Shown: one piece after another, positions 1 through 64,000 of the stretch
Layout: every line of letters begins with the position of its first letter
How positions within the stretch are numbered: position 1 is the stretch's first letter
NCBI GenBank assembly: GCA_938073905.1
Contig: CALJEN010000005.1
Location: 1-64,000, forward strand
DNA length: 64,000 bases
Reading direction: 5' to 3'
From: an uncultured Sulfolobales archaeon
GTDB lineage: Archaea > Thermoproteota > Thermoprotei_A > Sulfolobales > NBVN01
Program-made: the position numbers and the translations under genes
The notes under the pieces: model-generated
Databases searched by the model: none
What the model was told of the DNA's origin: nothing
What the model saw: the letters and a program-made list of their open reading frames with translations, nothing else

Positions 1-356
1 TCGTCGGCTACGGGTCTCAGGTAGCCCTTATCGCAGAGGTCCTTGTAGAGAGCGTAGCCGCCGATGAAGAATACGTCCGCTTTGCCCTCCTCCGCGTAGA
101 TGGGCCACTTCGCCACGTCCTCCTTCAGGAACACCACGTCCTTTATTCCGTACTCGGAGGCTATGCTGCTCTCCAGGAACCTTCTGCGCAGAGCCTCTCC
201 CTCGTCCGGCGCGAGCCTGGTGACGACCGTGAGGACGACCTCCCTCGGGGGCTGAACGGCGGTCGGTTGACCCATGCGCGTTAGGACCAGGTGCGCGGCG
301 AACGCTCCTACCAGCAGGGCGGGGATCAGTAGGACCACGAGGCGGAACGCTCTCAC
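1..356 (-). CDS. ABC-type solute-binding protein, N-terminal part (runs off window)
   Basis: Reading the minus strand from a GTG at 356, preceded by GGGGTGGT, gives a single hydrophobic signal/anchor (about residues 4-22), a short linker rich in Pro and Gln, and then a mixed alpha/beta start typical of family 1 extracellular solute-binding proteins (a beta strand ending VVTRL, then an acidic helix, later DVFFIGGYALYKDL). The 3' end lies outside the window, so ligand and total length are unknown. It follows the MoxR/DUF58 operon on the same strand after a 126-base gap and may have its own promoter. The call rests on fold-like pattern only; another secreted protein is possible. Confidence 0.5.
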   Translation of the reverse strand, partial: MRAFRLVVLLIPALLVGAFAAHLVLTRMGQPTAVQPPREVVLTVVTRLAPDEGEALRRRFLESSIASEYGIKDVVFLKEDVAKWPIYAEEGKADVFFIGGYALYKDLCDKGYLRPVAD

Positions 357-482
357 TCGGGACCACCCCGCTGAAGGCCCGGCGGATGTTTTAAGAGTTG
401 CTGAACGTTCAGCAGAATTTGCCGAGGGGTCTGCCGTCGGGGCCTTCGGTTGCGAGCGGCGCCGAACCGGCTCTCACTATCG

Positions 483-1148
483 CTACAGATAGCCGACGGC
501 GTAGACCACCGCGGCACCCGCGCTTGTCACCGCGGCCACCAGCGCCCCGGAGGCTGGTCTTCCGAGTTTGCCAGAGACTAGCACAGCGACGACGTATGCG
601 AGCATTAGCAGAGCTCCCAGCGCCCCGTGCACAACCACGTTGGCCATCATGGTGATCGCACCCACCAGCACTCCGACCCTCCACAGGACCCTCTCAAGGG
701 TCTCCAGGCTCAGCGCTCTCCACAGCCCCGGGTGGACGATAACTATCAGCCTACGAACGAGCACCGCGCCCACGAGCGCGTGTAGCGTCAGAGCGATGAG
801 TGTTGCCAGCGGCACGGCCTCGAGAGGCGACAGGTGGAGAGCGGCCCCCAGGGCTACATAGGCTACCGGGACCGACGAGCAGAGCAGAGCCAGAGCGACC
901 CACGTGTGCTTGAGCTTCACCAAGATAGCCCTCCTCCCCCAGCTCGGGCTGGCGAGGGCCGTCCTGACCAGGGGGTACAGCACTATGGTCAGGGAGGAGA
1001 GGACCGTCGGACCCGTTCTCCCCGCGGACGCGTAGTACGCTGCCAGGAGGGCCGCGGCGATCGAGACGAGGTCGCGCCGCGCTACGCGGGTGAGCAGGAG
1101 AGATAGGGGCGCTACGGCTAGGTAGAGCGCGTACTCCTCTACCTCCAC
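483..1148 (-). CDS. Polytopic membrane protein of the MoxR operon
   Basis: This 221-residue protein is almost wholly hydrophobic, with about six predicted membrane segments separated by short Arg-rich loops and no recognisable catalytic motif. Its start overlaps the end of the DUF58 gene by 10 bases, so it is very likely translated with it as the last gene of the minus-strand MoxR/DUF58 operon. I do not recognise the family. By position it could be a membrane partner or client of the MoxR/DUF58 pair, but that is inference from linkage only. Confidence 0.7.
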   Translation of the reverse strand: MEVEEYALYLAVAPLSLLLTRVARRDLVSIAAALLAAYYASAGRTGPTVLSSLTIVLYPLVRTALASPSWGRRAILVKLKHTWVALALLCSSVPVAYVALGAALHLSPLEAVPLATLIALTLHALVGAVLVRRLIVIVHPGLWRALSLETLERVLWRVGVLVGAITMMANVVVHGALGALLMLAYVVAVLVSGKLGRPASGALVAAVTSAGAAVVYAVGYL

Positions 1149-2362
1149 CTCCTGGTCCCCCCGATCGGTTTTACGAGTAAGCTCTCCTCGAGAAACTCGA
1201 GGGTTCCCCCCGTCCGCTCGAGCAGGTCGGAAGCCACTCTGTATATCCTCTTCAGTTCTTCCCTATCTACGTAGAGCTCGTAGTCAAACCTAGGCACAAC
1301 GACCCTGAGCCTACCCCCGTACATCGTGGCGAGTTCGAGGAACTTCGCCGGGTTCTCGGCAGCTAGCGAGACCGGGTTTGTGATGAGGAGGGCCGCAGCG
1401 TAGTCACTAGTTGACCTCCCCATGTAAATGGGAGCGCTAGCGAACAAGTCCACGCGCGGTGCGCAGCGGCAGTACGGCTCTATGTATGAAAACACGTCGG
1501 CCAGGGCTCTCGCGAGGTCCTCGGTGGCCCCCCTCACCACCTTTATCCCCTCGCCACAGCAAACGGCCAGGTCGAGGGGGACGCCGTACCTCGCCAGCTC
1601 GTGGACTACCGACCGCAGAGTCCTCAACTCCACGGAGGCCAGGGTGTTCGGGGGCTCCCCCAGAGTCCAGTCCCATGCTTTGACGTCCAGCATCGCGAGG
1701 ACCCTCGCAGTAACCTCTCCGAAGTCCTCCCTGACGTAAACTCTCCCGGTCCGCGCGTAGGCCTTCCAGACTATCTTCCTGCGATCGTCCCCGGGAACGT
1801 ACTCCCTAAGGTCTGCTAGGTCGTACATACCCCCCGTGGCTTTGCCCCGAATCACTAGACCCCAGAGCCTCTCGAGGCTCCTCAGGGAAGTCTTTGCCCC
1901 GCCGTAGTACGGCAGAGCCGTGATCGTGGTAGTGCTAGAGACGGTTCCCCGAGTCATGAAGAACCCTAGAGGGCCGTAGACGCGCACCTCCAGGCTCCTC
2001 AGGGTGTAGGTGCCGGGTAGCATAGGTTTTACCGAATAAGAGAATGCAGCTATGGAGCCCTTGGGGAGCACCATCGACGCCTCCGGCCTACTCCTCGGTA
2101 CGAGAGGCTCCGGTGGATGGTCCACTACCTCAGCCAGCGGTACGTCTCTACCGCTGAGGTTTTCGACGAGCACTCGGATCTTGACGTCCTCGAGCTCCGT
2201 TACTATCCTCGGGCTCTCGCGGGTTATCGCGATCCTCCCGGTGAGACCCTCGAGCTCCGACGCCCGGAGGTAGTCGTAGTAGACGAGCAGGACCAGTGAC
2301 AGCGCCAGGGATACCACTACCACGTTCTCGGTCTTGAAGCCTAGGAGCAGTAGTGCCAGCAC
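1139..2362 (-). CDS. DUF58 domain protein
   Basis: Two N-terminal membrane segments (about residues 2-30) are followed by an extracytoplasmic-type beta region and then the DUF58 signature around residues 188-215, YVPGDDRRKIVWKAYARTG, with the following basic and aromatic residues in place. DUF58 proteins are nearly always paired with MoxR AAA+ ATPases and resemble von Willebrand A-like scaffolds; their exact role is unsettled. The GTG at 2362 is the first usable start after the moxR stop, 35 bases away; no ATG, GTG or TTG lies upstream in this frame before the moxR overlap. Length near 400 residues is normal for the family. Confidence 0.88.
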   Translation of the reverse strand: MLALLLLGFKTENVVVVSLALSLVLLVYYDYLRASELEGLTGRIAITRESPRIVTELEDVKIRVLVENLSGRDVPLAEVVDHPPEPLVPRSRPEASMVLPKGSIAAFSYSVKPMLPGTYTLRSLEVRVYGPLGFFMTRGTVSSTTTITALPYYGGAKTSLRSLERLWGLVIRGKATGGMYDLADLREYVPGDDRRKIVWKAYARTGRVYVREDFGEVTARVLAMLDVKAWDWTLGEPPNTLASVELRTLRSVVHELARYGVPLDLAVCCGEGIKVVRGATEDLARALADVFSYIEPYCRCAPRVDLFASAPIYMGRSTSDYAAALLITNPVSLAAENPAKFLELATMYGGRLRVVVPRFDYELYVDREELKRIYRVASDLLERTGGTLEFLEESLLVKPIGGTRRWR

Positions 2363-2397
2363 CGCGAGGACAGCCGAGAATCCTCTGAGCGTTAGCC

Positions 2398-3339
2398 TCA
2401 GGGGACCTCCACCCTCTCTAGCACGTCGATGACCACGTTCTCGGTCCTCACACCGGAGATCCTGGCCTCCGTCCTCAAGACTATCCTGTGCGCTAGCGCT
2501 GGGTAGGCCACGTACTTCACGTCGTCGGGGGTCACGTAGTCTCTACCCCTCATTATGGCTACGGCCTTGGAGAGCAGGTATATAGCTATCGCGCCCCTCG
2601 GCGACGCTCCTAGCCTGACCATGGGGTGCTCCCTGGTGGCCTGGACTATCGCCGAGATGTACTTCTTTATGTTCTGGTCAACGAGTACGCCCCTCACGAT
2701 CTCGATGAGAGCTAGCACCTCATCGAGTCCGAGGACCGGCTTCACGGGCTCCGACATGATGTCGTAGTACCTGTCGAGGATGGAGACGGTCTCGCTCGCG
2801 GAGGGGTATCCTATCTCCACCTTGGCCAGGAACCTGTCGATCTGCGCCTCAGACATGGGAAACGTGCCCTCAGTCTCGATGGGGTTCATAGTTGCTATCA
2901 CGAGGAAGGGTCTCGGCAGGCCGTAGGTTACCCCCTCAACGGTCACCTGCCTTTCCTGCATGGCCTCTAGGAGGGCCGCCTGCGTCTTGGGCGGAGCTCT
3001 GTTGACCTCGTCGACGAAGAGTATGTTCGTGAACACGGGGCCCTTCCTGAAGCTGAATTCCGAGGTCCTGGGGTTGTAGACCATCACCCCTATGATGTCG
3101 GAGGGGAGCATGTCCGGCGTGGACTGAATCCTCCTGAACTCGAGGCCGAGAGCGCCGGCGACGGTCTTCGCGAGCAAGGTCTTCGCGACCCCTGGAACCC
3201 CCTCCAGGAGCACGTGACCCTCGGACAGCAGTGTCGCGAGGATGAGCTCTATCTCCCTCCTCTTCCCCACGACCTTCTTCTCGACCTCGGCTACGACCCT
3301 CCTCACGGCGTCGGAGAGGGCTCTCGTCTTATCCTCCAA
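2398..3339 (-). CDS. moxR: MoxR family AAA+ ATPase
   Basis: A cytoplasmic AAA+ ATPase of 313 residues, full length for MoxR. The Walker A motif EGVPGVAKT is at residues 46-54, Walker [11 protein letters not shown] with D110-E111, then the sensor region IATMNPIE and the sensor 2 segment LGASPRGA. MoxR proteins act as chaperone-like remodelling ATPases for metal insertion or complex assembly, usually with a DUF58 or VWA partner, which here follows directly. Its start overlaps the upstream DUF4350-like gene by 11 bases, so the genes are translationally coupled. Substrate unknown. Confidence 0.93.
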
Positions 3340-4288
3340 GCTTCCTCACCCACTCCTCCCAGATGCGGACCGAGCTTTTGAACGATAAGCTCACCGAGGG
3401 CTCCCCCCTCTTTCTCCTCCTGTACTTGTACCCCGATACGCGAGACTGCAGCTCGGTCAGCGCCTCTAGAGATCTCGGGGAGGCTACGGCAAGGATCAGC
3501 ACTCCGGCCACCACGACCCTGACGGCGTCAACCGGGGAGTCTCCGAGCAGAACGTAGCTGGCGAACCTGCCCACGTAGTACGGGACCTTCGCGAGCACCT
3601 GGGGAGAGAACACGGCCACGGAGCCTCTCCGCCCGCCCTCGTAGAAGACGACGGTATCCCGGTCTAGCAGGGCTAGAGCGAGCAGCAGCTGGACTTGCCT
3701 GTACCCAGACCTCATGAGCTCGTTGATGAAGATGCTGGAGTCTCCGACGACCACTACACTGCCCCTCCCGAGGGTGACCGCCGCGGCCACCGGTACGCCG
3801 TCCACCCAGCAGACTGGAGTTCCCCCCTCGATCCTCCTGTATACGTTGAAGACGGCCGGGTATCTGTGAGAGCCCAGGTGGCACTCGCCGGTGGATATGC
3901 CATCGTGCAGGGGTCCGACGCTCACGCCGATCCTCGCGAGGAGGGGTCCCGGGGTCTCGTACTCGTCCAGCACGACCAGCTTACCTCCTCTCTCGACCCA
4001 CCTCAGGGCCTGGAGGACCTCCCGCTCCGACGGAAGGAAGTCCGGACCGGATAAGACCAGGACGGAGGAGCTCGGGTCATACTGCCAGAGGTCGTCGAGG
4101 CTCGCTACCACCTTGACCCTCCTGTAGACGGTCGCTATCGATACGAGCTCCGAGAACCCTCCGTCGCCTCTGTTGTAGATGGAGGGCGGGTCTCCGACTA
4201 GGGACTGGAACAGGGGTATCTGCGCTGTCGAGAGGAGGACGAGCCAGAGGGCGATGAGGGACAGCACCGGTACTCTAGCCGGAGTCAT
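3329..4288 (-). CDS. DUF4350-like membrane-anchored protein
   Basis: The protein has an N-terminal membrane segment (about residues 7-26), a soluble domain of alternating strands and helices with the motifs [23 protein letters not shown] and [17 protein letters not shown], and a second membrane segment near residues 255-275. This layout matches DUF4350 proteins, glutamine-amidotransferase-like domains that recur in MoxR/DUF58 operons. No Cys nucleophile is visible, so a catalytic role is doubtful. It overlaps the genes on both sides (14 and 11 bases), which indicates one transcript. Function beyond membership of the MoxR system is unknown. Confidence 0.75.
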
Positions 4289-4790
4289 CGAGCCTCGCCA
4301 GGACCCTCTCGCTCTCCGGTCCCGCCTCCTTAGACCCGTAGACCACGTCCTCGTAGAGCTTGGCGAACTCCTCGAGCTCCCGCCTGCTCGATCTCGCGGC
4401 CAGCTCCCTGGGGGTGCACCTCCTGCATCCCAGAGCCTCCCTGAGCCTCAGGTAGTACCTCCTCAGGACGAGCTTCATCCCAGCGTAAGTATACTCGATG
4501 GACTCTCCGTGGACAGTCTCGGACTGCCTCCTCGCAAGGGCTAGATATCTCGCGAACGTGGTGACCTCCCTGCCGTACCACATGGTTAGCAGCAGGAGGA
4601 GAGCCATGGTCACCAGCGCCCCCGCGGCCAGCGCTCCCAGGGGGGCTGCCAGCGGCTCGAACAGGGTTAAGACTTGTCGCACGGATGACGGGAAGGTTCT
4701 GTTGACTGCTCCACTAAGGTTCACCGCCTCGGGCGCGGTGACGTTCATCCCGGCGTCCGGCAGGGGGAGGTACCTCGGGATCTCCGACAT
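4275..4790 (-). CDS. Small membrane protein with DUF4129-like C-terminus
   Basis: First gene of the MoxR operon. Residues 1-35 precede one strong membrane span (about 45-72, Ala/Leu-rich), followed by a helical cytoplasmic tail. The tail carries a TPREL segment, then LEEFAKLYEDVVYG, which resembles the C-terminal end of DUF4129 proteins; those are often the C-terminal part of transglutaminase-like membrane proteins in MoxR operons. Here the domain stands alone with 171 residues. The ATG at 4790 lies about 32 bases after a TATA-like box. Confidence 0.65.
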   Translation of the reverse strand: MSEIPRYLPLPDAGMNVTAPEAVNLSGAVNRTFPSSVRQVLTLFEPLAAPLGALAAGALVTMALLLLLTMWYGREVTTFARYLALARRQSETVHGESIEYTYAGMKLVLRRYYLRLREALGCRRCTPRELAARSSRRELEEFAKLYEDVVYGSKEAGPESERVLARLDDSG

Positions 4791-4817
4791 CCTATCCGCG
4801 TCCTGTTCACGAGGGCG

Positions 4818-4825
4818 TTAAAAAG
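4818..4825 (-). promoter_or_regulatory. TATA box of the MoxR operon
   Basis: The minus strand reads CTTTTTAA here, 28-36 bases before the ATG at 4790, the normal distance for an archaeal TATA box with a short leader. It sits directly beside the end of the QueD-like gene. Confidence 0.5.
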
Positions 4826-5221
4826 CTACGAACGCTCGGCATCGGGGCGGGCGCCTCCGGGTCTCTCGCTCAACACCTCTACGCAGTACTTCCCCTCGCC
4901 AGCGCATACCTCGACGGCGTCCACCTCGGCCACGCGTTCCCTAAGCCTCTCCAGGAGATACCGCGCCAGGTACTCCATGGAGAGGTCTTCGACTCCCAGC
5001 ACTTCGTTCAGGTATCTGTGGTCCAAGCCCTCCAAGACCCTTCTGAGGGCCGACTCCAGGACCTCTAGGTCTACCGCCACGTTCCCCCCGCCGAGGGTCT
5101 CCGCCGTAGCGCAGACCCTCGCCCTGAAGTCGTGGCCGTGGAGGTGCCTCCCGACGCCCCCGTGCGACCCTATGCTATGAGCGGCGCTGAACACCTCGGC
5201 TACGCACACCCTGTACCTCAT
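4826..5221 (-). CDS. 6-pyruvoyl-tetrahydropterin synthase / QueD-like protein
   Basis: A 131-residue PTPS-fold protein. The zinc site is clear: H15 in FSAAH and H28, H30 in LHGHDF, and a later LDHRYLN supplies the Asp-His pair of the active site. The Cys that normally stands four residues before the first His of the LHGH motif is Gly24 here (GGVGRHLHGH), so the classical Cys-based proton relay is absent. It may act in queuosine/archaeosine or pterin biosynthesis, or on another substrate. A TATA-like sequence lies about 35 bases upstream of the ATG. Downstream is the MoxR operon promoter. Confidence 0.82.
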   Translation of the reverse strand: MRYRVCVAEVFSAAHSIGSHGGVGRHLHGHDFRARVCATAETLGGGNVAVDLEVLESALRRVLEGLDHRYLNEVLGVEDLSMEYLARYLLERLRERVAEVDAVEVCAGEGKYCVEVLSERPGGARPDAERS

Positions 5222-5250
5222 GCGGTCACCACCGAAGCCCTTGGCCGGAG

Positions 5251-5260
5251 CGTATTAAGG
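5251..5260 (-). promoter_or_regulatory. TATA box of the QueD-like gene
   Basis: The minus strand reads CCTTAATACG, 30-39 bases before the ATG at 5221. It fits an archaeal TATA element serving this single gene. Confidence 0.45.
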
Positions 5261-5272
5261 TGTCCACCGACC

Positions 5273-6043
5273 CTACGTGAGGTCACCGCACGCGCAGAAG
5301 ATCTCGTGGAGCACCTTGTAGAGGTCCTCCAGCCCCTCACCGGTCACCGAGGAGACCGCTATCAGCCTCCCCGACTTCAGGTACCTCTTGGCGACGCCCA
5401 TGGCCTCCGAGAGCATCTCCGACAGAGCGCCCAGACCGCTCTCGCTCAGGCGCTTCACCACCTCGTCGACCTCCAGGTGCAGACTGGGAGAGACCGGGCC
5501 CCCGCGGATGCCGGCGGCGTCTGCCTTGCTGAGCACGGGCACCACAGGGACCTCTAGCCTCAGCTGGGTGACCGTCGCCAGCAGGATAGAGATGGCCGCG
5601 CTGGCCCCGCGGGTGCCGAGAGTCGAGTCTAGGAGAAAGACCCCTATGGGGGACGAGACCTCCCTCACCGCCCGAAACAGCTTGACTCCGGAGGGCCTGA
5701 AGAGCAGTATCTCCATCTGACCCGGTGTATCGACTAGGAGGCAGTCCCCCCGCAGCTTCTCGAGGGCCTCGCGCAGCTCTTCCTCCCTCTCGGCCAGGAC
5801 CTCGACAGCTCTGACTATGGCAGCGTTGGGGCCCAGTCCCTCCCTCTCCACGACGTCGCGCGCCCTGACTAGTGCCCTGGAGTCGAACGAAGGCTCGTAG
5901 GACAGGGACTCGACCGAGGGGTCTAGGTTTACGTAGTCCACGGCGATCTCGAGCTCCCGCTCGAGCCACCTGCCGAAGGCCCACGTCAGAAGAGTCTTCC
6001 CAGACCCAGCGGGACCCACGAAGACTACCGAGAGCTTCGGCAT
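5273..6043 (-). CDS. GPN-loop GTPase
   Basis: A P-loop GTPase of the GPN/XAB1 family, 256 residues as usual. Walker A GPAGSGKT is at residues 10-17, the family-defining Gly-Pro-Asn insert at 71-73, the G3 motif DTPGQME near 109, and a G4-like VLSKADA. Archaeal GPN proteins are homodimers; eukaryotic relatives take part in RNA polymerase II assembly and nuclear import, and the archaeal role is open. It starts 27 bases after the EF-2 stop on the same strand, so it is probably cotranscribed with EF-2. Confidence 0.92.
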   Translation of the reverse strand: MPKLSVVFVGPAGSGKTLLTWAFGRWLERELEIAVDYVNLDPSVESLSYEPSFDSRALVRARDVVEREGLGPNAAIVRAVEVLAEREEELREALEKLRGDCLLVDTPGQMEILLFRPSGVKLFRAVREVSSPIGVFLLDSTLGTRGASAAISILLATVTQLRLEVPVVPVLSKADAAGIRGGPVSPSLHLEVDEVVKRLSESGLGALSEMLSEAMGVAKRYLKSGRLIAVSSVTGEGLEDLYKVLHEIFCACGDLT

Positions 6044-6070
6044 AAACCCCTACTGCGCAGACCGCGACGG

Positions 6071-8284
6071 CTAGGTAGGCATGAAGTCCTCGGGTCTCGG
6101 AGGCTCTGGTGGTAGACCCTTCCTAGTCCTTATGGACCTGACGACCGTCGGGAGCAGCTGCTCGGGCACGGACAGCCACCTGCTGAACTCGGTGCCCCAG
6201 AAGGCTCTCCCCGCCGTCGCGCTCCTGAGCTCGCTGGCCAAGTCCATGGACTCGGCCACCGGGAGCTCGGCCACGATCCTAGCGGAGGTCGGGGTTGTGT
6301 AGACCACGTCCAGCACCTTGCCCCTCTTCCGGGAGACCACGCTCACGACGGCGCTCACCAGGTCCGCGGGCACCCTGACGTCGAGCTTCTGGATGGGCTC
6401 CAGGAGGGTCGGTCTGGCCAGTAGCATCCCGGCGAATATGGGGTTCCTGGTGGCCGGGTATAGCTGCGCCGGTCCCCTGTGGGCCGGGTCCTCGTGAATG
6501 ACCGCGTCGTGCAGCACCACCTTGACTCCCCTGACGGGCTCCGCTGCCAGGGGCCCCTCCTTCATGGCCAGTCTGAAGCCCTGTATTATCGTGTCCCTGA
6601 CCTCCCTGAGGTACTGGACTCCGGCCGTCCTGTCCACGAACACGTTTATGTTCTCGTCTATGGCCCATATCCTCCTGGCCTCGTCGTAGTCCCAGCCGGC
6701 CTGGTCCCTCAGGATCCTCGCCCTTTCGCGCGCGTCCATGTCCTCCACCACCACGCCCTGCTGTATCAGCTTGGTGGTCTCCTCGTTGAGGGGCTCAACG
6801 CTTATGTAGAGCCTGTTGTGCTTGTTGGGGGACTTGCCCTCTATCACCTGTGAGGGAGCTCTGCAGGCCTCTCTGTAGACCACCAGGGGCGGTGTGGTGT
6901 CCACCTCCACTCCGTAGTTCTCCTTCAGGAACGTCAGGGCTATCTCCAGGTGCAGCGGTCCCATCCCGGAGATCAGGTACTCGCCCGTCTCCTCGTTTAT
7001 CTTCACCAGTATGTTCGGGTCCTCTATGCTGAGCTTCCTCAGGGCCTCCACGAGCCTCGGCAGGTCGGCGGTCTTCTTCGGCTCCACAGCCATGGTGACG
7101 ACGGGCTCGGAGACGTACCTCAGCCTCTCGAACGGAGCTACGGAGTCCTTGTAGGCTACCTGGACCACGGTCTCGCCGGCCCTCGCCGCCTCGAGCCCAA
7201 GCGTGGCCGCGATGTTGCCGGCCGCCACGCTCTCCACGACCTCCCTGATGGGGCCCATGTAGAGGCTCACCTGGAGGACTCTCTGCTTCGACCTGGACGC
7301 GAGGAGCCACGCCTCCTCGCCGGCTCTCAGGGTCCCGGAGAAGACCCTGCCGGTCGCCACGAGGCCTGCGTGCGGGTCGACCCTCATGTCGTTGATTAGG
7401 TAGACGAGCGGACCCGAGGGGTCGGCGTTCATCATCGCCTTCCCGACGTCGCTGTCGATAGCCCCCCTCCATATCTTCGGTATCCTGTAGCTCTGGGCCT
7501 CCCTGGGGTTCGGGACGAACCTTATGACCGTCTCGAGTATGGCCTCGTGCAGGGGCGCGGCCTTGGCGAGCTCCTCTACTCCCTCCTTCCCCTTCTCGTA
7601 GGCTCCCACGATGTCGCTGAACCTTATCCCCTTCCTCTGCGCCGTCGAGACCGTCAACCCCCACTTGTCCCTGGCTGCCCCGAAGATCACGGTGCCCCTG
7701 GCCGGGTCGAAGGCCCACTTCTCCCTGAACTCGGGCTCCGCGTACTCCGCCAGCAGGGAGTTCATGGTCTTGATAATCTCGACGAACCTCTGCTGGACCT
7801 CCTGCGCGGTGAACTTCAGCTCCTTTATGAGCCTGTCGACCTTGTTTATGAAGAGCAGCGGTCTCACTCTCTCCTCCAGAGCCTGCCTCAGGACTGTCTC
7901 CGTCTGGGTCATCACTCCCTCGACCGCGTCGACTACGACGAGAGCACCGTCGAGAACTCTCAGAGACCTCGTCACCTTGCCGCTGAAGTCTACGTGACCG
8001 GGCGTGTCGATCAGGTTTATGACGTACGGTCTGCCGCCGTACTCGTGGTAGAGGCTTATGTTGGCAGCCTTCACCGTTATCCCCCTCTTCTGCTCCACGT
8101 CCAGGTAGTCGAGGGCCAGCGCCTCGCCGGCCACCTTCATCGAGATTATCCCGGCGGCCGCCAGGAGGAGGTCCGAGGTCGTGGTCTTCCCGTGGTCTAC
8201 GTGCGCTATGATGCCTATGTTTCTGATCTGCTCTATGTTCCCCATTATCGCCTGTATCTGCTCCACCGTCTTGTACCTAGGCAT
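6071..8284 (-). CDS. fusA: Translation elongation factor 2 (EF-2)
   Basis: The ribosomal translocase GTPase, 737 residues, the normal archaeal length. G1 AHVDHGKTT is at residues 27-35, G3 DTPGHVDF and G4 NKVD follow, and domain IV contains [13 protein letters not shown], where the His before Arg-Gly is the site of diphthamide modification in archaeal and eukaryal EF-2. All five domains seem complete. A TATA box lies about 40 bases upstream and the GPN GTPase follows on the same transcript. The sequence style is crenarchaeal. Confidence 0.98.
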
Positions 8285-8320
8285 GTTCCCTCTAGCCCTG
8301 CCAGATCTCTCGGCGCACTG

Positions 8321-8330
8321 CTAATAAGCT
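8321..8330 (-). promoter_or_regulatory. TATA box of EF-2
   Basis: The minus strand reads AGCTTATTAG, 37-46 bases before the EF-2 ATG. It faces away from the ferredoxin promoter in the divergent intergenic region. Confidence 0.5.
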
Positions 8331-8352
8331 CAACCCTTGAGTGTGCGCGGCC

Positions 8353-8374
8353 GGGAAGACCCGGGGAAGACCCG
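8353..8374. repeat. Tandem 11-base direct repeat before the ferredoxin promoter
   Basis: GGGAAGACCCG occurs twice without a gap. Each unit is also a short inverted repeat (GGG-N4-CCC). The pair ends 16 bases before the ferredoxin TATA box and lies between two divergent promoters, a natural place for an operator or activator site. No function is proven. Confidence 0.45.
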
Positions 8375-8389
8375 AGGGGAGGTCGAACG

Positions 8390-8398
8390 CTTATTTAG
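8390..8398 (+). promoter_or_regulatory. TATA box of the ferredoxin gene
   Basis: CTTATTTAG is centred 26 bases before the GTG at 8420, so the start codon would coincide with the transcript start (leaderless mRNA). Confidence 0.6.
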
Positions 8399-8419
8399 TC
8401 TGACCGAGAACCTGTACTG

Positions 8420-8656
8420 GTGACAAAGTTGCCCCTAAAGGTAAGGGTAGACCTGGACCTCTGCATAGCCGACGGGGTCTGCTATGCGCTGTGTCCGAGA
8501 GTCTACGAGGCTGGCCCCGACGGGAAGTGCCAGATAGTCAGGGAGTTCAGGGGTGCTCGGCCCAACGAGGGGATAGTACCGGACGACCTGAAGGACTGTG
8601 CGGAGCAGGGAAGGGTAGCCTGCCCCGTCGGAGCCATAACCATAGAGCCCGCGTAG
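8420..8656 (+). CDS. Single-cluster ferredoxin, Pyrococcus type with Asp ligand
   Basis: A 78-residue electron carrier. The cluster motif is C15-x2-D18-x2-C21-x3-C25-P with a distant C68-P. As in Pyrococcus furiosus ferredoxin, the second ligand is Asp (D18), and C25 and C60 are placed to form the structural disulfide, so the [4Fe-4S] cluster should be bound by C15, D18, C21 and C68 and may convert to [3Fe-4S]. The GTG start follows the TATA box by about 26 bases. It is the likely electron acceptor for oxidoreductases such as the AOR encoded at 23030-24937. A T5 run at 8683-8687 may end transcription. Confidence 0.9.
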   Translation: MTKLPLKVRVDLDLCIADGVCYALCPRVYEAGPDGKCQIVREFRGARPNEGIVPDDLKDCAEQGRVACPVGAITIEPA

Positions 8657-8699
8657 AGAGCTCCTCAGGACAAAGAGCCCCGTTTTTACTCACCCTAAC

Positions 8700-8802
8700 C
8701 TCGGTAGCGGCCCGGTTTTCGGCGCAGCCCTCGAGGGCTGCGCGGCTTACTGCGGAAGCTCGCAGGGCCTCAGCGTTTGCGGAGAGAGCTCTAGCTACCG
8801 AG
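8700..8802. other. Nested inverted repeats between convergent genes (possible structured RNA or terminator)
   Basis: An outer 9-base inverted repeat CTCGGTAGC / GCTACCGAG (8700-8708 and 8794-8802) encloses a perfect 22-base palindrome (8722-8743, arms GCGCAGCCC / GGGCTGCGC) and a smaller hairpin CTGCG / CGCAG (8750-8765). The right outer arm overlaps the stop codon of the dapA-type gene. The element lies between the ferredoxin and dapA-type genes, which converge here, so a bidirectional terminator or a small structured RNA are both possible. No tRNA or other known RNA signature is visible. Confidence 0.35.
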
Positions 8803-9676
8803 ACCTCCCCTCCAGGGTCTTAGCGATCCTCTTCGCCTCCTCCTCCCTCAGCGGCCTGAACACCTCGATCAGACCGAACTCCCTACCGTAGACCGCGGAG
8901 AGGGCTCCGTAGACCGAGAGGTTCAGGGGCATGGCCTTCAGGTCTACGGCTATCGACAGAACGCTCCTATAGAGCTTTAGAGCTCTTCCGTAGTCCCCCT
9001 CCGCGTAGGCTCTGTAGAGCTCTACGAAGAGCTCGGGGAAGACGTTGGCCAGGGCAGACACGTACCCCCTGGCACCGGCGACCAGGGCCGGCAGCGCGAG
9101 CTCGTCAGCCCCGTTGAAGACCGCTAGCCCCTCTATCGTGGCCAGGTCCGCTACCTGGAGGATGTTCGCCGAGCTGTCCTTGATCCCGGTCAGGTTCCTG
9201 AGCTCTCCTCCGAGCCTCCTCACGAGCCTCGGCTCCACGTTGTAGCCCGTGTTCTGGGGTATGTTGTAGACGAAGAACGGCAGCTCGGTCAGGGAGGCCA
9301 CCTTTCTGAAGAACCTGAGGGCCCCCTCCTCGTCGATCCTGAAGTAGTACATGACGTTGGAGGCCACGGCGTCGGCGCCGTGCCTCTCCGAGGCCTTCAC
9401 GAGCTCCCTTATCTCCTCGAACTCTATGGAGGCCACGTTCACTATCGCGAACGCCGAGCCCTTGTTCTCGCTCACGTACTTCACGAGCTCGAGCTTGCTC
9501 CTGATCCCCATCGCGTGGCCGAGGCCCGTCGTCGAGACTACGAAGAGCCCGTCTACACCGGCCTTGAGGAGCCTGTCGAGGTGCGCGCCCAGCAGGTCTA
9601 AGTCTATCTCGTGCCCCCTAAACGGGACGGCGAGCGCGGGGACGACCCCCGAGAACCTGTCCGGCAATCCGGTCAC
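8795..9676 (-). CDS. DapA-family aldolase (DHDPS / N-acetylneuraminate lyase / KDG aldolase superfamily)
   Basis: A TIM-barrel class I aldolase, 293 residues. The Schiff-base Lys166 sits in TGIKDSS and the catalytic Tyr137 in FFVYNIPQNTG. The substrate-binding loop reads STTGLG rather than the usual GTTGE, so classical dihydrodipicolinate synthase activity is unlikely; a 2-keto sugar acid or sialic-acid-type substrate is more likely given NagA and the SIS protein nearby. The GTG start lies about 24 bases after a TATA-like CCTTAAATT on the minus strand. It is divergent from the AbrB-PhoU gene. Substrate is not determinable from sequence. Confidence 0.85.
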   Translation of the reverse strand: MTGLPDRFSGVVPALAVPFRGHEIDLDLLGAHLDRLLKAGVDGLFVVSTTGLGHAMGIRSKLELVKYVSENKGSAFAIVNVASIEFEEIRELVKASERHGADAVASNVMYYFRIDEEGALRFFRKVASLTELPFFVYNIPQNTGYNVEPRLVRRLGGELRNLTGIKDSSANILQVADLATIEGLAVFNGADELALPALVAGARGYVSALANVFPELFVELYRAYAEGDYGRALKLYRSVLSIAVDLKAMPLNLSVYGALSAVYGREFGLIEVFRPLREEEAKRIAKTLEGRSR

Positions 9677-9827
9677 CGGGCATATAGCCGGCTAGAGAAT
9701 TTAAGGATTATGGTCGACAGTTTCTGCCGCTGGACTGGGAAGCTCGCCGGTGTTCGCTCTCTACCGGGAGCGCGGCTCTACGAGCACTCCGCGGTCGACT
9801 GCTGAGCGCGCTGCGGGAGACGTGGCA

Positions 9828-9839
9828 CATTATTATCTC
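9828..9839 (+). promoter_or_regulatory. TATA box of the AbrB-PhoU/nagA operon
   Basis: CATTATTATCTC lies 31-42 bases before the TTG at 9870. Its place argues against the longer in-frame reading that would begin near 9750, upstream of the promoter. Confidence 0.5.
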
Positions 9840-9869
9840 TCGAGCACCATCTGGAGCGGGGTTGCTCGA

Positions 9870-10805
9870 TTGAGGTCGGCGGTTAGGAGAGTTGTGAGGG
9901 TGGGGAAAAGGTCATACGCCGTCGTTATACCTAAGAAGTGGACGCACCTCCTCGGGATATGCCCCGGGGACCTCGTCTACATAGTGATGGGCGATGGTGG
10001 CTCCCTAGTTGTGGCACCCCTCAAGACCTCCCCGGAGACTCCGTCTCGACCGAGCGTGCGGGTCGGCCCGCTCCCGGGCTTGGACGGCAGGTTCACCTCC
10101 AAGATAGTCTTGGCTCTCTACGCTGCGGGCCTAGCAGGTGCTATTCTCGATTTTGAGAACCCGGTTCCCCTGCCCCGCGAGATCGCGTCGGTCGAGCAGA
10201 CGCGGGGTGAGGTCGTCATCAACTTCAGGGAGCTCCGCGCGAGCCCGGAGGAGGTGCTCGAAGCGATGGCCGGGAGGGTCGAGGAAGCGCTCAAGCTGTT
10301 CTCCGAAAACATGGAGAGGCTCTCCGCAGAGGTGTGGGAGGAGATCCACAGAATAGAGAGCGAGCTCGACGCCATGGCGCACCTCGTGCTCAGGCTCACG
10401 CTCAGGAGGCTCGTAGCGGAGGCCCTGAGCAGGGGGCTTGAGAGCGAGGTCCTCGTTAGGGGCATCCTGGACGTGCTGGTAGCCAAAGCCCTCGAGGACA
10501 TCTCCGACTGCGTAGACAGGTCCGCGCACCGAATCAAGGAGCTCTCCACGGTCTCCAGGGACTACGCCAACCTCTACGCCAAGGTCAGGGACTTGAGCTC
10601 CGAGGCCGTAGAGTGCTACCTGCGCAGGTGCCCCGTCGACGACGTGGTCTCGAACCTCGCGAGAGCCTCCGAGCTCAGGGGAGAGCTGAAGGAGCTCATG
10701 ACCATCTCCGCACCGCCCCTCCTTCCGCTGCTGTCCGAAGTCGAGATAGCGGTGACCATAGCGGAGGACATACTCGAGGCGACCCTCATAACCGCCTACG
10801 GGTGA
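9870..10805 (+). CDS. AbrB-PhoU fusion regulator
   Basis: The N-terminal 45 residues form a SpoVT/AbrB-type swapped-hairpin DNA-binding domain (VRRVVRVGKRSYAVVIPKKW, then a GDLVYI strand), followed by a long helical PhoU-like region with two helical bundles (about residues 120-310, IESELDAMAHLVLR and similar). Such fusions are common archaeal regulators, usually linked to phosphate transport. Here the gene ends 7 bases before nagA, so it probably controls or senses something in amino-sugar use instead. I chose the TTG at 9870 because it follows the TATA box; the open frame extends further upstream to 9750. Confidence 0.8.
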   Translation: MRSAVRRVVRVGKRSYAVVIPKKWTHLLGICPGDLVYIVMGDGGSLVVAPLKTSPETPSRPSVRVGPLPGLDGRFTSKIVLALYAAGLAGAILDFENPVPLPREIASVEQTRGEVVINFRELRASPEEVLEAMAGRVEEALKLFSENMERLSAEVWEEIHRIESELDAMAHLVLRLTLRRLVAEALSRGLESEVLVRGILDVLVAKALEDISDCVDRSAHRIKELSTVSRDYANLYAKVRDLSSEAVECYLRRCPVDDVVSNLARASELRGELKELMTISAPPLLPLLSEVEIAVTIAEDILEATLITAYG

Positions 10806-10812
10806 TGGCTCC

Positions 10813-12009
10813 GTGCCGAACTCCGAGGGGGTGGTTCTGAGGAGGGCGAAGATCGTGACCCCTCACGGAATCGTGAAGTCGGGGTACGTGGCCGTGGTCC
10901 GCGGGAGGATAGCCGGCGTAGGGGAGGAGCCCTACAGGTCTGGGGAGGGTCTGGACGAGATAGACCTCGGAGGTCTCACCGTGGGCCCCGGGTTCATAGA
11001 TACGCACACCCACGGTGCTCTGGGGGTCGACCTGAGCAGGGCCTCCGCTGGGGAGATCGCCAGGCTGGCCGAGGCTCTGCCTAGGTTCGGCGTCACCTCG
11101 TTCGTCCCGACCTCCGTGTCCCTCCCCCGGGAAGACCTGGTGAGGTTCTGCCGCAGCGTCCTGGAGGCCTCCAGGAGCGCGGGAGGCTCGAGGATCCTCG
11201 GAGCACACCTCGAGGGCCCGTTCCTGAACCCGGAGATGGCGGGTGCCCAGAACCCCGAGCACATGAGGCCTGCCGACGTGGCGGAGCTCGAGGAGCTCGT
11301 GAGGGCGTCGGGAGCCCTGGTGAGGTCCGTGACCGTCGCGCCCGAGGTGGAGGGAGCCATGGAGCTCGTGAGGAGGGCCGCGACGATGGGCATCGTAGTC
11401 CAGATAGGGCACACGAAGGCCACCTACTCCAAGACCCTCGAGGCGCTGAACTCCGGAGCGTCCAAGGCCACCCACCTGTACAACGCCATGAGCGGGTTCC
11501 ACCACAGGTCTCCGGGCGCGGCTCTCGCACTGCTCCGGGCGGGCGGCACCTACCTGGAGCTGATAGTGGACTTCGTCCACGTAGTGCCGGAGGTCGTCGA
11601 CTTCACCATAGACTACGCCGGACACCGCAGGGTGGTGCTGGTGACGGACTCCACCGCCGCAGCTGGGCTTCCCGACGGCACCTACGAGCTGGGAGACGCG
11701 AGGATCGAGGTCGTGGGCGGCGTGGCTAGGCTAGCGGGCAGGGAGACCCTCGCGGGCAGCACCCTGACCATGGACCGGGCCTTCCGCAACGTCCTCTCGC
11801 TCGGCTACGGGCTCGAGCACGCCTTCCGCATGGCGTCGACGACGCCCGCGGAGTCTCTGGGATTGGCGCTGGAGCTGGGCGCCGTGGCGCCGGGGAGGAG
11901 GGCCGACCTGGTGGTCCTGGGGGACGCCATGGACATCGCGGCCACCTTCGTCGAGGGGAGGCTCGTCTACGCTCGAGAGGGCTTCGCCGGGTCTACGGTT
12001 AGAGGGTAG
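10813..12009 (+). CDS. nagA: N-acetylglucosamine-6-phosphate deacetylase
   Basis: An amidohydrolase-superfamily enzyme that removes acetate from GlcNAc-6-phosphate. All hallmark residues are present: H65-x-H67 in DTHTHG, E134 in HLEGPF, H200 in GHTKA, H221 in THLYNAM and the catalytic D279 in TDSTAAAG. Length 398 is normal. It follows the AbrB-PhoU regulator by 7 bases, in one operon, and is followed by a SIS-domain gene with its own TATA-like box. With that protein it could form a route from GlcNAc-6-P to fructose-6-P. Confidence 0.92.
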   Translation: MPNSEGVVLRRAKIVTPHGIVKSGYVAVVRGRIAGVGEEPYRSGEGLDEIDLGGLTVGPGFIDTHTHGALGVDLSRASAGEIARLAEALPRFGVTSFVPTSVSLPREDLVRFCRSVLEASRSAGGSRILGAHLEGPFLNPEMAGAQNPEHMRPADVAELEELVRASGALVRSVTVAPEVEGAMELVRRAATMGIVVQIGHTKATYSKTLEALNSGASKATHLYNAMSGFHHRSPGAALALLRAGGTYLELIVDFVHVVPEVVDFTIDYAGHRRVVLVTDSTAAAGLPDGTYELGDARIEVVGGVARLAGRETLAGSTLTMDRAFRNVLSLGYGLEHAFRMASTTPAESLGLALELGAVAPGRRADLVVLGDAMDIAATFVEGRLVYAREGFAGSTVRG

Positions 12010-12101
12010 TTCGCCGAGGGGAGCCCGCTGCTCGGAGAGACTCGCCGGAGCCTTCGCTTACGTAACCTTAGGCTATTTACTGCCCCGGCGAGCCTATACG
12101 T

Positions 12102-12863
12102 GTGCCACCTATGGCGGTGGGCGGATCCGGCGCAACGGCATCGCGCCTCTCCGAGCTGGTCGCCGGCATAATCTCGCGCGTGGTAGCGGAGGAGGCGGAG
12201 AGCCTCGAGAGGGCTGCGGAGATGGTGGCGGACGCCATAGCTTCGGGCGGCCTGGAGTACCTCTTCGGGACCGGGCACTCCATGCTGGTCGCCCTCGAGG
12301 CCTCCTTCAGGGCCGGCGGCCTGGTCAGGACGCTTCCGCTGGTGGACCTCTCCCTCATGGGGGTACCATCGGCCATCAGAGCTAGCCACCTAGAGAGGCT
12401 TCCCGGCTACGCTAGAGCCCTCATCGAGTCCGCGACCGTCGTCCCGAACTCCGTCGGCGTAGTGGTGAGCAACTCCGGCAAGAACTCGGTGCCCGTGGAG
12501 ATGGCCCTCGAGATGAGGGCGAGGGGGATGAGGGTCGTGGGGGTGACCTCTCTCGAGTACTCCAGGGCTCTGGCGCCGGAGAACCCCTACGGAAAGAGGC
12601 TCTTCGAGGTGGTCGACGTGGTGATAGACAACAAGGTCCCGGCGGGGGACGCCGCGTACGAGATACCGGGAGGCCCGCGGGTCTTCCCCGTGTCCACCGT
12701 CGTGAACTCCTTCATAGTCCACGCGGTGAACTCTCTGGCCGCGGAGCTCCTGGTGGCCAGGGGATACGAGCCCGAGGTGTGGACGAGCGTCAACGTCCCG
12801 GGCGGTAGGGAGAGGAACCAGCTGTACCTGAGGAGATATAGGGATGTGCTAAGGTACCTCTAG
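12102..12863 (+). CDS. SIS-domain phosphosugar-binding protein (UPF0309-like)
   Basis: A 253-residue sugar-isomerase-fold protein. The SIS core is visible in GLEYLFGTGHSM, GVVVSNSGKNSVPVEMALEMRARGM and VVGVTSLEYS; the tail VWTSVNVPGG is typical of UPF0309 proteins. Such proteins bind phosphorylated (amino) sugars and some archaeal SIS proteins are glucosamine-6-phosphate deaminases, which would fit nagA directly upstream. It starts at GTG 12102 after an AT-rich box near 12072-12080. The enzyme reaction itself is inference. Confidence 0.82.
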   Translation: MPPMAVGGSGATASRLSELVAGIISRVVAEEAESLERAAEMVADAIASGGLEYLFGTGHSMLVALEASFRAGGLVRTLPLVDLSLMGVPSAIRASHLERLPGYARALIESATVVPNSVGVVVSNSGKNSVPVEMALEMRARGMRVVGVTSLEYSRALAPENPYGKRLFEVVDVVIDNKVPAGDAAYEIPGGPRVFPVSTVVNSFIVHAVNSLAAELLVARGYEPEVWTSVNVPGGRERNQLYLRRYRDVLRYL

Positions 12864-12992
12864 CCAGCCGCGGGGCTCTGCACCTCGGGACTCGCCCGCG
12901 CGTCTCGGTATCTAGACGTATTGCCTAATGCCTGGGAGCGTTCATTAAAGCTTAATAAGCGTCGCAGCTTCCGCTAGTTGGTGTGTATCTCC

Positions 12993-13973
12993 ATGCATGG
13001 AGTGTCGAAGATTACTGTAGTGGCCTTGATAGTCGTAGTCCTGGCGGCTGTAGGACTCGTGGCCTACTACCTCAGCGCTCCTAGGGCTCCGTACTCCATT
13101 ACCATATATACCGGCGGCACGGGTGGCGTCTACTATCCGCTCGGTGTTAAGCTGGCCGATATGCTGAACAAGTACGCTGGCGACAGGATCAGAGCGTCGG
13201 CCTCCTCGAGCGGAGCCTCGGTGGCCAACGCGAGGGCTCTGGGAGCCGGGGACGCCAACGTGGTCTTCATACAGAACGACATAGCCTACTACGCTCTCCA
13301 CGGTCTCTACATGTTCGAGGGCAGTAGAGTCGAAAAGATAAGGGCTCTCGCAGCACTGTACCCGGAGGTAGTCCAGATAGTAGTCAGGGCGGACAGCGGG
13401 ATCAAGTCCGTGAGCGACCTCGTCGGAAAGAGGGTCGCCATAGGTGCTGCCGGTAGCGGGACCGCCGTCGAGGCCGAGATAATACTCAGGGCAGCCGGGG
13501 TGTGGGACAAGATAACGGTACAGAACCTCGACTTCGCGCAGGCGGCCGAGGCCCTCAAGCTCGGACAGGTCGACGCGGCGTTCGTCGTGGCCGGGATCCC
13601 GACCTCGGCTGTCATGCAGCTGGCGGCGACAGTCCCCGTCAACCTAGTCGAGATACCGGACGAGCTCTCCACAAAGCTGAGAGAGCAGGGATACCTGTTC
13701 TTCGTGCCCTACACGGTACCCAAGGACACTTACTCAGGGGTGGACAAGGACGTCAGGACTCTCGCCGTGATGGCCATGCTGGCCGTGAGCTCCGACGTGC
13801 CCGAGGACGTGGCCTACGCGATACTCAAGGTGATGTTCGACCACATAGACGAGCTTAGGGAGGCCCACGCGAGAGCGCGGGACATAAGGCTCGAGACGGC
13901 GCTCAACGGAGTACCCATAAAGCTGCACCCAGGAGCCCTCCGGTTCTATCAGGAGAAAGGGATAAGCGGATAA
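12993..13973 (+). CDS. TRAP transporter solute receptor, TAXI family
   Basis: A periplasmic-type binding protein anchored by one N-terminal membrane segment (about residues 6-27), followed by the TAXI core: ITIYTGGTGGVYYPLG, then ASSSGASVANARALGAGDANVVFIQNDIAYYA, and GSGTAVEAEIIL. The family delivers small acids such as glutamate to a TRAP permease driven by ion gradients. The ATG at 12993 follows a TATA-like CTTAATAA (12951-12958) by about 37 bases; an in-frame TTG at 12978 is an alternative start. It heads a three-gene TRAP operon. Ligand unknown; amino sugars or amino acids both fit the neighbourhood. Confidence 0.92.
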   Translation: MHGVSKITVVALIVVVLAAVGLVAYYLSAPRAPYSITIYTGGTGGVYYPLGVKLADMLNKYAGDRIRASASSSGASVANARALGAGDANVVFIQNDIAYYALHGLYMFEGSRVEKIRALAALYPEVVQIVVRADSGIKSVSDLVGKRVAIGAAGSGTAVEAEIILRAAGVWDKITVQNLDFAQAAEALKLGQVDAAFVVAGIPTSAVMQLAATVPVNLVEIPDELSTKLREQGYLFFVPYTVPKDTYSGVDKDVRTLAVMAMLAVSSDVPEDVAYAILKVMFDHIDELREAHARARDIRLETALNGVPIKLHPGALRFYQEKGISG

Positions 13974-14012
13974 GCGTGCCGGCGGAGCTGAGGCCCTGAG
14001 AGTGCCAGGCGG

Positions 14013-14525
14013 ATGGTGGGCAGGCGTAGGCTCTTTTTACTCCTCGCAGGTCTCGCACTCGCGGCAGTTCTCTTTGCGATACCCGTAGTCCGGGTCTCCG
14101 AGGTGGAGGTGGGTGAGAGAGTACTCGTGGCCGGAGCCGGAGCTAGGTTCACCGTGACCCTGGAGTATCTGCACAGCGTCGAGCTGGGAAGGGTTGCGGA
14201 GACCTACGAGGTAACCGGTTGCGAGATCAGGCTGACCAGGCTCGCGTGGCCCGGTCACGGAGCCGGGCTTCCCTCGAGTCCGGGCGACCTGGAGGCTCCG
14301 ACAGCGACCGGTGACGGAGGGTACATCCTCGAGAACTTGTCGCTCCGCCTAGGTGGGGCGCTCTCGCTGAGCACGAGGTACATGATCTCTCCGAGGCTAG
14401 TGGTGAGCGGCAGCGAGATCGCGACCGGAGGCTTGGTAGAGATAAGGGCGTGCACAGGTAGGTCCGTAGCGTGGCTCCTCTGGCAGTGGCTCAGGGGATC
14501 GCTAGACGTGATCGCCGGGAGCTGA
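14013..14525 (+). CDS. DUF1850 protein, TRAP accessory subunit
   Basis: One N-terminal membrane segment (about residues 6-25) precedes an extracytoplasmic beta domain with the DUF1850 features FTVTLEYLHSVELG and a GHGAGLPSSPGD loop. DUF1850 genes are found almost only between TAXI receptor and fused TRAP permease genes, exactly as here, and probably make a small accessory component. The length of 170 is typical. Role unproven. Confidence 0.82.
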   Translation: MVGRRRLFLLLAGLALAAVLFAIPVVRVSEVEVGERVLVAGAGARFTVTLEYLHSVELGRVAETYEVTGCEIRLTRLAWPGHGAGLPSSPGDLEAPTATGDGGYILENLSLRLGGALSLSTRYMISPRLVVSGSEIATGGLVEIRACTGRSVAWLLWQWLRGSLDVIAGS

Positions 14526-14630
14526 CCGAGAGCTCGGTAGCTGCTTGGACCGTACAGGGTTGTGCGGAGCCGGGCAGCGGGCTCCATATTTTAGCGGCCT
14601 CGCTTAGCTATTCGACCGGGCGACTCCGCT

Positions 14631-16772
14631 ATGGCCGAAGCGCTAGCCATTGAGAGGGCCAAGAGGGGTGCGGTGGCCAAGGCCGTTCTGGTCGTGGGTA
14701 TAGTGTTCGCGTTCTACGAGCTCTCCCTAGTCATGGGGCTCAACTTCTCCCTCTACACCGTCCTGAGGAACGTCGGCGTAGACTTCAGACAGCTCCTCTA
14801 CACTCCCGACATACAGCAGAGCATGGCCTTCCTGCTAGGGCTGCTCTTGCTGACCTCCTTCATCATCTACCCGGCGAGCAGGAGAGCTAGGGTCGACAGG
14901 ACGCCCGTGTACGACTACGCGCTGGGGATCCTAGGGTTTACCTCCATGCTCTACCTGGTCGTCGTTTACCCGAAGGTCGTCGAGCAGGGCTACGTGGAGG
15001 CCACCCTCCCCAACGTTTTGATACCGCTCGTAGCGATAGGTCTCCTCCTGGAGGCCTCTAGGAGGTCCCTCGGAGTGGCTCTGCCTACGATAGCGCTCGT
15101 CGTAATGCTCCTGGGGCTGGGCTACGAGGGCTTCAACCTGAGGCGCTTCGTGAACCACATGTTCTACGCGAGGGAGGGGGTCTTCGCGATACCGCTCTAC
15201 GTCATGGTCTCCTACGTCTTCGCGTTCGTCTTCTTCGGCACCATACTCGAGAAGGTGGGAGTCGGTGACTACATAACAAAGTTCGTGATGTCCGCGGTCG
15301 GCCACAGGTGGGGAGGTCCGGCCAAGACGGCGGTCGTCGCGAGCGCCCTGATGGGGACGGTCTCCGGGAGCTCGGTCGCCAACGTTCTGACCACGGGGAC
15401 GTTCACCATACCGCTGATGAAGAAGGCCGGCTACCCAGCGGAGGTCGCCGGAGCCGTCGAGCCCGCGGCCTCCACAGGAGGCCAGCTCATGCCCCCAATC
15501 ATGGGAGCGGCCGCCTTCGTGATGGCCCAGTTCCTGGGCAGGCCCTACAGGGACATAATGATAGCCGCAGCGATACCGGCCATCCTCTACTTCACCTCGG
15601 TATACGTGTTCATCGATAGGACCACCAAGAAGCTGGGGGTCAGGCCCGTCCCGAGGGAGTCCCTGCCCAGCTTCAGGGAGCTGGCGAGGGGGGTCTACCT
15701 CCTCAGTCCGATACCGGTGGTCACGTACCTGCTGCTCTCGGGGCTTGAGCCGCAGTACAGCGCCCTCGGAGCGATAGGGGCAGCAATAATGTCGGCCTGG
15801 GTCTACCAGAGGGGACTAGGGGCCGTCCCGAAGCTGGCAGTCGTAGGTGGGATCGCCCTCGTGGGGATCGTGACGTACCTTCTCGGGCTACCGGTGAGCG
15901 CCGCCATCTTCTTCGCCGGGGTCATGTCCGTAGTGGTGGCCATATCCCTCGGCTACGCGTTCAGGGAGAGCAGGGCACTATCCTCGGCACTGCTGAGCGC
16001 CTTCGACTCGAGCCTTAGGAGCGCGGTGACGATCTTCCTGGCAGCCTCCTGCGCGGGACTGATCCAGGGGACTCTCACGATGACCGGCTGGGCCGCCGCC
16101 ATAGGGTACAGGCTCGTCGAGGTCTCCGGTGGCAACATATTCGCGCTGATGTTCATAGCCATGTCCATCAGCCTGGTGCTCGGCATGGGTGTGCCGACCA
16201 CCGCCAACTACATAATAACCTCGACCATAGTCGGGACCCCGATGGCCAGAGTCGTAGCCTCGATAACCGGCATAGACCTCGATATGGCCAAGCTGGTCTC
16301 GCACATGTTCGTCTTCTACTTCGGGATACTGGCCGACCTGACGCCCCCCGTAGCCCTAGCGTCCTACGCGGGCTCCATGCTCGCCAAGTCCGAGTTCTGG
16401 AAGACTGCTCTAAACGCTACCAAGTTCGCCCTGGCCGGCTACCTGGTTCCCTACATATTCGCCCTAGACCCGGCCCTCCTCATACTCCCGGCGGGATCCC
16501 TCAACCTCTACACGGCGTACAGGATGGCCTACGGGATAGCGAACACGGCTCTCTCCATGCTAATGCTTAGCGCGGGCATAGTGGGCTGGCACGGCACGCC
16601 GATAGGGAGGCTCCAGAGGGTAGTGCTGGTGGTGCTGGGCATGGCGAACCTGACGCCGTACGAACAAGCAACGCCCTTGCTGGCCGCGGTCTATGTAGCG
16701 CTCTACTTCTACAACACCAGACGCGGGGGCACCGCGTGGGGAGCGAGAGGGTTTTCGTGGAGAAGAACATAG
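14631..16772 (+). CDS. TRAP transporter permease, fused 4TM/12TM subunits
   Basis: A 713-residue membrane protein with about 16-18 membrane segments. The N-terminal quarter is the small DctQ-like part and the rest is the DctM-like permease, with the conserved loops MGTVSGSSVANVLTTGTFTIPLMKK, EPAASTGGQLMPPIMGAAAF and LGMGVPTTANYI in both halves. This is the usual fused form that works with TAXI receptors. A TATA-like CATATTTTAG at 14585-14594 gives it a promoter of its own in addition to read-through. GC hairpins follow the stop codon. Confidence 0.94.
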   Translation: MAEALAIERAKRGAVAKAVLVVGIVFAFYELSLVMGLNFSLYTVLRNVGVDFRQLLYTPDIQQSMAFLLGLLLLTSFIIYPASRRARVDRTPVYDYALGILGFTSMLYLVVVYPKVVEQGYVEATLPNVLIPLVAIGLLLEASRRSLGVALPTIALVVMLLGLGYEGFNLRRFVNHMFYAREGVFAIPLYVMVSYVFAFVFFGTILEKVGVGDYITKFVMSAVGHRWGGPAKTAVVASALMGTVSGSSVANVLTTGTFTIPLMKKAGYPAEVAGAVEPAASTGGQLMPPIMGAAAFVMAQFLGRPYRDIMIAAAIPAILYFTSVYVFIDRTTKKLGVRPVPRESLPSFRELARGVYLLSPIPVVTYLLLSGLEPQYSALGAIGAAIMSAWVYQRGLGAVPKLAVVGGIALVGIVTYLLGLPVSAAIFFAGVMSVVVAISLGYAFRESRALSSALLSAFDSSLRSAVTIFLAASCAGLIQGTLTMTGWAAAIGYRLVEVSGGNIFALMFIAMSISLVLGMGVPTTANYIITSTIVGTPMARVVASITGIDLDMAKLVSHMFVFYFGILADLTPPVALASYAGSMLAKSEFWKTALNATKFALAGYLVPYIFALDPALLILPAGSLNLYTAYRMAYGIANTALSMLMLSAGIVGWHGTPIGRLQRVVLVVLGMANLTPYEQATPLLAAVYVALYFYNTRRGGTAWGARGFSWRRT

Positions 16773-16785
16773 CTGAAAACGGGTT

Positions 16786-16854
16786 CTGGGCTAGGCACCT
16801 GTGCCCAGCCCTCGGGGCTCACCCGCTTCACCCCCTCGGGGGCTTCCGCCCCCG
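16786..16854. terminator. GC-rich hairpin group after the TRAP permease
   Basis: Three stem-loops stand in a row: CTGGGC / GCCCAG (16786-16791 with 16803-16808), a small AGCCC / GGGCT pair, and the perfect CGGGGGC-TTCC-GCCCCCG (16837-16854). They lie between two convergent genes. No long T run follows, so they differ from both bacterial terminators and the usual archaeal T-tract terminators; a role in 3' end stability is possible. Confidence 0.45.
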
Positions 16855-16994
16855 CACCCGGGATACCCCCCGTCGTCTCCCACCGGCGCTCGTCCAGGTG
16901 TGCCGATAGCGAACCCCTCTGACCTGAAAACTGCCGCAGACGGGGCGACGCTCCACCGGATCTCAGAGAGCGGGGGACGACTCCGATAGGGGGG

Positions 16995-18374
16995 CTAGGC
17001 TCGAGAGAAATTCAGCAGTGTCAGAGCTACGTGCTTTATCCCCAGAACGAAGTCCTTCACTCTGATGTTCTCGTTGGGCGCGTGCACTCTGGACCCGTAG
17101 TACCCCACTCCGGCCCCGGTCATCGGTATTCGGGCTACGTTCGTGAACGCGTATATGGGCCCGGAGCCCCCCGAGAGAGGCGCTAGCTCCGGCTCCACCC
17201 CGTAGACCTCCCTAGCCGCCTCTACGGATGCCCTCACTATGGGCTCACCGGGCCTCGTGTAGCCCGATGGGTACATGCTGCGCACCACCACCTCCGCGTC
17301 CGGGAAGCCGAGGGAATCGAGGTACTCCCTGAGCCTCTCCAGGATCCTCTCCGGCCTCTGACCGGGGACGGGCCTTATGTCTATCTTGACTCCGGCCATC
17401 GAGGGCACTATGGTCTTGGACCCCCTCCCCGTGTACCCCGCGTAGAGTCCGGAGACGTTCAGTGAGGGTTTCGTGTACAGCTCCCTCAGTGCCTCCTCCC
17501 CACTCAGACCTCTGACGAACTCCCTGAGGCCTAGCTCTCTCTTCAGCTCCTCCAGCTCCTCGTAGCTCATCCTCCCAATCAGCTCCTCGGCCCCCCTCAG
17601 GAACTCCTCCTCGACATCGTCGTAGAATCCGGGCACTCTGACGACCCCGTCCTCCGTCTTCAGGCTTGCCAGAAGCCTGGCCATTCTCCACACGGGGTTG
17701 GGGACCAGCGGTGCGCTGCCGCTGTGGACGTCCCTGGAGGGACCCCTGAGCAATATCTCGACGTAGAGCATGCCCTTGAAGCCCAGGGGTATTCCGAGGG
17801 AGCCACCCCTCCTCATGTACGCGGTCTCCCAGATGCCCCCGTCGGCTCTGACCCAGTCTAGGTTCTCCCTGACTACACTGTAGAGGGTCGGAGACCCTAC
17901 CTCCTCCTCGCCCTCTATCAGGAGCTTCACTCTCAGGTCGAGCTCCTCCAGGTAGTCGGCCAGGGAGTCGAGTGCGGCTATCCTAGCAACTATGTTCCCC
18001 TTGTTGTCCGCGACCCCCCTGCCGTAGGCGAGCCCGTCCCTGACCGCGAGCTTGAAGGGGTCTGTCTCCCACAGCTCGAGGGGGTCGGGTGGCTGCACGT
18101 CGTAGTGGTTGTACAGCAGGACGGTCTTGGAGCCGGAGCCTCCCTCGGCGAAGACGACCGGAGCTCCCCCGGCCGACCTCAGGGACGCACTGAAGCCCCT
18201 CTCGCGGAGGAGGTCCGCAACGTACTCGGCGCAGGCTCTGAGGTCGTCGGTTCCCCAGGCCGAGACGGATTTGTAGGACACAAGCTCCCCGAGCACCCTC
18301 AGGTACTCTTCGTAGTTCTCTTCCGCGAACTTTAGAGACCTGGACTTGATGAACGAGACCCTCTCCATACCCAT
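16995..18374 (-). CDS. M20 family metallopeptidase (ArgE/DapE/CNDP type)
   Basis: A zinc-dependent dipeptidase or deacylase. Metal-site motifs are clear: LLYNHYDVQP (His and Asp ligands), AYGRGVADNKGN, and IEGEEEVGSP with the catalytic Glu pair; the lid domain contains RDVHSGSAP. About 459 residues from the ATG at 18374. An upstream frame extends to 18407, but the TATA-like CGTATTTTTTG of this gene lies at 18399-18409, so the later ATG is preferred; a further ATG two codons on is also possible. It probably cleaves dipeptides or acylated amino acids. Convergent with the TRAP operon. Confidence 0.9.
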   Translation of the reverse strand: MGMERVSFIKSRSLKFAEENYEEYLRVLGELVSYKSVSAWGTDDLRACAEYVADLLRERGFSASLRSAGGAPVVFAEGGSGSKTVLLYNHYDVQPPDPLELWETDPFKLAVRDGLAYGRGVADNKGNIVARIAALDSLADYLEELDLRVKLLIEGEEEVGSPTLYSVVRENLDWVRADGGIWETAYMRRGGSLGIPLGFKGMLYVEILLRGPSRDVHSGSAPLVPNPVWRMARLLASLKTEDGVVRVPGFYDDVEEEFLRGAEELIGRMSYEELEELKRELGLREFVRGLSGEEALRELYTKPSLNVSGLYAGYTGRGSKTIVPSMAGVKIDIRPVPGQRPERILERLREYLDSLGFPDAEVVVRSMYPSGYTRPGEPIVRASVEAAREVYGVEPELAPLSGGSGPIYAFTNVARIPMTGAGVGYYGSRVHAPNENIRVKDFVLGIKHVALTLLNFSRA

Positions 18375-18423
18375 GGTGGTAGCCGTAGCAATTCGGCGCG
18401 CGAACAAAAAATACGCGAGACCC

Positions 18424-18467
18424 GGGCGCTCTCCTGGAGAGCGCCCGCGCTGCTCGGGAGCAGCGCG
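18424..18467. terminator. Two adjoining perfect hairpins after the DUF1805 gene
   Basis: A 10-bp stem GGGCGCTCTC / GAGAGCGCCC with a 3-base loop (18424-18446) touches a 9-bp stem CGCGCTGCT / AGCAGCGCG with loop CGGG (18446-18467). They begin 4 bases after the DUF1805 stop on the minus strand and precede the promoter of the M20 gene. Confidence 0.5.
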
Positions 18468-18470
18468 GTG

Positions 18471-18770
18471 CTACAGCTTGTCCAGGACGTCCCTCACCTT
18501 AAGCCCCGGCAGGATCCCGAGCTCCCTGGCCTTAGTCGTCGCCTCCGCGATCTCCTTCTCCAAGACGTCTTCCACGCTCCTCACGCCAGTGACGCGGGCG
18601 CACGGCGCGCCCATCCTCTCCGCGACCTCCACGTTTAGGAACCCGCAGGCGACGAAGGCCCTCCTGCCCACGAGGACCACGAGCGGTGGAGAGCCCGGCA
18701 GGTTCACCTCCAGCCCCAGGGCACCGCTCTCGAGCCTCTTGACCCTCAGGACTTCTTCCAACTCTCTCAC
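18471..18770 (-). CDS. DUF1805 (YunC-like) protein
   Basis: A 99-residue protein with the DUF1805 core: LVVLVGRRAFVACGFLNVEVAERMG followed by VTGVRSVEDVLEKEI. The family is small, widespread in archaea and Firmicutes, and without a proven role. The GTG start stands about 23 bases after a TATA-like CTTTAACCG on the minus strand, consistent with a leaderless single-gene transcript bounded by hairpins on both sides. Confidence 0.85.
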   Translation of the reverse strand: MRELEEVLRVKRLESGALGLEVNLPGSPPLVVLVGRRAFVACGFLNVEVAERMGAPCARVTGVRSVEDVLEKEIAEATTKARELGILPGLKVRDVLDKL

Positions 18771-18802
18771 CGCGGGTCCTCCCGCTAGCGGTTAAAGAAT
18801 TC

Positions 18803-18826
18803 CTCTCCCCGTCGGGCCGGGGAGAG
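18803..18826. terminator. Perfect hairpin after the aminotransferase operon
   Basis: CTCTCCCCG / CGGGGAGAG form a 9-bp stem with a 6-base loop, located 29-52 bases past the stop of the minus-strand class III aminotransferase gene and just before the promoter of DUF1805. Confidence 0.5.
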
Positions 18827-18854
18827 AGTTAGGTGCACATTGGGAACGCTGTCC

Positions 18855-20222
18855 CTAGGCCTTAAACACTCTGTCCAGAAAGCTCGCGAAGACCCTCTCG
18901 AACAGCTCGACCTCCTCTTTGGAGTGCACAAGGGAGGGCAGCAGGTGCACCAGCTTCTCGCTGACGTACAGGACTCCGCTCAGCCTCGCGTGGAGGTGGT
19001 GTACGTGCTCGACCAGCCTGCTCCACCTGAGCTCGTAGACCTCCCTGACGTTCCTGGGCCTCACCCTGGTGAAGTGTATCCCGGTCATGGTGCCCGTCCC
19101 CGTGGTCCAGCAGACCCTCCCGTGCTCCTCGCAGAGCCTGTCCACTCTCCTCCTGAGCTCGTCCCACAGACCGTTGGCGGTCTCGTAGAGAGACCTGTTC
19201 TCGGAGAGGTGCTTGACCAGCGCGTAGCCGGCCATCATGCTGACCGGGTTGCCGACGAAGGTCCCGCCGTGGAACGCCCTAGACCTCGGGTCCGGGATCT
19301 TCAGGTGGTCTAGCAGCTCCATTATCTCCGCCCTGCCGCCGAAGGCACCGGCACCCGCGAGACCGCCGCCGACGACCTTGCCCATGATCACCAGGTCTGC
19401 CCTCACGCCGAAGTACTCCTGCCCTCCTCCCGGAGCCAGCCTGAACCCCGTTATCACCTCGTCGAAGACCAGCAGGGAGCCGTACCTATAGGTGAGCTCC
19501 CTGAGCTCCTTGAGGTAGCCCTCGACGGGCTCCAGGCAGCCTCCCGCACCTATTACCGGCTCGACGAACACTGCCGCGACGGGATACCTCCTGAGCAGCC
19601 TCTCGGCGGCCTCGGGGTCGTTGTAGGAGGCGGCGAGAGTGTGCCCCAGGTACTCCTCGGGTAGCCCTGCCGACTCGGGTCCGGTGAACGGCGGCGAGAC
19701 GGCCGTGTGGAGAGCGTCGTACCCTCCGTGCCAGCCGCCCTCGATCTTGAGCACGTACTTCCTCTTCGTGAACGCCCTGGCCAGCCTGAGCGTGTACATG
19801 TTGGCCTCCGTCCCGCTGTTGGCGAACCTGACCATCTCGAGCCCGGGCACGACCCTGGTCAGCAGCTCCGCGTACTCGAGGGCGTAGGGGTTCTCGTAGC
19901 CCAGGTGAGTCCCCACACCCAGCGCCCTCCTGACGGCGTCGAGAACGAGCCCGGGTGCGTGCCCCAGGACGTGGGTGCCGTGGCCCATCCAGTAGTCGAC
20001 GTACTCGTTTCCGTCTACGTCCCAGACCCTCGTCCCCTCAGCCCTCTGGATGAACGCAGGGTACGGCTTGAAGTACCTGATAGCGTAGGAGACCCCTCCG
20101 GGCATGAACCTCTTCGACTTCTCGAAGAGCTCTCTGCTCCTCGGAGTCCTCTTGATGTACTCGCTCTCGAGCTCCTTGACTAGGCCGCCCAGCCTCTCCT
20201 CCAGGGCCGAGTAGTCCACCAC
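18855..20222 (-). CDS. Class III aminotransferase, glutamate-1-semialdehyde aminomutase-like
   Basis: A PLP enzyme of 455 residues. Motifs: RFANSGTEANMYTLRLAR (phosphate loop), EVITGFRL with the Asp that holds the pyridine nitrogen in VFDEV, and the Schiff-base Lys in IMGKVVGGGL. It resembles HemL, but no heme genes are nearby and the gene starts 4 bases after the stop of a dehydrogenase related to 2,4-diaminopentanoate dehydrogenase. I therefore infer an amino-acid amino-shift or transamination role rather than tetrapyrrole synthesis. Confidence 0.82.
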   Translation of the reverse strand: MVDYSALEERLGGLVKELESEYIKRTPRSRELFEKSKRFMPGGVSYAIRYFKPYPAFIQRAEGTRVWDVDGNEYVDYWMGHGTHVLGHAPGLVLDAVRRALGVGTHLGYENPYALEYAELLTRVVPGLEMVRFANSGTEANMYTLRLARAFTKRKYVLKIEGGWHGGYDALHTAVSPPFTGPESAGLPEEYLGHTLAASYNDPEAAERLLRRYPVAAVFVEPVIGAGGCLEPVEGYLKELRELTYRYGSLLVFDEVITGFRLAPGGGQEYFGVRADLVIMGKVVGGGLAGAGAFGGRAEIMELLDHLKIPDPRSRAFHGGTFVGNPVSMMAGYALVKHLSENRSLYETANGLWDELRRRVDRLCEEHGRVCWTTGTGTMTGIHFTRVRPRNVREVYELRWSRLVEHVHHLHARLSGVLYVSEKLVHLLPSLVHSKEEVELFERVFASFLDRVFKA

Positions 20223-20226
20223 GCCT

Positions 20227-21219
20227 TTATCCCTTGGCGAACTTTATCTTGAAGGGCAGCATGTCGGTCATGAGTCTGAGCCCGGGCATCATGTGCGGAA
20301 CTTTCTCGGCCACGTTCAGGGCCACCGTGACCGTGCCGAGGTCTCCGGGCGTTCCGGTGCTCCTCCACGTGACCGAGTACTCGTGACCCTCGATCTCTAT
20401 CTCCTCGTACTCGGGAGCCCCGACGTAGGCGTCGAACTCCACCCTTATCACCTCGCGGTCTCCCACGAAGCCGGCCCCGTAGCCCCTGATCCCCCTGTTC
20501 GCACTCCTCGGGACTCTGACCCCGGAGGTCTCCACGTCGGCCTCCGCCGGGACCACCTCCTGGCGCTCCACGACCCTGGTGAGGTTGAGGTCTCCGGCGA
20601 GGGCCACGAGGTAGACGGACTCCGCGTAGCCCACGTGGCCGGTTATCTCGCCCCTCTCGAGCCTCTCGCTGACGTGCCTCGGGTCCTCCCCGACGCCTAT
20701 CTTCTTCCTGAAGGGCTCCCTCCTCTTCGCCGCGTCCAGGCTCCTGGTAGCCCTCACCCTCCTGACCCTCGGGACTGAGGCCGCGAGAACCGCGACCAGA
20801 GTGTCCAGGAGGTAGCCCGGGTTTATGCCGGTCCCTATGACGACCGACCCGTAGGCCCTGGCGATCTCGTCGAGCCTCAGGGCCAGGACCGGGTACCTGT
20901 AGTAGGGGTAGGACAGGGTCTCGCAGGTGGAGACCACGTGGACTCCCATCCTCAGCACGGAGGCTATCTGGTCGAAGACCCTGTCGAGGTAAGACCCGGT
21001 AGCGTGGATCACCACGTCGGCGTCCGCCAGCTCCTCGACGTCCCTAGTCACCTCGACCCCCAGCTTGCCGATCCCCAGGACCTCTCCCACGTCCCTACCG
21101 ACTATCCTCTCGTCTACGTCCACGACACCCACAACTTCGTACCCCCTCTCCAGCGCGAGTCTAGAAGCCAGCCTTCCGATCGCCCCGAACCCATATATCC
21201 CGATCCTCAAGTGCTCCAC
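20227..21219 (-). CDS. 2,4-diaminopentanoate dehydrogenase / dihydrodipicolinate reductase-like oxidoreductase
   Basis: An NAD(P)-binding Rossmann protein: IGIYGFGAIGRLASRLALERGY at the N-terminus, then DADVVIHATGSYLD and VVSTCETLSYPYYR, GTGINPGYLLDTLV. These features match the amino-acid dehydrogenase OrdA/DapB-like group. The GTG at 21219 was chosen because it stands about 25 bases after a TATA-like GATTTATTTT; the frame also extends upstream to 21273, across that box. About 330 residues. Operon partner is the GSAM-like aminotransferase. Likely an oxidative step on a diamino or amino-keto acid. Confidence 0.75.
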   Translation of the reverse strand: MEHLRIGIYGFGAIGRLASRLALERGYEVVGVVDVDERIVGRDVGEVLGIGKLGVEVTRDVEELADADVVIHATGSYLDRVFDQIASVLRMGVHVVSTCETLSYPYYRYPVLALRLDEIARAYGSVVIGTGINPGYLLDTLVAVLAASVPRVRRVRATRSLDAAKRREPFRKKIGVGEDPRHVSERLERGEITGHVGYAESVYLVALAGDLNLTRVVERQEVVPAEADVETSGVRVPRSANRGIRGYGAGFVGDREVIRVEFDAYVGAPEYEEIEIEGHEYSVTWRSTGTPGDLGTVTVALNVAEKVPHMMPGLRLMTDMLPFKIKFAKG

Positions 21220-21406
21220 CGTCCTCTTCTCGACCGTCAGAAAATAAATCCCCTCCCGTAGCGCATTGCCCACAAGAGTTCCCCGCCGCTTCCGAGGAAG
21301 CGCGTGCTCGGACCCGCTTCACCGCAGATGGAGTCCGGTCGGCCACGGAGCCAGATCCGACCTCGCAAACCTATATTGCCAGGGCCGATGTCTCCTCGGG
21401 ACCCGG

Positions 21407-22591
21407 ATGAGTTTAGACCCGGTCGAGGTGAGGATAGCCGAATTGTCCAAGTCCCTCAGCGACTACATCATCAGTGTCAGGAGGGACGTGCACTCCTATC
21501 CCGAGCTCGCGTTCGAGGAGCACAGGACTTCGGAGCTGGTGGCGGAGGAGCTGAGGAGGCTCGGCTTCGAGGTCTACAGGGTGGCCGGCACGGGTGTCGT
21601 CGGAGTCCTGAGAGCGGGCGAGGGCAGGGTGGTGGCTCTGAGGGCGGACATGGACGCCCTCCCCATAGAGGAGGAGAGCAGCGTTCCGTACAGGTCCAGG
21701 GTTCCCGGGAAGATGCACGCGTGCGGTCACGACGCTCACGTGGCTATGCTCCTCGGGGCCGCCAGGGTGCTGTCGGACGTTAGGGAGAAGCTCTCGGGCA
21801 CCGTGAAGCTGGTCTTCCAGCCGGCCGAGGAGGGGGGTGCCGGTGCGAAGAGGATAGTCGAGGAGGGGGTCTTCAACGACGTGAACGCGGTCTTCGGGAT
21901 CCACGTGTGGTCCGAGCTCCCCTCCGGGGTCATAGCCACGAGGAGGGGACCCATGAACGCCTCGTCGACCAGGTTCGTGATAAGGGTAAGGGGCAAGGGG
22001 GGCCACGCGGCACACCCGGAGCAGACCAGAGACCCCACGGTGCCGGCCGCGGACATATACAATGCTATCCAGAAGATAGTATCGAGGAACGTGGACGCTT
22101 TCACTCCGGTGATTATCTCCACACCCAGGATCGAGGCGAGCAGAGCGGCCAACGTCATACCGGACGCAGTCGAGATCCACGGAACCCTCAGGGTCTTCGA
22201 CCTGTCGCTGAGGGACAGGCTGCTGGCCAGGATAGAGTCCGTAGCAAGAAACTACGCCGCGGCCTGGGAGTGCGAGGGGAGCGTGGAGGTGAGCGGGATC
22301 TCGTATCCCCCAGTCGTGAACACCCCGGAGCTCGCGGACTTCGCTATGAGGGTCGCGAGCAAGCTCGGGCAGACCTCAGAGGCGCCCATGAGTATGGGTT
22401 CGGAGGACTTCGCGTTCTACCTCCAGAAGGCTCCGGGAGCCTTCATAATCCTTGGCGTCGGGAACGAGAGCAAGGGCATAGTCTACCCGCACCACCACCC
22501 CAGGTTCGATGTCGACGAAGAGGTCCTGTGGAAGGGTGCAGCTCTCCACGCACTCCTGGCGTACAACTACTTAGCCGCGAACCAGGCCTAG
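21407..22591 (+). CDS. M20D amidohydrolase (carboxypeptidase / N-acyl amino acid hydrolase)
   Basis: A 394-residue enzyme of the IAA-amino-acid hydrolase/CPSA group. Metal ligands are seen in MHACGHDAH (Cys and His), QPAEEGGAG (Glu pair) and the C-terminal PHHHPRFDVDEE; the dimerisation domain has GKGGHAAHPEQTRDP. The ATG at 21407 lies about 35 bases after a TATA-like CTATATTG; the frame is open upstream to 21266. It is divergent from the aminotransferase operon, so the two may share regulation. Substrate likely an N-acylated amino acid or peptide. Confidence 0.92.
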   Translation: MSLDPVEVRIAELSKSLSDYIISVRRDVHSYPELAFEEHRTSELVAEELRRLGFEVYRVAGTGVVGVLRAGEGRVVALRADMDALPIEEESSVPYRSRVPGKMHACGHDAHVAMLLGAARVLSDVREKLSGTVKLVFQPAEEGGAGAKRIVEEGVFNDVNAVFGIHVWSELPSGVIATRRGPMNASSTRFVIRVRGKGGHAAHPEQTRDPTVPAADIYNAIQKIVSRNVDAFTPVIISTPRIEASRAANVIPDAVEIHGTLRVFDLSLRDRLLARIESVARNYAAAWECEGSVEVSGISYPPVVNTPELADFAMRVASKLGQTSEAPMSMGSEDFAFYLQKAPGAFIILGVGNESKGIVYPHHHPRFDVDEEVLWKGAALHALLAYNYLAANQA

Positions 22592-22693
22592 GCGATCCGG
22601 CCACTCGAGAGTTTTCTTAGAGCTAGGTGTTCTCTACGTAAAACGTTCGGCGTCCCGCTTCGCTGTCGAGTCCTAACCATCCGAGGGTGTTGA

Positions 22694-22969
22694 CTACGCT
22701 CCCCCTGCTGCTATAGGGAACACGAGGAGCCTGTCCCCGTCCTCCAGAACGTGTTCCAGGCTATCCACAGTCCTCCCGTTGACCGCTACCACCAGCTCCC
22801 GGCGCGCGAACGCCTCGGCGAGAGCTCTGGACAGCTCGACTCCCACGATCGAGCCGAGGTGCTTGGTGAAGAGGTCTCCCAGGGTGCAGCCGGTCTCTAC
22901 CTCGAGCCAGATCCACCTCCTGCCTACCTTCTCGGCTGCGTAGCCCAAGAACTCCACGTAGACCTTCAC
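22694..22969 (-). CDS. MoaD/ThiS-family ubiquitin-like sulfur carrier
   Basis: A beta-grasp protein with VKVYVEFLGYAAEKVG, LVVAVNGRTV and EDGDRLLVFPIAAGG. MoaD donates sulfur to molybdopterin after activation at its C-terminal Gly-Gly. Here the protein ends GGA, one Ala past the usual terminus, so it would need trimming or works otherwise. It lies 61 bases after the AOR gene on the same strand with its own TATA-like CTTTTTATC; a role in making the pyranopterin of that enzyme is likely. GTG 22969 chosen; an in-frame TTG at 22987 is possible. 91 residues. Confidence 0.82.
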   Translation of the reverse strand: MKVYVEFLGYAAEKVGRRWIWLEVETGCTLGDLFTKHLGSIVGVELSRALAEAFARRELVVAVNGRTVDSLEHVLEDGDRLLVFPIAAGGA

Positions 22970-23029
22970 GGCCGGTTCCCGGAACAAGTACGCTTGAGAG
23001 AGATAAAAAGACTCGTCTGCTTAGGGAGG

Positions 23030-24937
23030 TTAAGCCGGAAGCTTCCCCAGCTTCTCGAGCTCGTCCGCTACGTCCTTGAGACCCAGCTCCTCCAGCTTCC
23101 TCCTCGTGGGTATGCCGGTCTTCAGGTCCCAGCCTCTGACGGCGTAGTAGTCGTCGAGCAGCTTCTCGAGCTCGAAGATCTGTCCCTTCGCGGGAGCCCT
23201 CGGGAACGGCTCCTTGAGGAACCTCTCGGGAAGCCAGTCCTCCTTCCTCGTGAAGCCCTCCCTGACGTTGAACGCCCTCTCCAGGTTGTAGACCCTCTCA
23301 CCGACAAGCCAGATGTACCTCGGGTCTCTGAACTCCTCTATACCCGTGGCAGCGTAGAGGGCCCTGGCTATCCAGTCCATAGTCTGCTCCACGCTTCCGT
23401 AGCCCGCCGTCTGGACGAGCTCAGCGAAGGCGCACCAGCCAGCGGCCTCGTAGGCGGCTATCTGGTCCTGCGTCCTCTTGCAGAGCTCTCCCTTGCCCTC
23501 GACGGCCAGCGGGTCGAACCTCTCCGGCATCCCCAGGATCTCGTACTTGTTCCACCCTATCATATGGCTGCCCCCTATGTTCGACGTCGCGTAGCTCAGC
23601 CCGTGGGCCTTGGCTGCCCTCGGGTCGTAGGCCGGCAGCTCCAGGCCCTTCGAGTGCATAGCGTACCTCTCGGCGCCCCTGCCGATTATCTCAGCGGCCC
23701 TCACCGTGCCCTCGGCCAGTATGTTCCCGACGCCCTCCCTCAGGGCTATCTTCCTCACGAGCTCGACTAGAACGTCGGGGTCTCCCCACCTAGCCCTCAG
23801 GCCGTCCAGCTCCCTCTCGGTCACTATGCCCTTCTCGTAGAGCTCCATGACGAACCCTACTATGTTCCCGGCGGATATCGTGTCGATGCCGTACTTGTCG
23901 CAGAGCATGTTGGCGTACTGGATGGCCTCGAGGTTCGTGACTCCGCAGGTCGGGCCCATAGACCAGTGGGTCTCGTACTCGGGGAAGTCGTGGTAGAGAC
24001 CCGCGAAGGGTCCCTTGGTCAGCTTCCACTTCTTTCCGCAGGCTATCATGCAGCCGAAGCACCCCACGTGCTTCATTACGTACTTCTCCAGGACCTCCGG
24101 CCTCCAGACCTCGACGTTCTCGAGCTCCGTGTTCTTGAAGTTGTACGTCGGGTGGTGCCCGAGGGTGTAGAACGAGTACACTATGGAGTTTGTGCCGAGC
24201 CTGTGGAACGGGTCGAACAGCGAGCTCTTCTTGTACACCTCCACCTGCTCTCTGACGAGCTTACCGAACTCGTCCGGCTTGAAGAGCTCGGGCCTCTTGG
24301 TGCCTCTGACGGCAATAGCCTTGAGGTTCTTAGCGCCCCAGACGGCCCCGCTGCCTCCCCTGCCGGGAGTCCTGTAGTCGTCGGACACGAGGCAGGCTAT
24401 CTTCACCAACCTCTCTCCGCCCGGGCCTATGGCCAGCACTCTCGCCTCTCTCTCTGTTTCCTCTCTGATCATCTCGACCGTGCCGTCGACCGTGGTCCCC
24501 CACATCCTCGTAGCGTCCCTGAACTCGACCTCGTCGTCGCGTATCCACACGTAGGTGGGCTTCTCGGCCCTCCCGGTTATCACTATCGCGTCGTAGCCCG
24601 CGAACTTGGCCTCGGCGGCGAAGAACCCTCCGCCGGTAGACCTGAAGTACGAGCCGGTAAGCGGGGACTTGAACATGGCGTACACTTTGTGGAAGCTCTG
24701 AGCAGTCGTGCCGGTGAGGGGGCTCCACGTGAGCACCATGACGCTCTCGGGAGACAGGGGATCTGTCCCGGGCTTCATCCTGTCCCACAGGATCTTGGCT
24801 CCGAAGCCCCTGGCCCCGATGAAGTTGCGGACAAGCTCTCTGGGCGTCTCGACCTTCGTGGCCTTCTTGCTCGTGAGGTCTATCTCGAGAATCCTGCCTG
24901 CGTACCCGTAGAGCTTCTGGACTGCCAGAGATACCAC
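23030..24937 (-). CDS. aor: Aldehyde ferredoxin oxidoreductase (tungsten AOR family)
   Basis: A 635-residue enzyme that oxidises aldehydes to acids with ferredoxin as acceptor. N-terminal domain motif YGYAGRILEIDLTSKKA, pterin-binding RSTGGGFF and GPGGE, the cluster motif GCFGCMIACGKKW (C-x2-C-x3-C) with a distant Cys in AAGWCAFAE, and a SHMIGWNKYE region. The GTG at 24937 is about 27 bases after a strong TATA box, while the frame runs open to 25045. It may remove aldehydes from amino-acid fermentation, feeding the ferredoxin encoded at 8420. The MoaD-like gene follows. Confidence 0.94.
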   Translation of the reverse strand: MVSLAVQKLYGYAGRILEIDLTSKKATKVETPRELVRNFIGARGFGAKILWDRMKPGTDPLSPESVMVLTWSPLTGTTAQSFHKVYAMFKSPLTGSYFRSTGGGFFAAEAKFAGYDAIVITGRAEKPTYVWIRDDEVEFRDATRMWGTTVDGTVEMIREETEREARVLAIGPGGERLVKIACLVSDDYRTPGRGGSGAVWGAKNLKAIAVRGTKRPELFKPDEFGKLVREQVEVYKKSSLFDPFHRLGTNSIVYSFYTLGHHPTYNFKNTELENVEVWRPEVLEKYVMKHVGCFGCMIACGKKWKLTKGPFAGLYHDFPEYETHWSMGPTCGVTNLEAIQYANMLCDKYGIDTISAGNIVGFVMELYEKGIVTERELDGLRARWGDPDVLVELVRKIALREGVGNILAEGTVRAAEIIGRGAERYAMHSKGLELPAYDPRAAKAHGLSYATSNIGGSHMIGWNKYEILGMPERFDPLAVEGKGELCKRTQDQIAAYEAAGWCAFAELVQTAGYGSVEQTMDWIARALYAATGIEEFRDPRYIWLVGERVYNLERAFNVREGFTRKEDWLPERFLKEPFPRAPAKGQIFELEKLLDDYYAVRGWDLKTGIPTRRKLEELGLKDVADELEKLGKLPA

Positions 24938-24959
24938 CGCGCCTTTTCCGTTCCGAGGG

Positions 24960-24968
24960 AATATATAG
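24960..24968 (-). promoter_or_regulatory. TATA box of the AOR gene
   Basis: The minus strand reads CTATATATT, centred about 27 bases before the GTG at 24937; a near-ideal archaeal promoter for a leaderless transcript. Confidence 0.6.
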
Positions 24969-25330
24969 CGAATACTGGGCTCTGGAAAGGTGGGGCGACG
25001 TGTCCCCCTAGCGTAATCAGGCTCACCCCCGAGGTGGGTCGGCATGAGGTATTACGTAGCGCAACGACATATATCGCCAGATTTAACACGGTTAAAGTGC
25101 GTTGTCACCGCGCAATGGGGGACTGCGAAGGAGAGCGCCTCGACGAGCTGTCGCCGTTCTCAGGGCAGGTGAAAGTCCGTCGCGCATCTCGCTCGAGAGC
25201 GCGGTCGTGCCGACAACCTTCTCGGCTTTCCGTAGTCGAGGCCCGCAAAGGAAAGCCCAAGGCCGGGACGCTGGGGATCAGTCGCCCGGGCGATATTTTC
25301 GGTGAGCGCGCGGAATAGCGGGACCCAAGC
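24969..25330. other. Non-coding stretch with possible structured RNA
   Basis: No convincing gene is seen. A TATA-like ATTTAACAC lies at 25081-25089, so an RNA might begin near 25105. Within 25137-25242 an 8-base inverted repeat (GCCTCGAC / GTCGAGGC) encloses GAAAGTCCG and CGGCTTTC, which can pair with a single bulged T as helix P4 of RNase P RNA does. A competing 8-bp hairpin GGCTTTCC / GGAAAGCC (25225-25257) exists, and the ACAGAA core of RNase P RNA is missing, so identity is open. A second TATA-like CGATATTTT at 25291-25299 serves the next gene. Confidence 0.25.
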
Positions 25331-26494
25331 TTGGGCGGGGAGGAGCGCCCGGCTCTGCTGGTCTGCGCCGACTGCGGGAGGGCATACGAGGAGGAGGTCT
25401 TCGCGTGCTCCAGCTGCGGGGGGCTCACGGTGTTCGAATACCCTGGCAGCAGGTTCAACATCGACAGGAGGGAGCCGGGGATCTGGAGGTACAGGTCTCT
25501 CCTCCCCAGGTTAGAGAGGGTGGTCTCCAAGGGGGAGGGGCTGACCCCGGTGAGCAGGCTCGGGGGAGTGCTCGCCAAGAACGAGCAGCGCAACCCCACG
25601 AGCACGTACTCGGACAGGGCTTCCTCCGTCATAGCGAGCTACCTGAGCTCCAGAGGCGTCCCGGGGGTCAGGACGAGGTTCGAGGAGGACTTCACCTACT
25701 CCCTCGTATATTACCTCGAGGGGGTCTCGGCGGTCGAGGTCGTGCTCGATGACCCCCTCTCCCTGGACCGCTCGGACGTGGCCCTCCTGGCTCGGGCTAG
25801 GAACGTGCGCTTGACCAGCCGGGGAAGTTCCTCCGACCTCGTCGACCTCAGCTACCTGAACCCGCTCACGGTAGAGGGGCTGAAGACCATAGCCTTCGAG
25901 ATATACGAGAGGGGGCTGAGGGTGGAGAGGGTCGTGGTCCCCGCGAGGACGGGGCTCCTCGCCTACTCCGTCTGGAAGGGCTTCAGAGACCTCGAGGAGG
26001 CCGGTGCCGAGCCTCACTACGAGGTGGTGGCCGCGTCGATCAAGGGCTCGGGGAGACCCCGCGTGCTCGACCGCGCGAAGTCCGTCAGGGTCGTCGAGGT
26101 GGACGGCGAGGAGGTCCTGGAGTTCCTCGCGAGGCTTTGGAACAGGGGGGTGAGCACTAAGCCCCTCTCGGCCTCCGCCTTCGCGGTGGCCGAGAACCTG
26201 GGGAGCTCCGTGGCCGTGGTCACCATAGGCTTCAGAGCCCCCTCGGGCGGAAGGTCTGGAAGCGCGGGGCTCCGCAGGGAGATAGTCCGCGTGCTCGAGA
26301 GCTACGGAGAGGCTACCGCGTACGAGATATGGAGGAGGCTCCCCGTCTACACCCTCCGCGGGACGTACAAGCTGTTGGAGTCCATGGAGAGGAGGGGCGA
26401 GGTCTGCAGCGAGGTCAGGCCGAGGGGGGAGCGCAAGGTCAGGTACTACATACCGTGCGGCTCTCCCCGCCCGGAGCGCGCGGCTACGTCCTGA
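25331..26494 (+). CDS. Threonine-synthase-like pseudoenzyme fused to a winged-helix domain
   Basis: Residues 1-40 form a zinc ribbon (C12, C15, C26, C29), then EPGIWRYRSLLP and EGLTPVSRLG as in threonine synthase. The PLP motif, normally NPTGSFKDR, reads NPTSTYSDR (88-96): the cofactor Lys is Ser94. The Asn/Ser phosphate loop that follows in real enzymes is also absent, while EGLKTIAFEIYE near 187 is kept. Residues 310-380 look like a winged helix (REIVRVLESYG, TLRGTYKLLESMERRGEV, KVRYYIP). I infer a ligand-binding regulator rather than an enzyme. TTG start about 35 bases after a TATA-like box; convergent with nurA, overlapping by 11 bases. Confidence 0.75.
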   Translation: MGGEERPALLVCADCGRAYEEEVFACSSCGGLTVFEYPGSRFNIDRREPGIWRYRSLLPRLERVVSKGEGLTPVSRLGGVLAKNEQRNPTSTYSDRASSVIASYLSSRGVPGVRTRFEEDFTYSLVYYLEGVSAVEVVLDDPLSLDRSDVALLARARNVRLTSRGSSSDLVDLSYLNPLTVEGLKTIAFEIYERGLRVERVVVPARTGLLAYSVWKGFRDLEEAGAEPHYEVVAASIKGSGRPRVLDRAKSVRVVEVDGEEVLEFLARLWNRGVSTKPLSASAFAVAENLGSSVAVVTIGFRAPSGGRSGSAGLRREIVRVLESYGEATAYEIWRRLPVYTLRGTYKLLESMERRGEVCSEVRPRGERKVRYYIPCGSPRPERAATS

Positions 26495-27671
26495 GACCGA
26501 TCGTGTTCAGCTTCTGGGGGTTTACCAGAGAGAACAGCTTCTCGGCGACCTCCGGGTTCCTCTCGCCTATCCTCTGGAGGACGAGCTGGTACACCGTGAA
26601 CCTAGCGTCGCCCGGTATCTGGGAGAGCGCGTCCGCGTAGTCGACCGGTGCCGGGAAGCCCGTCGCCTCGCTCACCGCGGCTGCCGAGGAGACAATCTCC
26701 TCGTCGCTGAGCCCGGCCGCGCAGTACTCCACCTTGACCGCCGCGCTGCTGAAGCCCGCGCTCGGCCTGTAGAGGGCCATCCTCATCTTGCTGGCCGCGC
26801 TGGTGCGTCCCTTCATGTACTTGAACCACCTCAGCCTGTACTTGGCCAGCGCGTACTCCCGGGGAAACGCCTCGCCGTACTCTTCGACCAGGTGCTCGTA
26901 CGCCGAGGTTATCTTCTCGTAGTCCCCGAGGACGAAGAGCTCCCCGGGCTCCAGGACGTAGGTGAAGAAGGCCCTGTCGCTGAGCTTGACCTTGGAAAAG
27001 AGTCCGCGCTCCGCGAAATCGCGCTCCAGCACTGCCAGAGCGTCCTTGGAGTAGCTCCTCTTCAGCACGCCGAGCACGGGAGTCCCCGTCTTCTCTGCCA
27101 AGAGGACCATGTTATCAGTGCGGCGTATGATCTCTTCGACGACATTCGGTTCCCCGCCCACTGCGGTGAACATCCTCGGCGAGATCCTCGGGATCACCTC
27201 GCCGTCCAGGACCAGGACGTCGAAGTGGATCTCGCCGCTCGACTTCCTCCTCAGCGCTTCGCGGGCCCTCTCCCTCTCGCGCAGCCTGGCCTCGAGCCTC
27301 GTCAGGTCTCTGGTCGGGTCGTAGGTCACGTACGCGCTCAGCTCCACCCCGGAGGTCTCATGGCGGCAGCTCCTCCCATACATGACGCTCGCCACGAAGA
27401 CTATCCCGAGATACCCTCCGACGAGCTCTAGCGGAGGGGAGGTGTAGCTGGAGTCCACGGCCAGGTAGCAGAGGTCCGGTGCCGTCCCGATCCTCCCGAT
27501 GCTGCCACTGGTCACCAGCTTCTCCCTGACCCTGGCGGCAATGCGCGCTATCGAGGCTACCCTGCCGATCCTCTTCACCACGGAGTCCAGGACCTTCTCG
27601 ACGAGCTCGGGAGCTATCCCGAGGGCTCCCTCAGCTACCTCCAGACCCTCCAGCGGTCTCCGGCTCTCCAA
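26484..27671 (-). CDS. nurA: NurA 5'-3' nuclease
   Basis: A 395-residue RNase-H-like nuclease that resects DNA ends together with HerA. The first catalytic Asp is in LAVDSSYTSPP, the second acidic region in FDVLVLDGEVIP, and VEYCAAG with following acidic residues near the C-terminus fits the rest of the site. It overlaps the 3' end of herA by 41 bases and so is translationally coupled to it. Mre11 and Rad50, which often accompany the pair in archaea, are not in this window. Confidence 0.9.
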   Translation of the reverse strand: MESRRPLEGLEVAEGALGIAPELVEKVLDSVVKRIGRVASIARIAARVREKLVTSGSIGRIGTAPDLCYLAVDSSYTSPPLELVGGYLGIVFVASVMYGRSCRHETSGVELSAYVTYDPTRDLTRLEARLRERERAREALRRKSSGEIHFDVLVLDGEVIPRISPRMFTAVGGEPNVVEEIIRRTDNMVLLAEKTGTPVLGVLKRSYSKDALAVLERDFAERGLFSKVKLSDRAFFTYVLEPGELFVLGDYEKITSAYEHLVEEYGEAFPREYALAKYRLRWFKYMKGRTSAASKMRMALYRPSAGFSSAAVKVEYCAAGLSDEEIVSSAAAVSEATGFPAPVDYADALSQIPGDARFTVYQLVLQRIGERNPEVAEKLFSLVNPQKLNTIGLRT

Positions 27672-29205
27672 CCTTCTCCACCTCGGGCTCCTTGACCTCC
27701 CTCACCTTGACGAGTATCGGGAACCTCAGGGGGTTTCCGAGACCGGCGAAGAAGAACTCCCTCGTGCTCAGGGTCGAGAGAGTGTCGGGGCCTATGCCGC
27801 CGAGGTCTAGGACTCCCTCGAGGTTCTTGAAGTCGCCGGGGGTCTGGAGCCTGCTGAAGTAGAACGTGTTTATGTTGTTCCTGACGTCCGTCGAGAAGTC
27901 TATCATCCTCTGGCTGGCCAGCACGAGGCCTATCTCCCACTTCCTACCCTCCCTCGCCGTCCTCTCGATGGCGCTCAGGGAGGGGGCGCACCTCTCGCAG
28001 GCGTAGTTGTGGGCCTCGTCCACCACCACGAGGACCCTCGGCTTCTCTCCCCTCTCGTCTACGAGCCTCCAGAGCCCCTCTATTACCGACTTCACCACGA
28101 ACCTCTTCACCCTGATGTCCGCCCTGCTCAGGTCGACCACGGCTAGCCCCTCCTTCAGGGCCCTGTCGACCACGTCTCCGGTCGTGAGCTTCTTCTCGTT
28201 GAGGGACTCGACCAGGCCTCTGGCGTAGGTCCGCAGCAGCAGAGACATCTTCGCGAGCGTTGCCTCCCGCGCTTTCAAGGACGAGCCCACCTCGTAGACG
28301 CACTTGACTAGGGAGTCTAGGCTCCACTTGATTCCAGTCATGACCCTCTCCGGGTCGGTGAGATCTAGGTGCTCGACAGCTTCGAGGCTGCAGTGACCGG
28401 GCTCCCTGGACACCCCGCCCCTGACCGCCGCCTCCCGGCCGAAGCCCTCCAGGGTCTTCGGGGGCTTGGCGGAGCTTCCGAGCCCGTGCATGTACGCTAT
28501 GTACGCGTATATCGACGAGACGATGTAGTCCAGTTGCTCCTCGAGCATCGACGCATCGGCCAGCAGCTCCCCGAGGGTCGGCGGGTCGGGCATTATCTGC
28601 GAAGAGTCCACGACTTTATCGGAGTAGTACGATACGTAGTCGACACCGGAGTGGTCGAACACTATCACCTTCCAGCCGGTCTTGGCGAGCACCTCGTCCA
28701 CGAGGGCCTTCACCAGCCTGGACTTGCCCGTGCCCGTAGCCCCCACGACGCAGATGTGGTAGGGGAGGTAGCTGGGGTCTAGGGGGACCTTAATCCCGGA
28801 GTGCTTGTGCTCCCCCACGATGAGCCCCTCGCCCAGGCTGAGGTCCACGTCCTCTGGAGACTCGACCAGCAACACCTCGCTCCTCGGGGTCGGCGGGTCT
28901 GCCGAGGGCTCCAGCCTCCCGTCCCTCACCTCACCGACTATCCTGACATAGGAGTTCTCGAACGGTAGGTTCGTGGCCATCTCTGCCAGCCTGGGGTTGT
29001 CGACCACTCCGGACCTCTGCGTCGCCGGGAGCAGGGGGTCTATCTTGGTCAGCCATCTCATGACCCCGAGGTACTGCTTGGCCCTCGCTCTGTCCCTTAT
29101 GATGACCAGGGACTCCTCCCGGACTACCCTCTCGGCCTCCTTGTAGACCAGGACGTAGGTGTAGAACGATTTCGACCAGCTCGCGACAACGCCTATCGGC
29201 CTCAC
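27631..29205 (-). CDS. herA: HerA DNA translocase/helicase
   Basis: A hexameric FtsK-HerA family ATPase of 524 residues for DNA end processing in homologous recombination. The N-terminal HAS-barrel region is followed by Walker A GATGTGKS (155-162), Walker B VLVVVDEAHNYA and the arginine-finger region GRKWEIGLVLASQRM. A Cys pair (ACERCAPS) stands directly after Walker B. The GTG at 29205 follows a TATA-like GGTTATTAAGG by some 33 bases. Operon with nurA. Confidence 0.92.
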   Translation of the reverse strand: MRPIGVVASWSKSFYTYVLVYKEAERVVREESLVIIRDRARAKQYLGVMRWLTKIDPLLPATQRSGVVDNPRLAEMATNLPFENSYVRIVGEVRDGRLEPSADPPTPRSEVLLVESPEDVDLSLGEGLIVGEHKHSGIKVPLDPSYLPYHICVVGATGTGKSRLVKALVDEVLAKTGWKVIVFDHSGVDYVSYYSDKVVDSSQIMPDPPTLGELLADASMLEEQLDYIVSSIYAYIAYMHGLGSSAKPPKTLEGFGREAAVRGGVSREPGHCSLEAVEHLDLTDPERVMTGIKWSLDSLVKCVYEVGSSLKAREATLAKMSLLLRTYARGLVESLNEKKLTTGDVVDRALKEGLAVVDLSRADIRVKRFVVKSVIEGLWRLVDERGEKPRVLVVVDEAHNYACERCAPSLSAIERTAREGRKWEIGLVLASQRMIDFSTDVRNNINTFYFSRLQTPGDFKNLEGVLDLGGIGPDTLSTLSTREFFFAGLGNPLRFPILVKVREVKEPEVEKVGEPETAGGSGGS

Positions 29206-29391
29206 GGGTTCTACCGCTCAAACTCCGCCGGCGGACCTTAATAACCCTCCCTCCCCCGAGGCTCCCGCTGCCGGTCGCGGAGCGGGACCGGTTTGCTGTC
29301 TCAAGCCCGGCAAGCGCCGGGGCAACCCGGTGCCCTCCGCCGCCTCCGGAGCATATTTTTGCCACTCCGACCATCTAGCCGGGTCAAAGCC

Positions 29392-30258
29392 TTGGTCGAG
29401 ATTCGCAAGGTGGCGGTGATAGGCTTCGGCACGATGGGCACCGGCATAGCCCAGGTCTTCGCCCAGGCGGGGTTCAGCGTCGTGGCCACCGACGTCTCCG
29501 AGGAGGTCCTGAAGCGGGGACTGAGCACCGTGTGGGAGGGGCCCTTCGGTCTCAGGAAAGCGGTCGAGAGGGGCAGAATCACCGAGGAGCAGGCGCGCGA
29601 GGCCTTCTCCAGGATCGCCACCACGACGAGCCTCGCCGAGGCCGTTGGGGACTCGGACTTCGTCATAGAGGCCGTCTTCGAGGACCTGGAGACCAAGAGG
29701 AGGGTCTTCAGGGAGGCCGACGCGGCTGCTCCACCCCACGCCATACTGGCCAGCAACACCTCGACCCTCAGCGTAACGGCCCTCGCCGCCGCGACGGGGA
29801 GGCCGGACAGGGTCGTGGGGATGCACTTCTTCAACCCACCGCAGGTCATGAGGCTGGTCGAGGTCGTCAGGGGACTCCTAACGTCCGACGAGACCGTCGA
29901 GGTGGTGAAGTCCCTGGCCGAGAGGCTCGGCAAGGTCCCCGTTCTCTGCAAGGACTCCCCCGGCTTCGTAGCCAACAGGATAGGGGTAGCGGCCATACTC
30001 GAGGCCATAAGGCTCTACGAGAGCGGCGTGGCCTCCGCGGAGGACGTAGACAAGGCCATGAAGCTGGGGTACAACTGGCCCATGGGGCCGCTCGAGCTGG
30101 CGGACTTCATAGGGCTGGACGTCCTCCTGGGGATAGCGGAGGTGCTGCACAGGGAGACCGGGAGCCCGACGTACCATCCACCGCCCCTGCTCAGGAGGCT
30201 GGTGGCGGCCGGTCACCTCGGGCGGAAGAGCGGGCGGGGGATACACGTCTACAGGTAG
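29392..30258 (+). CDS. 3-hydroxyacyl-CoA dehydrogenase
   Basis: An NAD-dependent L-3-hydroxyacyl-CoA dehydrogenase, 288 residues from the TTG at 29392. Rossmann motif VAVIGFGTMGTGIAQVFA at the start, SNTSTLSVTALA, the catalytic His in GMHFFNPPQVMRLVE with its Glu partner, and NRIGVAAILEAI in the C-terminal domain. The TTG follows a TATA-like CATATTTTT (29352-29360) by about 36 bases; the open frame upstream to 29293 precedes the promoter. It is followed after one base by an enoyl-CoA hydratase gene: two steps of beta-oxidation in one operon. Confidence 0.93.
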   Translation: MVEIRKVAVIGFGTMGTGIAQVFAQAGFSVVATDVSEEVLKRGLSTVWEGPFGLRKAVERGRITEEQAREAFSRIATTTSLAEAVGDSDFVIEAVFEDLETKRRVFREADAAAPPHAILASNTSTLSVTALAAATGRPDRVVGMHFFNPPQVMRLVEVVRGLLTSDETVEVVKSLAERLGKVPVLCKDSPGFVANRIGVAAILEAIRLYESGVASAEDVDKAMKLGYNWPMGPLELADFIGLDVLLGIAEVLHRETGSPTYHPPPLLRRLVAAGHLGRKSGRGIHVYR

Positions 30259-30259
30259 G

Positions 30260-31042
30260 GTGGTGACCGTGGAGCTGAGGTACGTCTCCTACGAGAAGAG
30301 GGACGGGGTAGCGGTAGTCACCCTGAACAGACCGGAGAGGCTCAACGCTCTGAACAGGGAGCTCCTGGCCGACCTGCGGAGGGCCCTGGAGGAGGCCGAG
30401 AGGGATCCCGAGGTCAGGTCGGTCGTGGTCACCGGGTCCGGGAAGAGCTTCTGCGCGGGCGCCGACGTCACGGAGTTCGCGAAGAGCGCTGCCGAGGTCC
30501 GGGAGTTCATAGAGCTCGGCTGGAGCGTGTTCGAGTACATAGAGAACATGAGCAAGCCAGTCGTGGCCGCGGTCAACGGCTACGCGCTGGGAGGGGGCTT
30601 CGAGCTAGTCCTCTCCTGCGACCTCGTCGTGGCCTCGTCCAGTGCCGTCTTCGGCTCCCCCGAGGTGAACCTCGGGATAGTAACCGGGTGGGGTGCCTCG
30701 CCGAAGCTAGTCCTGATCGCGGGACCCGCCAAGGCTAGGGAGATCGTGATGCTAGGCGAGACCCTCTCCGCGGAGGAGGCTCTGAGGCTGGGGATAGTCA
30801 ACAGGGTCGTGCCCCCCGAGAGGCTCCTCGAGGAGGCTCTGGAGCTCGCTAGGAAGTTCACCCGGAAGAGCCCGTCGGCCGTGTCCATGGCCAAGACGGT
30901 GCTCAACAGGTCCGCGAGGTCTCTGCTCGCGCCCGGCCTCGAGCTAGAGCGTTCGATGTTCTTCGTGGCCGCGTCCTCCGAGGACGCGAGAGAGGGGATC
31001 GCAGCGTTCCTGGAAAAGAGAAAGCCCAGGTGGCAGGTGTAG
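30260..31042 (+). CDS. Enoyl-CoA hydratase/isomerase
   Basis: A crotonase-fold protein of 260 residues. The oxyanion-hole segments KSFCAGADVTEF and NGYALGGGFELVLSCD are intact, and the catalytic-Glu regions FGSPEVNLGI (Glu present) and GGGFEL support hydratase activity. It begins with GTG one base after the dehydrogenase stop, so the two are coupled. Likely role: hydration of enoyl-CoA intermediates in fatty or amino-acid acid degradation, linked to the CoA enzymes at 49846-56096. Confidence 0.93.
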   Translation: MVTVELRYVSYEKRDGVAVVTLNRPERLNALNRELLADLRRALEEAERDPEVRSVVVTGSGKSFCAGADVTEFAKSAAEVREFIELGWSVFEYIENMSKPVVAAVNGYALGGGFELVLSCDLVVASSSAVFGSPEVNLGIVTGWGASPKLVLIAGPAKAREIVMLGETLSAEEALRLGIVNRVVPPERLLEEALELARKFTRKSPSAVSMAKTVLNRSARSLLAPGLELERSMFFVAASSEDAREGIAAFLEKRKPRWQV

Positions 31043-31654
31043 CTGGGTAGACGCTCTCCCAGGACAGACCCCCTGCTCCGGGTGGGAACACTCCGCACGA
31101 AGGTGTCAGTGAAAGCTGCGGCCGACGCTGTCTTTTCCCGCAAATCGGCGAGGATCGTCGAAAACCCCCAGAGCTCCCGGATGCGGCTCCGCGTTTTCCC
31201 AGCCAAGATCCCCGACCGCGGGGAGTACGGTCGTAGAGTAGGACTCCGCGAGTCCCCAGTTTAGCAAGGTGGTCAGCGCCCTGCCGCGGAGTCGCCCAGG
31301 TGGGCAGGCGATCTATGGTCTCCACCCGGGGATGACCTCGGTTTTGTGTTTCACCAAGCCCTCTCGTGCTGATACGTCTCCGTGAGCGCCTGCCCCCCGC
31401 ACGCTCGCGGGTAGACACAGGAGAGCCCAGCGTAGCACGGTCTGAACCCCCTGTACCCCTGCGTCTCGAGAGGAGCGTGTCGGCACTCAGGCAGTTCGGG
31501 GACCCATTAGGCTCGGCGGGCTCTGGGGAGCCTGAGCGCTCCTGAAGGACGGGCGAAGCCGTCGCGTACACAGGCACGTCACCGGTCGCGCTCTTTATAG
31601 TTTCCACGACCGTCGCGGAAGAGGTGTCAATGCGATCCGCCATGCTGTTAAACT
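31043..31654. other. 612-base stretch without a supported gene
   Basis: Open frames here have unnatural, Arg/Ser/Gly-rich translations and codon use unlike the neighbours. A TATA-like CTCTTTATAG at 31590-31599 is followed 25 bases later by GTG 31624, opening an 84-codon plus-strand frame of doubtful reality. No tRNA, rRNA or repeat was recognised. The stretch may be decayed coding DNA. Confidence 0.4.
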
Positions 31655-31963
31655 TTAGCCGGTCCATCCGGTTACCGCTGAGGCTCGTCGACTCACAGTC
31701 TGTGATACCCGGCACCTCCCTCTTCCCCAAGCTATTCCACTGCGAGGGGGATCGCCAGAGGAGGGGCCCACCACGCTGTACCCGTGCTCCTCTAGGTATG
31801 CCATCGTCTCCCAATTTATGTCGAAGGGCATCTCGAGATCCTCCGCGGAGTAGAGGTAGGGGTCCAAGCCCCAGGTGACGGACTCAGCTCTCCAGCCAAA
31901 AGAGTGTAGACCTTCGCGGCCCGAAGACGCAGGGGTACCGTCCGGCTCCTCCGCTTCTGCCAT
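31655..31963 (-). pseudogene. Probable gene fragment of unknown family
   Basis: In the minus-strand frame, residues from LHSFGWRAESVTWGLDPY to MAYLEEHGYSVVG have natural composition and GC-rich third positions, unlike the sequence on either side of it. The frame can begin at ATG 31963, 22 bases past the end of the pilin-like gene, and then runs into a low-complexity tail. I do not recognise the family. It may be a short real gene or the remnant of a longer one. Confidence 0.28.
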
Positions 31964-31985
31964 CCCGCGAATAGCCTTGCCGCTC

Positions 31986-32489
31986 TCAGTGCTCGCTCTC
32001 GGAGAACGAAACCTCCACCCAGTGGGTCCACACGAGGGCCCTCGGGAAGACTTGGTGTATCCTCCCGTACTGGTAGGCCGTTCCGTCCTCCCTCGGGCAG
32101 TTGACCACAACTAAGTACTCGACCGGCTCGTAGTACTCGACCCTGCGCTCCCCGGTCTCGGGGTCGTAGCTCCACTTGGCGACCACCGCGGGGCGGAGCT
32201 CCCTCGCCACCACCATCCGCCCCGGTGACACCTCGCCCGCGTAGACGACATCCGAGTGGCTCGGCGAGCCGAACCCGATGACAACGACGGCGCAGTACTC
32301 CGCGTCGACCCGGGGTACGTATATCTCCAGTTTCACCATCATCTTCGGCTCCCCGCTGATCCAGCTGCTGAGCGCCACGACCAGATAGTCCTGGAAGAGG
32401 AGGACTACGAAGACACCCGCGAGGGCCATCAGGAAGGTTATCACTAGGGCCTCAGCAGTGCTCTGGAGGCCTCTCGACAAGGGCCTCAC
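31986..32489 (-). CDS. Type IV pilin-like protein
   Basis: The 167-residue product begins with a short basic leader ending SRG, then LQSTAEALVITFLMALAGVFVVLLFQD, a hydrophobic helix directly after the Arg-Gly as in archaeal class III signal peptides cleaved by PibD. The rest is a beta-rich extracellular domain. GTG 32489 stands about 25 bases after a TATA box (leaderless); the open frame upstream crosses the promoter and is not used. It could be a minor pilin or an adhesin subunit. It is divergent from the surface-protein frames starting at 32808. Confidence 0.6.
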   Translation of the reverse strand: MRPLSRGLQSTAEALVITFLMALAGVFVVLLFQDYLVVALSSWISGEPKMMVKLEIYVPRVDAEYCAVVVIGFGSPSHSDVVYAGEVSPGRMVVARELRPAVVAKWSYDPETGERRVEYYEPVEYLVVVNCPREDGTAYQYGRIHQVFPRALVWTHWVEVSFSESEH

Positions 32490-32509
32490 CCCACCGGGAG
32501 ATGGTAGGG

Positions 32510-32520
32510 AGTTTATAAGC
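32510..32520 (-). promoter_or_regulatory. TATA box of the pilin-like gene
   Basis: The minus strand reads GCTTATAAACT, centred 26 bases before the GTG at 32489. Confidence 0.55.
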
Positions 32521-32807
32521 TGATGGTGGAGAGAGGGGAACAGGTACCATCCGCGTTGGCGGGGATCTTGCGCGAGCCCTCCCCGTTTCCCGGAGGGCGC
32601 TCGCGAGGGTCGCTGACCGGGCTTCGTCTCATGACCATGAGGCGGGGCCTGGCTAGGGACCTCCTGTTCAAATCCCCTGGGTCGAGTGGATGCCGCACCG
32701 GGAGGACCCCCAGTGACCTGGTGGTCGGAGCGGAGGGCCCCTAGCCGGGCGGGCTCCGCGATGCGCGCATAAAAAGTCTCCGGGACACGCGCTCTCACGG
32801 CGGCACG
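32521..32807. other. Divergent non-coding region with strong inverted repeats
   Basis: No gene is seen. A long imperfect hairpin GCGAGC-CCTCC / GGAGG-GC-GCTCGC lies near 32570-32608 and a second GCGGAG / CTCCGC pair at about 32730-32762. A TATA-like GCATAAAAAGT near 32765-32775 serves the plus-strand frame at 32808. The hairpins may be part of regulation or of a small RNA. Confidence 0.35.
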
Positions 32808-33335
32808 GTGGGTCCGGGAAAGCTGGGGCTCGCCCTCGTTGCTCTCGTACTCCTGTCCGCTCTCGCACTCATCACCCTGCTGTTCCCGGGCTACGGAGTG
32901 ACCCTGGTCGTCGAGGGAGAGCCCTTCGAGGTGGACGGCCAGCTACTGTGCAGAGACCTGCCCGGATCCGTGATACTGATGTTCGGAGGTGAGTTCCATA
33001 CCCTGGACGTATGCGAGCTCCTGGAGAAGAGGGTCGTCAGGGTCGGGTTCGAGGAGGGCGTAAGGTACTGGTGTAGGTGGCTCGAGGAGCTCAGGATAAG
33101 GGAGGGGATGAGTGCCGAGGAGGTGCGGAGGACGCTGTGGGAGAGGGGCTACGCGGTGGCGAACGTGCCCAGTGTCTCGGTCACCTTCTGGCTCGTAGGA
33201 GACGGGGTGTACTACATAGCGAACGACGTGTTCACCTCCCGCCACTACTACACGGCTAGAGGGCTCGACCCCCTCAGCGCGACTAGGAGAATGTGGGAGG
33301 ACCCACTGGCGGTCGTCAGGGGGTACCCCCGATAG
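32808..33335 (+). CDS. Membrane-anchored protein of unknown family (first of three consecutive frames)
   Basis: GTG start about 35 bases after a TATA-like box. One N-terminal membrane segment (about residues 5-28) is followed by an extracytoplasmic-looking domain with four Cys residues and many aromatic residues (RYWCRWLEEL, DGVYYIANDVFTSRHYYTARG). I do not recognise it. It ends at a TAG that overlaps the GTG of the next frame, beside a GGGGGTACCCCC palindrome (33319-33330). It may be the N-terminal part of one larger surface protein continued in the next two frames, or a separate coupled gene. Confidence 0.55.
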   Translation: MGPGKLGLALVALVLLSALALITLLFPGYGVTLVVEGEPFEVDGQLLCRDLPGSVILMFGGEFHTLDVCELLEKRVVRVGFEEGVRYWCRWLEELRIREGMSAEEVRRTLWERGYAVANVPSVSVTFWLVGDGVYYIANDVFTSRHYYTARGLDPLSATRRMWEDPLAVVRGYPR

Positions 33336-34024
33336 TGGTGAGGCTCGAGGACCTGGCCAAGGTGCTGGCCGTAGTCAACGTGAGCAGGGCCATCGAGGCT
33401 GCCAGGAGAGAGCTGGGGCTGGAGAGTCCGGCACTCCCGGAGGGCCTCGGGTCAGCGCAGGCTGCATCCACATCGCTGTGCCCACCGGGTTACGAGTACT
33501 ATGATACCGGAGTCTGCCTCAGGGGGAACTACTGGGACCTGCCTGAGACGCCCCCGGAGTGGTTCGCCAGCAGGGTGTGGGTGCATCCATCCCTCGATAG
33601 GAACAGAGTAATTCAAGGCGCGTGGACGGAGTTCCTAAAGATCTATTTAACCGCTTACCTCCTGGACAAGTCGAGGTTCCCGACTCTGGGCAGCGTGTGG
33701 AACTACCTGACAGTGACGGTGGCCTCCAACCCTTGCCGTAAGCTGAGGAACGTGGGAACGGCTGTGAACATGACGTACGTGGTGAGGGAGTGCGCCCTCC
33801 CCGACGGCGTCCCGAAGGACTACGTGGGCTGGAACCACACCGCGGCTCCGGGGTCGCGGTTCAATATCTCCAAGCCGTTCGTGCTATCGGTCGTCTCGTA
33901 CACGGGCAGCATGCCCCCGATGAGCATCCGATTGGAGTACGAGGTGATAGGGCTCGGGTACAGGAGGGTCGGCATATCGTTCATGGGCGTGATGTTGTAC
34001 AGCTGGGAGGGGCACGGGGGTTGA
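33335..34024 (+). CDS. Surface-type protein segment (second of three consecutive frames)
   Basis: From the GTG overlapping the previous stop this frame gives 229 residues with extracellular character: a CPPGYEYYDTGVC pair of Cys, N-glycosylation sequons (NMT, NHT, NIS) and aromatic-rich strands, yet no signal peptide of its own. It ends at TGA just after a GGGGG run (34016-34020). Removing one G joins it smoothly to the following open frame. So it is either the middle part of a broken gene, a programmed +1 frameshift product, or affected by a homopolymer error. Confidence 0.5.
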   Translation: MVRLEDLAKVLAVVNVSRAIEAARRELGLESPALPEGLGSAQAASTSLCPPGYEYYDTGVCLRGNYWDLPETPPEWFASRVWVHPSLDRNRVIQGAWTEFLKIYLTAYLLDKSRFPTLGSVWNYLTVTVASNPCRKLRNVGTAVNMTYVVRECALPDGVPKDYVGWNHTAAPGSRFNISKPFVLSVVSYTGSMPPMSIRLEYEVIGLGYRRVGISFMGVMLYSWEGHGG

Positions 34025-34766
34025 CATAACCGAAGGTATAGTCTCGTTTACTAGGGACGACTGGAACTCTGGAGTCCGCCACGGAGCGGTCGTAGTCCCC
34101 GCGGAGTATGAGTACCAGTACGACGCCGTAGTCTTCAACTGGATTATAGGGACGTACAGCTACGGAGGCCGCGAGTACTGGCGAGCAATACCGCTCCCGG
34201 CTCTCACGCCGTACTACAGGGAGGTAAGCTTGAGTCGGAACTTCACCGTGTGCTACTACGACGCCGACTGGAGGCCCGTATACGGCTGCCCTCCGCACGC
34301 TAGGAACGTGAGCGACCTGCTCGAAGAGATGACGTGGTCTATACCGCTCAGCTACGCCCGCCTCAGGGACACGAAGCACAGGGACATACCCGGCACTTTC
34401 GAAACCCTCTACATGTCCCTCAGGAGCGACGTAAAGTACGGAGAGTCCATGGGGTCGGTGCTCTTCGGTATTGCCAAGAGCCTGGCAACAGACCTGTTCA
34501 GCGCGACTGTAACCGATCCGAGGCTCGGAGCGTTTTTACTGCCCCTGGCCTTCCTCGACTACGCGGACACGACCTTCGGAACGCTCGCGGTAAGAGTGAC
34601 CCTTAGGTGGGAACGCGACGGCCTACCCGAGGACGTCAGGGTGACCGTGGATATGTTAACGAAGGGCGAGAGCTACCTAAGCGAGAGGTACAGGGCTGCG
34701 GGTGTGAGACCCTTCGTAGCGAGGTACGTGGTCGTGATCGGAGAGTCGAGTAGGGGCGGAGACTAA
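34020..34766 (+). pseudogene. Continuation of the surface protein without a start codon (third frame)
   Basis: The frame is open from 33993 and looks coding from 34020 (VDITEGIVSFTRDDW, then VPAEYEYQYDAVVFNWIIGTYSYGG), but no ATG, GTG or TTG occurs before TTG 34230, well inside the coding-like region. The remaining sequence to 34766 is rich in aromatic residues and ends after a VRPFVARYVVVIGES strand. This is best read as the C-terminal part of the protein at 33335-34024, separated by a one-base shift. Family unknown. Confidence 0.5.
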
Positions 34767-35213
34767 GAAATGATGTAGGAGGGGGACAACCGCCCGAGAC
34801 CGTCGCTAGCTGACGGGCCGGGTCGATGTCCTACCGGTAAGGCAGGAGGGTCATAGCCGAGAAGCCCTTTTCCACCCTTGCGGTTTACCTCCCACAGGGG
34901 CCCAGTCCCCGGTGGAGAGTCAACCGCCTGCTCTCCATCCTAATAGAACGGAGTCGGCTCTGATTGACTGTCTATGGCTGAGTGTGCCTCCTAGGAGAAC
35001 GCTGGCCGCTTGAAAGCCCGCGGACAATCCGAGCCGGCTCTGCCGAGTGGGCTGGCTTACTCTGCTACCAGGTAGCGCCGGTAAGTCCGCGTCGAGAGCC
35101 GGCTCTCGAGAGCACCACCACGCACCCTCTCCTCCAGGCCCTCGAGTGGTTTCGCGAGTCTAGCTACGGGCTACCTCCGGAGTGCTCTCCCGGTTGGTGT
35201 ACTGCGAAGGTGC
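34767..35213. other. 447-base stretch without a gene, with repeated GAGCCGGCTCT motifs
   Basis: No supported gene. GAGTCGGCTCT occurs near 34951, GAGCCGGCTCT near 35030, and an 18-base perfect palindrome with the same core spans 35092-35109 (TCGAGAGCC / GGCTCTCGA). The area lies between the broken surface gene and the HD hydrolase, both of which end here (convergent), so the motifs are not obviously promoter elements. Confidence 0.4.
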
Positions 35214-36536
35214 TCAATAGAAGGGCCGCAGGAGGTCCGGCGACTCTCCGAAGAGAGACTCCACCTGCGCTCTCAGCTTCTCAAGGTAATCAGAGTACCT
35301 CCTGTGGAGGTAGACTCGGAAGAAGTTTACCTCGCGGGGCATGAGCCCGGCGACGGTCTCCCTTATGGGAGTCCTAGCGATCGTCCCGTCCGGCCTCAGG
35401 ATGCTTATCTCTGTCTCCTCGAACATGGGGTTCGTCGGCAGCCTCGGGCTGTCCACGAAAACCGCGCTGGAGTCCGAGAGGCCCGTCAGCCTCGCGAACG
35501 CCTCCCCCACGATGCGCTCGAGCAGGCTCTTCCCGACCTTCATCAGGGTCGCCGAGACCTTCTCCAGGGGCTGTATGACCTCGTAGACCAGCCTGTAGGG
35601 GACCTCGCGCCTCAGCACGTACCTCGCCTCCTCGAGCTTCCTGACCTCCGGGTTGGCGAGGACGTAGCCGTCGTCGAGCTCGGCGTAGAGCTCCGGATCC
35701 TCCAGGGCCTCGGGTATCCTGAGGGCGTGCTCGGCCTTCAGCAGGAGGTCTCCCAGGACCCTGTCGAAGGCCCTCGAGGTCTTGTGGTAGTACACGGTCT
35801 TGAACATGTACAGCCTGGCGATGAGGAGGTGGTCCAGGACGTCGCGGGCCTTGTGCTCGAGCGCTACGGTGTCCCCGACCGCCCTGGAGTGGTAGGCGAG
35901 CCTCCTCCAGTCGAGCCCGAGCCCGTAGTAGGCGCCGGTGTAGTAGGAGTCCCTGAGCAGGTAGTCTACTATGTCGGCGCTGTAGGGCCCCTTGATGATG
36001 TAGTAGAGGGAGCTCTCGCTGTGGTCGCCCACCCTGGAGCGGAGGGGCCAGGCCTCCATCGTCGGGGCCTCTACGGCCCTCGAGACCTGCTCCACGCTCA
36101 CGTTGAACTCCTTCTCGACGCACTTCTCGAAGCACCTCACGGTCTCGGGGTGCTCCCTGAGGATCCTGGCGCCGACCACCTCGTGGTTCAGCCCGTAGCG
36201 GAGGAGGACGTGGTCCTCGAACGTGTGCGAGAAGGGCCCGTGCCCGATGTCGTGGAGGAGCCCCAGTAGTCGGGCGACAGCGTGCAGCCTGAGGGCTTCA
36301 GACCTCTCGAGCCCCTCGGAGTAGATGCTCTCGGCGAGGACTCCGGCAACGTGCATTACACCTAGGGAGTGCGAGAAGCGCGTGTGGGTGGCCGAGGGGT
36401 AGACGAGCTGGGACGCTGGGAGCTGCAGTACCCTCCTGAGCCTCTGGAGCGGGGCCGAGTCCACAAGGCACCTCTCGTGCTCGTACACCTTGATGTAGTC
36501 GTGAATGGGGTCCTTGATTATAACCGAGTGCCTCAT
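35214..36536 (-). CDS. HD-domain phosphohydrolase (SAMHD1/dGTPase-like)
   Basis: A 440-residue metal-dependent phosphohydrolase. The HD metal site is plain: H in THTRFSHSLGVMH, then LLGLLHDIGHGPFSHTFED (His-Asp pair), and the fourth ligand Asp in SADIVDYLLRD. The family removes triphosphate from dNTPs or acts on other nucleotides. ATG 36536 follows a TATA-like GTTTTAAGCC (36567-36576) by about 35 bases; that box overlaps the end of the DUF2070 gene upstream. Confidence 0.9.
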   Translation of the reverse strand: MRHSVIIKDPIHDYIKVYEHERCLVDSAPLQRLRRVLQLPASQLVYPSATHTRFSHSLGVMHVAGVLAESIYSEGLERSEALRLHAVARLLGLLHDIGHGPFSHTFEDHVLLRYGLNHEVVGARILREHPETVRCFEKCVEKEFNVSVEQVSRAVEAPTMEAWPLRSRVGDHSESSLYYIIKGPYSADIVDYLLRDSYYTGAYYGLGLDWRRLAYHSRAVGDTVALEHKARDVLDHLLIARLYMFKTVYYHKTSRAFDRVLGDLLLKAEHALRIPEALEDPELYAELDDGYVLANPEVRKLEEARYVLRREVPYRLVYEVIQPLEKVSATLMKVGKSLLERIVGEAFARLTGLSDSSAVFVDSPRLPTNPMFEETEISILRPDGTIARTPIRETVAGLMPREVNFFRVYLHRRYSDYLEKLRAQVESLFGESPDLLRPFY

Positions 36537-36560
36537 CCTTCCACGTCGCTAACCTCTCGA

Positions 36561-38282
36561 CTAGAGGCTTAAAACCAGCGGCAGCGCCAGGAGGTTCACT
36601 GAGACCGAGACCGCGAGAAATAGGCGCAGCGCGGTCCCGCCCAGGTCGTCGATGAGCGATGCGAGCTTCCAGAGGTTCTGCCCCGCCAGCTCCGCGTCGT
36701 GGAACACGTGCTCTATGGTGACGTAGTCGGCCCTGGTCTCGCTTTCCGCGGCCCTCTCAACGGCCCTGGCTATGGCCTCGTAGAGGCTCGGGCAGTCGGA
36801 TACCACGTAGTAGGGCTTCTCCTTGAAGGTCGCGGCGCAGCTGTGGTCGTCCGGAGTCACCACGAGGGGGTTCTTGTAGCCCATGCGCTCCAGCCTGCTC
36901 ACGATCTCCTCCCTCGCCCGGATGTCCACGTTGTTGCCGTAGAGGTACACGATGGCGTATCTCTCACCGTCGCTGAACCGAATCGTTAGGGCCTTTACCT
37001 TATCGTGACAGAGCTCGCGACACCCTGTCCCCACAGCTTCGCCGTAGCCCACGTAGACCTCCTCTTCGCGACACTCGTCCGCGCCCCTGAGCTTTTCGAC
37101 GAGGCCGGAGAGCTCCTCCTCGCTCCCGATCCGGGGGCCCTTGGCTGAGTGCGAGTCCACCGCGACCACCAGGTTCAGCCCGCGCCTCTCCCCGAAGGCC
37201 TCCTCGACCTTCCTCCAGACGCCGTGGGGCAGATCGTCGCTGCCGCGGAGGGTGTTCGTCAGGAAGCAGACGGACGCCGTGGGGCCCCTGAGGACGTAGG
37301 CCTCCCACTCCCCGTCCCTCAGGACGCTCGGCCTGCACATACCGTAGCCTACCAGCTGACCGTAGTAGCTCACGATGGAGGAGGCCACGGCCCTGGCTTT
37401 CTCGTAGCTCTCCGAGGACGTAGTCAGGTTCCTCTCGTGGGACCCCGGGGTATGGAACACGAAAGCCTCCACGGTGTGTCCCAGGCTCTCCTCTAGGAAG
37501 TACGGGAAGCGGGCGGAGCCCACGTTCCTGAAGGGACCAAAGTGGATGTCGGGAAACACGAGAGCTACGGGCTTGTCCTGCTCCCTCCTGAAGACTAGAA
37601 CTCCGACCCTAACTCTGTCGGTGACCCCGAGGCTCCGCATCATCTCCTCGAGGTGCTTGTGGTCTCCCGTGAGCCACGTCTTCAGGAAGGCCCTGGCGGA
37701 GCCGAGGGGGGACACTCCCCTGTTCCTCCCCAGGCGCTCGATCGAGTAGAGGGACAGAGCACCGACGGCCAGCGACGCCAGACTCAAGAAGACCGCTGAA
37801 GAGAGGAGCCTCTGCGGTTCGTAGCCTAGAGCTAGCCCTCCGACCAGCGGCACTAGGATCGCCGGGAGGACTGAGAACGGGAGCGCGATTCCGAGCCCGG
37901 AGATCCCCGAGAGTATGAAGAATGCTAGTCCCGAGCCCGCGGAGATCCCCACTCCCCTGAGGTCTCCGAGCCTGCTCAGAACCACCTCGGTCGGCAGGGT
38001 GACCAGCAGGAGGCTCGTCGCGAGGTTGACCAACCTCTTGAGGTTGAACACTCGCGTGCGCCGGAGGGGCATCAGCAGGAGCACGAGGAGGAGGGCCTCC
38101 AAGGCGTAGAGGGAGGCACTCTCGGCGTACACCTCGAGGCTCTTGGCCGGGAGAGACGTGGCCAGTGCGTAGACCGTCAAGACGACCGCTAGTAGGATCA
38201 GCGACGTAGCTCTCTTGCCGGGGGCGATCGTCAGCAGCCGGTAGTACCTGCTCACCGCGCTCTCAGCGTCCACCTCGGACAC
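36561..38282 (-). CDS. DUF2070 archaeal membrane protein
   Basis: A 573-residue protein with about seven N-terminal membrane segments (residues 25-190), a large soluble region, and one C-terminal membrane segment (about 550-570). Motifs VFPDIHFGPFRNVGSARFPY, FHTPGSHERNLT, AVDSHSAKGP and VTPDDHSCAATF, all rich in His and Asp, are those of the archaeal DUF2070 family and suggest a metal-dependent hydrolase, though no activity is established. GTG start after a TATA-like ACTTAAACC. Length is normal. Confidence 0.88.
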   Translation of the reverse strand: MSEVDAESAVSRYYRLLTIAPGKRATSLILLAVVLTVYALATSLPAKSLEVYAESASLYALEALLLVLLLMPLRRTRVFNLKRLVNLATSLLLVTLPTEVVLSRLGDLRGVGISAGSGLAFFILSGISGLGIALPFSVLPAILVPLVGGLALGYEPQRLLSSAVFLSLASLAVGALSLYSIERLGRNRGVSPLGSARAFLKTWLTGDHKHLEEMMRSLGVTDRVRVGVLVFRREQDKPVALVFPDIHFGPFRNVGSARFPYFLEESLGHTVEAFVFHTPGSHERNLTTSSESYEKARAVASSIVSYYGQLVGYGMCRPSVLRDGEWEAYVLRGPTASVCFLTNTLRGSDDLPHGVWRKVEEAFGERRGLNLVVAVDSHSAKGPRIGSEEELSGLVEKLRGADECREEEVYVGYGEAVGTGCRELCHDKVKALTIRFSDGERYAIVYLYGNNVDIRAREEIVSRLERMGYKNPLVVTPDDHSCAATFKEKPYYVVSDCPSLYEAIARAVERAAESETRADYVTIEHVFHDAELAGQNLWKLASLIDDLGGTALRLFLAVSVSVNLLALPLVLSL

Positions 38283-38360
38283 CTATCCACCGCTCGGTAC
38301 ACGCTCTATAGAAGCCGCGGGTTTAAGTGTCCCCGCTCTCCCCGGCTACCCATCGACACC

Positions 38361-38391
38361 TGGCGGCCTTTCGGGGACAACGGCGGAGCGC
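38361..38391 (+). repeat. Copy 1 of a short dispersed motif (TGGCGGCCTT...GGGG.CAAC...GAGCGC)
   Basis: Found in the non-coding stretch 38283-38494 between DUF2070 and ahcY. A similar sequence occurs at 41231-41260. The stretch also holds the perfect stem CGCGCTC / GAGCGCG (38403-38418). Confidence 0.3.
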
Positions 38392-38494
38392 TCCACGTGC
38401 CTCGCGCTCGAGAGCGCGCTCAGCCTATTCTCTCCACCGCTCACCGGATGCGCCGGCAGCCTGGTGTGAAGCTTACTGCTATGACTCGCCCCTC

Positions 38495-39736
38495 CTATTT
38501 CCAAGACTTTAAATACTCGACCTGCTTCTCGGTCAGCGCGTCTATCCTTATACCCATGGTCTCTAGCTTCATCCTCGCTATCGCGCGGTCTATCTCCTCG
38601 GGTAGCTTGTAGACCCAGGCTCCCAGCTTGCCCCGGTTCTCTACCAAGAATTTCACGGCTAGTGCCTGGTTCGCGAAGCTCAAGTCCATGACCTCGCTGG
38701 GATGCCCCTCGGCCGCCACAAGGTTGACTAGCCGACCCTCGGCCAGGAGGTAGACCCTCCTTCCGTTGGGGAGCAGGTACTCCGTCACGTTGCTCCTGAT
38801 GCTCCTCTTCGACACCGCGATGCCCTCTATCTCCGAGACGCCTATCTCGACGTTGAAGTGACCCGCGTTAGCGAGTATGGCTCCATCCTTCATCGCGAGG
38901 ACGTGCTCGGCCCTTACTACGTCGATGTTCCCGGTCGCGGTGATGAATACGTCCCCCACTCTCGCCGCCTCGGACATAGGCATCACGTCGAAGCCATCCA
39001 TCACCGCCTCGAGGGCCTTCACGGGATCGACCTCGGTTACGATGACTCTAGCACCCAGGCCCCTAGCTCGCATAGCGATCCCCCTGCCGACCCACCCGTA
39101 GCCTGCCACGACGACCACCTTTCCCGCTATGAGGACGTTCGTGGCCCTCATTATCCCGTCCAGCGTCGACTGGCCGGTCCCGTACCTGTTGTCGAAGAGG
39201 TACTTGGTCATAGAGTCGTTCACGGCTATCACCGGGTACCTGAGCCTCCCGGCCCTCTCGAGGGCCCTGAGCCTCATGACCCCCGTAGTAGTCTCCTCGG
39301 TTCCGCCGACCACCCTCTCGGCGAGCTCCGGCACCCTCTCGTGGAGGAAGACGTGGAGGTCTCCCCCGTCGTCTATGACTACGTCGGGGCTCGCTCGCGC
39401 CACTCGCTCTACGCACCAGTAGTACTCTTCCTCGGTCTCGCCGCGCCAGGCGAATACGTTGATGCCCTCCTCGGCGAGCGCCGCTGCCACTTCGTCCTGC
39501 GTCGAGAGGGGGTTGGAGGCCGCCAGCCATACCTCGGCACCGCCGGCCGCCAGCGCCCTGGCTAGCACGGCGGTCTCCTTCGTTACGTGGAGGACCGCTC
39601 CCACCCTGACCCCTCTTAGCGGCCTGGTCTCCTCGAACTCCTTAGCGATCCTCGTCACGACGGGCATGTTCCTCCCAGCCCACTCTATCGCGGTCCTCCC
39701 CTGAGGAGCGAGGGCCACGTCCCTTACCTTGAACAT
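38495..39736 (-). CDS. ahcY: S-adenosyl-L-homocysteine hydrolase
   Basis: Splits S-adenosylhomocysteine into adenosine and homocysteine, NAD-bound and cytoplasmic. Motifs: [48 protein letters not shown] with the catalytic Lys and Asp, the NAD loop [14 protein letters not shown], and GHFNVEI. The ATG at 39736 is preceded by GGAGG and lies 38 bases after a TATA box; the frame runs upstream through it. 413 residues, normal for archaea. Confidence 0.96.
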
Positions 39737-39768
39737 TCCCTCCGTCCCAGCTACCTCCCGGACTAGGT

Positions 39769-39781
39769 GTATAAATATAAC
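39769..39781 (-). promoter_or_regulatory. TATA box of ahcY
   Basis: The minus strand reads GTTATATTTATAC, 33-45 bases before the ATG at 39736; back-to-back with the DUF5679 promoter. Confidence 0.6.
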
Positions 39782-39829
39782 GCACAGGCCGGGACGCATC
39801 GAGGCTTAGCGTCTCATGCGTAGATGAAA

Positions 39830-39839
39830 CCTTTTAAGC
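39830..39839 (+). promoter_or_regulatory. TATA box of the DUF5679 gene
   Basis: CCTTTTAAGC lies 31-40 bases before the ATG at 39870. Confidence 0.5.
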
Positions 39840-39869
39840 TCCCGCGGGACAGGTGCGCGGGGACAATCT

Positions 39870-40055
39870 ATGGCACAGGTCGTAGGACCCGTCAAGGGAA
39901 CTGTGGCCGGCTTCTGCGTGAAGTGCAGAGCGAAGAAGGAGCTGAAGGGTCCTGAAGAGGTAGTACTGAAGAACGGCAGGAGAGCCATCAGGGGCTCTTG
40001 CCCCACCTGCGGCACCACTGTATACGTCTTCATGGGGAGCAGAAAGAGAGCTTGA
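39870..40055 (+). CDS. DUF5679 zinc-ribbon protein
   Basis: A 61-residue basic protein with a zinc ribbon made by C16-x2-C19 and C44-x2-C47 and the family line FCVKCRAKKEL, LKNGRRAIRGSCPTCGT. DUF5679 proteins are common in archaea, often beside ribosomal or RNA-polymerase genes, and probably bind nucleic acid; no function is proven. It has its own promoter, divergent from ahcY. Confidence 0.88.
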   Translation: MAQVVGPVKGTVAGFCVKCRAKKELKGPEEVVLKNGRRAIRGSCPTCGTTVYVFMGSRKRA

Positions 40056-40153
40056 CCCAGAGCGCGAGCTCCCTTTAGCCGAATCGGTTTTCCTCTCCAC
40101 CGCTCCCTGTCCAGCCTTTATAGTAACGCGCGCAGGGTATCCGGGACCGCATC

Positions 40154-40972
40154 ATGTGCAGGCTCCTGGCCCTGGTAGGCAGGAACCCGGGTAGCCTCCT
40201 TGGATACCTCGACTCGCTGGTGGAAGTCAGCAGGTGCGACCCGCTCCTCGCGGAGCTGCGCGGGAGCTCCGGGTGCGAGGGTCATAGTGATGGGTGGGGA
40301 TACGCAGTGGTCGGGGTTAGAGGCGACGGGAGGGCTCTCTCAGCACACTACAGGACGACGCTACCCGTGTACGAAGACTCGGAAGGACTGGGCAGCCTCA
40401 AGGACCTTGCCCGGGGAGTCGGAGCAGGGGTGCTCATAGCCCACTCGAGGAGGCTGGCCGAGGGCTCCGCCAGGACGTGGAACACGCACCCGATGCACTA
40501 CGGATGGAGGGGTTTCGAGATGTGGATCGCGCACAACGGCCTCGTGAACTCGGAGGGCCTCTCCAGAGAGTTGGGAGTTGGCAAGCTGAGCGACACCACC
40601 GACACCTACTACCTCGGGGAGTACGTGTACAGACGGCTGAGCGGCGTCGACGGCGGTGAGCTCGTCAATGCCCTGAGAGGTGCGGCTAGGTACACCAAGA
40701 CGGCCATGAACACTCTCGTAGTTCTCTACGACGATAGAAGGCTGCTGGTCGCTGTAACCTCGTACGTGTCTAGAGAGAGGGTGCAGAACCCCCTAGCGGT
40801 CGAGTACTACAGGCTGTTCGCCGGAGGCTCGAACGGTTCTCGAGCCTTCTTCTCCTCCTCCATAGCGAGGCGCCTCGGGAGTGCCGAGGAACTGCCGCTG
40901 CAGACGGCCGTGTTAGTGGAGGTCGACCTCAAGAGCGGTCGGACGGTCCAAGGCGTCTTCAGTTTAGAGTAG
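40154..40972 (+). CDS. Class II glutamine amidotransferase
   Basis: An Ntn-type amidotransferase domain protein, 272 residues. Cys2 follows the start Met directly (MCRLLAL) and would become the N-terminal nucleophile; further motifs are GHSDGWGYA, AHSRRLAEG, NTHPM and IAHNGLVN. There is no synthase domain, so it is a stand-alone GATase2 (YafJ-like) with unknown ammonia acceptor, perhaps a gamma-glutamyl hydrolase. A TATA-like CCTTTATAG lies about 38 bases upstream. Confidence 0.85.
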   Translation: MCRLLALVGRNPGSLLGYLDSLVEVSRCDPLLAELRGSSGCEGHSDGWGYAVVGVRGDGRALSAHYRTTLPVYEDSEGLGSLKDLARGVGAGVLIAHSRRLAEGSARTWNTHPMHYGWRGFEMWIAHNGLVNSEGLSRELGVGKLSDTTDTYYLGEYVYRRLSGVDGGELVNALRGAARYTKTAMNTLVVLYDDRRLLVAVTSYVSRERVQNPLAVEYYRLFAGGSNGSRAFFSSSIARRLGSAEELPLQTAVLVEVDLKSGRTVQGVFSLE

Positions 40973-41013
40973 TGTCGAGTGACGGACCTCCCCCGAGGGG
41001 ACAGCATCGGAAA

Positions 41014-41024
41014 CTCTAATTAGG
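41014..41024 (+). promoter_or_regulatory. TATA box of the twin CX3C small gene
   Basis: CTCTAATTAGG is centred 27 bases before GTG 41046, as in the leaderless genes of this window. Confidence 0.45.
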
Positions 41025-41045
41025 GGAAGATCGCAGGGACTATCG

Positions 41046-41195
41046 GTGTCGCACACGGGCTTGGATGTGCGCTCTAGGACTCATGCGGTCAAGGTATGTA
41101 GGGAGAGGTGTGCCGAGGAGGGCTTCTCCGGAGAGGCCTTCCACAGCTGCGTCGAGCTCTGCGTCAAGGAGCTCCTGGGCTCTTCAACCGGTTGA
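41046..41195 (+). CDS. Small twin CX3C protein (49 residues)
   Basis: A short frame from GTG 41046 to TGA 41195 encodes MSHTGLDVRSRTHAVKVCRE and onward, with four Cys as C18-x3-C22-x12-C35-x3-C39 on two predicted helices (KVCRERCAEEGF and FHSCVELCVKELL). This paired arrangement suits a helical hairpin held by two disulfides or a bound zinc or cluster, formally like twin CX3C proteins. The TATA box 27 bases upstream supports a real leaderless gene. I do not recognise a family. It is flanked by the amidotransferase and the peptide transporter operon, both on the same strand. Confidence 0.55.
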   Translation: MSHTGLDVRSRTHAVKVCRERCAEEGFSGEAFHSCVELCVKELLGSSTG

Positions 41196-41230
41196 CCGTT
41201 GTCGCATGTTCACAGCCACGCGTTCCACTT

Positions 41231-41260
41231 TGGCGGCCTTAGGGGGCAACAGCTGAGCGC
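41231..41260 (+). repeat. Copy 2 of the short dispersed motif
   Basis: TGGCGGCCTT, then GGGG-CAAC and GAGCGC in the same order and nearly the same spacing as at 38361-38391. It lies in the non-coding stretch 41196-41474, which otherwise shows only the TATA-like AGCTTTTAAGAGC (41434-41445) of the peptide transporter operon. Confidence 0.3.
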
Positions 41261-41474
41261 CCCTCATCGGTGTCTCGCAGCGTGCCCATTCAGCATGCCC
41301 TCTTCACCACGTACTGGACACGCCAACAGCCCCTCCATTACCACACAGGAATGGAGTGTAAGTGATAGCCCGTCCCACAACCCGCTGCTCGAGCGTTCCC
41401 GATAGCGGACTCCGCCAGCGTTTGGGGACATAAAGCTTTTAAGAGCTGGCCAAGCAGTTACGTGGAACATTGCG

Positions 41475-43088
41475 ATGAAGTCCATCAGGCTAGCCGCGCT
41501 AGCCATGGCCCTAGCGCTAGCCGTGGGCTTCTTCGCGGTCTTCACGCTATTGAGATCCCCCGGTCCCCAGGTTAGGCTCCTCGTTTACGCGTATAGAGAT
41601 CCCATAACCGGGATCGACCCGAGCGTAGAGTTCGACACCGGGCTGGTCGTTCTCGGAGCGGTCTACGAGCCGCTCCTCTACTACAACCCCCTGACAAACA
41701 GCTTCACGCCCGCGCTGGCCGAGCGCTGGCTCAGGGTCAACGAGACGTACTGGGTCTTCAAACTGAGGGAGGGGGTGGTATTCCACGACGGCACGCCGAT
41801 GACTGCGGAGGCGGTGAGGTTCAGCATACTGAGGAGCAAGGCTGTCTACGAGGAGAGGGGCGTAGGCCCGGGCTACATATGGGATCCCGTGGAGGACGTG
41901 CTCGTGCTGAACGACACCGCCGTCGGGTTCAAGCTGAGGTACCCGGCTCCTCTAGACCTGATAGCCTCGTCCGCCTACGGTGCCTACATCTACAGCCCCA
42001 GAGTCCTCGAGTACGCCGGAGCCGCGGATCCGGCGGACGAGTCGGTGAGACTCTGGTTCGAGAGGGGGCGGAGCCTGGGGAGCGGTCCCTACTACATAGA
42101 CTACTACGATCCGCTCAACGAGGTCAGGCTGAGGAAGTTTGACGGGTGGTGGGGCTGGGCTAAGGTGGATAACCCTCGCGCCCCGGAGCTCGTGATCGTA
42201 AAGATCGTCGGCGAGCCCGTAACGCAAGTAGTGGGGCTCAGGGGAGGCAGCATCCACATAGCCACGGCTGTCCCCAGAGCGGAGGTGCGGGCGCTGGTCG
42301 GCGAGGGCTTTAGAGTGATAAAGCAGCACACCTACTACAGCTACACCCTGATGTTCAACGTCAGGAGGTGGCCGACGAACATAACGGAGTTCAGGCTAGC
42401 AGTCCTCCACGCTATACCGTGGGGCGAGCTGATAGACGGGGTCCTCCACGGGTTCGGCGTGCCCGGGAGCGGCGTAGTGCCGTACGGATACCCGGGCTAC
42501 GTGGACGACCTGAGGTACGAGTACAACCTGACCAAGGCTCGAGAGCTCCTGAGGAAAGCCGGCCTCGAGGGGGCGAGGGTGAAGATCGAGATAGTGATAA
42601 CGGCGGGCTACGAGGAGGAGGAGATGTTCTCGAGGCTCCTGGAGTCCGAGCTGAGGAAGCTGGGCATAGAGCTCGAGATCCGCTCCTATCCGTGGGAGGT
42701 GGTTAAGGAGCACGGAGCAGCGGTATGGAGGGATCCCGAGGAGGCCCCCCACCTAATAATAAACGACTGGTGGCCTACGTACCCAACCCCGTACGACTAC
42801 CTCTACCTGCTCCACTGCTCTTCGAGGGAGTGGAACTGGGCCGGCTACTGCAACGAGGAACTGGACGAGCTGCTGGACACCGCTCTCGAGCTGGAGGGTC
42901 TAGAGTACGAAGAGGCGCTCAGGCTCTACGAGAGGGCTCAGCGTATCGTGTTTGAGGAGGGGGTAGCCGCGGCCCTCTGGACCATCGTCCAGCACTACGT
43001 GGTCTCACCGAAGGTGAAGATCGGGGAGGAGGCCTTGAACCCCCTGTACATGTACGTGGTCTGGTTCCAGTACGTTGAAGTGCTGTAG
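41475..43088 (+). CDS. Oligopeptide ABC transporter, solute-binding protein (family 5)
   Basis: A 537-residue lipoprotein-like or anchored receptor: an N-terminal hydrophobic signal (about residues 5-27), then the SBP5 pattern ALAERWLRVNETYWVFKLREGVVFHDGTPMTAEAVRF, and a long two-lobe domain ending with VAAALWTIVQHYVVSP. It delivers peptides or oligosaccharides to the permeases that follow. TATA-like sequence at 41434-41445. It heads a complete five-gene operon to 46859. Confidence 0.93.
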   Translation: MKSIRLAALAMALALAVGFFAVFTLLRSPGPQVRLLVYAYRDPITGIDPSVEFDTGLVVLGAVYEPLLYYNPLTNSFTPALAERWLRVNETYWVFKLREGVVFHDGTPMTAEAVRFSILRSKAVYEERGVGPGYIWDPVEDVLVLNDTAVGFKLRYPAPLDLIASSAYGAYIYSPRVLEYAGAADPADESVRLWFERGRSLGSGPYYIDYYDPLNEVRLRKFDGWWGWAKVDNPRAPELVIVKIVGEPVTQVVGLRGGSIHIATAVPRAEVRALVGEGFRVIKQHTYYSYTLMFNVRRWPTNITEFRLAVLHAIPWGELIDGVLHGFGVPGSGVVPYGYPGYVDDLRYEYNLTKARELLRKAGLEGARVKIEIVITAGYEEEEMFSRLLESELRKLGIELEIRSYPWEVVKEHGAAVWRDPEEAPHLIINDWWPTYPTPYDYLYLLHCSSREWNWAGYCNEELDELLDTALELEGLEYEEALRLYERAQRIVFEEGVAAALWTIVQHYVVSPKVKIGEEALNPLYMYVVWFQYVEVL

Positions 43089-43103
43089 CCGGCGAAGCTG
43101 GAG

Positions 43104-44114
43104 ATGGTGGGCTACTACGTCAGGAGGGCTCTGCTCGGGCTGACCCTCATCCTGGGTCTAATCGCGCTCGTTTACTTGTTCGTGTACGTAGCGCCGGGCA
43201 ACCCGGCGTACGTCTGGGCGGGTAAGCCAAGAGGGCCTAAGGCCGCGGAAGCTATAGAGCTGGCCGCGAGGGAGCTGGGCCTAGACCAGCCGCTACACAT
43301 CCAGGTGGCGTCGTTCGTCTGCAGGTTCCTGACGGGATCCTGGGGGGCGTCTGTGGCGTTCAAGAGACCCGTGGCCGAGGTAGTGCTCGGGGCCTTTAAG
43401 GCCACCACAGAGCTCCTGCTACTCTCCTACGCGATCTCTATCCCGCTGGGCCTCTACCTCGGAATATTCATGGCTCTGAGGAGGGGGAGCGCGGCGGACA
43501 AGGTGTTGAAGTTCCTCTCTTCTCTGCTGGCAAGCATTCCCAGGTTCTGGCTCGCGGTTGTGGTCATTTTCGCGTTCTACCTCATCGGGTTCCAGCCCCT
43601 GGGAAGAATAGACCCGCGCTACCTAGCCGAGTTCAGGGAGGTGACGGGTTTCTACCTCCTCGACGCGCTCCTGATGTCGAGGCCGGACGCGTTTCTGGAC
43701 GTGCTGGCCAGACTCATCCCACCAGCACTGATCGTGGCTGTGTATCCGACCTTCTACGTGGCGAAGTACGTGAGGTTCGCGCTGTCGGAGAAGCTCTACG
43801 AAGACTACGTCGTAGAGGCTATATCCCTCGGTGTGTCGAGGCGGACTCTCGTGATGAGGTACTCTCTGAGGGGAGTCCTCCCAGCAGCTTTCCAGCTCTT
43901 CGGCATAAACCTCGTCTACAGCTTCGTGGACGCCGCGGTGGTCGAGACGGTCTTTATGAGGGAGGGGATCGGGAGGGTCTTGGTCGAGGGGCTGCTGAGG
44001 AGCGACTACCCGCTAATAGTGGCGGCGTTCTTCACGGTATCCCTGGTCATGCTGGCGGTCAACAGCGCCGTGGACCTGGTGCAGAAAAAACTAGAGCCCA
44101 GGGTTAGGGTATGA
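43104..44114 (+). CDS. Oligopeptide ABC transporter permease, DppB/OppB type
   Basis: 336 residues, six membrane segments. The N-terminal segment LIALVYLFVYVAPGNPAY is typical of DppB, and the EAA loop reads VVEAISLGVSRRTLVMRYSLRGVLPAA, the contact site for the ATPase. It starts 15 bases after the binding protein and overlaps the next permease by 4 bases. Confidence 0.93.
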   Translation: MVGYYVRRALLGLTLILGLIALVYLFVYVAPGNPAYVWAGKPRGPKAAEAIELAARELGLDQPLHIQVASFVCRFLTGSWGASVAFKRPVAEVVLGAFKATTELLLLSYAISIPLGLYLGIFMALRRGSAADKVLKFLSSLLASIPRFWLAVVVIFAFYLIGFQPLGRIDPRYLAEFREVTGFYLLDALLMSRPDAFLDVLARLIPPALIVAVYPTFYVAKYVRFALSEKLYEDYVVEAISLGVSRRTLVMRYSLRGVLPAAFQLFGINLVYSFVDAAVVETVFMREGIGRVLVEGLLRSDYPLIVAAFFTVSLVMLAVNSAVDLVQKKLEPRVRV

Positions 44115-45007
44115 GCCGCGCGAGACCCTCCGGGGAGCGCGAGACCCTCCGTCGCTGCTGGCGGAGGAGAAGCTTTAGGGCGGGTGTGGCAATACTGGTA
44201 GCCCTCGCACTGGTAGCTGTTCTAAGCCCAGTGCTAGCTCCCTACCCCGATGAGGGGGAGGGCCTGGTGACCGATGCCGCCAGGCTGAGGGGCCCTCTAC
44301 CCCCCTCCGCGGCGCACCCCTTCGGGACGGACGTCTTCGGGCGCGACGTTCTCAGCAGGGTCCTCGTCGGCTCTAGGTACTCCCTCCTCCAGACGGTCCT
44401 GGTGATGGTCGGCAGCCTGGCCCTCGGGGTCTTCCTGGGGGTCTTGGCTGGGTACCTCGGCGGGGTACCCGAGGCCTTAATAAGCTATGCCGTCGAGCTC
44501 TTCCTGCCGCTCCCTCCCGTAGTGGTGGCAGCCGCTCTCTCGGTCGTTATCGGACCGGGCATGCTCACGGTCGCGCTGTCCCTCGTGCTGACCTGGTGGG
44601 CTTGGTACGCTAGGATAGCCCACGTCCAGAGCAGGGAGCTCCGCGACCTAGACTTCGTCAAGGTGAGCGAGGCCCTGGGTTTTGGGAAGATCCACGTCGC
44701 TCTCCACCACGTGCTCCCGAACGTGGCGCCCAAGGTGGTAGTGCAGTCGGTCCTGGACTCGGCCTCCGTACTGCTCGAGATCTCCTCCATAAACTTCCTG
44801 ATAGGGAGCGTCGCGACGGCCTTCGATGCCCCGGACTGGGGAACGATGATCGGGTACGGGTTCAGGTACATAACCACCTATTGGTGGATGAGCTTCTTCC
44901 CGGGTCTCTTCCTGACCCTCGCCGCCTTCGGATTCATACTCGTGGGAGACGCGCTCAGCGAGGAGAGCAGCCCGAGCCTCAGGAGGAGGTGGTGGCTGTG
45001 GTTCTAG
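44111..45007 (+). CDS. Oligopeptide ABC transporter permease, DppC/OppC type
   Basis: 298 residues. It shows the DppC signature AHPFGTDVFGRDVLSRVLVGSRYSL and the EAA loop DFVKVSEALGFGKIHVALHHVLPNVAP. Starts with ATGA overlap to dppB and overlaps the following ATPase by 10 bases, so the operon is tightly coupled. Confidence 0.93.
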   Translation: MSRARPSGERETLRRCWRRRSFRAGVAILVALALVAVLSPVLAPYPDEGEGLVTDAARLRGPLPPSAAHPFGTDVFGRDVLSRVLVGSRYSLLQTVLVMVGSLALGVFLGVLAGYLGGVPEALISYAVELFLPLPPVVVAAALSVVIGPGMLTVALSLVLTWWAWYARIAHVQSRELRDLDFVKVSEALGFGKIHVALHHVLPNVAPKVVVQSVLDSASVLLEISSINFLIGSVATAFDAPDWGTMIGYGFRYITTYWWMSFFPGLFLTLAAFGFILVGDALSEESSPSLRRRWWLWF

Positions 45008-45942
45008 CCCAGGAGAGCAGGACCGCGGTGCTGGCCGAGTCTCTTAGCCTGGGCTACGAGGACATGGGTGCGGTCTTCTGGGCAGTAAGGGGCGTAAGCC
45101 TCGAGCTGCCCAGAGGCGGCTCCCTCTGCATCGTCGGGGAGAGCGGCAGCGGCAAGACGACCCTGGGGAACGCGATAGCGGGGATCATACCTCCCTACGT
45201 TCGGACGGACGGCAGGCTCGTCGTGGGGGGTGTGGAGGTGGTGAGAGGCTCCAGGGTCGTGGGGGCCGACAGGATCAGGGGTAGAGTGGTCACCAGGATA
45301 CCGCAGAACCCGGCAGCCTCCCTCAACCCGTACCTCCGGGTCGGGGAGATCTTCTACGACGTCCTCAGGGACTCGCGAGGCATCGGGAGCAGGAGCGAGT
45401 CTCGGGGGGAGGCCCGGAGGCTGCTCTCGCTCGTAGGCCTCGAGGAGGAAGTCCTGGACATGTATCCCCACGAGCTGAGCGGGGGCATGAGCCAGAGGGT
45501 AGCCATAGCCTTGTCCCTTGCCCCGGGGCCCTCTATCGTAGTGGCCGACGAGCCTACGAGCAATCTGGACGCGTACCTGAGGGGCTACATAGTCCGGCTC
45601 ATAGGAGACCTGAACAGGAGGCTCGGCATGACCCTGGTGGTGATAACCCACGACATTTCCGTCGCCGAGCTGATGTGCGGAGACCTGAGCGTCGTGTTCC
45701 TCGGAGAGATAGTCGAGCGCGGTTCCGTGAGCGAGGTGCTCAGGAAGCCTCTTCACCCCTACACCAGCGAGCTCATCGAGGCCTCGGTCCTCGAAAGGGC
45801 CGGCCGGAAATCTGGGATGCGAACTGAGGGGTGCGCTTACTACGCTAGGTGCCCCCATGCCGGCGGCGAGTGCCTCAAGCCTCCTCCTATGCTAAGGCTA
45901 GGCGATGGGAGGGAGGTAAGGTGCTGGAGGCTAGCGCGGTGA
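44998..45942 (+). CDS. Oligopeptide ABC transporter ATPase, DppD type
   Basis: 314 residues. Walker A GESGSGKTT, Q-loop RIPQNPAASLNP, signature LSGGMSQRVAIALSL, Walker B SIVVADEPTSNLD and the H-loop ITHDISVAELM, ending with the Cys-rich oligopeptide tail (CAYYARCPHAGGECLKPPP) that binds a [4Fe-4S] cluster in characterised DppD proteins. Among several GTGs in the overlap with dppC I chose 44998, which has AGGAGG at a suitable distance; the open frame extends upstream inside dppC. Confidence 0.92.
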   Translation: MVLAQESRTAVLAESLSLGYEDMGAVFWAVRGVSLELPRGGSLCIVGESGSGKTTLGNAIAGIIPPYVRTDGRLVVGGVEVVRGSRVVGADRIRGRVVTRIPQNPAASLNPYLRVGEIFYDVLRDSRGIGSRSESRGEARRLLSLVGLEEEVLDMYPHELSGGMSQRVAIALSLAPGPSIVVADEPTSNLDAYLRGYIVRLIGDLNRRLGMTLVVITHDISVAELMCGDLSVVFLGEIVERGSVSEVLRKPLHPYTSELIEASVLERAGRKSGMRTEGCAYYARCPHAGGECLKPPPMLRLGDGREVRCWRLAR

Positions 45943-46859
45943 GGCCCGTAGTCCGAGTGCGCGACCTGTGGGTGGAGTACTCACCAGCCTCCGGCCTCTT
46001 CGGGAGAAGGAAAATCCTCGCGCTACGGGGCGTGAGCTTCGAGGTCGCGGAGGGGGAGACGTACGGGGTGGTGGGGGCCAGTGGAAGCGGAAAGTCGACG
46101 CTCCTCAAGGCCATCATGGGCTTCGTGAAGCCGACCGGCGGGACCGTTGAGATCGACGGGGTGGATCTCTACGGCGTAGACGGGGGGACCAGGAGGGGTA
46201 TTGTGAGGAGGATAGGGTACGTCTCCCAGAACCCGCTGGCAGCTGTGGACCCTCGGTACAGGGTGAGGGATATAGTGGCGGAGCCTCTCAGGGCCAGCGG
46301 CGTGTCGAAGAGGGAGATCGACAGAGTGCTGTCCGCACTGCTCGAGATGGTAGACCTAGACCCGGGCGTGATGGACCTGCTCCCCCACGAGCTCAGCCTG
46401 GGCATGCTCCAGAGGGTGGTCATAGCTAGAGCCATAGCCGCGAAGCCTAGGGTTCTTCTGCTCGACGAGCCGACATCGGCCCTGGACTCGATCACCCAGT
46501 CGCACATAGTGTCCCTCCTGGGGGGACTGAGAGACCTCTTCGGCTACACGAGCATCCTGGTCTCACACGACCTCAGAGTGGTAGCTCGCTTGGCGAGCAG
46601 GCTGGCAATCATGATGGCCGGCCTGATGCTCGAGGAGGGCCCCACCTCCAGCGTCCTGGAGAAACCCCTCCACCCCTACGCGCGCGAGCTCGTGGAGTCT
46701 CTGAAGCTGAAGGAGGTGGGAGAGGTGTTCACGGTGAACCCGAACGCGTGTCCCTTCTACACGCGCTGCTCGCAGAGACTCGACGGGAGGTGCCGGGAGG
46801 TACCGCCCCTCGCCGAGATCGGTGGTGCGAGGAGGGTCAGGTGCTGGCTCTACACTTAG
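45921..46859 (+). CDS. Oligopeptide ABC transporter ATPase, DppF type
   Basis: 312 residues. Walker A GASGSGKST, Q-loop YVSQNPLAAVDP, a signature that reads LSLGMLQRVVIARAI (L in place of the first G of SGG), Walker B VLLLDEPTSALD, H-loop VSHDLRVVARL, and a C-terminal Cys cluster CPFYTRCSQRLDGRC. GTG 45921 is preceded by GGAGGTAA and overlaps dppD by 22 bases. It pairs with DppD to drive transport. Confidence 0.92.
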   Translation: MLEASAVRPVVRVRDLWVEYSPASGLFGRRKILALRGVSFEVAEGETYGVVGASGSGKSTLLKAIMGFVKPTGGTVEIDGVDLYGVDGGTRRGIVRRIGYVSQNPLAAVDPRYRVRDIVAEPLRASGVSKREIDRVLSALLEMVDLDPGVMDLLPHELSLGMLQRVVIARAIAAKPRVLLLDEPTSALDSITQSHIVSLLGGLRDLFGYTSILVSHDLRVVARLASRLAIMMAGLMLEEGPTSSVLEKPLHPYARELVESLKLKEVGEVFTVNPNACPFYTRCSQRLDGRCREVPPLAEIGGARRVRCWLYT

Positions 46860-46860
46860 A

Positions 46861-47709
46861 TCATGCAGGTTTAGTCCTCTGGCGCGACCTCTTGTGCACC
46901 AAGTAGAGGGAGGCCGCGGTCGCGACGAACATGGCAGAGGGTATCCAGAGATTTTCGGAGAACCTGAGCAGCGCCCTACCATTCTCGTGGCTCAGCTTGA
47001 AGACGCCGAAGAGCACCAGGTCTAGGGCCACTCTGTAGGAGCGCACGCAGACCCCCTCGAGAGACCCTGAGCACGAACCCCCCGCGCACGGTAGCTCCTT
47101 CTCCACCTCCTCCCCGTCCTCCCTATCCACGTAAAGGAGCCGGGCTCTGGTGACGGAGGCTCCCGCGGGCTCGACGCGGACGCTCAAGTTGCACAGCTGG
47201 ACCGTGAAAACGAAGTAGAGCTCCAGGGGATAGTGAGGCAGGATGAAGTCCTCGTAGCGCCCGATCCGGGACGTGTTTATGGGGGGGCCGGGGTAGGGAA
47301 TGCCAACGCCGTCGTCGAAGACCTTCAGCCTGGGCTGTACGACTTCCTGGTCGACCCTCACCAGCCTGCTCTCTCCGAGCACTGCCCTCCTACCCTCCTC
47401 CCCCGCGGGTATGACGAAGTCCTCGACGCTCTCGCCGAGCTGGAGCTCGACCACGTAGCTCCTGTTCCCCGTGGGAGCTATGTACGCTACTCGATAGAGC
47501 GTGACGTTTACAACCCTCGCGCCGTCTACGCTGAGGTCGAAGAGCTCTCCTCCTATTGGGACGTAGCCGTATGCTGCTAGAAGCGCGTAGAGTATGGAGA
47601 GCGAGACCCCCAGAGCTAGTAGTGGTCTCCCAGACCTCCTCTCGGGAGCCCTCTTCGGTCTTCTGTACTTCCTATACTTGCCCACGACCGGCAGACCCAA
47701 GTATGCCAC
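46861..47709 (-). CDS. Membrane protein of unknown family with large outer domain
   Basis: 282 residues: a basic N-terminal tail (KYRKYRRPKRAPERRSGR), one membrane span (about 30-48), an extracytoplasmic beta domain of about 190 residues with sequons and two Cys pairs (CAGGSC, GVCVR), then a second span near 255-272 and a basic C-terminus. Both ends should lie in the cytoplasm. Start GTG lies at the end of a GCAAAAATAC box, so promoter spacing is short. Convergent with the peptide transporter operon, one base apart. No family recognised. Confidence 0.65.
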   Translation of the reverse strand: MAYLGLPVVGKYRKYRRPKRAPERRSGRPLLALGVSLSILYALLAAYGYVPIGGELFDLSVDGARVVNVTLYRVAYIAPTGNRSYVVELQLGESVEDFVIPAGEEGRRAVLGESRLVRVDQEVVQPRLKVFDDGVGIPYPGPPINTSRIGRYEDFILPHYPLELYFVFTVQLCNLSVRVEPAGASVTRARLLYVDREDGEEVEKELPCAGGSCSGSLEGVCVRSYRVALDLVLFGVFKLSHENGRALLRFSENLWIPSAMFVATAASLYLVHKRSRQRTKPA

Positions 47710-48123
47710 GCTGCGGAGTATTTTTGCTACGAGCTAGGCCTCTCGCGAGTGCTCTGGTCGACGCTCAAGCCCTCGGACTCGGCGGAAACGGGATTACCCG
47801 CGCGGGCTACCTTTTCGTAGTCTCCGGAGATCTCCGCCTCCAGGAGGTTTCCTCTGAGCCCCCGAGCTCTGCGCAAGCTATGTTTCGATGCCTTTCACCG
47901 CCACCACCAGCTCTACAGCTACGGCCTTTTGCGCAGCGGCTCGTCCGAGGGCTCGAAGGGGAGCCCGGTTCCCTTCCGAACCCCGCGCTCTCCGGAGGGT
48001 CTGGCGAGCCTTGCGGTCGCTTAAAAGATACCGCCCGAGCTGTGCGCGGGGAAGGCTATCGGCACCGACTCTCCCGACTATGGCCGCAGCTTTCTAGCTC
48101 TCCTTCTTATCCTCTCCCTAGCT
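47710..48123. other. 414-base stretch without a supported gene
   Basis: Frames here are Pro/Ser/Arg-rich and do not look coding, except the last 40 bases before 48124, which continue the hydrophobic start of the glycosyltransferase. A TATA-like GCTTAAAAGATA at 48018-48029 is the only clear signal. Confidence 0.4.
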
Positions 48124-49464
48124 GTGAGCGGGGTCTCGGCCTACCTGCACTCACCCTCGACGCCGGTGCTCTTGGGGAACCTCGGGCTGAAGTATAGCGA
48201 CATAGTCTACGGGGTGTACTATCCGCGCTTCTCGCCGGACCCGGCGGTCTCCTCTAGGTACTGGTACAACGCGGAGGCCCTCGAGTCCCTGCTGAGGGGG
48301 GAGCCCCGGTGCCCCGTCCCCTACGTCGACTACGCGTTCGAGTACCCCCCGCTCGTCGGGCTCCTGTGGTACTCCACCACCTGCCTCTCCGCGCTGGCGA
48401 CAGCGGGGGAGCACCGGCCTAGCGTCCGCGTGGACCGCATTGCTGAGCTCCACTTCGCGCTCAACGCCGCAGCCCTCTCCATCTTCGTAGTCCTTTCGGT
48501 ACTCTTCCTCTGGAAGCTCGCCGAGTCTCTCGGCTGGGCCTTCGGTCCGCGGGTCGCGACCCTCTGGCTCCTCCTCCCGTCGACCGTGCTCTACTCGGTC
48601 TACAACTGGGACGCGATGTGCGCGGCACTGGCTCTCGGATCGCTAGTCGCGTTCGCGAGGAGGAGGTACCTCGCCTCTGGTCTCCTGCTCGGAGCGTCCG
48701 TGGCGGCGAAGCTCATGACCGCGTCAGTGGCGTACGTCCTCTTCCTCCACCTGCTGTTCGGGAAGCGCGGCGACGCCAGGCTGCGCGACGCCGGCCACTT
48801 CCTGGCGGGCCTCGCAGTGGCCGGAGCCCTCCCCTACTTAGCCCTGCTGGCACTGTCCCCCGCCGGGTTCCGCGACTTCGTGACCCACCACTACGCCTGG
48901 TACTGCGAGAACTGCCTCTACATGGTCTTCGTCCACGACATACACAGCCCCGCTCACAGACTGCTGGCAATAGCATCGGTCTCCGCGCTGGCGGCAGCGG
49001 TGGCCCTCCTCGTGGCCAGGGGGAGAGGCTCGGAAGACGGCCTCCTGCCCTACAGGCTCTCGGCGGTCTCCGCGCTGGGAGCCGTTCTCTCCAACTACGT
49101 CTTCTCTCCCCAGATGGTCCTGCTCTTCTCCCCGCTGGTTCTCGCCTTTTCCCGCAGGGCGAGCCGGGCCCTCTACGCGGTGTCGGACGTCGCCAACTTC
49201 TCCATAATGTTCTCGTTCTTCCGCGACTACGAACTCAGGCTCTTCCTCAGGGAGGTCGGGATCCCCGTGAGCGTGAGGTTCAGCCCCTGGACCATAGACT
49301 CGCCCGTGCAGTGGTTCGCCGCCGCGAGGAACCTCCTGCTGCTGGTCGTGCTCGTCATCGAGGTCTCGAGGCTCTCAAGGAGCTGTGACGCTAGGACTCC
49401 CCGCAGGTCTCCCTCTTCAGGACCGCGTCGCGCCACAGCCTCTGAAGCTCCTCCTCCGGTGTAG
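48124..49464 (+). CDS. GT87-like (DUF2029) membrane glycosyltransferase
   Basis: A polytopic membrane protein of 446 residues with about ten spans. The acidic residue after the first span (KYSDIVYG) and the loop FEYPPLVGLLWYS are typical of GT-C enzymes that use lipid-linked sugars; VYNWDAMCAALAL and ASVAAKLMTASV also fit. GTG 48124 is the first start codon in frame, but the hydrophobic segment FLALLLILSLAVSGVSAYL begins before it, so the true start may be non-standard or lie across a small error. Its 3' end overlaps a minus-strand gene by 74 bases. Confidence 0.75.
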   Translation: MSGVSAYLHSPSTPVLLGNLGLKYSDIVYGVYYPRFSPDPAVSSRYWYNAEALESLLRGEPRCPVPYVDYAFEYPPLVGLLWYSTTCLSALATAGEHRPSVRVDRIAELHFALNAAALSIFVVLSVLFLWKLAESLGWAFGPRVATLWLLLPSTVLYSVYNWDAMCAALALGSLVAFARRRYLASGLLLGASVAAKLMTASVAYVLFLHLLFGKRGDARLRDAGHFLAGLAVAGALPYLALLALSPAGFRDFVTHHYAWYCENCLYMVFVHDIHSPAHRLLAIASVSALAAAVALLVARGRGSEDGLLPYRLSAVSALGAVLSNYVFSPQMVLLFSPLVLAFSRRASRALYAVSDVANFSIMFSFFRDYELRLFLREVGIPVSVRFSPWTIDSPVQWFAAARNLLLLVVLVIEVSRLSRSCDARTPRRSPSSGPRRATASEAPPPV

Positions 49465-49765
49465 TCGTCTCGACCAGCTGGCACTCCGCGTAGCCGGGCT
49501 TCACCTCTCCGCGCTCGAACCTCTTCAGCACCAGCTCGGCGGAGCTCCTCGCGGGGTGCGCGACCACGCTTACGTATGCTCTGACGATGGCGGCCACGGT
49601 GGCCTCGCTGAGGACTACGACCTGGTCCGGGAACTCCAAGACCAGTCGCAGGTGCCTGTGACCCCTGGGCACGATGGCGACCACCCTCTCCACGTCGCAG
49701 TTCCCGTACCTCACCACCCTCTTCGTGGAGGCGGTGCTCGAGAGCTCCCCACCGGAGCTCACCAC
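49391..49765 (-). CDS. Small protein of unknown family
   Basis: 124 residues with an alpha/beta pattern: VERVVAIVPRGHRHLRLVLEF, VVVLSEATVAAIVRAYVSVVAHP, and a C-terminal helical part ending with a CGES tail. Composition and codon use are natural. GTG 49765 (or the adjoining GTG) lies about 30 bases after a CTTTTTGG box. The larger open frame covering it, up to 50641, mainly reads the shadow of the SDR gene and is not real. Convergent overlap with the glycosyltransferase. No function recognised. Confidence 0.6.
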   Translation of the reverse strand: MVSSGGELSSTASTKRVVRYGNCDVERVVAIVPRGHRHLRLVLEFPDQVVVLSEATVAAIVRAYVSVVAHPARSSAELVLKRFERGEVKPGYAECQLVETTTPEEELQRLWRDAVLKRETCGES

Positions 49766-49845
49766 CCGCTCACCAATGAGAATAGTGGGAGTCCAAAAAG
49801 GAGAGGGACCGAGGTCGGCGGACCAAGCGGGTTTGGCGCCACGGG

Positions 49846-50823
49846 CTAAGCCTTGGGGGACGATATCCCTAGCCCGAGGTCTATCGGTATCACGATGCCG
49901 TTTATGGCCTCGTTCTCGACCACGTGCCTGACCAGTCTGGCCACCTCCTCGGGCTCGACCAGCCTCGACACCGGAGACCTCTTCAGGTAGTCCCTGAGTA
50001 TCGACCTCGGCACGGCTAGAGCCATCCTGGTCTTGACGAAGCCCGGAGCGATCGCGACGACCCTTATCCCGTACGGTGCTAGCTCCTTGGCTAGGGTATA
50101 CGTGAAGCCAACGAGACCGGACTTCGTCGCAGCGTAGTTGGCCTGCCCGATGTTGCCCACGAGCCCGACTATCGACGATATATTGACTATGACTCCCCCG
50201 CCGGCCCTGACCATGTGCTGTGATACGGCCTTGGAGCAGTGGAAGGCGCCGGTCAGGTTCACCCTTACGACGGCGTCCCAGTCCTCGGGCCTCATCCTCT
50301 GCAGATAGGCGTCCCTGGTTATGCCAGCGTTGTTGACCAGGACGTCTATCCTCCCGAACTTGCTCAGCACCTCGCTCACCCCCCTCTCGACGGACTCCGC
50401 GCTCGAGACGTCCATGGCAACGAACGTCGCTTCTACTCCGAGGGACTTCACGGCCTCTAGAGTCTTCTCCGCGTCCTGATCGTACGCGAGGTCGGCTACG
50501 GCTATCGAGAAGCCCGCTCTGGCCAGCTCCAGGGCTATCGCCGAGCCTATCCCCCTCGCACCACCGGTGACTAGTGCTACCCGGGTCACCCTCACCTCCT
50601 CCCTCGGCACGAACTTCTTCAGCGTGCCGAAGACAGTCCACTCCTCGACGACCTCTCCCTCCATGCCGGTCCTCAGTCTGCCGAAGTACCTGCGGTCTAT
50701 CCTGACGACGGCCCTCCTACCGCTCTCGTCCTCGACCACCCCTATCGCGTACGTGGACTTGTAGGGCGGTACCGGCGTGTAGAGCTCCGTGTAGGTGATC
50801 AGTCTCCAGACCACACCCATCAC
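49846..50823 (-). CDS. OB-fold (DUF35-like) / short-chain dehydrogenase fusion
   Basis: Residues 1-78 resemble the OB-fold half of DUF35 acyl-CoA-associated proteins (YAIGVVEDESGRRAVVRID, GMEGEVVEEWTVFG) without the zinc ribbon. From about residue 80 a complete SDR follows: VALVTGGARGIGSA, DVLVNNAGI, NISSIVG with the catalytic Ser, and YAATKSG with Tyr and Lys; it is FabG-like. It overlaps the thiolase gene by 4 bases. I infer a 3-hydroxyacyl-CoA or 3-ketoacyl-CoA reductase held to the thiolase through the OB domain. Confidence 0.85.
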   Translation of the reverse strand: MMGVVWRLITYTELYTPVPPYKSTYAIGVVEDESGRRAVVRIDRRYFGRLRTGMEGEVVEEWTVFGTLKKFVPREEVRVTRVALVTGGARGIGSAIALELARAGFSIAVADLAYDQDAEKTLEAVKSLGVEATFVAMDVSSAESVERGVSEVLSKFGRIDVLVNNAGITRDAYLQRMRPEDWDAVVRVNLTGAFHCSKAVSQHMVRAGGGVIVNISSIVGLVGNIGQANYAATKSGLVGFTYTLAKELAPYGIRVVAIAPGFVKTRMALAVPRSILRDYLKRSPVSRLVEPEEVARLVRHVVENEAINGIVIPIDLGLGISSPKA

Positions 50824-51971
50824 CTCGAGAAAACCGCTACCGCTACAGTGCCCCCCGTGCCGCCGTGGTTCTCCATGAGCCCCCTCTCGGCGCCTTCGAC
50901 CTGCCTGCTGCCCGCCTCACCCCTCAGCTGCCAGAAGATCTCCGCGGCCATTCCGACGCCCGTAGCTCCTATCGGGTGCCCCTTCGACTTCAGCCCTCCG
51001 CTGGGGTTGACGGGCTTCTCTCCACCGAACATTACGATCCCCTCCCTGAGCAGCTTGGCAGCCTCCCCCCTCTTCGCTAGCCCGAGCATCTCGTACGCTA
51101 TCAGCTCGGCTATCGTGAACGCGTCGTGGACTTCGAGGATGTGCACGTCCTTCACGCCGAGACCCGAGATCCTGAAGGCCTCCTCGGCGGCGAACCTCAT
51201 GGCCCTCAGCTCGGTGATGTCGGGGCGCTCGAAGATCCCCGGAGTGTCGTGAGCGAGTCCCATCCCCTCGATGTAGACCGGTGCGTCCGTGAACCTCCTC
51301 GGCTCGGCGCTGACCACCACGGCGGCCGCCCCGTCGCTTATGAGGGACGAGTCGTAGAGCTTCAGGGGCCACGAGACGTAGGGAGACTTCAGGACGTCCT
51401 CGACGGTGACCTTCCTCCTCATGGCCGCGAGGGGGTTCCTCAGGCCGTTCTCGTGGTTCTTGACCGCTACCAGCGCCAAGTCCTCCTCTGTAGCACCGTA
51501 CCTATCCATGTAGGCCTTGGCTATCATGGCGTAGAGAGATACGAACGGCGCGCCCGCGAGTATCTCCTCGGGGTGACCCGCCGCCATGAGGACCTCGTTC
51601 GCCTCGGCTGCCGTGGGCTGGTGGCTCATCTTCTCGAAGCCGACCACCAGGACGTTCCTCGCTAGCCCGGCCCTAGCCATGCTCCAGGCCAGGTAGAGGG
51701 CCGTCCCACCGGACGCGCAGGCGTTCTCCACCCTCACCCCCTTCGCGCTGGTCCGTCCCAGAAGCGAGAGCGCGTAGGGCACTGTGTGGAGTATCCCACC
51801 GAACCTGTCCGAGAAGTTCGAGACTATGACGAGGTCTATGTCCTCACCGCTAATCCCCTTCTCGACAGAGTTCAGAGCCCCCCGGACCGCCTCCTCGAGC
51901 AGCTCCCACGCCTCCCTCTCCGACCTGAGCTCGTACCCAGTGCTGTAAGCACCGACTATGCCTACCCTCAA
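50820..51971 (-). CDS. Thiolase (SCP2-thiolase-like acetyl-CoA acyltransferase)
   Basis: 383 residues. The nucleophile is C85 in VENACASGGTALYLA; the catalytic His lies in KSKGHPIGATG, and the C-terminal loop reads NHGGTGGT instead of the CGGG loop of classical thiolases, as in archaeal and SCP2-type enzymes. It would split or form 3-ketoacyl-CoA. It is coupled to the OB-SDR gene downstream; archaeal thiolases of this type commonly work with DUF35 partners. Confidence 0.92.
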   Translation of the reverse strand: MRVGIVGAYSTGYELRSEREAWELLEEAVRGALNSVEKGISGEDIDLVIVSNFSDRFGGILHTVPYALSLLGRTSAKGVRVENACASGGTALYLAWSMARAGLARNVLVVGFEKMSHQPTAAEANEVLMAAGHPEEILAGAPFVSLYAMIAKAYMDRYGATEEDLALVAVKNHENGLRNPLAAMRRKVTVEDVLKSPYVSWPLKLYDSSLISDGAAAVVVSAEPRRFTDAPVYIEGMGLAHDTPGIFERPDITELRAMRFAAEEAFRISGLGVKDVHILEVHDAFTIAELIAYEMLGLAKRGEAAKLLREGIVMFGGEKPVNPSGGLKSKGHPIGATGVGMAAEIFWQLRGEAGSRQVEGAERGLMENHGGTGGTVAVAVFSR

Positions 51972-52065
51972 CCTTCTCCCTCCAAGCTAGCACTCCTACC
52001 AAAAAACACTCTCCGGGTTACTCCTGTTTACTCCCGGACGCTCGACCGCTCGCGCTCCGCCTCTA

Positions 52066-52788
52066 TTACCGCTTCGACGTCCCCCCGACGATGGGACTTC
52101 TTTCAAGTATTTTCAGGAACGTCGCGAGCGCGTTCTTCTCGGCCCTCCTGAGGGTCTTGACTACGGCCACCCTAGAGATCCCGAGCTCTCTAGCCAGCCG
52201 GTCGGCGTTTACCCTCCTGGGCCACTCGTAGTACCCCAGCCTCATGGCCTCCGCGAGGAGCTTGGTCTGCTTCTCGGTCAGCTTGCCCACGCCTCTGCTC
52301 GCGAGCGAGAGCAGGCTAACATGGTCTAGCAAGAGAGCGTGCTCGGGAAGCTCTATGACCTCGTACCTCTCGATGTAGTCGTACTCGGAGACTCTCCTCA
52401 TGAACTCCCTCATCTGCCTAGCGGTGTGGAAGCCGAGAGTCCAGCGCTCGAAGCCGTCGAAGGCTACCCAAGTCGTCAGTGGCACGGCGTCGTAGTTCAC
52501 TGCTGTCTCCATGGTCTTGGTCTTCTCTATCAGCATGCTCGCCTTCGCGTACCCCCTCTTCTTCCTCAAGAGCTCGTACCTCCTCACCCTGCCCACGGAG
52601 CCGATCTTCTCCAGCACCCTGCTTATCGTGCTCTCGTCACCTAGCACGACGATGTATATCTTCTCGTAGCCCTTCCGGATCTCCGCTACGTTGGCCCCCA
52701 CGACTAGTATGCTAGAGTCCTTAACGTGTTCGGTGAGCCAAACAACCGGACAATCGTACTGGACTATGTCAAACGTCCCGACGAGCAT
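52066..52788 (-). CDS. HTH_10 (bacterio-opsin activator-like) transcription regulator
   Basis: 240 residues: an N-terminal alpha/beta sensor region of about 170 residues with no recognised ligand motif, then a C-terminal HTH_10 domain, LTEKQTKLLAEAMRLGYYEWPRRVNADRLARELGISRVAVVKTLRRAEKNAL. It has its own TATA-like GTTAATTAGC at 52824-52833. Lying between the thiolase/SDR pair and the hydrolase/CoA-transferase pair, it is the natural candidate to control this catabolic block (inference). Confidence 0.85.
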   Translation of the reverse strand: MLVGTFDIVQYDCPVVWLTEHVKDSSILVVGANVAEIRKGYEKIYIVVLGDESTISRVLEKIGSVGRVRRYELLRKKRGYAKASMLIEKTKTMETAVNYDAVPLTTWVAFDGFERWTLGFHTARQMREFMRRVSEYDYIERYEVIELPEHALLLDHVSLLSLASRGVGKLTEKQTKLLAEAMRLGYYEWPRRVNADRLARELGISRVAVVKTLRRAEKNALATFLKILERSPIVGGTSKR

Positions 52789-52894
52789 CGGTTCCCTGGT
52801 CCCGCACGAAACTCGCTAGCGTGCTAATTAACCTTTTCGGCATGTACCGTAAGGCGGTAAGCCGGTAGTGAAGCCTGCGGATCCGTTCCGCATC

Positions 52895-53740
52895 TCACTT
52901 AGCCGTCGCTGTTCTAGCTATCGGATGGCTGTGGATGAAGCCGGTGAGCAGGTAGTTGACCGCTTCGGGTCTCTCTATCACGACTGCGTGACCGGCCTCC
53001 CTTATCTCCACGTGGACCGAGTTGGGGATCTCGCTAGCTATTATCTTCGAGTACTTGGGCGGCTTGACTCGGTCCTCCTCGGCCGAGACCACCAGAGTCG
53101 GTGCGCGTATGCTCTTCAGCAGCGGCGTCAGCGGGGAGTCCAGCATCTTCAGGAAGGCCCTGCCCATGTGGACCGCGGAGGTCAGGCTGAAGCCCCTCGA
53201 GAACCTCTCGACCAGGGTCTCGACCAGAGCCCTTCCGTAGCGGTTTATGAAGCGCTCCGAGTAGACGTCGCTGATCCAGGACAGAACGAACTTCCTCACG
53301 TCCATGCTCATCGCCCCCTCGATCCACCTCAGTGCGGTCAGTCTGAGGTCTTCGTGGATCTCGCTCACGGAGGCTATCACGGTCAGGTCGTTCACGTACT
53401 CCGGGTACTTGGCGGCGAACAGCATGGCCACCTCGCCACCGTACGACGTCCCCACGATGTGCGCTCTCTCTATGCCGAGGTGGTCTAGGAGAGACCTCAA
53501 GTCCTCCGCGTGGATCTCTAGGCTGTACTGGTCCGGGTCGTCCGGCTTATCGGAGTTCCACTGCCCTCTCATGTCGTGCAGCACTACCCTGTAGCCCAGC
53601 CTGGCCAGGTGGCCGCTCTGGTAGGCCCAGCTCGCGGTGTTCATGAATATCCCGTTCAGGAAGACCACCGGCTCCCCGCTCCCGTGCACCTCGTAGTATA
53701 TCCTGACCCCTCCGACGTCTAGCATGGGCACGCTACTCAC
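52895..53740 (-). CDS. Alpha/beta hydrolase
   Basis: 281 residues. Nucleophile Ser99 in GTSYGGEVA, oxyanion region VVFLNGIFMN, acid residue region VVSAEEDRVKP and catalytic His in EAGHAVVIERP. The closest types are esterases, lactonases and C-C bond hydrolases. It overlaps the CoA-transferase gene by 8 bases, so both are made together; it may open a lactone, ester or diketone in the same pathway. Confidence 0.87.
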   Translation of the reverse strand: MSSVPMLDVGGVRIYYEVHGSGEPVVFLNGIFMNTASWAYQSGHLARLGYRVVLHDMRGQWNSDKPDDPDQYSLEIHAEDLRSLLDHLGIERAHIVGTSYGGEVAMLFAAKYPEYVNDLTVIASVSEIHEDLRLTALRWIEGAMSMDVRKFVLSWISDVYSERFINRYGRALVETLVERFSRGFSLTSAVHMGRAFLKMLDSPLTPLLKSIRAPTLVVSAEEDRVKPPKYSKIIASEIPNSVHVEIREAGHAVVIERPEAVNYLLTGFIHSHPIARTATAK

Positions 53741-55025
53741 CGCAGCAAACTACTCCCTCGGCTACTAATCTCCTTATGCCTTCCTCCGGGTAGTCGAGGA
53801 GCCTCGATAGAACGAGCGCTGCGTCCTGACCGAGCCTGGGGGAGCCTCTCCACACCCTCGGCCCGTTCTCCATCAGAAACTTGGGCGTGATCCCCCAGCC
53901 CCTTATCTTGTCGCCCAGGGACTCGTCGACCCACTCTATGAAGTCGCTCCTGGCCCTGTAGTGGGAGTCCTCTAGGGCGTCCCCGAGGCTGTAGACTCTG
54001 AAGCAGGGAACGTCGTACCTCTTCATGTGCTCCAGGACATCCTCGGCGGTCCTCTGCTTCACCCAGGACCTCAGGATAGCGTCGAACCTCCTCCCCTTGT
54101 CCGTGTGCATGCCGGGGGCATAGTGAACGTCCTTCCACTCCTCGAAGTCTAGCCCGATAGCGTCGCAGAGCCTCTTGAAGACCGCGTAGCCGAGGGCCCC
54201 CACGAACACGTACTGCCCGTCCCTCGTCTCGAAGATGTCGTAGGGCTGGAAGTATATGTCCCTGTTTCCGCGCCTAGTCGGGACGTCCCCCAGCTCCGCT
54301 GCCTGGATCCAGAGGCCTCCGAAGACGTTGGCTATGCACTCGAACTGGGCGACGTCCACGGTGACACCCTCCCCGGTCTTCCTAGCGTGAATGTAGCCCG
54401 CGAGAGCCGCCGCCAGCGCATGCAGCGCCGTCAGGTAGTCTCCGGTATACGGGTAGGGCTTATAGGGTGGGGAGTCCGGGAAGCCGTTTATGCTCATCCA
54501 GCCGCTGTAGGCCGCCGCTATGGCGTCGTACGCGGGCAGACCCAGGTAGCTGGGGTCTCCGAAGCGCCCGAAGCCCGAGACGTGGACGATGACTATGCTG
54601 GGGTTGACCCTCCTCACGAGCTCGTCGGTTATGCCGAGCTTCTCGTAGGTTCCCGGCATCGAGCTCTCCATCCATATGTCGGCGTGCCTGAGGAGCCTCA
54701 GGAAGATCTCCCTCCCCTCCTCCTTCTTGAGGTCTACGACTATCGAGAGCATGTTCCTCCTGTCCTGCGCCCACCAGGTGTTCACTCTGCGCCCGCTCCT
54801 CTCGATGAAGGGTGGAGAGTATCTGTAGGTGTCTCCACCGGGTCTCTCGACGTGGATGACCTCCGCTCCCCACAGCGCGGCCATGTAGGCGGCGAACGGC
54901 TGGGCTATGAGGATCCCGGAGGATACTATCCTCACCCCGGACAGGGGTCCGGAAGGGTTGGAGACTAGGAGGGGGGCTCCCTTCCTGGGCTCGCTTCTAA
55001 TCTTGCTTACAAGATCCTCGACCAC
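53733..55025 (-). CDS. Class III CoA-transferase (CaiB/BaiF family)
   Basis: 430 residues. N-terminal LSGVRIVSSGILIAQPFAAYMAALWGAEVIHVERPGGD and the catalytic Asp196 in PYTGDYLTALHA, the residue that forms the acyl-aspartyl anhydride in this family. It moves CoA from one carboxylate to another, activating or recycling an acid. GTG 55025 follows a TATA-like GGTTTATCGC by about 20 bases. Coupled to the alpha/beta hydrolase. Confidence 0.92.
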   Translation of the reverse strand: MVEDLVSKIRSEPRKGAPLLVSNPSGPLSGVRIVSSGILIAQPFAAYMAALWGAEVIHVERPGGDTYRYSPPFIERSGRRVNTWWAQDRRNMLSIVVDLKKEEGREIFLRLLRHADIWMESSMPGTYEKLGITDELVRRVNPSIVIVHVSGFGRFGDPSYLGLPAYDAIAAAYSGWMSINGFPDSPPYKPYPYTGDYLTALHALAAALAGYIHARKTGEGVTVDVAQFECIANVFGGLWIQAAELGDVPTRRGNRDIYFQPYDIFETRDGQYVFVGALGYAVFKRLCDAIGLDFEEWKDVHYAPGMHTDKGRRFDAILRSWVKQRTAEDVLEHMKRYDVPCFRVYSLGDALEDSHYRARSDFIEWVDESLGDKIRGWGITPKFLMENGPRVWRGSPRLGQDAALVLSRLLDYPEEGIRRLVAEGVVCCGE

Positions 55026-55100
55026 GGAGCGGTCCCTGAGCGATAAACCGGGGAAGCATTATAGATAGCGCATTAACGTCTGATAACGTGTTGGACTCGC

Positions 55101-56096
55101 CTATTGGTCTATCCACCTGAACGCTACCGCACCCTGCTGGTAGCCCACTCCCGAGGCCACTATTATGACCACCTTGCCCTTCTCCACCTTGCCCTGCTCT
55201 ATGGCGTCGTGGAGGGCCATGTAGATGCAGGCCGAGCCCGTGTAGCCGTACTTGTCCATGATCCAGTGGGTCTTCGTCTCCGGGAAGCCGAGACCCTTCA
55301 TTACGTCGAGTATCGTCTTGAGCCTGACCTGGGTGAATATTATCTGGGACACGTCGTCTGGGGCTATGCCGGCCTGGCTCATCACGTCCCTTATCAGCAC
55401 GGGCCAGTACTGGTCGTTGACCGGTGGGTACGCCTTCCTCAGGTCGAGGTACGGCAGGCTCTCGTCTACCACCTGCTCCGCCACGGGCTTCCAAGCTCCC
55501 AGGAATATCCCCCAGTAGTCCCAGAAGGACCCGTCCGCGCGGAGCTTCCCAGCCAGGTACCCGGGCCTGTCGGCTGCCGAGAGGACGACCGCGGCGGCGC
55601 CGTCCGAGAAGATCCACTCCCACATGAACTTCCACCTGAGGAACCTAGTCATGGCGTACGTGCCTATCACGAGAACGTTCCTGTACCTCGGGTTCCCGGC
55701 GATAATCGACGAGGCCAGCTCGAGCATGTACACGGGGTTAGCGCACGACGCGTTTACATCGAAGGCAGGTATCTCGTGCTGGCTTCCGCCGAGGAGGTGC
55801 TGGACTTTGGGCGCGGTCGGTGGAGATACGGCCTCGGGGGTATCCGTCCCGACTATTATCATGTCTATGTCTCCGATGCCGAGTCCGGCCCTCTCGAGGG
55901 CCATCTGAGCCGCCTTGGCCGCCATGGTCGCCGGAGTCTCCTCGGGTGGTGCCACCCTCTTCACCCTCAGGCCCGTCCTCTCTATGAACAGCGGGTCCAC
56001 CTTGATCCCGGTCTTGCTCTCGAAGTCCTCGGGAGTCATTACCGTTGGAGGCACGTATATCCCAGTGGATCTTATGTACGCGTATCGTTCGGGCAT
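55101..56096 (-). CDS. KAS III (FabH)-like condensing-fold protein with altered catalytic triad
   Basis: 331 residues of the thiolase-fold FabH/HMG-CoA-synthase group. C118 (NASCANPVYML) is in place. The usual HQAN motif reads TQVR, putting Thr255 at the catalytic His position, and the usual GNTS reads GYTG, putting Tyr285 at the Asn position. Thus decarboxylative condensation by the Cys-His-Asn triad is unlikely; acyl transfer or binding is possible. Strong TATA box upstream. It stands between the CoA-transferase and the branched-chain-type transporter. Confidence 0.85.
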   Translation of the reverse strand: MPERYAYIRSTGIYVPPTVMTPEDFESKTGIKVDPLFIERTGLRVKRVAPPEETPATMAAKAAQMALERAGLGIGDIDMIIVGTDTPEAVSPPTAPKVQHLLGGSQHEIPAFDVNASCANPVYMLELASSIIAGNPRYRNVLVIGTYAMTRFLRWKFMWEWIFSDGAAAVVLSAADRPGYLAGKLRADGSFWDYWGIFLGAWKPVAEQVVDESLPYLDLRKAYPPVNDQYWPVLIRDVMSQAGIAPDDVSQIIFTQVRLKTILDVMKGLGFPETKTHWIMDKYGYTGSACIYMALHDAIEQGKVEKGKVVIIVASGVGYQQGAVAFRWIDQ

Positions 56097-56129
56097 CCCG
56101 GTCGATCCTTGGGAGCGAGTCCCCGTGGA

Positions 56130-56139
56130 CTTATATAGG
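56130..56139 (-). promoter_or_regulatory. TATA box of the KAS III-like gene
   Basis: The minus strand reads CCTATATAAG, 34-43 bases before the ATG at 56096; one of the best TATA matches in the window. Confidence 0.6.
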
Positions 56140-56205
56140 CCGGCGTTTACACTCGTTACCCGGTCCCGGAACCGGTTTGGTCGAAGCTCCCCGCTCGCAC
56201 CCTTA

Positions 56206-56910
56206 CTACATGCCCAGGTAGTACTCCCTGAGGGTCTCTACGTTGACTACGTCCCGGGCCTTTCCGCTCCTAGCTATAGTCCCCATCTCCATGACGTGAA
56301 CGGTTTCCGCCGTCTCGAGAACCACCGTGGGGTCCTGCTCCGTTATGAGCAGGGATACCCCGAGCTCCCTGTTGACGTGCTTCACGACCTCTACCAGCCT
56401 CCTCCTTATGACCGGTGCTAGACCGGCCGAGGGCTCGTCCATCACTATGAGCTTGTCCGCCATCAGGAGGGCTAAGGCTATGGCCAACATCCTCTGCTCT
56501 CCACCGCTCAGCGTCCCGGCCAGCTGGTCCCGCCTCTCCTCGACTATCTTGAAGAGCTTGACCACCTCTCTGACTCTATCCCTCCCGTACTTGGACATGC
56601 TCACGGCAACGTCTATGTTCTCGCGGACGGTCAGGGTCTTCAGCACCCCTCCTCTCTCCGGCACGTAGCCTATTCCGAGCTTGACCCTCTCGTGAGCGGG
56701 ATAGTTGGTGACGTCGGTTTTCATGTAGAGGACTCTGCCCCTCCACGGCCTTAGGTATCCCAGTACGGTCCTCACGAGAGTGGTCTTCCCCGCGCCATTC
56801 GGCCCTATTATGCCGACGACCTGTCCCTGGTCTACCGAGAAGCTGATCCCGCTCAGCACCACCACCCTTCCGTAGCCGACCGTGAGGTCCGATACCTCGA
56901 GCACCCTCAC
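56206..56910 (-). CDS. livF: Branched-chain amino-acid type ABC transporter ATPase, LivF
   Basis: 234 residues, normal for LivF. Walker A GPNGAGKTT, signature LSGGEQRMLAIALAL, Walker B KLIVMDEPSAGLAP, H-loop LITEQDP. It begins one base after the LivG stop and is the last gene of the five-gene liv operon. Confidence 0.95.
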   Translation of the reverse strand: MRVLEVSDLTVGYGRVVVLSGISFSVDQGQVVGIIGPNGAGKTTLVRTVLGYLRPWRGRVLYMKTDVTNYPAHERVKLGIGYVPERGGVLKTLTVRENIDVAVSMSKYGRDRVREVVKLFKIVEERRDQLAGTLSGGEQRMLAIALALLMADKLIVMDEPSAGLAPVIRRRLVEVVKHVNRELGVSLLITEQDPTVVLETAETVHVMEMGTIARSGKARDVVNVETLREYYLGM

Positions 56911-57627
56911 CTATGCCACCCCGAGGTAGACCCTCGCGACCTCCTCGTTTTTCACTACCTCACCGGGGGATCCCTCGAAGATCTTCCTACCCTCGTTGAG
57001 CACCACCACCCTCTTAGCGAGTCTCATCAGGTACCTCAGCTTGTGCTCTACCACGATGAACGTTAGCCCGCCCTCGTTCAGCTTCCTTATGATGCCGCTG
57101 AGCTCCTCTATCTCCTCCGGTGAGAGACCGGCGAAGGGCTCGTCCATGAGCACGAGCCGCGGGTTGGTCGCGAGAACTCTCGCGAGCTCGACCATTTTCA
57201 GCTTGTAGGGAGTCAGGTTGACGGGCAGCTCTCCGGCCTCCGCTAGGAGCTTCGCGACCGTCAGCGCCCAGCTCGTTCTGGCCCTCGCGAGCTTGGCGTC
57301 CTTGAGAACGGACCTGGCCGAGAGCTCCACGTTGTAGTATACCGGGAGGTAGGGGAAGACCCTCATCCCCTGGAACGTCCTGGAGATCCCCAGGGCGACC
57401 CTTTCGTGCGGCTTGAGCTTGGTGATGTCTTTGCCCTCGAACAGTATCCTGCCTTCGTCCGGCGTGAGCACTCCGTTGATCACGTTTATGAGAGTCGTCT
57501 TTCCGGACCCGTTGGGACCTATGAGGCCCAGGATCTCTCCTCTGCGAACTTCGATGGATACCCTGTCGAGAGCTAGGAGCCCCCCGAACCTCTTGGTAAC
57601 TCGGTCGCAGGCCAGAATGCTCTCCAA
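56911..57627 (-). CDS. livG: Branched-chain amino-acid type ABC transporter ATPase, LivG
   Basis: 238 residues from TTG 57627, two bases after the LivM stop; the frame is open further upstream inside livM but that part is unrelated to LivG. Walker A GPNGSGKTT, Q-loop ISRTFQGMRVFPY, Walker B LVLMDEPFAGLSPEE, H-loop VVEHKLRYLM. The usual signature LSGG is degenerate here (LTPYKLKMVELARVLA). It pairs with LivF. Confidence 0.93.
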   Translation of the reverse strand: MESILACDRVTKRFGGLLALDRVSIEVRRGEILGLIGPNGSGKTTLINVINGVLTPDEGRILFEGKDITKLKPHERVALGISRTFQGMRVFPYLPVYYNVELSARSVLKDAKLARARTSWALTVAKLLAEAGELPVNLTPYKLKMVELARVLATNPRLVLMDEPFAGLSPEEIEELSGIIRKLNEGGLTFIVVEHKLRYLMRLAKRVVVLNEGRKIFEGSPGEVVKNEEVARVYLGVA

Positions 57628-57629
57628 GT

Positions 57630-58658
57630 CTACGCACCCCTGCGGATCTTGCCTATCATGCCGGCTACAGCCTTCCTCAGCCTCAGGTACACGTAGAACA
57701 CCACTCCTTGCGGCTTCAGCAGGACCAGGACTATGAGGAGGCTCATGTAGAACACGCTCCTCCACCTCCCCACAACGCCCCACAGGAATTCGTAGACGAT
57801 CAGGACGAGGTAGTTGGCTACGGCTGGCCCCACGATAGTCCCCATCCCGCCCAGGATCATGGCGGTCAGTGGTGGGACCAGGGTGTTCGCTGGAACGAAG
57901 ACCTCCGCGGTGACGGGCGGCGTCATCGCGGCGTGCAGGGCTCCAGCGAGTGCGGCGAGGAAGGAGGAAATGGTGAACCCGACCAGCTTGACCCTGAGGG
58001 TGTCTATCCCGGACGCCTCGGCCAGGAGCTCGTCCTGCCCTATCGACCTCAACATGAAGCCGAAGTCCGAGTACGCCACCTTGTAGCTAACCGCGAAAGC
58101 TATCGCGGCTGCCGCCACCGATATGTAGAAGTAGGACAGCCGGAGGTAGGGAAGCCTCTCGCTGACCGGAAGGCTCATAGCGTAGGAGTAGAGAAGCCGT
58201 GGGTAGTGGATCCCTCCCTCTCCCCCGAGGTACAGGGAAAGGGGCAGCGATGTCACCAGCCCGGCCGCGATGATCGGGAGGAGCAGTGACAGTATCGCGA
58301 AGTAGGCCCCCCTCACCCTCAGGCTGGGCAGGAATATCGCGAAGCTGAGGGCGACGGAAACCAGGACCGCCGGGAGGATGCCGTACTCCACCGGGATGCC
58401 GTAGTACTTGTTCAGGACCGCTAGCGCGTAAGCCGACGTCCCGACGGTGAACGGCACTCCGAGGTTTAGGTAGAAGGTCGTCCCGGAGTACAGGTCTAGC
58501 GACAGGGCTATCAACAGGAAGATGTTGGCTCGGGTTAAGACGTCGAGCCAGTAACCTCCCAAGCCGAGAGCGGGCAACGCCGCGTAGGCGGCCGCTACCG
58601 CGAGGGCCGGCAGCAGTCTCTTCGCCCTCCTCAGCCCGGACTGCTTAGCGAAAGCCAT
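57630..58658 (-). CDS. livM: Branched-chain amino-acid type ABC transporter permease, LivM
   Basis: 342 residues and about ten membrane segments. ALNKYYGIPVEYGILPAVLVS, LRVRGAYFAILSLLLP and MILGGMGTIVGPAVANYLVLIVYEFLW match LivM. It begins one base after the LivH stop. With LivH it forms the membrane channel. Confidence 0.94.
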   Translation of the reverse strand: MAFAKQSGLRRAKRLLPALAVAAAYAALPALGLGGYWLDVLTRANIFLLIALSLDLYSGTTFYLNLGVPFTVGTSAYALAVLNKYYGIPVEYGILPAVLVSVALSFAIFLPSLRVRGAYFAILSLLLPIIAAGLVTSLPLSLYLGGEGGIHYPRLLYSYAMSLPVSERLPYLRLSYFYISVAAAAIAFAVSYKVAYSDFGFMLRSIGQDELLAEASGIDTLRVKLVGFTISSFLAALAGALHAAMTPPVTAEVFVPANTLVPPLTAMILGGMGTIVGPAVANYLVLIVYEFLWGVVGRWRSVFYMSLLIVLVLLKPQGVVFYVYLRLRKAVAGMIGKIRRGA

Positions 58659-58659
58659 C

Positions 58660-59514
58660 TCACTCCCCCCTGCCGAAGAGCCCGTGAGGCCTGAAGGTCA
58701 ACACGAGGACTATCAGGACGAGGGGGACTACCCTGGCTATACCCCCTCCGAGCGTGAAGACCACCAGCTGCTCGGCAAAGCCGTAGATGAGCGATGCGAC
58801 GGCGGTCCCGAGGACGCTGCCTAGGCCTCCCAGGACGACTATCGCGAAGGCCGCGAAGAGGGGAGTCCATCCAGCGGTCGGGGTTAGGGCTTTGAGGGGC
58901 ACCAGCAGAATGCTCGTGAGGGCCGCGTAGAGCCCGGATACCAGCAAGGTGATCCTCAGGACTCTCAGGGGGTTAACGCCCAGCCTCATGGACTCTTCCC
59001 AGCTCTCCGCCACGGCCCTAATGGCCCTCCCGGTGCCGGTCTTGAAGAGGAAGGCGAGTAGGGCCAAGACCATTAGCGAGCAGATGCCGACGACGAGCAG
59101 CCAGTGGTTGCTCACCGGGATACCGAGCACGAACGTCGTCCCGGGGTAGTACGGGAGGGTGGCGGGCACGAGCCCCATCTGGATTCTGAACACCTCCTCG
59201 AATATGTAGGCTACCGCCATCGTGGTTATGAACATGCTAACCGGGAACCTGATGGCGGGCTTGATCGCGACCTCCCCTATAGCGAGGCTGGCAGCGATAG
59301 TCGCCAAGATCGATGCTGGTATCGCTAAGTAGAGGGGTACCCCCAGCTGGCTGATGAGAGCGTAAGTTATGTAGCCGGTGAGGATGTAGAGGGCTCCGTA
59401 AGAGATGTTGGGGAGCCGGGCGACACCGAAAATAAGCGAGAACCCGAGGGAGAAGACCAGGTAGGTCGCCGAGTGGAATAGACCAAAAACGAGTACGTGC
59501 TTGAGCTCTTCCAA
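58660..59514 (-). CDS. livH: Branched-chain amino-acid type ABC transporter permease, LivH
   Basis: 284 residues, eight membrane segments. SLGFSLIFGVARLPNISYGALYILTGYITY and the conserved LGGLGSVLGTAVASLIYGFAEQ are LivH signatures. TTG start 16 bases after the binding-protein gene. Second gene of the operon. Confidence 0.94.
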   Translation of the reverse strand: MEELKHVLVFGLFHSATYLVFSLGFSLIFGVARLPNISYGALYILTGYITYALISQLGVPLYLAIPASILATIAASLAIGEVAIKPAIRFPVSMFITTMAVAYIFEEVFRIQMGLVPATLPYYPGTTFVLGIPVSNHWLLVVGICSLMVLALLAFLFKTGTGRAIRAVAESWEESMRLGVNPLRVLRITLLVSGLYAALTSILLVPLKALTPTAGWTPLFAAFAIVVLGGLGSVLGTAVASLIYGFAEQLVVFTLGGGIARVVPLVLIVLVLTFRPHGLFGRGE

Positions 59515-59530
59515 TCTGGATCACTCCTCG

Positions 59531-60904
59531 CTAGGGCCAGGGTATCTCTGTCCAGACCCTGGTCCCGTCTACGGACTTCGGGAGCAGGAGCCTCGTGCCG
59601 TACTCTACCAACCTAAACGGCCAGACGACCACTCTCCTGCCTCCTTGCCACTGGAAGTATATCGGGTATATCCTCTCCGGAGCCAGCTTAGCCGTGTGGC
59701 TCCTGGTGAACTCGTAGACCCCTGCTGCCCCCACGAAGACCGAGGTCTCTAGGGTCTCGATCACTTTGTCTGCCTCGAAGGTCCCGGCCTTCCTGACGGC
59801 CTCGGCCCATATGTGGACCGAGTCGTAAGCGTACCACGTGGTGAATAGCGGCTCCACTCCGACGACCCTCTTGTACTTCTCGTAGAACTCCATGGTCTTC
59901 GGCGTGATGGGAGCGGGGAAGCCCCACGCTATGCATATCAGGCCCTCAGCAGCGCCCCCGGTTTGCTCGTAGAATACGTCGAGCATCGCGTAGCTACCGC
60001 CACCCACGGCCAGCAGGGGGACTTGGCCCAGGAAGTAGTCCCTCGCGAAGACGTAGTCCTCGGTGCCGGAGAACTGCCAGGTGATGTACTCGGCGCCGGA
60101 GGCCATCGCCCTAGCGAAGACGTCGGTGAAGGAGGCTACGTCGATGGGCACGCCTATGGATTCTACGACACTTATGCCCTCCTGAGCCGACCTCATCTGG
60201 CCGTAGAGAGCGTGCGGAATGACCCACGGCAGGTCCTCGTATATCCACGCAAGCTTCGTCCAGCCGAACCTCCTAGAGAGGTAGGCCAGGAGGTCCCACG
60301 TGGCTGTCGCCTGGGAGGTCGCGTTGACGTAGGCTCTGAACCAGTACTTATAGCTCTCGTAGTTCTCCAGCACCTTCTGATCTATGGCATCGCTTACCGC
60401 ACCGGAGGCTATGACCGGCACACCGTAGAGTGGGAGGAGGTCCATTATCGCCAAGGCCTCGTGAGACGCGAAGACCCCGAAGACTGCTTTGGTCCCCTCC
60501 TCGGCCAACCTCTTGTAGCCCTCCACCGCCTTGTCGGCCTTCCACTCGGTATCGTAGTACACCAGCTCGACCCTGTAGCCCAGAAGCCCTCCGGCGGCGT
60601 TGATCTCCTCTATCGCCATCTCTATAGCCTTTAGCATCATCCCCCCTATCGGCAAGTTGAGAGGCAGGAGAGCTCCGACCTTTACCGTCCCGACGAACGG
60701 TGGGGGTGTCGTTGGAGGAGGCGTTGCAGGTGGGGTCGCGGTCGTGACGACGGTTGTGGTGACTGTAACGATGGAGGCGGGATGAGTGACGGTTACCGTG
60801 GTCACCGTAGCTGGGGCAACGGTCAGCTGGCCGGCGAAGTAGCCGACGAGTCCGGCTATCACTATGAGCACTACCAGTACCGCCTGAACCGCCTGAAGCT
60901 TCAT
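59531..60904 (-). CDS. Branched-chain amino-acid type ABC transporter, solute-binding protein
   Basis: 457 residues. An N-terminal membrane segment (about 5-25) is followed by a Thr/Pro-rich linker of some 35 residues, probably a glycosylated stalk, and then the family I receptor domain: VKVGALLPLNLPIGGMMLKAIEMAIEEINAAGGLLGYRVELVYYD is the entry motif. The ligand may be an amino acid, amide or other small acid. First gene of the liv operon, with AGGAGG and a TATA-like box upstream. Confidence 0.93.
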   Translation of the reverse strand: MKLQAVQAVLVVLIVIAGLVGYFAGQLTVAPATVTTVTVTHPASIVTVTTTVVTTATPPATPPPTTPPPFVGTVKVGALLPLNLPIGGMMLKAIEMAIEEINAAGGLLGYRVELVYYDTEWKADKAVEGYKRLAEEGTKAVFGVFASHEALAIMDLLPLYGVPVIASGAVSDAIDQKVLENYESYKYWFRAYVNATSQATATWDLLAYLSRRFGWTKLAWIYEDLPWVIPHALYGQMRSAQEGISVVESIGVPIDVASFTDVFARAMASGAEYITWQFSGTEDYVFARDYFLGQVPLLAVGGGSYAMLDVFYEQTGGAAEGLICIAWGFPAPITPKTMEFYEKYKRVVGVEPLFTTWYAYDSVHIWAEAVRKAGTFEADKVIETLETSVFVGAAGVYEFTRSHTAKLAPERIYPIYFQWQGGRRVVVWPFRLVEYGTRLLLPKSVDGTRVWTEIPWP

Positions 60905-60936
60905 ACGGATACCCGACCCTCCTAACGCGTGGGACG

Positions 60937-60944
60937 CTTAAAAC
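60937..60944 (-). promoter_or_regulatory. TATA box of the liv operon
   Basis: The minus strand reads GTTTTAAG, 33-40 bases before the ATG at 60904. Confidence 0.5.
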
Positions 60945-60984
60945 CCCTCTGTTTACCACTGCTAACCGTTGGAGCCTACGTTAG

Positions 60985-61695
60985 CTACAGGACGCCCCTC
61001 GCCCTCAGGAACCTCGACACCATGTCCACAACGGTGCCCTCCTTTCCCGCGAGTAGATGCGCCCCTCCCTCCACCGGGTGGTACTCCACGTCGTGCCCCA
61101 GCTCCTTGAGCTTCCTGTACAGCGTCTCGGACTGGGATGCGGGCACCATGGTGTCCTCCGTGCCGTGTATCAGCAGCACGCTCCCCGAGATCCTGTCAGC
61201 GTAGGTTATCGGGCTGGCCAGCTCGTAGAGCTCTCTGTTCTCCTCCGGCTCCCCGAGGGTAGACCTGACTAAGTCCGCTATGTACTTCTGTGGACTCCCC
61301 CGAGGGAACCTCGAGAGGAACCGGTAGAGGTCGGCCAAGTCCACCCATCCACTCAGGCTCACGACGAACCTAACCCTCTCCTGAGTCGAGGCGAGCAGAG
61401 CCACCGTTCCACCTAGCGAGACTCCGAAGAGCCCCAGCCTCTCTGGGTCTACCCCGTCCATGGTCTTCAGCTTCCTGAGGGCCCTGACGGCGACCGCGAC
61501 CCCGTCACTGGCGTCGGTATAGCGAGGAGCCAGAGAGATCATTCCGAGGGAGGCCAGCTCTCTCGAGTAGTGCTCCACGTCCTCCGGCCTTTGGTTGAAG
61601 GCGTGGAGAACTACGACGGAGGGTCTTCGCTCCGCGAGGGTGACGTAATAGAGATACCCGGGCAGGTCTTGAACCTTCGCCTTTGAAACGCTCAA
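60985..61695 (-). CDS. Alpha/beta hydrolase of the dienelactone-hydrolase / prolyl-peptidase type
   Basis: 236 residues from TTG 61695. Nucleophile Ser in LFGVSLGGTVALL, Asp in LLIHGTEDTMVP and His in EGGAHLLAG make a full triad; the overall line matches dienelactone hydrolases and S9-like esterases. The chosen TTG lies about 30 bases after a GCATTTTTATC TATA-like box, whereas the open frame upstream to 61848 precedes it and is Arg/Pro-rich shadow sequence. Substrate unknown. Confidence 0.82.
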   Translation of the reverse strand: MSVSKAKVQDLPGYLYYVTLAERRPSVVVLHAFNQRPEDVEHYSRELASLGMISLAPRYTDASDGVAVAVRALRKLKTMDGVDPERLGLFGVSLGGTVALLASTQERVRFVVSLSGWVDLADLYRFLSRFPRGSPQKYIADLVRSTLGEPEENRELYELASPITYADRISGSVLLIHGTEDTMVPASQSETLYRKLKELGHDVEYHPVEGGAHLLAGKEGTVVDMVSRFLRARGVL

Positions 61696-61943
61696 CAGCG
61701 GCCCCCGAGTAGGCTGGTGGACAAGATAAAAATGCGCTGACGTACTGAGGTAACCGCTCATCACCCGCGCTCGCGACGGTGCCGGGCGAGCTCGTCGCCA
61801 GCGAGAGGGCGCTCCCGGCGGCCTTTGCGCTCGAGGGCGGAGCCGCACTTCGCCCGATAGGTCTTCGTCGAAGGGATGGGGCCGAGGGTAGCCGGGACAA
61901 TCTTATTTCCTCTCCCCTCGTCTGGAGGTGCGGTGTAGCGAGA

Positions 61944-62216
61944 ATGTCGGCAGAGTCGAGCGTCCCGGGAGTGGTGCTGGGATACAGGAGGGGCTCCGGA
62001 AAGCAGTACGTCGGTCAGGTCTACGTGAAGGTGCTGGCGAACGTAAGTCCCCACTCCCTGGTGGGCCGCAAGGTGAGAGCCGTCGACGCTCACGGAAACG
62101 CGTACCTGGGGAGAGTCCTCAGGGTTCACGGAACCGGGAGGAACGGCGTAGTCATAGCTGTCTTCAGCAGGAACGTGCCCGGGCAGCTCATCGGCTCTGA
62201 GGTGAGCATACTCTAG
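61944..62216 (+). CDS. rpl35ae: Ribosomal protein L35Ae (eL33)
   Basis: A 90-residue large-subunit protein found in eukaryotes and many archaea. PGVVLGYRRGSGKQYVGQVYVKV at the start, GRKVRAVDAHGNAYLGRVLRVHGTGRNGVVIAVFSRNVPGQLIG as the conserved beta-barrel core. ATG 61944 follows a TATA-like TCTTATTTCC (61901-61910) by about 38 bases; upstream open frame is not coding. Its stop overlaps by 4 bases with the convergent gene at 62213. Confidence 0.92.
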   Translation: MSAESSVPGVVLGYRRGSGKQYVGQVYVKVLANVSPHSLVGRKVRAVDAHGNAYLGRVLRVHGTGRNGVVIAVFSRNVPGQLIGSEVSIL

Positions 62217-62941
62217 CACGAGTAGAGGACCGCCCGGACTGCCATCTCCAGCAATCCTGGGCCGAAGCCGGAGAGCAGTATCGAGCCGGAGTACGGGACT
62301 TCGTAGAGGAGAGCGTGCCCGTCCAGGTACGCCAGGGGCTTCGCGTAGTGCCTCAGGGCACTCTCACCTATATCCGCGAGGGCCAGGCTGATCCTGCTGC
62401 TCGTATCGAGCCCGTAGAGCACCGGGTGGCTGGGCCAGAGGGTGCTTACGAAACCCTCCGCTTCTACCCTGCCCACGTCGCTTAGAGTGCTCAGGTCGCA
62501 CACCAGGGGGTTCAGGAGGCTCTCCACGAGCTCGCGGACGCTGCCTCCGCACGATACGTAGCACCTGCCACTGCCGCTCAGGCTCCCGAAGACCTCCTCG
62601 ATGGAGTCTGCTAGCAGGCACCTGGCTCCGCGTCGGGCCACATCCCCGGCTCTGGGGACTCTCTTCCCGTCTACCCACGCGTCCTCAGCGACGACGTAGT
62701 CCGCGCGCTCCATGCCGCAGGACTCCGGGACCTCCGGGCTCACGGCGATCGAGGATGGGGGGATGGTCAGGCGGAGGACCCTTCCCCGCTGCAGCCGGAC
62801 GAACGCTATGGAGGGCTTCGTTATGAAGACAGCCTCCCCTCTCTCTTTGCACGCGGAGAGTCTCCTCACGAGATCGGAGACCCTTCTCCCGCTTCCCGCT
62901 AGGTACAGCAGATACCCCGAGCGCAGCCTCAGCCCGCGCAC
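62213..62941 (-). CDS. Protein of unknown family, 242 residues
   Basis: Natural composition and codon use support a real gene. It shows alternating strands and helices (VFITKPSIAFVRL, ADYVVAEDAWVDGKRV), several Cys, a segment GRCYVSCGGSVRELVESLL, and a Gly/Ser-rich C-terminus (YSGSILLSGFGPGLLEMAV). No membrane span or catalytic motif is clear. Lies convergent to L35Ae and followed by 202 bases of non-coding sequence on its upstream side. Confidence 0.6.
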   Translation of the reverse strand: MRGLRLRSGYLLYLAGSGRRVSDLVRRLSACKERGEAVFITKPSIAFVRLQRGRVLRLTIPPSSIAVSPEVPESCGMERADYVVAEDAWVDGKRVPRAGDVARRGARCLLADSIEEVFGSLSGSGRCYVSCGGSVRELVESLLNPLVCDLSTLSDVGRVEAEGFVSTLWPSHPVLYGLDTSSRISLALADIGESALRHYAKPLAYLDGHALLYEVPYSGSILLSGFGPGLLEMAVRAVLYSC

Positions 62942-63143
62942 CTAGAGGAGAGGCGAGTCCGCGGCATATTTGGTTGCGCTCGTCTGTCCCCCAGGATGCC
63001 CGCTTCGTTGTCGCTCGCCTCTCGCGCAGGGCCGCCCGAAGCTCTCCTACCGCCGCTCTCCCGAGCACGTGAGCCGCTGCGGGTATTCGCGTTCTCCATG
63101 CGAGCGACGGTGCTCAGAGGGCAGCGCCCAATCCTCGGAATCC

Positions 63144-63527
63144 CTACCTGATCACGAAAACCGAGACGGGCACGTTCACGATCACGGATAGCGCCACCGA
63201 GCCTATGATTAGGTCTGGGTTCACGCTCCTCCCCCTCGCCGATATCACTACGAGGTCGTAGCCCTCCTTCAACACCTCCTCGACTATGGTCGTGGCCACC
63301 GAGGTGTTGGGCTCGAGCTTGAGGGTCTTGATCTTCGCGTTCGCCCCGGACTTCCTGAATACCGATGCGACGGTTTCCATCACTCTCTCCATGGACTCCA
63401 GGGTGCCGTCGTCTACTACGAGCACCGTCACCGCAGAGCCGTACCTCTTCACGAAGTCGGCAGCCACGCTCAAGGCCTTGATGCTATGGGAAGAGCCGTC
63501 GACGGGGACCAGGATCTTCTTGAACAT
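63144..63527 (-). CDS. Universal stress protein (UspA family)
   Basis: 127 residues from ATG 63527, which is preceded by GAGGTAA; an upstream in-frame ATG at 63563 is possible. Begins MFKKILVPVDGSSHSIKAL, the family entry motif, and ends with VVISARGRS, then LIIGSVALSVIVNVPVSVFVIR, a degenerate form of the ATP-binding G-x2-G-x9-G(S/T) motif. Probably binds ATP and dimerises in the cytoplasm. A strong TATA box lies further upstream. Confidence 0.92.
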   Translation of the reverse strand: MFKKILVPVDGSSHSIKALSVAADFVKRYGSAVTVLVVDDGTLESMERVMETVASVFRKSGANAKIKTLKLEPNTSVATTIVEEVLKEGYDLVVISARGRSVNPDLIIGSVALSVIVNVPVSVFVIR

Positions 63528-63597
63528 GTAGCTTACCTCGTAGGTAGGCTCACGTACATACATGGAGCTAGCACCAGTGCAGAGAGCTATTGCGAAG

Positions 63598-63609
63598 TAA
63601 AATATAAAG
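63598..63609 (-). promoter_or_regulatory. TATA box of the universal stress protein gene
   Basis: The minus strand reads CTTTATATTTTA. It lies 71-82 bases before ATG 63527 and 35-46 before ATG 63563, so the transcript probably has a leader of about 50 bases, or the earlier ATG is used. Confidence 0.55.
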
Positions 63610-63751
63610 AAATCCCGCGGGCTAGACAGGAGTCTTGGAAGCCGCGAGGCTGGGGATCTCGAAGTTAGGAGGGGCTGACACGCTCTGCCGAGGGAGCGAC
63701 CCCGTCGCCGCGCGACATTTTAAGGTGAGCTCCATAACCTTCCGGGGAGCC

Positions 63752-64000
63752 GTGACGGCTGAGGACCCGAGGTCTGTTCTGAGAAGGTGGCTCGAGGCCG
63801 AGACGCTCCTCGTCGTCGGCAGGAGCATCGAGAGGGCGGACTCTCTAGAGAAGGCCCTGGGAAGAGCGAGGTTCGTCGAGGACTTCCTCGAGGAGGGCTA
63901 CCTCGTCGCCAGGCTCGCCCTTGCCAGGACACCCCACGCCAGGCTGAAGGCCGTGAAGTGCTCCCCCGCGCTAAGAGTCTCCGGAGTCCTCAGGGTCCTC
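63752..64000 (+). CDS. Molybdenum hydroxylase-like large subunit, N-terminal fragment (runs off window)
   Basis: GTG 63752 lies about 32 bases after a TATA-like ACATTTTAAGG. The visible 83 residues end with a segment GRARFVEDFLEEGYL, then ARLALARTPHARLKAV and GVLRVL, which fits the a/b hammerhead start of aldehyde oxidase/xanthine dehydrogenase molybdopterin subunits (usual pattern: G-ARY-DD, RSPHAHARI, PGV-AV). The rest is outside the window, so the assignment is provisional. Confidence 0.5.
   Translation, partial: MTAEDPRSVLRRWLEAETLLVVGRSIERADSLEKALGRARFVEDFLEEGYLVARLALARTPHARLKAVKCSPALRVSGVLRVL

Follow-up and report, generated by a model that had tools for sequence, protein, structure and literature searches.

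A candidate archaeal regulator of vitamin B6 genes with a threonine synthase fold that lacks the PLP lysine

The window, i.e., the whole stretch of 64,000 nucleotides analysed here, derives from an uncultured Sulfolobales archaeon and contains a gene whose product combines a threonine-synthase-like domain with a C-terminal winged helix-turn-helix (wHTH) domain (Table 1). A sequence-only reading of this DNA had placed the gene convergent to nurA and herA, and the identity of both neighbours could be confirmed by their protein families. A gene for an aldehyde ferredoxin oxidoreductase (window positions 23030-25045) and a gene for a ThiS/MoaD-like protein (22694-22987) lie on the other side. A functional link to the divergent oxidoreductase gene was considered and rejected since the divergent arrangement was seen in no genome besides that of the window and that of its nearest relative, G006.

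Table 1. Features of the regulator gene and its convergent neighbours (positions in the window)
Feature	Position	Strand	Basis
Regulator CDS, pseudo-threonine-synthase/winged-helix protein, 387 aa, TTG start	25331..26494	+	ORF analysis, ortholog alignment
N-terminal zinc ribbon, C12-x2-C15 ... C26-x2-C29	25364..25417	+	conserved alignment columns
Degenerate PLP-lysine motif NPTSTYSDR; Ser94 codon (25610-25612) in place of Lys	25592..25618	+	alignment
FEEDFT, replacing the S-x-G-N cofactor/carboxylate loop	25679..25696	+	alignment
PARTGLL, replacing the PLP phosphate loop (P-V-G-N-A-G-N)	25940..25960	+	alignment
C-terminal winged helix-turn-helix, residues 310-375	26258..26455	+	AF2, Foldseek, hhalign
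Putative recognition helix, residues 342-354, LRGTYKLLESMER	26354..26392	+	secondary structure, conserved L/R/Y columns; assignment inferred
nurA, convergent neighbour, context only	26484..27671	-	PF09376
herA, neighbour, context only	27631..29205	-	PF01935

The protein matches the PALP family PF00291 (1.6e-15, Pfam), and the AF2 model of the whole protein (pLDDT 88.7, pTM 0.79; alignment of 35 relatives) is closest to the threonine synthase structures 6nmx, 2c2b and 1v7c in the PDB, with E-values of about 1e-13. The sequence-only reading had described a threonine-synthase-like protein which has kept its zinc ribbon and lost the PLP lysine as well as the phosphate-binding loop, and all of this holds: the cysteines C12, C15, C26 and C29 are present in nearly all orthologs, Ser94 in the motif NPTSTYSDR (residues 88-96) occupies the position of the lysine in NPTGSFKDR, the motif of a homolog encoded in the same genome (L002, G000:C11), and PARTGLL has taken the place of the phosphate loop. 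The protein thus resembles ThrC (PF00291, TIGR00260) in its overall fold, the zinc ribbon and the NPT..DR and EG.KT segments, but differs from it by the absence of the lysine, the S-x-G-N loop and the phosphate loop and by the additional winged helix. It could still be argued that the gene encodes an active but diverged threonine synthase, or another PALP enzyme with a point mutation, as the best NCBIfam matches are all threonine synthases. These matches, however, remain far below the curated cut-offs (18 bits versus 167.1 for TIGR00260 and 94.3 bits versus 421 for PRK05638/NF004170). Both cofactor loops are gone, the genome possesses the intact Lys-bearing homolog, and the lysine is missing in all orthologs, which also rules out a point mutation or an assembly error in the window; an active enzyme is therefore considered extremely unlikely.

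The C-terminal 83 residues were modelled separately with a pLDDT of 85.7 and show the order helix-helix-helix-strand-strand. The top 50 PDB matches of this model in Foldseek are uniformly winged-helix proteins (TFE, YodB, PadR, LmrR and others); the single E-values are only 1.5e-3 or weaker, and the support comes from the uniformity of the list. In addition, an hhalign comparison of the C-termini of the window clade with the PadR-like wHTH of sister clades gave an E-value of 3.9e-16. A Pfam search with the protein's own C-terminus returned no match, while the C-termini of other family members match TrmB/HTH families. A search of PDB sequences with the wHTH profile also gave no match, and folds were compared instead; an Rfam search around the start of the regulator gene found nothing. 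Structure prediction with comparison to threonine synthase, which the sequence-only reading had proposed as a check along with an ortholog search, thus confirmed the fold and yielded a confident model of the postulated winged helix. The domain is related to PadR/TrmB-type regulators by its fold and by profile similarity, but is combined with another sensor domain.

Orthologs were collected by whole-genome and GTDB searches. In the phylogenetic tree, the window-type orthologs form one clade with an SH-aLRT support of 100; the residue at the lysine position is Ser, Ala, Val, Thr or Met, never Lys, and every member carries the wHTH, so that the absence of the lysine and the presence of the winged helix go together throughout the clade. 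Among 131 related ORFs that were tabulated, and which were collected for their similarity to the window protein and are not an unbiased census, the lysine is kept in all 50 relatives without a wHTH versus three of the 81 with a wHTH, all three from Lokiarchaeota (L189 was counted as wHTH-bearing although its E-value of 0.002 is just under the threshold of the script). At the lysine position, the remaining wHTH clades carry Arg, Phe/Tyr or Ile/Leu, and the clade with Arg retains the S-x-G-N and phosphate loops. On the tree, the distribution of the wHTH requires a single change and that of the lysine two. The branch separating fused and non-fused proteins has a support of 89 and the root of the tree is not known; judged from these sequences, a single fusion of a threonine synthase with a wHTH is likely, but not proven. 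The Lokiarchaeota forms with both lysine and wHTH are possibly the ancestral, PLP-linked state.

Hints at the biological role of the family come from its gene neighbourhood. By hand count, the regulator gene adjoins pdxS and/or pdxT, which encode PLP synthase, at 23 of 42 clade loci, and the typical arrangement within the order is a tight, often overlapping cluster of the regulator with two genes identified by Pfam as pdxS (SOR_SNZ, PF01680) and pdxT (SNO, PF01174). In the genome of the window and in its closest relative G006, the regulator lies apart from pdxST, which is found at G000:C2:175520 (L171) and encodes PdxS and PdxT proteins that pass the NCBIfam cut-offs. Three genomes of the same genus show the order pdxS-pdxT-regulator followed by convergent nurA-herA, and the window can therefore be seen as a split version of this arrangement. 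A functional link to nurA-herA was rejected, as the linkage is confined to the same genus, with pdxST on the other side of the regulator. In G011, the regulator gene is followed by the ECF-S, ECF-A and ECF-T genes of an ECF transporter; the same three-gene transporter lies directly downstream of the genes of the Arg clade and of one Ile/Leu subclade, and an Arg form from Bathyarchaeota (L015) is likewise followed by ECF-S. Further observations concern single loci: the Lokiarchaeota forms that keep the lysine (L021 4944-6422; L022 4992-6419) are found near an ECF-S gene, a second Ile/Leu-type subclade (L185-L191) has neither pdxST nor ECF genes as neighbours, and G069 has a broken regulator ORF and a broken pdxT, with pdxS and the operator described below still present (L170 7709-8729).

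Across 117 genomes of the order, the regulator is present in all 22 genomes having the regulator-linked type of PdxS and in none of the 40 genomes having the other PdxS type (Fisher 6e-16); the shared ancestry of the genomes inflates such p-values, and the value can only serve as a guide. PdxS and ECF-S tend toward mutual exclusion with an odds ratio of 0.2, and PdxS occurs in only two of 14 genomes of the Arg and Phe/Tyr clades. In some genomes (G071, G085, G004 and G100), the regulator is present although PdxS, ECF-S and a clear site are all missing; in G004, the regulator gene (L108 6456-7610) follows a gene for a PLP enzyme of Cys/Met metabolism.

A comparison of the pdxS promoters of regulator-bearing genomes revealed the palindrome TTGAACGTTCAA. 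All 25 pdxS promoters measured in the clade contain it with at most two mismatches, 18 of them with at most one, and it is separated from the pdxS start by 37-54 nt throughout; among 20 control promoters of pdxS from genomes without the regulator, none has a site with at most one mismatch and a single one has a site with two. The genome of the window (1.3 Mb, 79% complete) contains a single site with at most one mismatch, which is located 44 nt before pdxS. The exact 12-mer is present in 20 of the 117 genomes, its reversed control in two; three of these 20 genomes (G035, G045 and G129) have no regulator and look like background. The palindrome also precedes ECF-S in G038 and G073, which lack PdxS, lies between the regulator and ECF-S in G011, and is found before both ECF-S and pdxS in G057. 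On its 3' side follow [TC]AAA and a TTTATA-like stretch, which we read as putative BRE and TATA elements; the distance from there to the start is roughly 25-35 nt. For a site directly upstream of BRE/TATA, an activator fits best; a repressor that blocks TFB is not excluded. No operator was found upstream of the regulator gene itself in the window, and autoregulation was rejected there: the sole site (401-412) has two mismatches, which is chance level.

Several other occurrences of the palindrome deserve mention. In G127, the pdxS operator is present and the regulator was not found; pdxS of this genome (L258) runs into the frame of an unrelated AAA ATPase after about 140 residues, which suggests that the contig is chimeric at pdxS. 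G101 and G078, which have the regulator and neither PdxS nor ECF-S, carry an operator-like site 37 and 45 nt, respectively, before genes for similar amino-acid permeases of PF00324 (L262 1550-2944 and L261 1558-2931), which are candidate B6 permeases. In G063, the exact 12-mer is located at the start of a gene for a solute-binding protein divergent from an ABC permease (L242 1501), and this pair is a candidate B6 uptake system.

The sister clade with Arg provides a partial replicate. A different palindrome, CTTAAAG-N4-AACTTWA, precedes ECF-S in ten genomes, nine of which carry an Arg-clade gene; in the tenth, G098 (L212), no Arg-clade regulator was found, an exception that is unexplained. This palindrome occurs at 19 sites in 18 of the 117 genomes, its reversed control in four; of the sites examined, ten are in ECF-S promoters and one belongs to pdxS. 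The pdxS site is found in G088, 36 nt upstream of the gene, and thus the operator of the transporter promoter also marks a gene of B6 synthesis. The presumed recognition helix reads LRG-Y in the window clade versus QAVYQH in the sister clades, i.e., operator and helix change together between clades.

The ECF-S gene product belongs to PF07155 (8e-26), and its best sequence match in the PDB is chain S of 4hzu (E 3.8e-9), which is HmpT, a reported pyridoxamine carrier (PMC4860826). The B6 S-components PdxU and PdxU2/HmpT are members of PF07155 (PMC9997740). As PF07155 is by name also the riboflavin S-component family, the substrate could not be assigned from the Pfam match alone; most of the weight rests on the regulatory connection with pdxS, which suggests that this archaeal ECF transporter family is of the B6 type, the substrate being inferred.

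One could speculate that the protein is a regulatory partner of PdxS and PdxT which does not bind DNA, and that the palindrome belongs to another factor. The tight linkage to pdxST would agree with this, and the pseudoenzyme PDX1.2, which regulates B6 biosynthesis in plants (PMC6829848), provides a precedent. However, this explanation is improbable, since the winged helix is modelled with confidence, one member of the clade lies beside the ECF transporter instead of pdxST, and the operator sequence varies with the regulator clade. We propose, with a probability of roughly 0.8, that the pseudo-threonine-synthase is a transcription factor which controls B6 synthesis and uptake. Several observations weigh against this proposal: the separation of the regulator gene from pdxST in the window's genome, the genomes that have the regulator but no PdxS, ECF-S or clear site, the operators of G069 and G127, for which no intact regulator was found, and the absence of an operator in front of the regulator gene in the window. 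The fold, the loss of the lysine, the wHTH, the operon linkage, the co-occurrence and the conservation and position of the operator were obtained by sequence analysis; without binding data, the binding of the protein to the operator, PLP or another B6 vitamer as ligand and the sign of regulation are inferred only. The idea of the sequence-only reading that an enzyme was turned into a transcription factor is supported by the clade that combines lysine loss with the wHTH and by the conserved operator in the predicted target promoters; a phosphorylated amino acid, which it had offered as a possible ligand, found no support, the context being vitamin B6.

According to the proposed mechanism, a fold-type-II PLP-enzyme domain that has lost the Schiff-base lysine and the cofactor loops would act as the sensor and probably as the dimerisation domain. 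The C-terminal winged helix would bind the palindrome abutting the BRE/TATA of the pdxST promoter or, in some relatives, that of the ECF vitamin transporter, and B6 synthesis or uptake would respond to the amount of a B6 compound, PLP being the simplest candidate. Because the site is directly upstream of BRE/TATA and by analogy with apo-PdxR, activation at low PLP is somewhat favoured. In the old lysine loop (residues 83-96), eight of 14 residues are invariant across the clade versus about 10% for the whole protein, and residues 175-193 are also strongly conserved; the conservation of both segments points to a ligand of some kind, and the invariance of the loop suggests that the pocket may still be in use. 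There is less certainty that the window clade binds PLP, as its two cofactor loops have been rewritten and a new binding mode would be needed. It is possible, though we doubt it, that the transcription factor regulates B6 genes while its threonine-synthase domain senses another metabolite or serves as a dimer scaffold only. The loss of the S-x-G-N and G-N-A-G-N loops and the variability of the first altered position of the phosphate loop (R, E, K, V or T in the window clade) would fit this; however, the clade shows hardly any variation in the pocket segments NPT-x-x-Y-x-D-R and EGxKTI, and both loops are retained in the sister clade, whose regulon is of the same kind.

The proposed B6 regulator resembles the bacterial MocR-type factor PdxR, which also combines a PLP-enzyme domain with a winged helix, controls pdxST and B6 uptake (pdxU) and has its operator near the pdxST promoter (PMC5320631); the likeness was tested here and extends to the genomic linkage with pdxST, whose promoter contains a conserved operator. 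The apo form of PdxR activates pdxST and PLP opposes this (PMC5320631). In contrast to the window protein, a fold-type-II threonine synthase without lysine and with a C-terminal wHTH, PdxR has a fold-type-I aminotransferase-like domain and an N-terminal wHTH of the GntR family. MocR-type PLP factors were reported to be absent from Archaea (PMC5320631). No report of a threonine-synthase-like DNA-binding regulator was found in the open literature (most subscription papers were outside the scope), and no archaeal regulator of either the synthesis or the salvage of PLP is described in the literature searched. The family provides a candidate archaeal B6 regulator for which the operator, its place in the promoter and the target genes are defined; if true, a PLP enzyme would have been recruited independently for a second time as the sensor of its own cofactor. 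With slightly more belief than doubt, we suppose that it is a large archaeal transcription factor family which arose by a single threonine-synthase/winged-helix fusion, lost the lysine and diversified with matched operators, exerting widespread B6 control as a convergent fold-type-II counterpart of PdxR that senses free PLP, here without lysine or phosphate loop. The replacements of the lysine differ by clade (Arg, Phe/Tyr, Ile/Leu, Ser/Ala).

The sister clade matching PRK05638/NF004170 shares the threonine-synthase-like domain, the PadR-like wHTH and the proximity to ECF transporter genes with this family, but has Arg in place of the lysine and both cofactor loops intact. Ten proteins (L073-L082, from G088, G048, G082, G103, G123, G118, G128, G108, G074 and G093) match the PRK05638 "threonine synthase" model and have Arg at the PLP-lysine position together with a PadR-like wHTH; seven of them exceed its cut-off. 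The annotation of these Arg-type proteins as threonine synthases is probably wrong, and they are probably regulators instead.
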